Shown here: positions 1 to 34,207 of the stretch, piece by piece
How positions within the stretch are numbered: the stretch's first letter is position 1
Layout: the number at the start of each line of letters is the position of its first letter
Assembly (NCBI GenBank): GCA_018830135.1
Contig: JAHJTB010000159.1
Span: forward strand, 1-34,207
DNA length: 34,207 bases
Source: Pseudomonadota bacterium
Lineage (GTDB): Bacteria; Desulfobacterota; Desulfarculia; Adiutricales; JAGVGV01
Direction: 5' to 3'
Made by a program: the position numbers and the translations under genes
Notes under the pieces: generated by a model
What the model saw: only the letters and a program-made list of their open reading frames with translations
Databases searched by the model: none
What the model was told of the DNA's origin: nothing

Positions 1-1185
1 AAGGTGGTTCTGGCCTATTCCGGAGGTCTGGACACCTCCGTCATTCTGAAGTGGCTCGGCGAGGAGTACGGGGCCGAGGTGGTGGCCTTCGCCGCCGACC
101 TGGGCCAGGGCGAGGAACTGACCGGCCTGGATAAAAAGGCGCGCGACACCGGCGCCATGGCGGTCTATATCGATGACCTCCGGGAGGAGTTCGTCCGGGA
201 CTTCATATTCCCGGCCCTTCGGGCCAACGCGGTTTACGAAGGCACCTACCTGATGGGCACCTCGCTGGCCAGGCCGCTGATCGCCAAGCGTCAGGTCGAA
301 ATCGCCTGGGCCGAAGGGGCGGACGGCGTCTCCCACGGGGCCACGGGCAAGGGCAACGACCAGGTCCGTTTCGAACTGACCTACATGGCCCTCGAACCGT
401 CGCTGGTGATCGTGGCGCCCTGGCGGATGTGGGACATGCACTCCCGGTCCGACCTGATCGGGTTCGCCTCCAAACACGGCATTCCGGTTCCGGTCACCAC
501 GGCCAAGCCTTACAGTTCCGACCGGAACATGCTGCACATGAGTTTCGAGGGCGGTGTGCTGGAAGACCCCTGGGCCGAACCGGACGACTCCATGTTCGTT
601 CTGACCGCGTCTCCGGAAAAGGCCCCGGACCGGCCGACCTATGTGGAGATCGATTTCGAGGCCGGCAGTCCGGTCCGCGTTGACGGGGAGCCGCTTTCTC
701 CGGCCGCCCTGCTCTCCCGGCTTAACGATCTGGGGGGAAGCAACGGTATCGGCCGGGTGGACATGGTCGAAAACCGGTACGTGGGCATCAAGTGCCGGGG
801 CGTGTATGAGACCCCCGGGGGTACGATTCTCCATGCGGCCCACCGGGCCATGGAGTCCATCACTCTGGACCGGGAGGTCATGCACCTCAAGGACTCACTG
901 ATCACCCGTTATGCCGAACTGGTCTATTACGGTTACTGGTTTTCACCGGAAATGAAAGCCATGCAGGCCCTGGTCGACCAGACCCAGGCCGGGGTGAGCG
1001 GCACGGTCCGGCTCAAGCTCTACAAAGGGAACTGCGCCGTGGTGGGCCGCAAGTCGGAGCGATCGCTCTATGATCCGGACTTCGCCACCTTCGAGGCGGA
1101 TCAGGTTTACGATCAGGCCGACGCCGGCGGTTTCATCCGGCTCAACGGCCTGCGGCTCAAGATACAGAACCTGCTCCAACGTTAG
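1..1185 (+). CDS. argG: argininosuccinate synthase, 5'-partial
   Basis: Catalyses ATP-dependent condensation of citrulline and aspartate to argininosuccinate, the penultimate step of arginine synthesis, in the cytosol. The N-terminal ATP pyrophosphatase loop SGGLDTS is at the very start of the window. The reading frame is open to base 1 (Lys-Val-Val-Leu-Ala-Tyr), and family members carry a few residues before this point, so the true start lies just outside the window and the GTG at base 4 is an internal Val. About 393 residues are visible, close to the usual 400. The STGKGNDQ-type citrulline/aspartate loop is seen as [12 protein letters not shown]. argH follows 36 bases downstream, so the two form an arginine pair. 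Identification is secure; only the first residues are missing. Confidence 0.97.
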
Positions 1186-1221
1186 GGACCGTCGGCAGCG
1201 GCAAGGGAAAAGAGGAGGGCC

Positions 1222-2643
1222 ATGGCCGCCGGAGAAAGATCAGAGACCAAACCGTGGGGGGGACGGTTCGCCAAGGGGTCCGACGAACTGCTGGAGGCGT
1301 TTTCCGCCTCGATCCATTTCGACTACCGGCTCTACCCGTACGACATCGCCGGGAGCAAGGCCCATGCCAGGATGCTGGGCCGGCAGGGACTCGTTCCCCC
1401 GGAGGAGGCCGAGGCCATGGTCGAGGGCCTCGAGGCGATCCGGGCCGACATCGAGGCCGGCCGCTTCCAGTGGGACCCCAAGCTGGAAGACGTGCACATG
1501 AACATCGAACGGGCCCTGGCCGAACGGATCGGACCGGCCGGAGAGAAGCTTCACACGGCCCGAAGCCGAAACGACCAGGTCGTCCTGGACACGCGCTGCT
1601 TCGTCCGGGACGCGGTGAACGCGGTCTCCGGCCTGGTCGTGGGACTGCGCCTGGCCCTGGTCCGACGGGGACTGGAACATTCGGACCTGATCATGCCCGG
1701 GTACACGCATCTCCAGCGGGCCCAGCCGGTGCTCCTGGCCCATCATCTCATGGCCTACCAGGAAATGCTGTCCCGGGACAACGAGCGGCTGGCGGACCTG
1801 TCCAGGCGGGTGGACGTCATGCCCCTGGGCAGCGCGGCCCTGGCGGGCACCGGGCTGCCCATCGACATGAAGTTCGTGGCGAGGGAACTCGGCTTTTCCC
1901 GGGTATCGGCCAACAGCATGGACGCGGTGTCCGACCGGGATTTCATCGTCGAATTCCTTTCGGTCTCGGCCATGCTGATGATGCACCTGTCCCGGCTCTC
2001 GGAAGACCTGATCCTGTGGGCCACCTCGGAGTTCGGCTTCGTTCGCTTTCCCGACGAACTGGCCACCGGGTCGTCCATCATGCCCCAGAAGAAGAACCCG
2101 GACGTGCCCGAACTGGTCCGGGGCAAGACCGGCCGGGTGTACGGCCACCTCGTGGGACTGCTGACGATCATGAAGGGCCTGCCCCTGTCCTACAACCGGG
2201 ACCTCCAGGAGGACAAGGAGCCGCTGTTCGACACGGTCGACACCCTGGCCGCCGTGCTGCCCATCATGACCCGGCTGATCGAGGGGTTGGAGTTCCAGGC
2301 CGAAGCCATGAGGGCCGCGGCGGACGATCCTTTCATCACGGCCACCGACCTGGCCGATCACCTGGTCAGGCAGGGCGTGCCTTTCCGGCGGGCCCACGCT
2401 CTGGTCGGCCGCACGGTTCGCTACTGCCTTGAACGCGGCATCGGCCTGTCCAACCTGTCCCGGGAAGAACTGGTCCGGCTCTGCCCGGAGGTCGGGGAAA
2501 ACGTGCAACGGGAACTGACCATCGAGGCATCGGTATCGGCCCGGACCACCCCCGGCGGGACCGCTCCGGGCCAGGTCCGGGCCGCCCTGCGAAAGGCCTT
2601 GGGCCGGCTTGAAAAAGCGGCATCGGGGAAAAAGGGACGATGA
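1222..2643 (+). CDS. argH: argininosuccinate lyase
   Basis: Cleaves argininosuccinate to arginine and fumarate, completing arginine synthesis. The 473-residue length is normal for the fumarase/aspartase superfamily. The signature loop GSSIMPQKKNPD lies at residues 283-294 and carries the catalytic Ser of the family. HTARSRNDQ, around residues 111-119, is the substrate-binding motif, and the N-terminal KPWGGRF is typical of ArgH. The ATG at 1222 follows a purine-rich GAGGAGGG ribosome site. The stop codon overlaps the start of the next gene as ATGA (2640-2643), implying coupled translation with the lipoprotein gene. Confidence 0.97.
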   Translation: MAAGERSETKPWGGRFAKGSDELLEAFSASIHFDYRLYPYDIAGSKAHARMLGRQGLVPPEEAEAMVEGLEAIRADIEAGRFQWDPKLEDVHMNIERALAERIGPAGEKLHTARSRNDQVVLDTRCFVRDAVNAVSGLVVGLRLALVRRGLEHSDLIMPGYTHLQRAQPVLLAHHLMAYQEMLSRDNERLADLSRRVDVMPLGSAALAGTGLPIDMKFVARELGFSRVSANSMDAVSDRDFIVEFLSVSAMLMMHLSRLSEDLILWATSEFGFVRFPDELATGSSIMPQKKNPDVPELVRGKTGRVYGHLVGLLTIMKGLPLSYNRDLQEDKEPLFDTVDTLAAVLPIMTRLIEGLEFQAEAMRAAADDPFITATDLADHLVRQGVPFRRAHALVGRTVRYCLERGIGLSNLSREELVRLCPEVGENVQRELTIEASVSARTTPGGTAPGQVRAALRKALGRLEKAASGKKGR

Positions 2644-3713
2644 CCTGTCGGGCGACCATAACGGCGGCCTTGATGCTGGTGCTGGTTCTGTCCGCGGCCT
2701 GCGGCGTCAAATCGCCTCCATTCCCGGCCGACGTCCTCCTGCCGGACCGGGTCTCCGGGCTGGGCTACGAGTTCGCCGAGGACGGGCGGCTGATCGTGTC
2801 CTTCCGGCCCCCGACCAAGAACGTCGAGGGCCTGCCGCTCGAAGACCTGGGCGGCTTTCTGGTCGAACGCAGCGAGAACCGGCTGGACAGCGGCTTTTGC
2901 CCCGGCTGTCCGGTTCGATACGACCAACGGTTCCGCATCCCGGCCGTCAAGCCGCCGGCCCGGCTGTCCGTGGCCCAGGTGACCTACCGCTTCGAGGACC
3001 GGCTCACGGAGGGATACGTCTACCACTACCGGGTCCTGGCCTACGATTCGGACGAGCAGTTGCATCCCGGGCGGGAGCGGACCCTGGCCGTTCAATTCGG
3101 CACCCCCTGCCGCCCGCCGGACGCCATCGATGTGGAAACCGACGACAAGGTGGTCGTTTTGCGCTGGCCGCCGTCGGACAGCCTGGTCGATGGACGCCCG
3201 GCGACCGATCTGGCCGGTTACAACCTCTACCGCCAGCAGGGCCTGGCGGAATGGAGCCGGGTCAACGTCGATCGGCCCTGGGAGAATACCGTTTACGAGG
3301 ACACCCAGGTGATCAACGGAACGACCTATTTTTACAAGATTCGTTCGGTCCGGAAAAGGGGCGAGACATTGATCGAAGGGCCGCCGTCACCCATCGTCGC
3401 GGCCATCCCACTTGACTTGACACCACCACCTCCACCTGTTAAGGTAGGCGCCGCCTCGACGAAAAAAGGCGTCAGCCTTTCCTGGGGCCGGATTGACGCA
3501 CCCGATCTGGCCGGTTACCGTGTCTATCGGCGAGCGCAGAACCAGGCCCGCTTTGAAAGAATCGGACCGGAACTCATTACAAGGCCGCTGTTTGTGGACG
3601 CTGAGGTCAAACCCGGCAGGGTCTATTACTACCGGATCACGGCCGTCGACGGCGCACCGGCCGCTAACGAGAGCGAATGGACCCGGGAAGTCCAGATTCG
3701 ATATGAACCCTAA
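2640..3713 (+). CDS. fibronectin type III domain lipoprotein
   Basis: Predicted 357-residue envelope lipoprotein of unknown role. The N terminus is a short charged stretch, a hydrophobic segment and LSAAC at about residues 17-21. That is a plausible but imperfect lipobox, because position -3 is Ser rather than Leu/Val/Ile. Three fibronectin-III-like modules follow, with repeated features such as LAGYNLYRQ, LAGYRVYRR and VYYYRITAVDG; the last two modules are clearest. Its position between argH (ATGA overlap) and lysA (21 bases) makes it part of the same transcript. A similar small lipoprotein beside lysA occurs in many Gram-negative bacteria (LptM/YifL-like placement), but this one is much longer and I see no homology to that family beyond the lipobox. 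Confidence 0.8.
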   Translation: MTCRATITAALMLVLVLSAACGVKSPPFPADVLLPDRVSGLGYEFAEDGRLIVSFRPPTKNVEGLPLEDLGGFLVERSENRLDSGFCPGCPVRYDQRFRIPAVKPPARLSVAQVTYRFEDRLTEGYVYHYRVLAYDSDEQLHPGRERTLAVQFGTPCRPPDAIDVETDDKVVVLRWPPSDSLVDGRPATDLAGYNLYRQQGLAEWSRVNVDRPWENTVYEDTQVINGTTYFYKIRSVRKRGETLIEGPPSPIVAAIPLDLTPPPPPVKVGAASTKKGVSLSWGRIDAPDLAGYRVYRRAQNQARFERIGPELITRPLFVDAEVKPGRVYYYRITAVDGAPAANESEWTREVQIRYEP

Positions 3714-3734
3714 CCTGGCGCGGTCGTAGGAATC

Positions 3735-5000
3735 ATGCACCATTTCAACTATCGAGACGATGAGTTGCACTGCGAGGAAGTGCCTCTGGCCCGCATCGCC
3801 GACGAAGTGGGCACCCCCGTGTATGTTTACAGCCAGGCCACCCTGGTCCGGCATTACCATGCCTTTGACCAGGCCTTCGAAGGCCTGGACCATCTGGTCT
3901 GTTACTCGGTCAAGGCCTGTTCGAACATCAGCCTGATCCGCCTGTTTTCCGATCTGGGCGGCGGCTCGGACATCGTGTCCGGCGGCGAGTTGTTCCGGGC
4001 CCTGCGGGCCGGCGTGCCCGCCTCCCGGATCGTCTACTCCGGGGTGGGCAAGACGCCGGACGAGATTCGTCAGGCCCTCGATGCCGACATCCTCATGTTC
4101 AACGTCGAATCCCCTCAGGAACTGACGACGCTGAACCGGATCGCTTCGGACCTGGGCCGGACGGCCCGGATAGCCCTGCGGGTCAATCCCGACGTCGATG
4201 CCAAGACCCATCCCTATATCTCCACGGGTCTGAAAAAGAACAAGTTCGGCATCGCTCACGAGAATGCCCTGGCGGAGTACCGGCGGGCCATGAGTCTGCC
4301 CGGCCTCGAAGTCGTCGGCATCGACTGCCACATCGGCTCCCAGTTGACCGAAGTCGGTCCCTTTGTCGACGCGGTGGGCCGCCTCAAGGACCTCCTGGAT
4401 GCCTTGCGGACCGAAGGGATGGCCATTCGCTACCTGGACCTGGGCGGCGGGCTGGGCATCACCTACGAAGCAGAGGAACCGCCCCAGCCGGCCGAGTACG
4501 CCGGGGCGGTGCGCGAGGCCCTGGCCGGGCTGGACGTGACCCTGATTCTGGAACCCGGGCGGGTCATCGTGGGCAATGCGGCCGTCTTTCTGACCCGGGT
4601 TCTTTACACCAAGCAGACGGAATTGAAACGATTCGTCATTGTGGACGGGGCCATGAACGATCTGCTTCGTCCGACACTTTACGGTTCGTTCCACGGCATC
4701 GAGCCCGTGCGCCGGAAAGAAGGCCCCAGGGCCAGGGTCGACGTGGTCGGACCCATTTGCGAAACCGGGGATTTTTTGGCCCGGGACCGGGATTTGCCCG
4801 GGGTCGAGGCCGGGGACCTGCTGGCGGTCATGAGCGCGGGTGCATATGGTTTTTCCATGAGTTCGAATTACAATTCGAGACGAAAAGCGGCGGAAGTCCT
4901 GGTCAACGGGCGTGGATTCCACGTCATCCGGCGGCGGGAGATTTACGAGGATTTGCTACGAGGAGAGGAAATTCCGGCTCATATCGAGCGGGGAGGCTGA
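3735..5000 (+). CDS. lysA: diaminopimelate decarboxylase
   Basis: PLP enzyme that decarboxylates meso-diaminopimelate to L-lysine, the last lysine step. It is a 421-residue fold-III decarboxylase. The PLP Lys is K60 in [13 protein letters not shown] sits near residue 199, the glycine-rich phosphate loop is [12 protein letters not shown] is present, and the C-terminal signature CETGDF has Cys at about residue 342. An AGGAA ribosome site precedes the ATG. dapF starts two bases after its stop, so the two are co-translated. All residues expected for activity appear present. Confidence 0.96.
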
Positions 5001-5001
5001 G

Positions 5002-5829
5002 ATGATCGGTCTGGAATTCACGAAAATGAGCGGCCACGGCAACGACTTCATACTGGTTGACAACTGGGACGGTCAGGTCGGTCAGGCCGACATGCCGGGG
5101 CTGACCAAGGCGGTCTGCCGGCGTCACCTGGGCGTGGGCGCGGACGGCATGGTTTTTATCGAGGCGGGTCCGGACGAAGTGGACTTTGCCTGGCGGTTTT
5201 TCAATTCCGACGGCAGCGAGGCCGAAATGTGCGGCAACGCAGGCCGGTGCGCGGCGCGCTTTGCGTATATCAACGGCATCGCTCCGGCGGAGATGCAGTT
5301 CATGACCCGGGCCGGGATCATCCAGGCCCAGGTGGGGCCGGACACGGTCAGGATTCAAATGACCCGGCCCGGTCCGGCCGAAATGGACTGCACCCTGGAC
5401 CTGGAAGAAGGACCGCTGACGTTCTGCGCCATGAACACGGGCGTGCCCCACATGGTGACCTGGGTCGACGACATCGAGGCGGCGCGGGTTCAGGAGATGG
5501 GACGGGTGATCCGGTTCCACCCCCGTTTCCAGCCGGCCGGCGCCAACGCCAATTTCGCCCAGATTCAGGCGCGGGACCACATGGCGGTGCGCACGTACGA
5601 ACGAGGCGTGGAGGACGAGACCCTGGCCTGCGGGACCGGATGCGTGGCCTCCGTGCTGCTGGCCGCGCTCCAGGGACGGGTCGATTCGCCCACACGGGTC
5701 CTGACCCGGGGCGGCGAGGACCTGATCGTCCATTTCACGCTCAAGGACGGTGAATTCGAGGAGGTGTTCCTGGAAGGCCCGGTACGGGTCATATGCACCG
5801 GCCGCCTGGGGCTGGATGCATTACTTTAA
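5002..5829 (+). CDS. dapF: diaminopimelate epimerase
   Basis: Converts LL-diaminopimelate to the meso form, for peptidoglycan and for LysA. The start is placed at ATG 5002, giving MIGLEFTKMSGHGNDF, the canonical DapF N terminus; longer readings would run back into lysA. It has 275 residues. The two catalytic cysteines are in MCGNAGRC (C77) and ACGTGC (C210). The ribosome site GGGGAGG lies in the end of lysA. With DapL upstream in the pathway, the LL isomer made by DapL is the direct substrate here. Confidence 0.96.
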   Translation: MIGLEFTKMSGHGNDFILVDNWDGQVGQADMPGLTKAVCRRHLGVGADGMVFIEAGPDEVDFAWRFFNSDGSEAEMCGNAGRCAARFAYINGIAPAEMQFMTRAGIIQAQVGPDTVRIQMTRPGPAEMDCTLDLEEGPLTFCAMNTGVPHMVTWVDDIEAARVQEMGRVIRFHPRFQPAGANANFAQIQARDHMAVRTYERGVEDETLACGTGCVASVLLAALQGRVDSPTRVLTRGGEDLIVHFTLKDGEFEEVFLEGPVRVICTGRLGLDALL

Positions 5830-5852
5830 TCACGGAGGTTTGGGAGGGCGAC

Positions 5853-6728
5853 ATGTTTGAAGGCGTCATGGTGGCCATTGTCACTCCGTTCTCCGCTGGT
5901 CAGATCGATGAGGAGGCCTTCCGCCGGCTCATCAACTACCAGATCGAAAACGGGGTCCATTGCATCGTTCCCTGCGGGACGACCGGCGAATCGCCGACAC
6001 TGTCCCACGAGGAGCATCGCAAGGTGATCAAAATGGCGATCGACGAGGTCAAGGGGCGGGTGCCCGTTCTGGCCGGGACCGGCTCCAACAGCACCGCCGA
6101 AGCCATCGAACTGACCCGCTACGCCAAGGAGGCCGGTGCGGACGGGGCCCTGATGGTCTCGCCGTACTACAATAAGCCCACCCAGGAAGGCATCTACCAG
6201 CATTTCAAGGCCGTGGCCGAAGCCGCGTCCCTGCCCATCGTCGTCTACAACATTCCCGGGCGGACCGGCTCGAACATCCTGCCCGAAACCATGGGCCGAC
6301 TGGCAAAGATCGATCAAATCGTCGGGCTGAAAGAGGCCACGGGCGACCTGGGCCAGATGGCTTTGACCATCCAGGCCTGCGGGCCGGAGTTCAAGGTCGT
6401 CTCGGGTGACGACAACCTGACTCTGCCCCTCATGGCCGTTGGCGGCCGGGGTGTCATTTCCGTGGCCAGCCACCTGGTGCCCAGGCGGATGGTCGAACTG
6501 TACGACAAGTTCATGGCCGGAGACATAGACGGGGCCCGCAGGATTCATTACGAACTGCTGCCCCTGTTCAAGGCCATGTTCCTCGAGACCAACCCCATAC
6601 CGGTCAAGACCGCCTTGGGCATGATGGGCATGATCAAGCCCGAGTTCCGACTGCCCATGTGCCCCATGAGCGAAGCCAACCAGGCCACGCTGCGCGGCCT
6701 GCTCGAATCGTACGGCCTGGTCAAGTAA
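5853..6728 (+). CDS. dapA: 4-hydroxy-tetrahydrodipicolinate synthase
   Basis: Class I aldolase condensing pyruvate with aspartate semialdehyde, the first committed lysine/DAP step. The start is ATG 5853 (MFEGVMVAIVTPF), preceded by GGGAGGG; an in-frame ATG at 5793 lies inside dapF and adds non-homologous sequence. It has 291 residues. The Schiff-base Lys is K160 in GLKEATGD, the catalytic Tyr is Y132 in VVYNIPGRTG, and CGTTGESPTL binds the substrate carboxylate. It is 23 bases downstream of dapF and ends before a hairpin-bearing gap that precedes dapB. Confidence 0.96.
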   Translation: MFEGVMVAIVTPFSAGQIDEEAFRRLINYQIENGVHCIVPCGTTGESPTLSHEEHRKVIKMAIDEVKGRVPVLAGTGSNSTAEAIELTRYAKEAGADGALMVSPYYNKPTQEGIYQHFKAVAEAASLPIVVYNIPGRTGSNILPETMGRLAKIDQIVGLKEATGDLGQMALTIQACGPEFKVVSGDDNLTLPLMAVGGRGVISVASHLVPRRMVELYDKFMAGDIDGARRIHYELLPLFKAMFLETNPIPVKTALGMMGMIKPEFRLPMCPMSEANQATLRGLLESYGLVK

Positions 6729-6751
6729 GCCAATCATCGGACTGGCGCAAA

Positions 6752-6785
6752 GCGGGCGGGACGCCGGGACAGGCGTCCGGCCCGC
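6752..6785 (+). other. strong intergenic hairpin between dapA and dapB
   Basis: A 14-base arm (6752-6765) and its near-perfect complement (6772-6785, one mismatch) enclose the 6-base loop GGGACA. No U-run follows, so it is not an ordinary intrinsic terminator. An mRNA-stability or processing structure between dapA and dapB is possible, but GC-rich DNA makes chance hairpins common. Confidence 0.45.
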
Positions 6786-6812
6786 CGCCTTGTTGTCCAA
6801 CCGGGGGAAGTC

Positions 6813-7616
6813 ATGACAAAAATCGTTGTCGCCGGCGCGGCCGGCCGTATGGGTTCCCGCATCATGCGGGCCGTGCTGGACACGGACGGGCTCGAACTGG
6901 CCGGGGCCTTCGAGCGGTCCGATCATCCCGACCTGGGCCGGGACGCCGGACTGGCGGCCGGCCTGGGTGAAGTCGGGTTGACTTTGGCCTCCGGCCTGGA
7001 GGCGGTCATCGAGGCCGGAGACGTCATAATCGACTTCACCACGCCCGGGGCCACCATGAACAACCTGGAGACGGCCGCCGGGGCAGGCAAGGCCATGATC
7101 GTGGGTACCACCGGCTTTTCGGCCGAACAGAGACAGCGGATCGAAGCCTTGGCCGGAACCACCCGCCTGGTGGTGGCGCCCAACATGAGCGTGGGCGTCA
7201 ATCTGCTTTTCAAGATCGTGGGAGACGTGGCCCGCATTTTGGGTCCGGGCTACGACGTCGAGATCGTCGAGGCTCATCATCGCTTCAAGAAAGACGCGCC
7301 CAGCGGCACGGCGGTTCGTCTGGCCGAGGTGGTCGCCGAGGCCCTGGACCGCCGGATCGGCGAATGCGGCGTGTACGGCCGCCAAGGTTTGGTCGGAGAA
7401 CGAACCGCCCGCGAGATCGGCGTCCTCGCCGTCCGGGCCGGCGACATCGTCGGCGAGCACACGGTCATGTACGGCGGAATCGGAGAACGGATCGAGATCA
7501 CCCACCGGGCTCACTCAAGGGACACCTTCACCATGGGCGCGGTCCGCGCTGCGGCCTGGGTCGTCGGACAAAAACCGGGCCTGTACGACATGCAGGACGT
7601 ATTGGGATTGAGGTGA
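6813..7616 (+). CDS. dapB: 4-hydroxy-tetrahydrodipicolinate reductase
   Basis: Reduces the DapA product with NAD(P)H to tetrahydrodipicolinate, the substrate of DapL. It has 267 residues. The Rossmann loop GAAGRMGS is at about residues 7-14, DFTTPGAT follows, and the substrate site HHRFKKDAPSGTA carries H155, H156 and the KK pair at 159-160. The start is ATG 6813 after GGGGGAAG. The C terminus ends in the family-typical GLYDMQDVLGL. The FAH-family gene starts 2 bases after the stop. Confidence 0.96.
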   Translation: MTKIVVAGAAGRMGSRIMRAVLDTDGLELAGAFERSDHPDLGRDAGLAAGLGEVGLTLASGLEAVIEAGDVIIDFTTPGATMNNLETAAGAGKAMIVGTTGFSAEQRQRIEALAGTTRLVVAPNMSVGVNLLFKIVGDVARILGPGYDVEIVEAHHRFKKDAPSGTAVRLAEVVAEALDRRIGECGVYGRQGLVGERTAREIGVLAVRAGDIVGEHTVMYGGIGERIEITHRAHSRDTFTMGAVRAAAWVVGQKPGLYDMQDVLGLR

Positions 7617-7618
7617 CC

Positions 7619-8383
7619 ATGCAAATCATACGTTTCACCCCGTATGAGGACCCGAGCCCGAGGGCCGGCCTGCTCGAAGGGGATACGATCCACGAACTGG
7701 CCGGCGACATCTTTCCCCCCTTTGAAAAGACCGGCCGGACCTGGGCCCTGGACCGGGCGGACCTGGCCGCCCCCTGTCGGCCGGGCAAGGTCGTCGCCAT
7801 CGGGCTGAACTACCGCGACCACGCCGAGGAGTTCAAACTTGAACTGCCCCAGGAGCCGATCATGTTCATCAAGCCGGCCTCCTCGGTCATCGGGCCCGGG
7901 GAAAAGATCGTCTGCCCGGGCATGAGCCGGCGGGTGGACTACGAGGCCGAACTGGCGGTGGTCATGGGCCGGCGGACCCGCTCCGTGAAAAAGGCAGAGG
8001 CCCTGGACCACGTCCTGGGCTACACCTGCCTCAACGACGTGACCGCCAGGGACCTGCAGGGCAAAGACGGGCAATGGACCCGGGCCAAGAGCTTCGATAC
8101 CTTCTGTCCCATCGGGCCGGCCATCGTGACCGGCCTGGACCCGGCCGACCTGTCCGTGGAGGCCTGGCTCAACGGTGAAAGAAAGCAGGGCTCCCGCACC
8201 TCGAACCTGGTCTTCGACGTGGCGGCGCTGATCGAATTCGTCAGCGCGGTCATGACCCTGGAACCGGGCGACGTCATCGCCACCGGCACTCCGTCAGGCG
8301 TCGGGCGCATGGTTCCCGGCGACCGCATCGAGGTCCGGATCGAGGGTGTCGGTTCGTTGGTCAACCCGGTCGGGCCCGAATAA
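7619..8383 (+). CDS. fumarylacetoacetate hydrolase (FAH) family protein
   Basis: Predicted metal-dependent hydrolase, decarboxylase or tautomerase acting on a 2-oxo acid. FAH-family members include acylpyruvases, oxaloacetate tautomerase/decarboxylase and the HpaG/HpcE isomerases. It has 254 residues with the start at ATG 7619; an earlier in-frame ATG lies within dapB. The FAH fold is clear: GLNYRDHAEE, then MFIKPASSV, the metal site DYEAELAVV, GYTCLNDVTARD, SFDTFCPIGP, and the C-terminal DVIATGTPSGVG. Because it sits between dapB and dapL, removal or repair of an oxo-acid by-product is a reasonable guess, but the exact substrate cannot be read from sequence. Confidence 0.9.
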   Translation: MQIIRFTPYEDPSPRAGLLEGDTIHELAGDIFPPFEKTGRTWALDRADLAAPCRPGKVVAIGLNYRDHAEEFKLELPQEPIMFIKPASSVIGPGEKIVCPGMSRRVDYEAELAVVMGRRTRSVKKAEALDHVLGYTCLNDVTARDLQGKDGQWTRAKSFDTFCPIGPAIVTGLDPADLSVEAWLNGERKQGSRTSNLVFDVAALIEFVSAVMTLEPGDVIATGTPSGVGRMVPGDRIEVRIEGVGSLVNPVGPE

Positions 8384-8393
8384 CGGAACATGA

Positions 8394-8442
8394 CCGGCCC
8401 GGCGGTCGCCCGGTGGGATTCCGGCCCGGCGACCTCGGCCGG
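8394..8442 (+). other. two-tier hairpin upstream of dapL
   Basis: CCGGCC (8394-8399) pairs with GGCCGG (8437-8442), and within it GGTCGCC (8404-8410) pairs with GGCGACC (8428-8434). The structure ends 24 bases before the dapL ATG and about 10 bases before its ribosome site. No U-tract follows. It may be an RNA-processing or stability element, or chance pairing in GC-rich DNA. Confidence 0.4.
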
Positions 8443-8466
8443 TAAAACCAGCTCAGAGGAAGTCGA

Positions 8467-9636
8467 ATGTTCAAGATCAAGCAAGCCGAGCGGCTCGAAA
8501 AACTGCCGCCCTATCTTTTCAAGGAAATCGACCGGATGAAGGCCGAGGTCCAGGCCAAGGGCGTGGACATCATCGACCTGGGCGTGGGGGACCCCGACCG
8601 GCCCACCCCACCCCACATCATCGACCGCCTCCAGAAGGCGGCCCTGGACCCGGCCAACCACCAGTATCCTTCATACACGGGTATGAACGATTTCCGGCGC
8701 AGCGTGGCCGCCTGGTACGAGCGCCGCTTCGGCGTCAAGCTCGACGCCCTCAACGAGGTCGTCACCCTGATCGGGTCCAAGGAAGGCATCGCCCATATCC
8801 CCCTGGCCTTCATCGATCCCGGCGACGTGGCCCTGGTCCCCGAGCCGGCCTATCCCGTCTATCACATCGGGACCCTTTTCGCCGGCGGCCAGTCCTTTTT
8901 CATGCCGCTCCTGGAAGCCAACGGCTTCCTGCCGGACCTCGACGCCGTCCCGGCCGGCACGGCCGCCAAGGCCCGGCTGCTGTTCGTCAACTATCCCAAC
9001 AATCCGACCGGGGCCACGGCCGGCCTGGATTTTTACGAGAAAGTCGTCGCCTTCGCCCGAAAGCATGAAATCATCGTGGTCAGCGACGCGGCTTATTCCG
9101 AGGTCTCCCTGGGCGGGTACGAAGCGCCCAGCATCCTCCAGGTCCCCGGGGCCATGGATGTGGCCGTCGAGGTGCACTCCCTGTCCAAGACCTACAACAT
9201 GACCGGCTGGCGAATCGGCTGGGCGGCCGGGCGGGCCGAAGTCGTGGACGGCCTGGGGCGGATCAAGAGCAATATAGACTCCGGGGCTTTCCAGGCCGTC
9301 CAGTGGGCCGGGATCGAGGCCATAGATGGGGATCAGACCTGCGTCGCAGACATGCGGGCCCTGTACCAGGAGCGGATGAACGTGCTGGTCGAAGGATTGA
9401 AGGAGGCCGGGCTCGAACCGAAATCACCCCGGGCCACCTTCTACTTGTGGGTCCGGGTCCCGGCGGGCCAGACTTCGGCCGGATTCACCGCCCGGCTTCT
9501 GGGCGAAGGGGGCATCGTCTGCACGCCGGGCAACGGATTCGGCCCCTCGGGAGAAGGTTACGTCCGTTTCGCGCTCTGCCAGGAAGTGGACCGGCTTCGC
9601 GAGGCGGTCGAGCGGATCAAGGCGCTCAAATTCTGA
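8467..9636 (+). CDS. dapL: LL-diaminopimelate aminotransferase
   Basis: PLP aminotransferase that makes LL-diaminopimelate directly from tetrahydrodipicolinate and glutamate, bypassing the acylated DapD-DapC-DapE route. It has 389 residues, fold type I, class I/II. The N-terminal DLGVGDPDRPTPPHI is characteristic of DapL, YPSYTGMNDFR is the substrate segment, NYPNNPTGA is the PLP-phosphate/Asn motif, and the PLP Lys is K241 in HSLSKTYNMTGWRIGW. No dapD, dapC or dapE is in the cluster, which supports this assignment over a generic aspartate aminotransferase. GAGGAAG precedes the ATG. Confidence 0.92.
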   Translation: MFKIKQAERLEKLPPYLFKEIDRMKAEVQAKGVDIIDLGVGDPDRPTPPHIIDRLQKAALDPANHQYPSYTGMNDFRRSVAAWYERRFGVKLDALNEVVTLIGSKEGIAHIPLAFIDPGDVALVPEPAYPVYHIGTLFAGGQSFFMPLLEANGFLPDLDAVPAGTAAKARLLFVNYPNNPTGATAGLDFYEKVVAFARKHEIIVVSDAAYSEVSLGGYEAPSILQVPGAMDVAVEVHSLSKTYNMTGWRIGWAAGRAEVVDGLGRIKSNIDSGAFQAVQWAGIEAIDGDQTCVADMRALYQERMNVLVEGLKEAGLEPKSPRATFYLWVRVPAGQTSAGFTARLLGEGGIVCTPGNGFGPSGEGYVRFALCQEVDRLREAVERIKALKF

Positions 9637-10127
9637 CGACAACGGCCAGTGTAGCCATCGGCCTGGGGGCCAACCTGGACCGGCGCCGCGAGATGATTCG
9701 AACGGCCCTCATCCGGATCGGCGAACTGCCCTCGACCCGGCTGGCGTCGGTGTCGCCTTTTTACCGGACCGAACCCGTGGGTCATCTGGAGCAGGGCTGG
9801 TTTGTCAACGCCGCGGCCGTGATCGAGACGGCCCTTGATCCTCGGCCGCTTCTCGATGCCCTCCTGGGAATCGAACGGAGTATGGGGCGGGTCCGGAAGG
9901 AGAAGTGGGGGCCCCGCCTGATCGATCTGGACATTCTGTTCTACGGCCAGGCCGTGATCGACGAACCCGACCTGGTCGTGCCGCACGCCTTTATGGACCG
10001 GCGCCGATTCGTGCTGGCGCCCCTGGCGGACGTGGCCCCGGACTGGCGGCATCCGCTCTTGGGGCTGACGCCCGGCGAGATGCTCGCCCGGCTGCCGGAA
10101 AACGGCCAGGAAGCGCATCGACTATGA
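9633..10127 (+). CDS. folK: 2-amino-4-hydroxy-6-hydroxymethyldihydropteridine pyrophosphokinase
   Basis: Transfers pyrophosphate from ATP to 6-hydroxymethyl-dihydropterin in folate synthesis. Family motifs are IGLGANLDRR at the N terminus, SPFYRTEPVG, FVNAAAVIET, and the catalytic GPRLIDLDILFYG with its two magnesium-binding Asp residues. No ATG or GTG stands near the expected start. The best candidate is CTG 9633, whose last two bases begin the dapL stop (CTGA overlap), with AAGG ten bases upstream. ATT 9630 is the alternative. With CTG the protein has 164 residues, normal for HPPK. It ends in an ATGA overlap with the next gene. Confidence 0.88.
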   Translation: MTTTASVAIGLGANLDRRREMIRTALIRIGELPSTRLASVSPFYRTEPVGHLEQGWFVNAAAVIETALDPRPLLDALLGIERSMGRVRKEKWGPRLIDLDILFYGQAVIDEPDLVVPHAFMDRRRFVLAPLADVAPDWRHPLLGLTPGEMLARLPENGQEAHRL

Positions 10128-10426
10128 GTATTTTTATAAGATGGTTCCTCATTGTCGCGCTCTTCTACCTGATCTACCGGGTGCTGCGGGGCATGATCTT
10201 TGCCGCCCGCCCGCCGGTTTCCGGACCGACCCGGCCGGAGCCGGGGCGGGTCGATACGGAACGAACCGAGGACCTGGTCCGGGACCCCCAGTGCGGTGTA
10301 TATTTCCCCAGGTCGGAAGGGCTTGCGTCCATGGTGGACGGACAGGTATTATACTTTTGCAGCCAAGGCTGCCGCGACCGATATCTTGAAATTGCCGGCG
10401 GAAGGAAGCAGGGAGGAAGGGCATGA
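10124..10426 (+). CDS. small membrane-anchored TRASH/YHS-like metal-binding protein
   Basis: A 100-residue protein of unknown function. Residues 1-25 form an N-terminal transmembrane anchor ([21 protein letters not shown]). A Pro/Arg-rich linker and a C-terminal mini-domain follow, with [17 protein letters not shown] and CRDRYLE. The Cys-x(n)-Cys-x3-Cys layout resembles TRASH/YHS metal-binding motifs, as in the PP0621-type family. A metallochaperone or metal-sensing role at the inner membrane is inference. It overlaps folK at its start and the transaldolase gene at its end, both as ATGA, so it is translated within the operon. Confidence 0.78.
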
Positions 10427-11076
10427 AATTTTTCATCGACACGGCCAATCTGGAAGAAATCAAGGAGGCTGCCAGCCTGGGCGTCCTGGACGGAGTGACG
10501 ACCAACCCCAGTCTGATTGCCAAGGAGAAGGTCGGCCTGGAAAAGCGGATCAAGGAAATCTGTAAAATCGTGGACGGGCCGGTCAACGCCGAAGTCGTTG
10601 CCCTGGACGCGGCCGGCATGATTAAGGAGGCCAAAGGCCTGGCCGAGTGGGCGTCCAACGTGGTGGTCAAGATTCCCATGACCACGGAAGGCATCAAGGC
10701 CGCCAAGGCGCTCTCCGAAATCGGCGTCAAAACCAACGTGACCCTGGTTTTTTCCCCGTTGCAGGCCCTGCTGGCGGCCAAGGCCGGAGCGGCCTTCGTC
10801 AGTCCCTTCGTGGGACGACTCGACGACATCGCCGCGCCCGGCATGGAACTGGTCGATCAGATCATCAACATTTACAACAACTACGGGTATGATACCGAAA
10901 TCATCGTCGCCAGTATCCGAAATCCGGTCCATGTCCTCGAGTCCGCCCTCATGGGGGCCGACATCGCGACCATGCCCTTCAAGGTCATCGAACAACTGGC
11001 CCAACACCCGTTAACCGACATCGGACTGCAAAAATTCCTGGATGACTGGAAGAAGGTGGCCGGTCAGAAGAAGTAG
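10423..11076 (+). CDS. fructose-6-phosphate aldolase / transaldolase-like protein
   Basis: Class I Schiff-base aldolase of the small TalC/FSA/MipB group, interconverting sugar phosphates through a dihydroxyacetone unit. It has 217 residues. [13 protein letters not shown] and [12 protein letters not shown] are the family N terminus. The catalytic Lys is K83 in [21 protein letters not shown] follows, and [12 protein letters not shown] carries the phosphate site. Sequence alone does not separate fructose-6-phosphate aldolase from transaldolase activity in this group, so no gene symbol is given. It starts in an ATGA overlap with the preceding gene. Confidence 0.92.
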
Positions 11077-11656
11077 CCTGCTGCTGGCCTGCCTCGTCGG
11101 GCTGGTCTGGGCGCTTCCGCCGGCCCTGGCATCGGCCAAGCAGATATATTTCTATCGGGACCGACGGGGCGTGATGCATTTCACCGACGCGCCCACGGAT
11201 ACGCGCTACCGGCTGTTCCAACTGCGTTACCGGGTCACGATCGGTTCGGGCGGGCACCGGATCGATCCGAAACTGCTCGAACCGTATATCAGCGTCGCAT
11301 CCAAACGGTTCAAGCTGGACCCGGCCCTGGTCAAGGCGGTCATTCAGGTGGAGTCCGCGTTCGACCCGTACGCCGTATCCTGGGCCGGGGCCAAAGGGCT
11401 CATGCAACTCATGCCCGAGACGGCGGATTTGATGGGGGTTGCCAATATCTTCGGTCTCAAGGATAATATCGACGGAGGCAGCCGGTACCTGCGCCTCATG
11501 CTCGACCGGTTCAAGGGGGACTTGAATCTGGCCCTGGCCGCCTACAACATCGGCCCGGAACGCGTGGCCCGGGAAAAGCGGGTGCCCGATGTCAGGGAGA
11601 CCCGCATGTACGTCCAGCGGGTCCTGCAGTACTATCGGAAATATAAAAAGCCATGA
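11042..11656 (+). CDS. lytic transglycosylase (DUF4124-like plus SLT domain)
   Basis: Predicted periplasmic peptidoglycan-cleaving enzyme of 204 residues. A signal peptide spans about residues 1-32 ([20 protein letters not shown]). A short DUF4124-like segment, [17 protein letters not shown], comes next, then an SLT goose-lysozyme-like domain. The catalytic Glu is E104 in [14 protein letters not shown], followed by [13 protein letters not shown] and [12 protein letters not shown]. The start ATG at 11042 lies 35 bases inside the transaldolase gene; no later ATG or GTG leaves a full signal peptide. Its stop overlaps pgsA as ATGA. Confidence 0.9.
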
Positions 11657-12228
11657 GCGAACGATTTTTCAGTCTTTTCAATCTGCCCAACTGGCTGACC
11701 CTCGGCCGCATCGCCGCCGTTCCGGTACTCATCATCCTGCTCCAGTTCGGTGGAGGCGGATCGGTGGTTTCCATCGTGGCGACCGTCATTTTCATCATCG
11801 CCTCACTGACCGACCTCCTGGACGGCTACCTGGCCCGACGCTTTCAACTCGTAACCAATCTGGGGCGCTTTCTGGACCCCCTGGCAGACAAGCTGCTCAA
11901 CTCGGCCGCCCTGATCATGCTCATTCCCCTGGACCGGGTCCCGGCCTGGGTGGTCGTACTCATCATCGGCCGGGAGATCGCCGTGACCGGACTCCGGAGC
12001 ATCGCCGCCACGGAAGGCATCGTCATCGACGCCAGCGTCCTGGGCAAGCGCAAGACCCTGACCCAGAACATCGCCATCGGGTTCCTCCTCTGGCACCATC
12101 CGGTCTGGGGACTGAACGTGCATCAGTTCGGCATGATCCTCATCTATCTGGCCCTGGTCATCACCTACTGGTCGGGCGCCATCTATTTTGCAAGGTTTTA
12201 CAAGGTCTTCATCGAGCAAAGCGGGTAA
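11653..12228 (+). CDS. pgsA: CDP-diacylglycerol-glycerol-3-phosphate 3-phosphatidyltransferase
   Basis: Integral membrane enzyme making phosphatidylglycerophosphate, the committed step to phosphatidylglycerol and cardiolipin. It has 191 residues with about five or six hydrophobic segments. The CDP-alcohol phosphatidyltransferase motif D-G-x2-A-R-x8-G-x3-D-x3-D is complete, from DGYLARRF to GRFLDPLADK. NLPNWLTLGRI is the typical PgsA N terminus. It starts in an ATGA overlap with the transglycosylase gene and ends 6 bases before the pseudogene start. Confidence 0.95.
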   Translation: MSERFFSLFNLPNWLTLGRIAAVPVLIILLQFGGGGSVVSIVATVIFIIASLTDLLDGYLARRFQLVTNLGRFLDPLADKLLNSAALIMLIPLDRVPAWVVVLIIGREIAVTGLRSIAATEGIVIDASVLGKRKTLTQNIAIGFLLWHHPVWGLNVHQFGMILIYLALVITYWSGAIYFARFYKVFIEQSG

Positions 12229-12234
12229 TCCCTC

Positions 12235-12657
12235 GTGACGCTCACCCGCCGGGCCTTCTTCCGTCTGGGGCTGCTGGCCGGCCTCTCCGCCCTGGGAGGG
12301 TGGGGCGTGGTCAACGGACGACGTCTGGTGCTGGAGCGTCCTCGAATGAGGCTGGAGCGGCTGCCTGAATCCTTTGACGGCTTTCGCCTGGCCTTGATCA
12401 GCGACGTTCATGCCGGGCGGCTAACCTCGGACAGCCTGATCTCCGAGGGGGTGAAGCGGATCATGGCCGAGAAACCGGACCTGGTCGCCCTGACCGGGGA
12501 GACTTCATCACGGCCGCCATCTTGTTCGGCTGGGGCCGGGCCGGTCCGGGACGGCCGGCGCTGGACTTACGTCAGTCGGGGTCTGGGACTCTTTCTCGTC
12601 CCGATCCGTTTCAACTGTCCGCCCGAAGTCACCCTGATGACTTTGGAGAAGGCCTGA
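12235..12657 (+). pseudogene. decayed metallophosphoesterase
   Basis: Remnant of a membrane-attached calcineurin-like phosphoesterase (YkuE-like group), normally about 270-290 residues. The first 90 or so residues look intact: a Tat-like RRAF N terminus, a hydrophobic anchor, and LALISDVHAGRLT with the first metal ligands. The frame then breaks at about 12499-12502, where a duplicated GA changes the expected TGDFI into TGETS. The DFITAAI reading continues in another frame. The GNH and GHxH catalytic segments are absent, so an internal deletion has also occurred. The C-terminal tail, YVSRGLGLFLVPIRFNCPPEVTL, is back in the first frame. GTG 12235 was the likely start. Activity is not expected. 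Confidence 0.82.
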
Positions 12658-12751
12658 AGTCAGGTGGCGCGGGCCGCCGTCGGCAGGCGGGAGCACGAGA
12701 ACATCCGGGTATGATAAAATATCTCAAAACCACCCTGATGGAGAGCGGGAG

Positions 12752-13465
12752 ATGAACCCCAAAGGCCGTGATATGTCGAAGATGGACCGACGCCAATTCA
12801 TGAAACTGTCCGCCGGAACCCTGGCCGGCCTGTCCGCGGGATTTCTGATCTCCGCGCCCGGTTGCGCCCAGGCCGCAAGATCGACCCTGCCCAGGTTCGA
12901 CTATGGTGGCCAGGGCGCCGGCCAGGACGCCATTCTGCTTGCCTATGCCAGCCGTTGCGGATCGACGACCGAAGTCGCCTCGACGATCGGACGGGTCCTG
13001 AACGAACAGGGGGCGGCGGTCCATGTCCGGCCGCTCGAGGACCTGGACGATGTATCGTCCTATCGGGCCGTCGTCATCGGGAGCGCCATCCGGATGGGCA
13101 AGTGGTTGCCCGAAGCCAGCGACTTCGTCAAGGCCCATTACGGTCGCCTGGCCCGGATTCCGGTGGCCTGCTTCATGACCTGTCTGACCATGCGCGAACC
13201 CACGCAGGACAACCGTCAAAAGGCCATGGCCTATCTAAAGCCTTTGCTCGAAGACCTTCCTGAATTCAAACCCCGATCCATCGGATTGTTTGCCGGAGCC
13301 CTGGACTACGGGAAAGTGTCATGGGCCCTGGGCGCCGTGCTGAAAGCCAAGGGACTGCCCGAAGGCGACTTCAGGGACTGGGAAGCCATCCGGGCCTGGT
13401 CCGCGCAAGTCGGCCCCGCATTGGGAGCGGGTCGGGTAAATGAATCGAAAATAAATAAAAATTAA
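12752..13465 (+). CDS. Tat-signal flavodoxin domain protein
   Basis: A 237-residue flavodoxin-like protein predicted to be exported. The N terminus has a twin-arginine motif (DRRQFMKLS, about residues 11-19), a hydrophobic stretch and a Cys at about residue 38 (APGCAQA) that may mark cleavage or lipidation. The flavodoxin domain follows: ILLAYASRCGSTTEVA is the FMN phosphate loop, then YRAVVIGSAIRMGKWL. It resembles the HemG/Flavodoxin_5 group that passes electrons to quinones or oxidises protoporphyrinogen, but cytosolic family members lack a Tat signal. A start at the ATG at 12773 is also possible. DUF169 follows 18 bases after the stop. Confidence 0.82.
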   Translation: MNPKGRDMSKMDRRQFMKLSAGTLAGLSAGFLISAPGCAQAARSTLPRFDYGGQGAGQDAILLAYASRCGSTTEVASTIGRVLNEQGAAVHVRPLEDLDDVSSYRAVVIGSAIRMGKWLPEASDFVKAHYGRLARIPVACFMTCLTMREPTQDNRQKAMAYLKPLLEDLPEFKPRSIGLFAGALDYGKVSWALGAVLKAKGLPEGDFRDWEAIRAWSAQVGPALGAGRVNESKINKN

Positions 13466-13483
13466 ATCCCTCAAGGAGGACCC

Positions 13484-14320
13484 ATGACCGAGCAAACCTT
13501 GCGGCCGGATCCGGCCGGTCTGATGGAGGCGGTGGGCCTGAACGAGGAGCCCTGGGGCGTCCATTATACGGACCATCGGCCCGAAGAAGGCGTATCACCC
13601 AAGGCGGGGATTTTGTACAGCGCCGAACAGGAGGCCCGGGGCGAAGTGGACTGGGGTCAGGCCTTCGGAGATTTTTCCTGCGTTATCGGCAAGATATGGC
13701 TGGCCCGGAAAAAGCGTACCTTGGCCTGGTTCGACCGGGAGCACTTCGGCTGTCTGGGTGGGGCCTTTTACCTCGGTTTTCAGAAACCCCAACTGGAAGC
13801 CATCGTGCACTACGTGTCCACGGGCCTGCCCGGCATGATGGAAGGCGAGCGCTATCTGTCCTCGCCCGAAGCGACCCGCCGATTTTTCCAGACCGTCGAC
13901 CCCAGACCGGCCCCGGCCCGTTACTGCGTCTTCAAACCGCTCAGCCGCTTCGATTCCGGCGAGCAGCCTGAAGTGGTCATTTTTTTCGCCAGGCCGGAAA
14001 GCATGTCCGGCCTGCACCAACTGGCCGCCTTCGTCACGGATGACATGGAAGTGGTGGCCTCACCCTTTGGAGCAGGCTGCACCAATATCGTCACCTGGCC
14101 GCTCAAATACGCCGCCCAAGGCCAGACCCGGGCCGTCCTGGGCGGATGGGACCCCAGCCAGCGTAAGTTTCTCAAGACGGACGAAATCACCCTGGCCGTG
14201 CCTTATGACCTCTACCTCCAAATGGCCGAACGCTGGTCGGAGTCCTTTCTCAGAACCCCGGTCTGGAAGACCAGCATGAAAAAAGTCGCCCGCAGCCGGC
14301 GAGCCTGGGGAGAAGAATAA
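13484..14320 (+). CDS. DUF169 domain protein
   Basis: A 278-residue cytosolic protein of the uncharacterised DUF169 (COG2043) family, common in anaerobes and archaea. Family features seen are a conserved Cys/Gly segment (FGCLGGAFYLGF), VIFFARPESMSGL, and GAGCTNIVTWPLKYA with another conserved Cys. No catalytic function is established that I can cite. A strong AAGGAGG site lies 6 bases before the ATG, and the sequence just upstream (13440-13475) is unusually A-rich. It ends 10 bases from the end of the convergent PNPOx-like gene, so there is little room for a terminator. Confidence 0.85.
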   Translation: MTEQTLRPDPAGLMEAVGLNEEPWGVHYTDHRPEEGVSPKAGILYSAEQEARGEVDWGQAFGDFSCVIGKIWLARKKRTLAWFDREHFGCLGGAFYLGFQKPQLEAIVHYVSTGLPGMMEGERYLSSPEATRRFFQTVDPRPAPARYCVFKPLSRFDSGEQPEVVIFFARPESMSGLHQLAAFVTDDMEVVASPFGAGCTNIVTWPLKYAAQGQTRAVLGGWDPSQRKFLKTDEITLAVPYDLYLQMAERWSESFLRTPVWKTSMKKVARSRRAWGEE

Positions 14321-14329
14321 AGGCCGGCC

Positions 14330-14737
14330 TCAGCCCATGTCCATGATCGGCCGGACTTCGGTGATGTCAAAGGCCACGGCCGCGGCCATCATTTTGGCCG
14401 CGGCCGGACCGGCGTGCTGGGCGATCATCTCCCGGACCTGGTCCAGAAGCTGACCTTCGAACTGGATTTCCCGAGCCTTGAGGTAAAGCCGGGTCCCTTT
14501 GGTCCCGAAGGTGACCGGGGCTTCCTCGACGCAGAAAAATACGGCATGGGGATTGGCCTCCAGGTTCTTCAGGGTTCGGTTTCGGGCCAGCCCCACAGTG
14601 AAAGTGCCATCCTCCTGCAGGCGCAGGCTGCCGAAATAGGCCACGTTGGGTCGGCCCTCGGCGTCGACCGTGCTCAATGTCCCCACCCGGCCGGGCTTGT
14701 TGATGGTGGCCTTCAGTTCCTCGGAAACTACCGCCAT
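14330..14737 (-). CDS. pyridoxamine 5'-phosphate oxidase-fold flavin protein
   Basis: A 135-residue split-barrel FMN-binding protein. The start is ATG 14737, giving MAVVSEELKATINKPG, because AAGGAG lies 8 bases upstream; a longer reading to 14830 adds only low-complexity residues. Typical PNPOx-like features are GTLSTVDAEGRPNVAYFGS, TFTVGLARNRTLKNLEANP and AVFFCVEE. Family members reduce or bind flavin-dependent substrates, and the substrate here is unknown. The gene is convergent with DUF169. Confidence 0.85.
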   Translation of the reverse strand: MAVVSEELKATINKPGRVGTLSTVDAEGRPNVAYFGSLRLQEDGTFTVGLARNRTLKNLEANPHAVFFCVEEAPVTFGTKGTRLYLKAREIQFEGQLLDQVREMIAQHAGPAAAKMMAAAVAFDITEVRPIMDMG

Positions 14738-15075
14738 GACCGATGCTCCTTTTCGTGATCGGGATGGTCCGGCCAGGACTCCGGCCCGTCCGGACCCGTC
14801 CATCTTAACCGGGCGGGCCGGAGAAGGCAAGGAGCCCTTTTCCCTCTTTCGGGGCGTCAGAAAATTAAATTTTTCCGGGTGAATCCGGGCCGATCGGCTT
14901 CGGGGCGGGGCCCGGTCCGGGCCCCTGAATTTGAGAAAAATATCTCAAGCAGGCGGGCGACCGGGAAAGCGGCCTGGCAAAACAGAATACGCCAATTTAA
15001 TAATGCCATTGAAAACAGGATGATATGATTTATCGAGTCGTGTAACTTTTTAGAGAAAAAAAAACGAAAAAAGAG
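14738..15075. other. gene-free stretch with inverted repeats
   Basis: No convincing gene. A perfect 9-base inverted repeat around one central base lies at 14907-14925 (GGGGCCCGG-T-CCGGGCCCC). Another at 14931-14948 reads TTGAGA-N6-TCTCAA and could be an operator. From about 14860 to 15075 the base composition turns AT-rich compared with the flanks. Confidence 0.5.
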
Positions 15076-15101
15076 TTGACAAGAGCGAAAGGTTGTAATA
15101 G
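15076..15101 (+). promoter_or_regulatory. candidate promoter
   Basis: A perfect -35 box TTGACA is at 15076-15081. The following region GTAATAGG offers -10-like TAATAG (15096-15101) at a short 14-base spacing, or TAGGTT at 17. The surroundings are AT-rich. It stands immediately before the palindrome at 15118. The -35 is convincing, the -10 less so. Confidence 0.45.
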
Positions 15102-15117
15102 GTTTCGCATCCTAAAA

Positions 15118-15135
15118 TGAATGACAGATCATTCA
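15118..15135. promoter_or_regulatory. perfect palindrome, FadR/TetR-type operator
   Basis: TGAATGA-CAGA-TCATTCA is a perfect 7-base inverted repeat with a 4-base centre. The half-sites and spacing equal the core of the operator described for the Bacillus TetR-family fatty-acid regulator FadR (TGAATGA-N4-TCATTCA). It lies just downstream of the TTGACA promoter, where a repressor would block transcription. The TetR gene at 18285 is a candidate binder, by inference only. Confidence 0.6.
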
Positions 15136-15190
15136 TACGGTTGTCGGCCTGAAAAACGACTCGAAACGGCAGCCAAAAGGAAAGCAAGGA

Positions 15191-15370
15191 ATGAGGCATC
15201 ACGACCCGAAAATAGACCTGAAGGCAGCCGTCGATCAAGGCGGCCGTCAAGGGGAACCGGAAACCGGTCGGCCTCGCCGGTCTCCAATGAACTTTGCCAT
15301 CTCCACCAAGCGGATGGCTAATGGCCATGTCCTGGACAGGTCGGGCCACCCGCTTTTTATCCTATCATAA
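15191..15370 (+). CDS. possible small ORF of 59 codons
   Basis: ATG 15191 to TAA 15370 encodes a basic 59-residue peptide with no family I recognise. The second half, from MNFAISTKRM to HPLFILS, is less biased than the first. A purine-rich AAGGAAAGCAAGGA run precedes the ATG. The ORF is bracketed by a promoter and operator upstream and a UUCG-loop terminator 10 bases downstream, so the region is probably transcribed. It may equally be a non-coding RNA, because a terminator-like stem overlaps its end. Confidence 0.3.
   Translation: MRHHDPKIDLKAAVDQGGRQGEPETGRPRRSPMNFAISTKRMANGHVLDRSGHPLFILS
15309..15358 (+). terminator. terminator-like stem with U-run
   Basis: AGCGG-A-TGGC (15309-15318) pairs with GCCA-C-CCGCT (15345-15354) with one A/C mismatch, followed by TTTTT. 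The 26-base loop contains its own small stem, TGTCC-T-GGACA. The loop is longer than usual, so it may be a structured RNA 3' end rather than a simple terminator. Confidence 0.45.
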
Positions 15371-15379
15371 ATCCCTCAT

Positions 15380-15400
15380 CGGTCCTTCGGGACCGTTTTC
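15380..15400 (+). terminator. intrinsic terminator with UUCG loop
   Basis: CGGTCC-TTCG-GGACCG (15380-15395) is followed by TTTTC. A 6-base perfect stem capped by the very stable UUCG tetraloop plus a U-run is a textbook intrinsic terminator. It closes the unit that begins near 15100. Confidence 0.75.
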
Positions 15401-15418
15401 CCACCTCAACAACCCCTC

Positions 15419-15455
15419 GGGGGGGCCGAAAGGCCCCCCTTGATTCTTCTTGGCC
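15419..15455 (+). terminator. second intrinsic terminator, GAAA loop
   Basis: GGGGGGCC-GAAA-GGCCCCCC (15420-15439) is followed by TTGATTCTTCTT. The perfect 8-base stem has a GNRA tetraloop and a U-rich tail. It lies in tandem with the UUCG terminator, 25 bases downstream, and insulates the DUF3786 gene. Confidence 0.7.
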
Positions 15456-15508
15456 CGGATCGAGAAAAGGGTTTACCGAACCGTCACAAATATGTTAATT
15501 GAACGACC

Positions 15509-16123
15509 ATGTTTCGCTCCGATGCTCCCACAAACTACGAGGATGTTTATCGTGGCCTGGTGGACCGCCTGGCCGGTGCGGACTACCGTCATGCCATGAT
15601 GTTTCTCGGGGCGCGGGATGCCGGCGAAGAGGTCGCCCTGGACGTCCTGGGGCGGACCTGTCTGGTCGGACCGGGCGGCGTCCGTTCGGCGGACCAGGGG
15701 CCGCTGGATTTCACCGTGCGTATCGTCGTGGCCTACTACATCCTTCACGGGGGCAGCGGCGAATCGGGCCGGAAATGGGTCTCCTACCGGGATTTCAAGG
15801 ACGGCGCCTTTTTTCACGCCACCTTCAGCCAGATCGTGGAAAACAAGATCGCCACGGATTTTTCGGGCCGGCCGGCCCGATTGCGCCAGGCCGGCGAAAG
15901 CCTGGGGTGCTATCTTTTGGAAGCAGACCTGGGCGGAGATATCTGTCTGGGGTTTCCAGCTTTGCCCCGCGTACCGCTGGCCCTGGTTTTTTACGACGCG
16001 GACGAGGATTTTCCGGCTTCGGCCCGCGTTTTGTTTGACGAAACCGCGCCCCGATATCTGGACATGGAGTGCCTGGCTGTTTTAGGCCTGATCCTGGCCG
16101 ACCAGTTGCCGGTTTCCGGTTAA
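15509..16123 (+). CDS. DUF3786 domain protein
   Basis: A 204-residue cytosolic protein of the uncharacterised DUF3786 family, found mostly in sulfate reducers and other strict anaerobes. Family-like features are the tyrosine-rich IVVAYYILHG, WVSYRDFKDGAFF, FPALPRVPLALVFYDADEDFP, and PRYLDMECLAVLG at the C terminus. No function is established. There is no clear ribosome site before ATG 15509, and a -10-like TATGTT lies about 20 bases upstream, so a very short leader is possible. It begins about 70 bases after the tandem terminators, and so has its own promoter. Confidence 0.85.
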   Translation: MFRSDAPTNYEDVYRGLVDRLAGADYRHAMMFLGARDAGEEVALDVLGRTCLVGPGGVRSADQGPLDFTVRIVVAYYILHGGSGESGRKWVSYRDFKDGAFFHATFSQIVENKIATDFSGRPARLRQAGESLGCYLLEADLGGDICLGFPALPRVPLALVFYDADEDFPASARVLFDETAPRYLDMECLAVLGLILADQLPVSG

Positions 16124-16260
16124 ATACGATCGCTGTCGCGCCATCCGGTCCGGCTGGTCCTCCCGGCCGCCGAGCAGGAGGGGCCAAGGGGACGGCCGGG
16201 CTGATCCTGGCGACCACGGACGAGTCCATACGGCGATTTGAGGAAAAATCGAGGAGGCTT

Positions 16261-16279
16261 CCCCTCGGCCGAAGAGGGG
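16261..16279 (+). other. hairpin upstream of the phosphorylase gene
   Basis: CCCCTC (16261-16266) pairs with GAGGGG (16274-16279), enclosing GGCCGAA. It sits about 38 bases before the phosphorylase ATG and is not followed by a U-run. Possibly a leader structure; function unknown. Confidence 0.35.
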
Positions 16280-16316
16280 CGCTTCAATAACAGCATGATA
16301 AGGGGAGGGATTTTTA

Positions 16317-17024
16317 ATGGCCGAGCGGATTGGCTTGCTGGCGGGCACTGTTTTTTATAGAAAGGACTATTTCGCCCAAGCGGAAAAACGGACCATCGAT
16401 ACCAAGTTCGGTAAGGCCGAGGTGCTGTTGACGGACCGATGGGCCTATGTTCCGCGACATGGACTGGAAGGTAGCGTCTATGTGCCCGCCCACCGTGTCA
16501 ACCACGCGGCGAACATCACCGCCCTGAAATCCATCGGGGTTCGGGAGGTGGTCGGAATCAATTCCACGGGCAGCCTTCGCCCCTCCCTGGTTCCGGGCAG
16601 TGTGGTCCTGCCCCACGATTACATTTCATTGGCCTGCGTGCCGAGCATCTGCGAAAACGAGCCCATGCACATCACGCCGCATCTCTCGGAACTGGTGCGG
16701 GTCAAGTTGCAGGCGGCCGCCGAAAAGGCCGGCGTGCCGCTGGTCAACGGCGGAGTCTATTGGCAGAACCCGGGCCCGAGGCTGGAGACACGGTCCGAAA
16801 TCCTCTTTCAGTCCCACTACGCCGATATGGTCGGAATGACCCTGGCCAGCGAAGCCACCATCTCCCAGGAGCTGACGCTCGAATATGGGTCTTTGTGTTC
16901 CGTGGACAACCACGGACACGGCCTGTCGCACACGCCGCTGACCGCCGAAGAGATCATGGCCAACGCGGCAGCCAACGCCGATAAGATGTGGCGGATCATT
17001 CAGGCCTATCCGGAACTCGGATAG
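16317..17024 (+). CDS. MTA/purine nucleoside phosphorylase family protein
   Basis: A 235-residue member of the MTAP-type trimeric nucleoside phosphorylases, which split 5'-methylthioadenosine, methylthioinosine or purine nucleosides with phosphate. It has VPAHRVNHAANI (the His/Asn substrate region), NSTGSLRP, PHDYI, PGPRLETRSEI, MVGMTLASEATIS (Met and Glu of the ribose/base site) and a terminal VDNHGHGLSH. The usual N-terminal GGSGL phosphate loop is replaced by GLLAGTVF, so the protein is diverged. RBS is GGGGAGGG, ATG 16317. The last 29 bases overlap the convergent MauE gene. The exact substrate is uncertain. Confidence 0.82.
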   Translation: MAERIGLLAGTVFYRKDYFAQAEKRTIDTKFGKAEVLLTDRWAYVPRHGLEGSVYVPAHRVNHAANITALKSIGVREVVGINSTGSLRPSLVPGSVVLPHDYISLACVPSICENEPMHITPHLSELVRVKLQAAAEKAGVPLVNGGVYWQNPGPRLETRSEILFQSHYADMVGMTLASEATISQELTLEYGSLCSVDNHGHGLSHTPLTAEEIMANAAANADKMWRIIQAYPELG

Positions 17025-17466
17025 GCGAGGCGGACTGAGGCCGGCTCGATGTCCGGCGATGGCCGTCGAACAAACAAACGGCCGCCGGGACCAATAGGGC
17101 GACGTCCCGTGCCAGGGTCCGGATGGTCTCCTTGGCCATTTCCGGGGAAGTGGAGAAACACCCGCAGTTGAAGTCCAGGCCGCGGGCCAGGTTGTACCCG
17201 ATGGCCGAGCCGAAGACCACCATGAGCCCGGTCAGAATCAGGGAGGCGGGCAGCGGCTGGCGGCCGGTCAAAAGCAGCAGGCCGCCGGTCAGTTCCACCC
17301 AGGGCAGGACGATAGCGAACAGATTGACCAGATCACCGGGCAGAATCCGGTAGTTGTAAACCAGTTCGGCAAAGCGCTCCGGATGGGCGATCTTGTCCAG
17401 ACTGGCATAGATGAAGACGCCGCCCAGTATAAGCCGACAGGCCCAGACCAGTATCCGCCACTTCAT
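16996..17466 (-). CDS. MauE/DoxX-family membrane protein
   Basis: About 156 residues with four hydrophobic segments, close to the MauE (methylamine utilisation) branch of the DoxX superfamily. Features are FIYASLDKIAHPERFAE, LPWVELTGGLLLLTG, and the vicinal NCGCFS near residue 105, typical of MauE proteins thought to handle thiols or disulfides in the membrane. The start could be ATG 17466 or 17475. It lies immediately after the rhodanese gene, so the two form a pair. The C-terminal 20 residues are basic and Pro/Ser-rich, and are encoded in the overlap with the convergent phosphorylase gene. Confidence 0.82.
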   Translation of the reverse strand: MKWRILVWACRLILGGVFIYASLDKIAHPERFAELVYNYRILPGDLVNLFAIVLPWVELTGGLLLLTGRQPLPASLILTGLMVVFGSAIGYNLARGLDFNCGCFSTSPEMAKETIRTLARDVALLVPAAVCLFDGHRRTSSRPQSASPIRVPDRPE

Positions 17467-17476
17467 GGCCGCCACG

Positions 17477-18004
17477 TTATCCAGCCGATTCCACGGGCAT
17501 CCCGCGCCGCAGCCAATCGGCCATCCCTTCGAGATAGACCCCCACCCGGGCGTGGCCGGCCGCCAGGACCTTGCGCCCGAGTTCCTGACCCATTTCGCAG
17601 GTCACGCTGTCGCAGTAGGTGATGACCAGGGTGTCCGGGGGCAGGGCCCGGAGCAGTTCGCCTAAACGGGCGTCCGCCTCGTCCAGGGGCATGCTGAGGG
17701 CCCCGGGGATGTGTTCCATCAGGTAGAAGTCGCGGGCCCGGGCATCCAGGACCAGAACGTGTTTTTCGGTATATAGTCGGGCCACGCGGTCGGTGTCGAG
17801 AGCGACCAGCCCGGTTGCAAGCCGGACCGCGGCCTGCTCGGCCTCGAGCGCCCGCCAGTCTTGAAACAGGGGCAGGGAGTCGGGCCGGAGGGCGTTGAAC
17901 GCAAGCCCGGCCAGACAGGCCAGGGCCACGAACAGCGTTGCCCGCCCGGAAGCCGCCCGTAGCGACCCGATGATCTGCTCGGAGCGGAAGATACTTGCAT
18001 TCAT
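17477..18004 (-). CDS. membrane-anchored rhodanese-like protein
   Basis: Predicted sulfurtransferase facing the periplasm. The start is ATG 18004 (MNASIFRSEQI), giving 175 residues; the frame stays open to 18376 but upstream sequence lacks family features. A transmembrane anchor lies at about residues 20-38 (ATLFVALACLAGLAFNAL). The rhodanese domain has VLVLDARARDFYLMEHIPGALSMPL and the active-site loop YCDSVTCEMG, with the catalytic Cys in YCDS. It is cotranscribed with MauE, which suggests a membrane sulfur- or thiol-transfer unit. Confidence 0.85.
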   Translation of the reverse strand: MNASIFRSEQIIGSLRAASGRATLFVALACLAGLAFNALRPDSLPLFQDWRALEAEQAAVRLATGLVALDTDRVARLYTEKHVLVLDARARDFYLMEHIPGALSMPLDEADARLGELLRALPPDTLVITYCDSVTCEMGQELGRKVLAAGHARVGVYLEGMADWLRRGMPVESAG

Positions 18005-18223
18005 GTCCTGAAACCCACCATGACGATCCGCACTCGTCCTCCGTTTCATACGGTCTTGTTCCGGCCACCCAGCATACCAAGGCCCCCCGGCCGAGGCAAG
18101 TTCGTTTTGCGTCTGGACGTAATCATTAAATGAACAGGGGCATACTGGATTCCAGCCGCCCCCGCGGCCGGGCCCGAATCGACTCCCGCTCTCCGGATGC
18201 TTGAGCCCGCGTTTTGAAAAGGG

Positions 18224-18252
18224 TTGACAGCGGGACGGCCCTGGAGGACAAT
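18224..18252 (+). promoter_or_regulatory. promoter of the TetR gene
   Basis: TTGACA (18224-18229), a 17-base spacer and GACAAT (18247-18252) form a good sigma-70-like promoter. The TetR ribosome site AGGAGG lies about 20 bases downstream of the -10. Further upstream, TCATT-A-AATGA (18123-18133) is a small palindrome in the divergent gap. Confidence 0.6.
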
Positions 18253-18284
18253 AATTAAAGAAAAGAATGAAGGAGGTAAGGGCC

Positions 18285-18923
18285 ATGGCGACCTCTTTAA
18301 GCGACGGGGCCGTATTGCCGCAAACCCCGAGCGTCCATATTGTCGACTCCGAATCCAGACGGATCAAAAAGCTCATTATCGAAGCGGCCAGCGAACTGTA
18401 CGAAAAAAAGGGCCTTCATGAGACATCGGTCGGAGAGATCGCCGAAAAAGCCGGCATCAGCGTCCCGGTGACCTATCATTACGTCCGGCGCAAATCCGAT
18501 ATCATGCTCCTGATCATGGAAGATTTCACCCATCAGATCAAAGACCATATCCCGCCGAAAATCGAGTCCCTCCCCGGACCCCGCGAAAAACTCGTAGCGG
18601 CCATCGAAATCTTCTACGGCCTGGTCCACCAAAACATGGGCAAGGTCGTCCTGGTCTACCGAAAGTCCCGGACCCTGGACCGGGTCGGCCGCTCCAAGAT
18701 CATGGCCGACGAAGCCGAGCACATTCAGATTTTCGAGGGCATCATCGAAGAAGGCATCCAGGCCGGTGTGTTCAAGCGCGTGGACGTCAACCTGATCGCC
18801 TACAACATCCTCATGGCCGGACATGCCTGGGCCCTGAAACACTGGCACTTCAGGAAGCGTTTCGATCTGGAACATTACGTGCGGCGGCAGACGGACTTTA
18901 TCCTCAGCGCCATTTCCGCCTGA
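18285..18923 (+). CDS. TetR/AcrR-family transcriptional regulator
   Basis: A 212-residue repressor-type regulator. The start is ATG 18285 with AGGAGG 8 bases upstream; an ATG at 18267 lies before the ribosome site. The N-terminal helix-turn-helix runs from IIEAASELYEKKGLHETS through VGEIAEKAGISVPVTYHYV to RRKSDIM. The C-terminal domain (VYRKSRTLDR, HIQIFEGIIEEGIQAGVF) resembles fatty-acid or acyl-CoA-responsive members. It could control the palindrome at 15118 or the acyl-CoA operon at 20.5-30.1 kb, but neither link is shown. A strong inverted repeat follows its stop. Confidence 0.9.
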   Translation: MATSLSDGAVLPQTPSVHIVDSESRRIKKLIIEAASELYEKKGLHETSVGEIAEKAGISVPVTYHYVRRKSDIMLLIMEDFTHQIKDHIPPKIESLPGPREKLVAAIEIFYGLVHQNMGKVVLVYRKSRTLDRVGRSKIMADEAEHIQIFEGIIEEGIQAGVFKRVDVNLIAYNILMAGHAWALKHWHFRKRFDLEHYVRRQTDFILSAISA

Positions 18924-18953
18924 GTCAGGCCCCGAAGATACACGTATCGCCTG

Positions 18954-18972
18954 CCGGAATGAGACATTCCGG
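18954..18972. other. inverted repeat after the TetR gene
   Basis: CCGGAATG-AGA-CATTCCGG is a perfect 8-base inverted repeat, with CCTG and CAGG just outside it. No U-run follows, so it is an operator candidate or a weak 3' structure. Nearby are TTGTCC at about 18985 and 19005 and GGACAA near 19043, possibly repeated binding elements. Confidence 0.4.
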
Positions 18973-19101
18973 ACAGGAGAAGAGTTGTCCAATTGGATCG
19001 GAATTTGTCCGATTCATGAAGATTTTTGTACACTCCCGCTGGACAATATTGCATGAATAAGATAAATATATTAATGTCAATCCGGTCTTTTCCATGAGAC
19101 C

Positions 19102-19130
19102 CTCGACAAAAGCCCTTTAACCGGATAATA
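19102..19130 (+). promoter_or_regulatory. candidate promoter of the OmpA-like gene
   Basis: TCGACA (19102-19107), exactly 17 bases, then TAATAT (19125-19130). It lies about 90 bases before the ATG in an AT-rich gap and is the best promoter match there. Confidence 0.45.
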
Positions 19131-19219
19131 TAAAAGCAAGAATTTCATTTGGTCCGGATATTGCTTTTTGTAGGGCCGTTCAATCAACGCCAACAAAGAA
19201 AGAGAGGATTCACAGATTC

Positions 19220-20377
19220 ATGATGAAAAAATGGTCATTTTGGGTAGCGATTTTGGTTTGCGGAACCCTGCTGGCGAGCCCGGGCGCGGGACTGGCTGCG
19301 GACGTGTGCAAGGGTCCCATGTATCAAACGGAAAAAATCAAGGGTTTTGAACTGCTTGTCGACCTGTCCAAATCAACCGGCATTTTCTTTTTAGGCAAAC
19401 AGCTTTGGGAGGATGAGATTCAACTGCTGCGGAAACTGAACGCCACCATCCCCGGCCTGGACTACCAGGCGGCCTTGAGGACGTTCGGGTATCGCACCGA
19501 GTTCAATACGGCCCAGGAAACCAAGCTGCTTTGGGGCCCAATGAAGTATGACCGGGCGGCACTGGGGCCGGTCATGGGGGGCATCGAGGCCACCCAGTCC
19601 CTGACGCCGTTGGGCTACGGAATCGCCGCTTCCGACGCCGAGTTGGCCAAGATGCCCGGCCGGAAGGCGCTTTTGATTTTCTCGGATTTCGAGTGGAGCC
19701 CCCATTTCGGAGACCCGATGGGCGCGGCCAAGGCCCTCAATGAGAAATACGGGGCGGATTTGGCTATTTACACCATCTTTTTCGGCGAACCCACCGCCAG
19801 CTTCAAACTGGCCGAGGACCTGGCCAAGATGACGGGCGGGAAGACCTACAAGGCCTCCGACCTGCTCAAGGACCAGGCCTCCCTGGACGCGATGGTCATG
19901 GAGATTTTCTACGGCCAGAGCTACCGTCTGGACAGCGACTGCGACGGCGTGTATGACGAGGACGACAAATGCCCGGATACGCCGAGAATCTTCAAGGTCA
20001 ACGCGGTCGGCTGCCCCTTGCCTCTCACGGTTCGTCTCGAGATCGAGTTCGATACGGACAAGTCCGACATCCGGCCCCAGTATCACGACCGCATGACCCA
20101 GGTGGCCCAGTACCTGGTCAACAATCCCTCGACCCAGGCGGTCATCGAAGGGCATACCGACTCGGTCGCCACCCCGGAATACAACCTGAAGCTGTCGCAG
20201 CGACGGGCCGATGCCGTCCTCGATTACTTTGCCGACAAGTTCAAGATCGACAAGGACCGGCTCCGGGCGGTCGGTTACGGTGAAACCAGGCCCATCGCCA
20301 GCAACGACACGGAAGACGGCCGTCAGAAAAACCGCCGTGTCATGGTCGTCATCAGCGGCGGGTACAAGAAGAAGTAG
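19220..20377 (+). CDS. OmpA-family protein with vWA-like N-terminal domain
   Basis: A 385-residue outer-membrane or periplasmic protein. A signal peptide spans about residues 1-27 (ending GAGLAA). A von Willebrand A-like domain follows (FELLVDLSKSTGIF, then ALLIFSDFEWS) in which the MIDAS-like DxSxS is only partly kept. Next is a calcium-binding thrombospondin type 3 motif (DSDCDGVYDEDDKCPDTP), and last a C-terminal OmpA/MotB domain (IEFDTDKSDIRPQY, IEGHTDSVATPEYN, LSQRRADAV) that grips peptidoglycan. The start may be the first or second ATG. RBS is GAGAGG. Two terminators follow. Confidence 0.9.
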   Translation: MMKKWSFWVAILVCGTLLASPGAGLAADVCKGPMYQTEKIKGFELLVDLSKSTGIFFLGKQLWEDEIQLLRKLNATIPGLDYQAALRTFGYRTEFNTAQETKLLWGPMKYDRAALGPVMGGIEATQSLTPLGYGIAASDAELAKMPGRKALLIFSDFEWSPHFGDPMGAAKALNEKYGADLAIYTIFFGEPTASFKLAEDLAKMTGGKTYKASDLLKDQASLDAMVMEIFYGQSYRLDSDCDGVYDEDDKCPDTPRIFKVNAVGCPLPLTVRLEIEFDTDKSDIRPQYHDRMTQVAQYLVNNPSTQAVIEGHTDSVATPEYNLKLSQRRADAVLDYFADKFKIDKDRLRAVGYGETRPIASNDTEDGRQKNRRVMVVISGGYKKK

Positions 20378-20393
20378 CCCCCGGGCGGACCTC

Positions 20394-20430
20394 CGGACCG
20401 GAACCGATGCAGGTCACCGGTCCGTTTCCC
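20394..20430 (+). terminator. first terminator after the OmpA-like gene
   Basis: CGGACCGG (20394-20401) pairs with CCGGTCCG (20417-20424), followed by TTTCCC. The 8-base perfect stem has a 15-base loop and only a short U-run. Confidence 0.5.
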
Positions 20431-20439
20431 TTCAGGTCA

Positions 20440-20476
20440 GGCCGCCGGAGCCTATCAGGGTTCCGGCGGCCGTTTT
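20440..20476 (+). terminator. second, strong terminator after the OmpA-like gene
   Basis: GGCCGCCGGA (20440-20449) pairs with TCCGGCGGCC (20462-20471), extended inward by G-T and two C-G pairs, and is followed by GTTTTC. It is oriented for the + transcript. No U-run is seen on the opposite side for the convergent aminotransferase gene. Confidence 0.75.
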
Positions 20477-20495
20477 CATGGGGCCGGGTTCCGGC

Positions 20496-21725
20496 TCATC
20501 CGAATATTTCCGCGGTTTCCTCGAAGGCCTTTTTTGTTTTGACCAGCGTTTCCTCGATGTCCGCTTCGGTGTGGGCCGCGGAGACGAACCAGTTGTGATA
20601 GGGGTGGAAGAAGACGCCTTCCTGGTAGGCCCGGGCGCAGAATGTGGTGATCCTGGCAAAGTCGTCATCGCCGGCAAAGGTCATGAAGGGTATGGTCGCG
20701 GGGCCGGTTAGGTTGATTGCCATCCCCACTTCCCGGGCCTGGTTGAGGAGGCCCTGCCTGAGTTGGTCGCCCACACGGAAGATGTGTTCCAGGGCGCGGG
20801 TTTTCAGCATTTCCTCGATGGTTGCCAGGGAAGCGGCCAGGGGGACCGCGCTGGTGAAGAAGGACCCGGTGAAAAAGACCTGTCCGGCCGATTCCCTGAG
20901 GGCTTCCACGCCGACGCAGGAGGAGATGGGGTACCCGTTGCCCATGGCCTTTGAAAAACAGGACAGGTGGGGTTTGAGGCCGAGGTATTCGGCCGAGCCG
21001 CCCATGTGCAGGCGGAACCCGGCCCGGACGTCGTCGATGATCAGCAGCGGGCCTTCATCCCGGCAGGCCCCCCGCAGGACGTCCAGGAACGCTTCGTGGG
21101 CCATCTCCTGGTCGTGAAACATCTCGTGGCGAAAGGGTGTGATCACCACGGCGGCCGCATCGTCGCCCCGGGTGTCGAGCAGGGCTTTCAGGCCGGCCGC
21201 GTCATTGTATTCGAAGCGCAATACGGCGGCCCGGTCTTCGGGAATGATGCCGGCCGTGGAAGGCGTGCACCACGATCCGATGCCGTGATAGGCGCCTTCG
21301 GCCATGATGATCGTTTTTCGGCCCGTATGGGCGCGGGCCACCACCACGGCGTAGTTGACCGCGTCCGATCCGTTTTTCCCGAAAACGGCCCAGTCGGCCG
21401 TGGGAATGAGGTCGACCATGCGTTCGGCCAGATCGACCCAGAGGGGCGAGGGCAGATTGAACAGATTGCCCTTGGCCATCTGGGCCCGGACGGCCGCTTC
21501 CACCTTGGGATGGTTGTACCCCAGGATCATCGGGCCGTAGGCGCACATGTAATCGATGTACTCGTTGCCGTCCACGTCCCGGAAACGGCAGCCTTCGGCC
21601 CGTTCGATAAAGCAGGGGCTCTGGCCGGGCACCAGCAGCATGGGGTTCTGGTGGCCGGGGATACCCCCGGGCACGACCTTGCGGGCCCGCTCGAACAAGG
21701 CCATGGATTCGGAAAAGCCACCCAT
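20496..21725 (-). CDS. class III PLP aminotransferase (HemL-like)
   Basis: A 409-residue fold-I aminotransferase related to glutamate-1-semialdehyde aminomutase but probably not HemL itself. The cofactor motifs are GKNGSDAVNYAVVVARAHTG, AYHGIGSW, IIDDVRAGFR (the PLP-nitrogen Asp), and SCFSKAMGNGYPIS with the Schiff-base Lys. RBS GGAGGTG lies before ATG 21725. It is the last gene of the long acyl-CoA operon, 58 bases after DUF2889, where it could transaminate an amino acid or omega-amino intermediate. The substrate is unknown. Confidence 0.88.
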   Translation of the reverse strand: MGGFSESMALFERARKVVPGGIPGHQNPMLLVPGQSPCFIERAEGCRFRDVDGNEYIDYMCAYGPMILGYNHPKVEAAVRAQMAKGNLFNLPSPLWVDLAERMVDLIPTADWAVFGKNGSDAVNYAVVVARAHTGRKTIIMAEGAYHGIGSWCTPSTAGIIPEDRAAVLRFEYNDAAGLKALLDTRGDDAAAVVITPFRHEMFHDQEMAHEAFLDVLRGACRDEGPLLIIDDVRAGFRLHMGGSAEYLGLKPHLSCFSKAMGNGYPISSCVGVEALRESAGQVFFTGSFFTSAVPLAASLATIEEMLKTRALEHIFRVGDQLRQGLLNQAREVGMAINLTGPATIPFMTFAGDDDFARITTFCARAYQEGVFFHPYHNWFVSAAHTEADIEETLVKTKKAFEETAEIFG

Positions 21726-21783
21726 GATTCACCTCCGGTCAGACTCGGCCCCGACCGGAGCCCGAGACGGAATTCAATCGATG

Positions 21784-22674
21784 TCAAAGAGGCCGGCCGC
21801 AGCGGCCGGATGACTGGTAATAGCGAACCAGGTCCACGATCAGGTCGGCCAGATGGACGCAGCCCGACCCGCCGCCCACGGCCTCCCAGACGTGCCTTCT
21901 GAAATCCATGTTCAGATTCAGCCGGGTCAGGCTGGCCGCCCGGGGAAAGGGCTGGTCGCAAAGGCCCGGGTAGGGGGAACGCAAAGAACGGGCCGTGACC
22001 GCAGTGGTTTCGCCACTGTACGGGGAGACGACCAGGTCGACTTCGAGTTCGTGGACATCGTCGCTCAGCACCCCCGAGAGCCGGTCGCCCACCGGGGTCG
22101 CGGACCAGGCCAGGACCTTGTCCCTTCGGAAGCGCAGCGACTGTCCCGGTTGCGGAGCGTAAATGTCCGGGCGGCAGGACAACATCACCTTGCGGTCCTC
22201 AATCAGCGCCACGGCGTCCGGACTGTAAGGCAGGCATCCTCCCTGGAGTTCCGGCCAGATGGTCAGGTCCAGTTCGCGCCAGGCCGGGGTGTCGGACGGG
22301 TCGATGGACCGAATTCGCTCCGGGTCCAGCATGTTGACCTGGACCATGAGCCGGGCGCTTTCAATGACCGCGTCCAGCAGGGCCGGCGGGGTCCCCGTGT
22401 CCGCCAGGGCGGACCGGGCCTGTCGGACAAGGCCCGGTCCCACGCCCAGACCGGCCAGTTCGGGCAGGTCCCGGATGGACAGCCAGGGGTTCCGTTCCAG
22501 GCCCATGGCCGTTTCCAGGCGGGCCGACAAGACCTGGCGATCGGAAAACCGGTAGTCTATGGTCAGGTTCAGGGGAAGACCGTCGTCCGAAATAAAGATT
22601 TCGACCGAGAGGCGGTCCTCCCCCTCGGCCCGGACCCGGCCGTCCAGAATACGTCGGCCTCGTTCCCGGGTCAT
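21784..22674 (-). CDS. DUF2889-containing protein with apparent internal duplication
   Basis: A 296-residue protein of unknown function. The C-terminal half shows the DUF2889 pattern: DDVHELEVDLVVSP, SPYPGLCDQPF, and then GGGSGCVHLADLIVDLVRYYQ. The N-terminal half repeats the same order (EIFISDDGLPLNLTIDYRF, NPWLSIRDLPELAGLGVGPG, LLDAVIESARLMVQ), suggesting an ancient tandem duplication in which the first copy lost the GCVHL segment. It starts in an ATGA overlap with the VOC gene. DUF2889 proteins often sit among acyl-CoA degradation genes, which fits here. Confidence 0.75.
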   Translation of the reverse strand: MTRERGRRILDGRVRAEGEDRLSVEIFISDDGLPLNLTIDYRFSDRQVLSARLETAMGLERNPWLSIRDLPELAGLGVGPGLVRQARSALADTGTPPALLDAVIESARLMVQVNMLDPERIRSIDPSDTPAWRELDLTIWPELQGGCLPYSPDAVALIEDRKVMLSCRPDIYAPQPGQSLRFRRDKVLAWSATPVGDRLSGVLSDDVHELEVDLVVSPYSGETTAVTARSLRSPYPGLCDQPFPRAASLTRLNLNMDFRRHVWEAVGGGSGCVHLADLIVDLVRYYQSSGRCGRPL

Positions 22675-23252
22675 TTCCGGACCGCCTCTTGAAGGTCCTG
22701 GATCAGGCGCTCGATCTCTTCCCGATTCAGGTCCATGGCGGCCTTGCCTCCGCCCGGGTGGGAGATGGTCAGTTCGCAGCCGCCATCCGATTTTTCGACC
22801 GACCAGCGGGGACCGTTTTTCGGAAAGCGGACCTCGTCGGCCAGGTAGTCCTCGGGCTGGAACTCGGCCACCTGGATCAGCACGCCGAAGGCGTCCCGGG
22901 GATGGATGAAAAGCTCCTTCCAGACGCCGAGGGCTTCGCTGTACCCGAAATAGGGCACCTCGTTCCGGTCCAGACGGTCCTTGAAGGCGCGGATGTCCGT
23001 CACTTCGACGGTGACGTGATGAACGCCGCCTGCCTTGTCCGAAAGAAACCGGTCGAGAAAGCTGTTTTCGGCCGACGGAGTGACCAGTTCCAACCGGGTC
23101 AGGTCTCCCAGGGCAAATATCCGCCAGTAGAAGTTCAGATGGTTGTCCGTGGCCGCGACGCAGGGGACGGCGCCCAGGATATCCTGGAAAAAGGCCCGGG
23201 CCTTTTCATAGTCCCTGACGGCGATGGATACGTGGTCGATGCGGGAAATCAT
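22671..23252 (-). CDS. VOC-family, methylmalonyl-CoA epimerase-like protein
   Basis: A 193-residue vicinal-oxygen-chelate protein. The start is ATG 23252 (MISRIDHVSIAVRDYEKA) with AGGAG 14 bases upstream; the frame remains open upstream without family features. The paired beta-alpha-beta-beta-beta halves carry IDHVSIAV and GGVHHVTVEV, the usual metal His positions, and LIQVAEF with a Glu at the third ligand region. About 60 extra C-terminal residues are not part of the core. A role as epimerase or lyase on an acyl-CoA intermediate of this operon is plausible. True methylmalonyl-CoA epimerases are shorter, so I do not assign that name firmly. Confidence 0.8.
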   Translation of the reverse strand: MISRIDHVSIAVRDYEKARAFFQDILGAVPCVAATDNHLNFYWRIFALGDLTRLELVTPSAENSFLDRFLSDKAGGVHHVTVEVTDIRAFKDRLDRNEVPYFGYSEALGVWKELFIHPRDAFGVLIQVAEFQPEDYLADEVRFPKNGPRWSVEKSDGGCELTISHPGGGKAAMDLNREEIERLIQDLQEAVRK

Positions 23253-23287
23253 GTTCAGTTCGCTCCTGAGCGGTTGAGAGGAAGTTC

Positions 23288-23719
23288 TCAGGTCCGGTCC
23301 GGCAGGGAGACCGTGGCTTCGGCCTGGACGGCGGGCTCCCCGTTCTGGTTCAGGACCCAAAGATCGCAATCGACCAGGTTTTCATTCCCGGCCCGGTAGG
23401 TCTTTTTGACCCGGCCCTGGAAGCGGAGCCGGTCGCCGGGCCAGACCATGCCGGAAAAACGCATTTTGTAACGCTTGACCCGGCCGTCGCCGGCCCAGTC
23501 GGTCAGGACCCGGGAGAGCATGCCGCCGTGCATCAGGCCCATGGCGAAGATGGTGGGCAGCCCGTAGCCCCTGGCGAATTCCTCGTCGTGATGAATGGGG
23601 AAGAAATCGCCGGAGGCCCCGGCGTACTTGACGATATGGGTCCGGGTCACCTCGAGTTCGAAACCCGGCAGGACTTCCTCTTCCCGAACGTCCTGGAAAA
23701 ACCGCGTGACTGATGGCAT
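23288..23719 (-). CDS. MaoC-like (R)-specific enoyl-CoA hydratase, catalytic subunit
   Basis: A 143-residue hot-dog-fold protein with the hydratase-2 motif: YAGASGDFFPIHHDEEFA holds the catalytic Asp38 and His43. It is followed by GLPTIFAMGLMHGGMLSRVL. It probably hydrates a 2-enoyl-CoA or dehydrates a 3-hydroxyacyl-CoA. A companion MaoC-N-type gene lies 31 bases upstream, so an HadAB-like heterodimer is likely. Confidence 0.88.
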   Translation of the reverse strand: MPSVTRFFQDVREEEVLPGFELEVTRTHIVKYAGASGDFFPIHHDEEFARGYGLPTIFAMGLMHGGMLSRVLTDWAGDGRVKRYKMRFSGMVWPGDRLRFQGRVKKTYRAGNENLVDCDLWVLNQNGEPAVQAEATVSLPDRT

Positions 23720-23750
23720 GTCGGCTTCCTTTTTTCAATCCGGCCGGCGA

Positions 23751-24209
23751 TCAGGCCCGTTCCAGCATTTTGTTGCGGATCAGCAGCACCGGACGATCCT
23801 GGCCGTCAAAGAACCGGATTTCCATGTCGACGATGGTCATCAACCCGCCCCTTTGCCCCTCTTTTTCGTACATGTCTCCGACGACAATCTCGGCCCGCAG
23901 GGTCTCCCCGGCGCAGACCGGCCGGTAATGTTCGATCTCGCATTCGCCGTGCAGGCTCCTGCCCTTGTCCAGGCCCAGTCGGTCGGCCATGTCGAGAATG
24001 AAGTTGTCGGAATCCAGGTGCAGGGGAAAGGAGACGGGAAACGTGACCGGCATGAGCACGTCCGCGAAACCCGAGGCCCGCGCGTGGTCCGGGTCGCGGT
24101 ACACCGGGTTCGGGTCGCGGATCGCGCCGGCGAACTCGCGTATCTTGCCGCGTTCGACCGGGAACTCGAACTCGGCCAGCCGGGTTCCGGTCAGGGATTT
24201 ATCGATCAT
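23751..24209 (-). CDS. MaoC N-terminal-type dehydratase subunit
   Basis: A 152-residue hot-dog protein similar to FAS1 dehydratase/HadA subunits. The hydratase motif region reads FAGAIRDPNPVYRDPDHA, with Asp and Asn present but Tyr where the catalytic His would be, as in non-catalytic partner subunits. It probably binds the acyl chain and pairs with the catalytic MaoC protein encoded next. Located 44 bases after the alcohol dehydrogenase. Confidence 0.85.
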   Translation of the reverse strand: MIDKSLTGTRLAEFEFPVERGKIREFAGAIRDPNPVYRDPDHARASGFADVLMPVTFPVSFPLHLDSDNFILDMADRLGLDKGRSLHGECEIEHYRPVCAGETLRAEIVVGDMYEKEGQRGGLMTIVDMEIRFFDGQDRPVLLIRNKMLERA

Positions 24210-24253
24210 GGGTCAACGGCTCCTCATGTTATGGCGGCCGCCTGGGGAGAGGC

Positions 24254-25171
24254 TCAGGGGGCCATCAGGATTTTGATGTGCCGGTCCTTGTCCGTGGTCA
24301 AAACCTCGAAACCCCGGGCGATGTCGTCCAGGGGGAATATCCCGGTGACCATGGCTTCGGGCGTCGCTCCCCGCGCCGTCATCCATTCCAGGGCCCGGGG
24401 CGGATCGATGAAGTTGGTCCCGATCATGGTGATCTCGCGGGTCACGAAGCCGAGCATGTGAATGGGCACGCGGTCGGTGAAAATGCCCTGCACGACCACC
24501 GTACCCCGGTACCGGGTCGAGGCCAGGCAGTCCTTGAGGCTGGCCTCGACGCCCACGGCCTCGACGGCCACGTCCACGCCCCGGCCGAGGGTGTATTCCT
24601 TGATCCGGGACGGGATGCGGCCTTCGAGCGGATCGAGGACTTCCGAAGCGCCCAGCTCGAGGGCTTTGTCCCGCCGGGTTTTCGAGATATCCGTCACCAA
24701 GACCGTTTCGACGCCGATGGCCTTGAGGCCGATGAGGACCATGAGGCCGACGGGGCCGGCCCCGGTCACCAGGACCTGGTCCGACGGTTGGACCCGGCCC
24801 CGGCCGATGGCGTAGGCCGCGCCGGACAGGGGTTCGACAACGGCGCCCCGTTCCCAGCTCATGTCATCCGGAAGCCGAAGCAGGGCCTCCCGGGAGGCGG
24901 TCATGTACTCGGCGTAACCGTCCTTGGCAAAGACCGCGACCCGATCCCCGATGCCATAATCGTCCACGCCCTGGCCCAGTTCGACGACTTCTCCGGAGAC
25001 CTCGTGGCCGAAGGGGCTTACCGGGAACAGGCCGTGCAGGTATTCGTGGAGGTCGGAGCCGCAGATGCCGCAGTACCGGACCCGGACCTTGACTTCCCCC
25101 GGACCCGGCCGGGGCGATTCGACCTCCTCGACCCGCAGGTCCCGGATGCCGTAAAAGACCGCCTTTTTCAT
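24254..25171 (-). CDS. zinc-type alcohol/polyol dehydrogenase
   Basis: A 305-residue medium-chain dehydrogenase. The start is ATG 25171 (MKKAVFYGIRDLRVEE) with AAGG upstream. The catalytic zinc site has C34 in YCGICGSD and H56-E57 in FGHEVSGEV, and the NAD loop is GAGPVGLM. The structural-zinc lobe with four cysteines, expected near residue 85-110, is missing: GDRVAVFAKDGYAEY joins the flanks directly, which accounts for the short length. It likely oxidises a hydroxy intermediate of the pathway. The substrate is unknown; threonine, butanediol or sorbitol-type enzymes are relatives. Confidence 0.88.
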   Translation of the reverse strand: MKKAVFYGIRDLRVEEVESPRPGPGEVKVRVRYCGICGSDLHEYLHGLFPVSPFGHEVSGEVVELGQGVDDYGIGDRVAVFAKDGYAEYMTASREALLRLPDDMSWERGAVVEPLSGAAYAIGRGRVQPSDQVLVTGAGPVGLMVLIGLKAIGVETVLVTDISKTRRDKALELGASEVLDPLEGRIPSRIKEYTLGRGVDVAVEAVGVEASLKDCLASTRYRGTVVVQGIFTDRVPIHMLGFVTREITMIGTNFIDPPRALEWMTARGATPEAMVTGIFPLDDIARGFEVLTTDKDRHIKILMAP

Positions 25172-25248
25172 GCTCAACCTTTCGGTCAATTTGCCGGTGC
25201 CCGGGCCTCAGCCCGGGAACCGGCGGTATACTTCAGGATACGACCCGT

Positions 25249-26298
25249 CTAGTCCACCTGTTGGGCCAGTTCCCAGGCCTTGTCGGCAAAGACGGCCGCG
25301 TAAGAGCCCCGTTCCAGGGCCTGGCTCGACGAGGCGATGCCCTGGAGGCCCCGGGCGTAAACGCCCTGAACGATGCTGGCCAGGCGGAAGAAGGAAAAAG
25401 CCACGTAAAAGTTCCACCTCGGAATGCGGTTCCGGCCGGTGCGGCGGCAGTACATGGCCACGTACTCCTTTTCCGTGGGAATGCCGTACTCCGAGCCCAC
25501 CAGGTCGCGCAGCCCGGCGGAATTGGGCAGATCGACGTGGTAGAGGTTGCAGTTATAGGACAGGTCGGCCAGGGGATGCCCCAGGGTCGAGAGTTCCCAG
25601 TCCAGCATGGCCACGATCCGCGGCTCGGTCGGATGAATCAGGCTGTTGCCCAGCCGGAAGTCGCCGTGGACGATGCAGGTCGTGTCGTCTTCGGGCATGT
25701 TGTCCGGAAGCCACTCGATAAGCCGGTCCATGGAGGGAATCTCATGGGTCTTGGCCGCTTCCCACTGCTTGGTCCAGCGCCGGTACTGGCGCTCGAAATA
25801 GCTGCCCGGCTTGCCGAAGTCGGTCAGGCCCAGGGCCTCGTAGTCCACGGTGTGCAAGGCGGCCATGACCCGGTTCATGTCCTCATAGATTTTGTATCGT
25901 TCCTTGGGCGTGAAATCCTTGAGAGTCACGTCCTCGATGAGGCGGCCCCGGACGTATTCCATGACGTAGAAGGCCGTGCCGATGACCGAGTCGTCCTCGC
26001 AAAGGACATAGGTCTTGGGCACGGGCACGTCGGTGTCGCGCAGGGCGGTGATGATGCGGTATTCCCGGTCGACCATGTGCGCCGTCGGCAGCAGCTTGCC
26101 CGGCGGTTTCTTGCGCAGCACGTACTCCTGGCCGCCGGCGGTCAGGAGGAAAGTGGGGTTGGACTGGCCGTTTTCGAACTGCAGGATGGTCAGGTCCCCT
26201 GAAAAACCGTCGATGTGGGCCCTCAGATACTCGGCGAGGGCGGCTTCGTCGAAGCGGTGCGCTTCACGCACCGGGATGAGTTCTTCCGCGCTGGTCAT
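25249..26298 (-). CDS. APH-family phosphotransferase (ACAD10/11 kinase-like)
   Basis: A 349-residue protein-kinase-like phosphotransferase. The start is ATG 26298, overlapping the acyl-CoA dehydrogenase stop as ATGA. Features are [13 protein letters not shown] (nucleotide loop), [12 protein letters not shown] (ATP-binding Lys), the Brenner motif VHGDFRLGN with H211 and catalytic D213, and [16 protein letters not shown] with metal-binding D233. This pattern matches the kinase domain of mammalian ACAD10/ACAD11 and bacterial LvaA, which phosphorylate 4-hydroxyacyl-CoAs, better than antibiotic kinases. The coupled dehydrogenase gene supports that reading. Confidence 0.85.
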
Positions 26299-27500
26299 AG
26301 TTCTTTTTTCAACTCCAGTCTGGCGATGCTTTCCAGATGCACCTCGTCCGGCCCGTCGGCCAGGCGCAGGGTGCGCAGATTGGCGTAGGCGAAGGCCAGC
26401 CAGGTGTCGCCGCTGACGCCGCGGCCGCCGTGGGCCTGAATGGCACGGTCCAGCACCCGCAGGCCCATGGCCGGGGCCACGACCTTGATCTCGGCGATCT
26501 CCTGGCGGGCGACCTTGTTGCCGACCGTGTCCATGCGGTGGGCGGCCCACAACGTCAACAGCCGGGACTGATCGATCTCGGTCCGGGAACGGGCGATGTC
26601 CTGACGGATGGGTCCCATTTCGGCCAGGGTCCTGCCGAAGGCGATGCGGGACTTGACCCGGCTGCACATCAGCTCCAGGGCCCGTTCGGCGAGTCCGATG
26701 GTCCGCATGCAGTGGTGGATACGGCCCGGCCCTAGACGGCCCTGGGCGATCTCGAAGCCCCGGCCTTCTCCCAGGAGGATGTTCGTCGCGGGAACGCGGA
26801 CGTTTTCAAACAGTATCTGGGCGTGACCGTGGGGGGCGTCGTCGTACCCGAACACGCTCAAGGCGCGTTCGATCTTGACGCCGGGGGTGTTGCGGGGCAC
26901 GAGGATCATGGACTGCTGCTTGTGGCGGGCGGCGGAGGGATCGGTCTTGCCCATGAAGATGAATATCTCGCAACGGGGATGCGCGGCGCCGGAGGACCAC
27001 CACTTGCGGCCGTTGATCACGTAGTCGTCGCCGTCCCGGGTGATGCTGGCCTCGATGTTCGTGGCGTCGGACGAGGCCACGGCCGGCTCGGTCATGCAGA
27101 AGGCCGAACGAATCCGGCCGTCCCGCAGGGGCTCCAGCCATTCCTTCTGCTGCTCCTTCGAGCCGTACCGGGCCAGGACCTCCATGTTGCCCGTGTCCGG
27201 GGCGGAACAGTTGAATATCTCGGGGGCCATCCAGGGCGCCCGGCCCATGATCTCGCAGAGGGGAGCGTATTCGAGGTTGGTCAGACCGGCGCCGAATTCG
27301 CTCTCCGGCAGGAACAGGTTCCAGAGCGCCTGGTCCCGGGCCTTGTCCTTCAACTCCTCGATAATGGGTATCACCTGCCAGCGATCACCCTCGTCCCGCT
27401 GGCGCCAAAAGGTCTGTTCGTTGGGATAGACGTATTCGGTCATGAAGGCCAGAACCTTTTCCTGGAGTTCCAGGGACCGCTGGGACTGTTCCAGTAGCAT
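26295..27500 (-). CDS. acyl-CoA dehydrogenase (ACAD10/11-like)
   Basis: A 401-residue FAD enzyme. The start is ATG 27500 with AAGGAGG 5 bases upstream; a TTG one codon earlier is less likely. Features are [16 protein letters not shown] (FAD/substrate strand), the divergent [18 protein letters not shown] segment typical of ACAD10/11 relatives, [15 protein letters not shown], and [31 protein letters not shown] at the C terminus. In ACAD10/11 and LvaC systems such an enzyme acts on the phosphorylated hydroxyacyl-CoA made by the partner kinase. Here the kinase is encoded immediately downstream. Confidence 0.92.
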
Positions 27501-27518
27501 CAATACCTCCTTGGATGT

Positions 27519-28742
27519 TCAGAGGAAGGCTTGGCCTTCACCCCGATAGGTCGCGACCTGGTCGACGATCCGGTCGCCCTGGACCAGGTAAAATTCATTG
27601 AACCGTTCGGACAGTTCGCCGCCCTTGGCGTGCTGGAGGAAGACCGGGTCCCCCGGGGCCGGCGGCGGGTATCCATCCGGCAGCAGGAAAGGCGTCTGGA
27701 CCTCGCCCGCCCCTTCCAGGGGCAGCATCTCGAGGCCGGGCGGATAGACCGGCCTCGGCAGTTTGTCCGGTCCGGCCGCACCCGAGGCCACGTATCCGCC
27801 GCCGGCGCAGGTGATCATGTTCGGGGCCGGACGCCGGACCACCTGGAGTCCGAAAAAGGCGGACGGCACGAAGCGCACCGCCTGGAAATGGCGGAACAGA
27901 CCGGGACCATGGAAGGCGGACCCGGCCGTGACCTCGGTCAAGGACGGGTCGCTGCCGGTGGAAAACAGGCTGCCGCTGCCTCCGCCGTTGACGGCGCGCA
28001 GGGTCAGGCCCAGCCGCCCGAGTTCCTCGACCACGTTTCCCCGCCGGGGCGTGAACTCCCGTATGGACGCCTTTTTCAAGGTCCGGATCAGCCGGTTTTT
28101 CAACCATTGGCCCGGAACGTCGTCGTTGGGCCCGGCGATATGCCCTTCGTAGCCCATGATCGAATCGATGTTCACGCCCTCGAGGGGCAAGGCCTCCCGG
28201 GCCACGGCCAGGGCCTGGTCCACGGAACGGATCGGGCTGCGCCGGACACCCAGATGGAGCCGGCCATAGCCCAGGGGCCGGTAGGACATGTCCACGTCCA
28301 GACAGGCCTGAAGGACCACCCCGGCCCGGCGTCCGGCTTCGGACATGACCCGGAGATGTTCGATCGAGTCCGTCATCAGGGAGACCGTCTTGTTCGCCCG
28401 GGTCATTTCGACCATGCGTTCCATGTCCGAAGGCTGGACTGACGGGTAGGCCACGATGAAGTCGTCCAGACCCCGGTCGGCCAGCCAGGCCGTCTCCTCG
28501 ACGGTGAAGGTCATCAGGCCGCGAAAGGTCGAACCGCCGACCTCGAAGACCCGGTCGATCAGGGCCGGGCACCGCAGCGACTTGGTGTGGACCCGGACCG
28601 TTTTGCCCGTGGCCCGCTGGGTCCAGGCCACGTAGGCCACGTTCCGGTCGAACTTGTCCAGGTCCACGAAGGCCAGGGGCAGCCGCCGGCCCCGCAGGGC
28701 CTCCCGATAGCGGACGTATTCCCGGTAGTCTTCGGCCTTCAC
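27519..28742 (-). CDS. fold-III PLP enzyme (alanine racemase / D-threonine aldolase-like)
   Basis: A 407-residue protein of the DSD1-like alanine-racemase N-terminal family, which includes D-serine dehydratases and D-threonine aldolases. The PLP Lys is likely in RVHTKSLRCP; LQACLDVDMSYRPLG and NGGGSGSL form the cofactor barrel. In the C-terminal domain the metal-site sequence reads FLQHAKGGELSERFN, where D-serine dehydratase relatives usually show an EHG pattern, so the metal ligands may differ. The start is GTG 28742, overlapping the permease stop as GTGA. It probably acts on the amino acid imported by the permease. Confidence 0.85.
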   Translation of the reverse strand: MKAEDYREYVRYREALRGRRLPLAFVDLDKFDRNVAYVAWTQRATGKTVRVHTKSLRCPALIDRVFEVGGSTFRGLMTFTVEETAWLADRGLDDFIVAYPSVQPSDMERMVEMTRANKTVSLMTDSIEHLRVMSEAGRRAGVVLQACLDVDMSYRPLGYGRLHLGVRRSPIRSVDQALAVAREALPLEGVNIDSIMGYEGHIAGPNDDVPGQWLKNRLIRTLKKASIREFTPRRGNVVEELGRLGLTLRAVNGGGSGSLFSTGSDPSLTEVTAGSAFHGPGLFRHFQAVRFVPSAFFGLQVVRRPAPNMITCAGGGYVASGAAGPDKLPRPVYPPGLEMLPLEGAGEVQTPFLLPDGYPPPAPGDPVFLQHAKGGELSERFNEFYLVQGDRIVDQVATYRGEGQAFL

Positions 28743-30127
28743 GTATCATCCTCGTCAAAGCCGGGAATGACGGCCACCGTTTCGTTCCAGGGAAAACCGG
28801 TCCGCTTGAGCCAGCGGATGCGGAAGACATGATACACCACCACCAGCAGGGTCCAGACCGCGTAGATCAGGGCCACGACCGGAACTTCCATCAGGACCAG
28901 GACCGTGAAACCGAGGCTCGAGATGACGGCGACGATCACGGCCGGGATCAGCCAGGGCCGGGGCATGTGGAAATAGGCGTGGGCGATGCGATCGGGGAAC
29001 CGGGAGGAAAGGCGCAGGGCGGCGAAGGCGATCATGACCGTCATCAGCAGGATGCCCACTGCGGCCATGACGCCGTAGAAGTCGATGTCCCCTCCGGCCA
29101 GAATGATCAGGATGGTGAACAGAAAAAAAGCGCCGACCGCGTTGAGGGGGGACCGGGTCCCGGCGTGGATGCGGCCAAGGAAGCCGGGAACGACGCCGTC
29201 CCGGGCCAGGGCGAAGAGTTCCCGGGGCAGGGCGATGGCCGCCGCGTTGAAGGATGTCAGACCGGCGCTCAGGGCGCCAAGGCTCAGGAAGGCGACCAGA
29301 TAGCCGGGCAGGAACTTTTCACCCGTGGTCATGAGCGGGGCCTTCATGGCCATGAGGGATTCGAAGTCGTAAGGGACCGCGCTGATAAAGACCATGCCCA
29401 CGGTAATGTAGATGATCAGAATGGCCAGGCCGCCGATAAGCAGGGAGAGGGGGATGTTGCGGCTGGCGTCCACGATTTCCTCCCCCATCTCGGCGATGAC
29501 CTGGAATCCCATGCAGGCGCTGTAGCAGAGAATCGAGGCCACGATCAGCCCCCCGGCCCCCCGGGGCAGGTTCAGGGTGAATTTCAGGTCGTACTCGGCC
29601 GTGCCGGCCACCGCGTAAACAAGCAGGGCCAGGACCAGTTGCAGGGCCAGGATCATTTGAAGCCAGGTGGCCAGCCGCAGCCCGAAACGGTAGAGCAGGA
29701 AAAAAGCCAGGAGCAAGGCGACGGCGATCAGGCGGACCGGGACTTCCCAGGGCAGGTAGGGAGAGATGTACCCGCTCATGCCCAGGGAGACGACCGCCGT
29801 GACGCTGGCTCCGCCCAGGATGGCCCAGAACGAGGTGATGGCGCCGAGCAGGGGGTTGAGGAGGCGGCTGGAATAGAGATAGCCCGCGCCGGCCCGGGGC
29901 AGGGCGCTGGAAATATGGATGATCGGCAGGACCCCCACGGCGGAAACGAAGATGGCCAGGGTGAAGGGCAGCCAGAGCGTCGTGCCCGTCCGGGCGCCGA
30001 CCACGGCGATGAGGACGTAGATGCCCATGCCGATGACGCCGCCGATGACCAGGGCGATGCCCCCCAGAAGCCCGATGGGACGGTCCAGTTTGATTTCACC
30101 CGGATTGGAGGTCGCGGAAGACGCCAT
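28739..30127 (-). CDS. APC-family amino acid permease
   Basis: A 462-residue inner-membrane transporter with about twelve transmembrane helices. The start is ATG 30127 (MASSATSNPGEIKLDRPIGLLGG) with GAGGTG upstream; a longer reading to 30325 would cross the promoter. The first helix carries VIGGVIGMGIYVLI, the glycine-rich substrate segment of the APC superfamily, and GFQVIAEMGEEIVDASRNIPLS is the conserved helix 6-7 region. It is first in the operon, so the pathway likely starts from an imported amino acid or related compound. Confidence 0.92.
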   Translation of the reverse strand: MASSATSNPGEIKLDRPIGLLGGIALVIGGVIGMGIYVLIAVVGARTGTTLWLPFTLAIFVSAVGVLPIIHISSALPRAGAGYLYSSRLLNPLLGAITSFWAILGGASVTAVVSLGMSGYISPYLPWEVPVRLIAVALLLAFFLLYRFGLRLATWLQMILALQLVLALLVYAVAGTAEYDLKFTLNLPRGAGGLIVASILCYSACMGFQVIAEMGEEIVDASRNIPLSLLIGGLAILIIYITVGMVFISAVPYDFESLMAMKAPLMTTGEKFLPGYLVAFLSLGALSAGLTSFNAAAIALPRELFALARDGVVPGFLGRIHAGTRSPLNAVGAFFLFTILIILAGGDIDFYGVMAAVGILLMTVMIAFAALRLSSRFPDRIAHAYFHMPRPWLIPAVIVAVISSLGFTVLVLMEVPVVALIYAVWTLLVVVYHVFRIRWLKRTGFPWNETVAVIPGFDEDDT

Positions 30128-30295
30128 GTCGCACCTCTTTGATTGTCCTAGCGCGTTCGCGTGAATAGGCCTGGCCGGTTCGCTCCGACTGCGGCGAAGC
30201 CGCCGGATCGACCGGGAACCTGGCGGCCGCAAAGTCCGACGCCGGCCGGATATGTTACGGGCGCCGCGGTTGTTAACCTGAACAGAATCTATATT

Positions 30296-30325
30296 ATCAT
30301 ACATAAGACCGGCTCCCGTCATCAA
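30296..30325 (-). promoter_or_regulatory. promoter of the permease-acyl-CoA operon
   Basis: Read on the - strand: TTGATG (30325-30320), an 18-base spacer, then TATGAT (30301-30296), followed by AT-rich sequence. This would leave a leader of about 165 bases before the permease ATG. It is divergent from the higBA promoter, about 20 bases away. Confidence 0.55.
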
Positions 30326-30344
30326 GCAAAAAACCCTGGTAAAA

Positions 30345-30365
30345 TGTAAATTGACACTTTACAAT
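30345..30365. promoter_or_regulatory. higBA operator and -10 box
   Basis: TGTAAA-TTGACAC-TTTACA (30345-30363) is a perfect 6-base inverted repeat, like operators bound by HigA antitoxins. It overlaps TACAAT (30360-30365), a good -10 box. Transcription from it would start at about 30372, right at the toxin start codon, so the toxin mRNA may be nearly leaderless. Confidence 0.6.
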
Positions 30366-30372
30366 GAGGCCG

Positions 30373-30651
30373 ATGATACGGAGCTTCCGCCATAAAGGCC
30401 TGCGGCGGTTCTTCCAGGAAGACGACGGCAGCAAACTGCCGCCGAACATGCTGGAGCGTATCCGGCTCGTTCTCTCGACCTTGCACGCCGCGCCGGAAAT
30501 TGAAGGCGTGAACCTGCCGGCCTTCCGACTTCACCCCCTCAAAGGCCAGCTCAAAGGCCTTTACTCGGTCACCGTCCGCGCGAATTGGCGGATAATATTC
30601 CGGTTCGAGGACGGAGAGGCGTTCGACGTGGATTTCGTCGACTACCATTGA
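30373..30651 (+). CDS. higB: HigB-type toxin (RelE/ParE superfamily)
   Basis: A 92-residue ribosome-dependent mRNA endonuclease of a type II toxin-antitoxin pair. The start is ATG 30373 (MIRSFRHKGLRRFF), the family N terminus; ATG 30364 lies within the -10/operator region. Family residues are LPAFRLHPLKGQLKGLYSVTV, NWRIIFRFEDG and the C-terminal VDFVDYH. Toxin precedes antitoxin, the usual higBA order. higA starts 14 bases after the stop. Confidence 0.93.
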   Translation: MIRSFRHKGLRRFFQEDDGSKLPPNMLERIRLVLSTLHAAPEIEGVNLPAFRLHPLKGQLKGLYSVTVRANWRIIFRFEDGEAFDVDFVDYH

Positions 30652-30665
30652 AGGAGGCCCAAGCC

Positions 30666-30956
30666 ATGGAGATGAAAAGCCCCGCCCACCCCGGCCAGCT
30701 TGTAAAGGCTTGCTTGGAAGACCTCGGCCTCAGCGTCGCGGAGGCCGCCAAGGGCATCGGCATCACCCGGCAGCAGCTTCACAACGTCATTGCCGGGCGC
30801 AGCAACGTGACGCCGGAGATGGCGATCCGTTTTGAAAAAGCCTTTGGTGGAACGGCGGACACGTGGCTGCGGATGCAGATGAATTATGACTTGGCGCAGG
30901 TGCGCCGGCGCGCTTCCGGTTTTGCCGTCGAACGCCTGAAGCCGAAGGTGGCTTAA
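30666..30956 (+). CDS. higA: HigA-type antitoxin, XRE-family
   Basis: A 96-residue helix-turn-helix antitoxin that neutralises HigB and represses the operon. The start is ATG 30666 with GGAGG 9 bases upstream. HPGQLVKACLEDLGLSVAEAAKGIGITRQQLHNVIAGRSNVTPEMAIRFEKAFGG covers the XRE domain; the final helix has WLRMQMNYDLAQVR. The palindrome at 30345-30363 is the predicted binding site. Its stop lies at the broken end of the adjacent transposase. Confidence 0.94.
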   Translation: MEMKSPAHPGQLVKACLEDLGLSVAEAAKGIGITRQQLHNVIAGRSNVTPEMAIRFEKAFGGTADTWLRMQMNYDLAQVRRRASGFAVERLKPKVA

Positions 30957-30957
30957 G

Positions 30958-31721
30958 CGGGCCGTGGTCGCCTTGACCACTTGCCACGCAGAAGCGGCTC
31001 TCCGAGGGTTGGCGTGCGATTTTTTCCGTTTCGTGAGCAGACCCCTGGCCGGCCGTTTTGACCGTCACTTTGATCAGGTCCCGGTATGCACTCGTCCGAA
31101 CCGCCTGCTTTCTGGCGTTCATGATGTTCATCATGCGGCGCTTGGCACGACGGCAGTGGCCCTGGCGGGGCAGCCGACCCCACCGGCCATCGGCTTGCCC
31201 GTGGAGCCGGCTCAAAACCCGGACCGAGTCATGTAAAAGGCTCGAATCGGTCGGTGGATGGATGTCGGTCTCCACGACCATACAGTCGATTCGAACCTGG
31301 CGTCCTTTCTCGATATGATGGTCCTTGGCCCAGCCAACCAGGGCGCGATTGATTGCTTCCCGGGTCTCCGGGCTTATCATTTCGATATTCTTGGCCAAAA
31401 CAGAATGCTTGAAAGCCCGGCCGGCCAAACCGATCCGGACAAACCGGCTGAACGAGTAGGCATCCGAAAGGTGAAAGGCCAGGTCTCGATAGCTGAAGAC
31501 GAACATCTGCCTGACCAGGGCGGCCCGAAGGACCTGATCCGCCGTTATGCAGCCCGCTCCGGACCTTTTGCGTTTCCTGCCCCGATTTAGGTCTTCCATG
31601 ATCAAATCAAGTATGATAGGATTTTGATCGAGCATGTCTCTGATCGTCTCAAACTCGATTGCCTTGGGATGGTCGCCGGCTGGAGGCGTCAGGGGCAGTT
31701 TCTTTTACTTTTTTTGCGCAT
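30958..31721 (-). pseudogene. truncated, frameshifted ISNCY-type transposase
   Basis: Remnant of an insertion-sequence transposase of the ISNCY/IS1202 group, normally about 430-450 residues. From 31635 the frame gives MLDQNPIILDLIMEDLN, ITADQVLRAALVRQMFVFSYRDLAFHLSD, RVDCMVVETDIHPPTDSSLLHDSVRVL-like sequence (here RIDCMVVETDIH), RRAKRRMMNIMNARKQ and YRDLIKVTVKTAG, after which homology stops near 31041. The likely original start, ATG 31721 (MRKKSKR), is in another frame and is separated by a stop, so a frameshift occurred. The open frame runs on antisense into higA, which is meaningless. About half the enzyme is missing. Confidence 0.82.
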
Positions 31722-31926
31722 TGTGTGGTGGTTCCAATCTTGGAAATCTTAGTGATTATGACTGGTTAACCAATTGCTAATACCATCGGCGGAACGACAT
31801 GTCCAACACAAAATGCGCCTTTTTTATTTATTACCCTTACTTATTATCGTTAACAAGCACTAGGTAACAGTAGTCCGGAAAGCTTGTAACCCGGAAATCG
31901 AGGTACTAGGCGCATAATTCAGGTTA
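31722..31926. other. AT-rich gap before cas3 with palindromes
   Basis: No gene seen. It holds TTCCAA-TC-TTGGAA (31732-31745) and TGGTTAACCA (31763-31772), both perfect palindromes, then a low-GC stretch from about 31800 to 31870 that may contain the cas promoter and the old IS end. No -35/-10 pair is convincing, and no CRISPR repeat is present. Confidence 0.5.
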
Positions 31927-31986
31927 ATGGGGTTTTTTCGGGATACCTGGATCATTGATGATTATGTGCAAAAAAACGGGGTAAAG

Positions 31987-34207
31987 ATGGTCGCTTTCAA
32001 CGATGTCTTTCCTCCTAGCTACCTGAAATACTGGGGCAAGGCCGATAAAACCACAACGGCTTGCCACCTCCTGGCTTTTCATCAGCTTGACTGCGCGGCG
32101 GTCGCCCGGGCGTTGCTGGAGCGGGGGGGCGTCTTGAGGCCTCGCTTGGCCCTGGCCTCCGGTTTGGACGAATCTTTCGTCCAGATCATGGCGCCATTCT
32201 TTGCCGGGTTGCATGACATCGGCAAGTTTGCCGTGCCCTTCCAGAACCTTCGACCTGACGTGTTGAAGCTTTTGGCTGATCGGGTTTCCGTCAAGCCGTA
32301 CCATCATCGCCACGACGTGATGGGCGTGGAGGCCTGGTCCGGATTCCTGATTGACGAATGGCTGGGAAAAGGATGGTTTGATCTCGACGGCCGCTCCCTG
32401 GACCGTGACGACTTTGGGGACATCATCAAAAACTGGGCCGATGCGTCCGGCGGACATCACGGCCGCCCTCCTGAACGGCCTCCCTATTCCAAGTATCTTC
32501 TGAACGAATGGTTCGAGCCTCAAGACAAAGAAGCCCTGCTTTCTTATGCGATAGACCTTGCCGGGCTTTTTTCGGTTGATGCGGTGGGCTTTCCCAAGAT
32601 CGATCTCTACGATTTACGGCCTGGATTTCAAAAATCGTCCTGGACGATCGCCGGTCTGATTGTCATTGCCGACTGGATCGCTTCAAACCCAACGTACTTT
32701 CCTCATATCGATCAGCCGATGTTTTTAGATGAATACTGGGGCGAGGCGAAAAAGAAAGCGGTCGCGGCCATCGAACAAAGCGGTCTGACGCCCTCGCGCC
32801 ATTCCGCGGCCACCGGGTTCCGATCTCTATTTCCTGAAATCGGCGTTCCCAGCCCATTGCAGCAATTTGCCTCCGAATGCGTCCTGGCGCCGGGGGCTAA
32901 GCTTTTCATCCTGGAGGACGCAACCGGTTCGGGCAAGACGGAGGCGTCCATGGTCCTGGCCCATCGGCTGATGGCCGCCGGCGAGGCGGATACGATATTC
33001 ATCGGCCTGCCGACCATGGCCACGGCCAACGCGATGTACAAACGCCTGGTCCAGTGCCGCGAGCGCCTGTTCGCCCCGGGCGAGAGCCCGTCGTTCGTCC
33101 TGGCTCACGGGTCCCGGCGACTTCATCGGGAATTCCAGTCTTCCATCCTTTCGCCGATTCCTGTTCCGCGAGGGGAATACGGTTCGGGAGAGGAGACCGG
33201 GGCGACGCAATGCACGGCCTGGCTGGCCGACAACAACAAGAAATCCCTCCTGGGGTCCGTCGGCGTGGGCACGGTGGACCAGGCCGTGATGGGGGTCCTG
33301 CCCGTGCCCCATCAGTCCATGCGATTGCTGGGCTTGTGCCGGAGCGTGTTGATCGTGGATGAGGTCCATGCATACGACGAATATCTGACCAGGCTGTTAG
33401 AGGGCGTCATCGAGTTCCAGGCCATGATGGGCGGAACCACGATTCTCCTGTCCGCCACGCTTCCCGGCCGGCTTAAGATCAAGCTGGTCGAGCGGTTCGA
33501 CCACGGGGCCGGGGAGATATTGAGTGCGCGCTCCCCTGATTCCTCCTATCCCCTGGCGACCGTTGCCGTCCGGGGCGGCGTATCGGAATCGCCTTTGGCC
33601 GTTCGCGCCGGCGTATCGAAGACCGTGCGGGTGGACCTGACCGCTCGGGTGGAAGACGCAGTCGAGGGCCTGGCGAACACGGCGCTTGCGGGCGGCTGCG
33701 CCTGTTGGGTGCGAAACACGGTGGACGACGCATTGGAAGCCTATGCGCAGCTTTCCGGGCTGGTCGGGCCGGACAAGTTAACGCTCTTTCATGCGCGCAT
33801 GGCCATGGGCGACCGGCTGGAGGTGGAATCCGAGGCGCTTTCCGTTTTCGGACCCGACGGCGGACCGGAGGAACGGAACGGCCGGATTCTGGTGGCCACC
33901 CAGGTGGTGGAGCAGTCCCTCGACTTGGACTTTGATTTCATGGTTTCCGACCTGTGCCCGGCCGACCTCATCATCCAGCGGGCCGGCCGGCTCCATCGGC
34001 ACGGGCGTCCGGGGCGTCCGGTTTCCGATCCAAGGATTGTCATATTGGGACCGCTCCCCGCCGATGATCCGCCCGCGGATTGGTACAGCGCCTTTTTCCC
34101 GGGGGGCGCCTGGGTTTATAGGATTCACCGGCGGCTTTGGCTCACGGCCCGCTGGCTGGCTGAACATCAGCGCCTTGCCATTCCCGGTGATGGCCGGCGG
34201 CTGGTGG
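31987..34207 (+). CDS. cas3: CRISPR-associated nuclease/helicase Cas3, type I-E-like, 3'-partial
   Basis: Type I interference nuclease-helicase recruited by Cascade to degrade target DNA. 740 codons are in the window and the end is cut off. The HD nuclease domain has YWGKADK, H32 in FHQLDCAAV, HDIGKF (H76, D77) and GGHHG at 155-159, an arrangement like E. coli-type I-E Cas3. The helicase domain has Walker A ATGSGKT (312-318), LPTMATANAM, DEVHAYD (458-464), SAT (489-491), ATQVVEQSLDLD and QRAGRLHRHG. The frame opens at 31918; ATG 31927 or GTG 31966 are alternative starts, but 31987 best matches family length. No ribosome site is clear. It is probably first in a cas operon continuing rightwards. 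Confidence 0.9.
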   Translation, partial: MVAFNDVFPPSYLKYWGKADKTTTACHLLAFHQLDCAAVARALLERGGVLRPRLALASGLDESFVQIMAPFFAGLHDIGKFAVPFQNLRPDVLKLLADRVSVKPYHHRHDVMGVEAWSGFLIDEWLGKGWFDLDGRSLDRDDFGDIIKNWADASGGHHGRPPERPPYSKYLLNEWFEPQDKEALLSYAIDLAGLFSVDAVGFPKIDLYDLRPGFQKSSWTIAGLIVIADWIASNPTYFPHIDQPMFLDEYWGEAKKKAVAAIEQSGLTPSRHSAATGFRSLFPEIGVPSPLQQFASECVLAPGAKLFILEDATGSGKTEASMVLAHRLMAAGEADTIFIGLPTMATANAMYKRLVQCRERLFAPGESPSFVLAHGSRRLHREFQSSILSPIPVPRGEYGSGEETGATQCTAWLADNNKKSLLGSVGVGTVDQAVMGVLPVPHQSMRLLGLCRSVLIVDEVHAYDEYLTRLLEGVIEFQAMMGGTTILLSATLPGRLKIKLVERFDHGAGEILSARSPDSSYPLATVAVRGGVSESPLAVRAGVSKTVRVDLTARVEDAVEGLANTALAGGCACWVRNTVDDALEAYAQLSGLVGPDKLTLFHARMAMGDRLEVESEALSVFGPDGGPEERNGRILVATQVVEQSLDLDFDFMVSDLCPADLIIQRAGRLHRHGRPGRPVSDPRIVILGPLPADDPPADWYSAFFPGGAWVYRIHRRLWLTARWLAEHQRLAIPGDGRRLV

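Follow-up and report, generated by a model that had tools for sequence, protein, structure and literature searches.

A predicted FadR-controlled transcription unit in a Desulfarculia genome and its possible small RNA product

The regulon of the TetR-type FadR is known from Bacillus and its relatives, and release of the regulator from DNA by acyl-CoA is a property of this FadR family. Background on these regulators is found in PMC6449355. The transcription unit described here shares with that regulon the operator palindrome, the regulator family and the position of the repressor site in the promoter. The difference lies in the product: the regulon members that could be assigned in our searches are protein genes, whereas no protein gene is plausible in the unit.

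The closest known regulators are FarS and FadZ, fatty-acid small RNAs that originate from mRNA 3' ends and work with Hfq. FarS of Vibrio cholerae resembles the unit in that a small RNA is connected with FadR and the metabolism of fatty acids, and the Vibrio FadR acting on it is of the GntR type. The two differ in that FarS is activated by this unrelated FadR, whereas the unit has its own promoter, would be repressed and is located in a genome in which no Hfq was found. According to the report on FarS, RNase E cuts it from the fabB mRNA and it acts together with Hfq (PMC9438474). FadZ of Salmonella is likewise made during fatty-acid degradation, and it is described as an RNA of approximately 40 nt from the fadBA 3'UTR, Hfq-dependent and activated by CRP, with FadR repressing the parent transcript (PMC10703908). 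No 3'UTR origin of this type was found for the unit, since there is no parent gene on the plus strand at the locus and no Hfq in the genome. In a sulfate reducer 37 non-coding RNAs have been predicted (PMC11124144). Searches of the openly licensed literature brought up no stand-alone small RNA controlled by a TetR-type FadR.

The 34,207 nt of DNA analysed, here called the window, form contig C91 in the 6.8 Mb genome of an uncultured Desulfarculia-type bacterium, assembled in 562 contigs with a completeness of 95.7% and a contamination of 6.2%. The unit is flanked by a pyridoxamine-oxidase-like gene on the minus strand (14330-14740) and a DUF3786 gene on the plus strand (15509-16123). At this place the first-pass annotation had drawn a small transcription unit, complete with promoter, operator and terminator-like hairpins. 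All its elements (TTGACA, operator, ORF, stem with T-run, UUCG and GAAA hairpins) were located again (Table 1), the claim is well supported, and the regulator can be named as FadR. Judged from the sequence, control of this transcription unit by FadR is very probable.

Table 1. Predicted features of the unit and of the region preceding the DUF3786 gene (positions in the window)
Feature	Position	Strand	Basis
-35 element TTGACA	15076-15081	+	sequence, promoter score
-10 element TAGGTT, 17-nt spacer	15099-15104	+	promoter score, layout as in FadR promoters of relatives
Proposed main transcript, non-coding RNA of ~245 nt	15111-15358	+	ends inferred
Predicted FadR operator TGAATGACAGATCATTCA	15118-15135	no strand	operator matches in the genome and in relatives
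59-codon ORF, AAGGA 9 nt before ATG; probably untranslated, or dual use	15191-15370	+	homology, codon score
T1, long hairpin with interruptions and a U-tract (-25.8 kcal/mol), within the ORF and ahead of its stop codon	15308-15358	+	fold energy
T2, 6-bp UUCG hairpin (15380-15395) followed by TTTT	15380-15399	+	hairpin scan
T3, 8-bp GAAA hairpin (15420-15439) followed by broken T-run TTGATTCT	15420-15449	+	hairpin scan, generic terminator scan
Candidate DUF3786 proximal promoter element ATATGTTAA, without Shine-Dalgarno sequence	15490-15508	+	conserved in L033 and L061

The operator is an 18-bp palindrome, TGAATGA-N4-TCATTCA with CAGA in its centre, embedded in a 20-bp inverted repeat (15117-15136), and resembles the B. 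subtilis FadR consensus. It perfectly matches the palindrome preceding fadR-etfB and fadB genes in relatives of the class and occurs once in the whole genome, against 0.003 occurrences expected in 6.8 Mb from base composition. The operator is located just downstream of a sigma-70-type promoter, which is the layout of FadR promoters in the class. With an approximate sigma-70 matrix, the promoter scored 11.9, while 3000 87-mers drawn at random from the window had 95th and 99th percentiles of 8.1 and 10.5. Among the 24 promoters compared, the best match contains an exact TTGACA in 18 cases, and the gap between the -10 element and the operator is mostly 0-13 nt (13 nt in the window). Transcription would start near 15111. 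A generic scan of positions 14500-16200, requiring 9 of 12 matches, returned no promoter against 0.8 expected. A 9-bp inverted repeat (15033-15041/15156-15164) was set aside, as by our own estimate a region this large should contain approximately one such match.

The FadR of this genome is encoded on contig C104 by a TetR regulator gene followed by the gene for the electron-transfer flavoprotein beta subunit (etfB). The closest PDB structures to this regulator are those of Bacillus FadR (E 9e-40 to 2e-38), and its NCBIfam FadR model score of 193.6 bits is slightly under the cut-off of 200. The TetR protein encoded in the window itself (18267-18923) is unlikely as the regulator, its recognition helix being unlike that of FadR and its score on the FadR model being 58 bits. 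Operators with one mismatch occur at three further places in the genome: before the TetR regulator-etfB pair on C104, upstream of an acyl-CoA dehydrogenase gene on C395 and near a glycosyltransferase gene on C465. The last two have promoter scores of 6.0 and 7.5, under the 95th percentile of the null, and are not good promoters by the score used. When two mismatches were allowed, the whole genome gave 21 forward matches vs. one for the reversed control pattern.

A second palindrome family, TGA(C/T)TGA-N4-TCA(A/G)TCA, was also observed in this genome (L077, L079, L081, C488 and C497) and probably belongs to another TetR regulator. At L077 the palindrome is upstream of a gene that by eye resembles a branched-chain amino-acid permease.

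In the relatives, the perfect palindrome was present in 22 of 62 genomes and the control pattern in none. Seventeen loci from eight relatives (L113-L129) were examined. One site precedes fadR-etfB in all eight relatives fetched, and a fadB-type gene is behind the palindrome in six loci (L117, L120, L122 and L127 by Pfam; L115 and L129 by N-terminal sequence match only); L123 and L125 are without gene assignment. In G001, the one further member of the family that these searches covered, the palindrome precedes an acyl-CoA dehydrogenase gene. Twelve further loci all have one mismatch, and several of these, placed within genes or at a distance from them, look chance-like. At the level of the phylum, TTGACA followed 18-42 nt later by the palindrome was found in 83 of 395 genomes, with no match of the control pattern among the genomes listed. 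A Shine-Dalgarno-started ORF of at least 100 aa was found within 1.1 kb downstream in 28 of 30 phylum FadR-promoter loci by a crude test that often picks internal starts (in L169-L171 the ORF is 476-603 nt away). The window is an exception, and L180 could not be judged from its 145 nt of sequence.

Two observations concern other genes behind such sites. In genus g24, a perfect FadR promoter-operator is located 476 nt (L169, G063:C32) and 603 nt (L170, G137:C3) upstream of a gene identified by eye as aprB-like, and the leader has conserved blocks close to this gene; a FadR site before an aprB-like gene would link sulfate reduction with fatty-acid supply. In G001, a one-mismatch site (L144:2081-2098, contig C343) is upstream of genes for a MetF-like protein (by eye) and a FAD-oxidoreductase (HdrA-like).

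The region behind the operator is rich in structure. Positions 15119-15449 have a more stable fold than any of 100 shuffles (z -3.2). The T1 hairpin spans 15308-15355, with its T-run at 15354-15358, and is by itself not exceptional, ranking seventh by energy among 217 window hairpins before T-runs. T2 and T3 are the sole same-strand pair of perfect-stem, T-followed hairpins less than 100 nt apart in the window, and eight Markov shuffles contained no such pair. The generic scan of 14500-16200 returned one terminator, the last of the three (T3), vs. 3.0 expected.

The first-pass annotation had left the choice between peptide and RNA open, and the evidence now leans towards RNA. The length of the ORF is unremarkable, as the window contains 209 ORFs of at least 50 aa. 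Against 395 phylum genomes the peptide gave 48 other matches at E <= 0.1, where approximately 40 are expected by chance, and none was above chance; viral contigs gave nothing beyond chance and Pfam no family. With a codon model trained on 19 window genes (5579 codons) the ORF scored -0.094 per codon. Real 58-codon segments have a mean of 0.28 (sd 0.12), and only 1.3% of the 156 are as low, while among 357 out-of-frame open segments 36% reach the score of the ORF. Its own base shuffles are as high in 0.2% of cases, which leaves room for some coding-like trend. In addition, T1 with its U-tract extends only to 15358, ahead of the stop codon at 15368-15370. Termination at T1 would therefore leave the ORF without a stop codon, and the transcript ended there would not be a proper mRNA for it. 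Because the ORF has no homologue, non-coding-like codon usage and a stop codon beyond T1, the product is most likely a non-coding RNA.

It could be argued that the unit is the FadR-controlled mRNA of a 59-aa orphan protein, with ribosomes overriding T1 and T2 and T3 serving as the real terminators. The AAGGA before the ATG and a codon score above 99.8% of the base shuffles are in line with this, and all other FadR promoters with an assignable gene drive proteins. We regard an orphan protein as unlikely, however, given how few real segments score so low, the absence of a homologue beyond chance in the 395 genomes and the missing stop codon in a transcript ended at T1.

The DUF3786 gene is on the same strand, 373 nt separate the operator end from its start codon, and the FadR promoter 476-603 nt upstream of aprB in genus g24 suggests that long leaders may exist. 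The unit might thus be a regulated leader of this gene, with T1-T3 as attenuators. Relatives of the gene are found in L033 and L061 (proteins 65-67% identical), and AAATATG(T/A)TAA shortly before the ATG is common to these and the window, while a Shine-Dalgarno sequence is absent in all three. This fits a leaderless mRNA which, judging from the conserved sequence, would have its own promoter and start at the ATG. Upstream of the L033 and L061 genes there is no FadR unit; by eye, the stretch there looks like divergent coding sequence. Because the DUF3786 gene appears to have its own conserved proximal promoter element without a Shine-Dalgarno sequence, the leader explanation is very improbable.

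The RNA part showed no conserved sequence or structure in about 60 relatives. In a DNA search of 60 relatives, the non-self matches listed were only approximately 16-40 nt long, the best of them (E 5.5e-5 over 27 nt) falling on the T3 hairpin. A single-sequence covariance model of T1 and T2 found itself alone at E <= 0.1 in 62 relatives. No Rfam family, 6S RNA included, reached its gathering threshold, and permissive-threshold matches were far below the gathering scores; 6S RNA (RF00013) was not detected in this genome rated 95.7% complete. The first-pass annotation had named missing conservation of ORF and stems in related genomes as one half of what would speak against it, and this half holds, since no homologue of either was found in the genomes searched. 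This lack of conservation, together with the absence of the unit at the matching position in L033 and L061, would also suit a relic in which the promoter and terminators of a lost FadR-regulated gene survive and give a functionless transcript. A relic is nevertheless rather improbable: the operator is perfect, whereas the sites that precede fadR and the acyl-CoA dehydrogenase gene in this genome have one mismatch each, the promoter score points to an intact promoter, and the transcribed part folds better than all its shuffles.

We therefore favour, as just on the probable side, the reading that the FadR regulon here includes a small-RNA gene standing on its own, whose RNA would serve the fatty-acid response through Hfq-free base pairing. 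Hfq (PF17209) was not found in the genome by a search that detected it in 5 of 14 control genomes, and because of this an Hfq-free mode must be assumed. When acyl-CoA is scarce, a FadR dimer on the operator would cover the start region of the promoter and block transcription. During fatty-acid degradation acyl-CoA would free FadR, and a structured transcript of approximately 245 nt would be made, ending at T1, with T2 and T3 as back-up terminators that may shield the DUF3786 gene behind. The RNA could then act as the post-transcriptional arm of the fatty-acid response. Pairing of the RNA with 24 gene start regions revealed no significant target. The strongest pairing, with a flavodoxin-like gene (z -2.65), is not beyond chance across 24 tests, and pairing with the starts of fadR, etfB and the acyl-CoA dehydrogenase gene was unremarkable among them.

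A comparable arrangement is found in G001. Its contig C240 (L143:2407-2735) carries a one-mismatch FadR site with a promoter score of 17.1, the best of the 24, and the 277 nt behind this site contain no plausible gene, although small ORFs are present. Positions 2443-2600 fold strongly (z -7.1 vs. base shuffles), these approximately 160 nt consisting of two strong hairpins with C-rich stretches between them and no clear U-tract behind. The stretch precedes a Sua5-like gene that by eye seems to have its own promoter. It has no Rfam match and no relative with a substantial match. Homology between the window RNA and this stretch was rejected, as 164 of 500 shuffles reached their local alignment score, and the stretch is at most an analogue of the window unit. 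On the basis of these two loci we tentatively propose, as a possibility on the unlikely side, that in this Desulfarculia-type family the TetR-type FadR controls small RNAs which evolve fast, stand alone and do not depend on Hfq.

With FadR as its predicted regulator and acyl-CoA as its predicted inducer, an anonymous unit becomes directly testable. If the small-RNA reading is true, the unit would represent a promoter-driven small RNA directly repressed by a TetR-type FadR, and one more independent link between a small RNA and fatty-acid metabolism, found in a genome without recognisable Hfq. If such RNAs are indeed made at both loci, an RNA arm of the acyl-CoA response would have arisen independently of FarS and FadZ.
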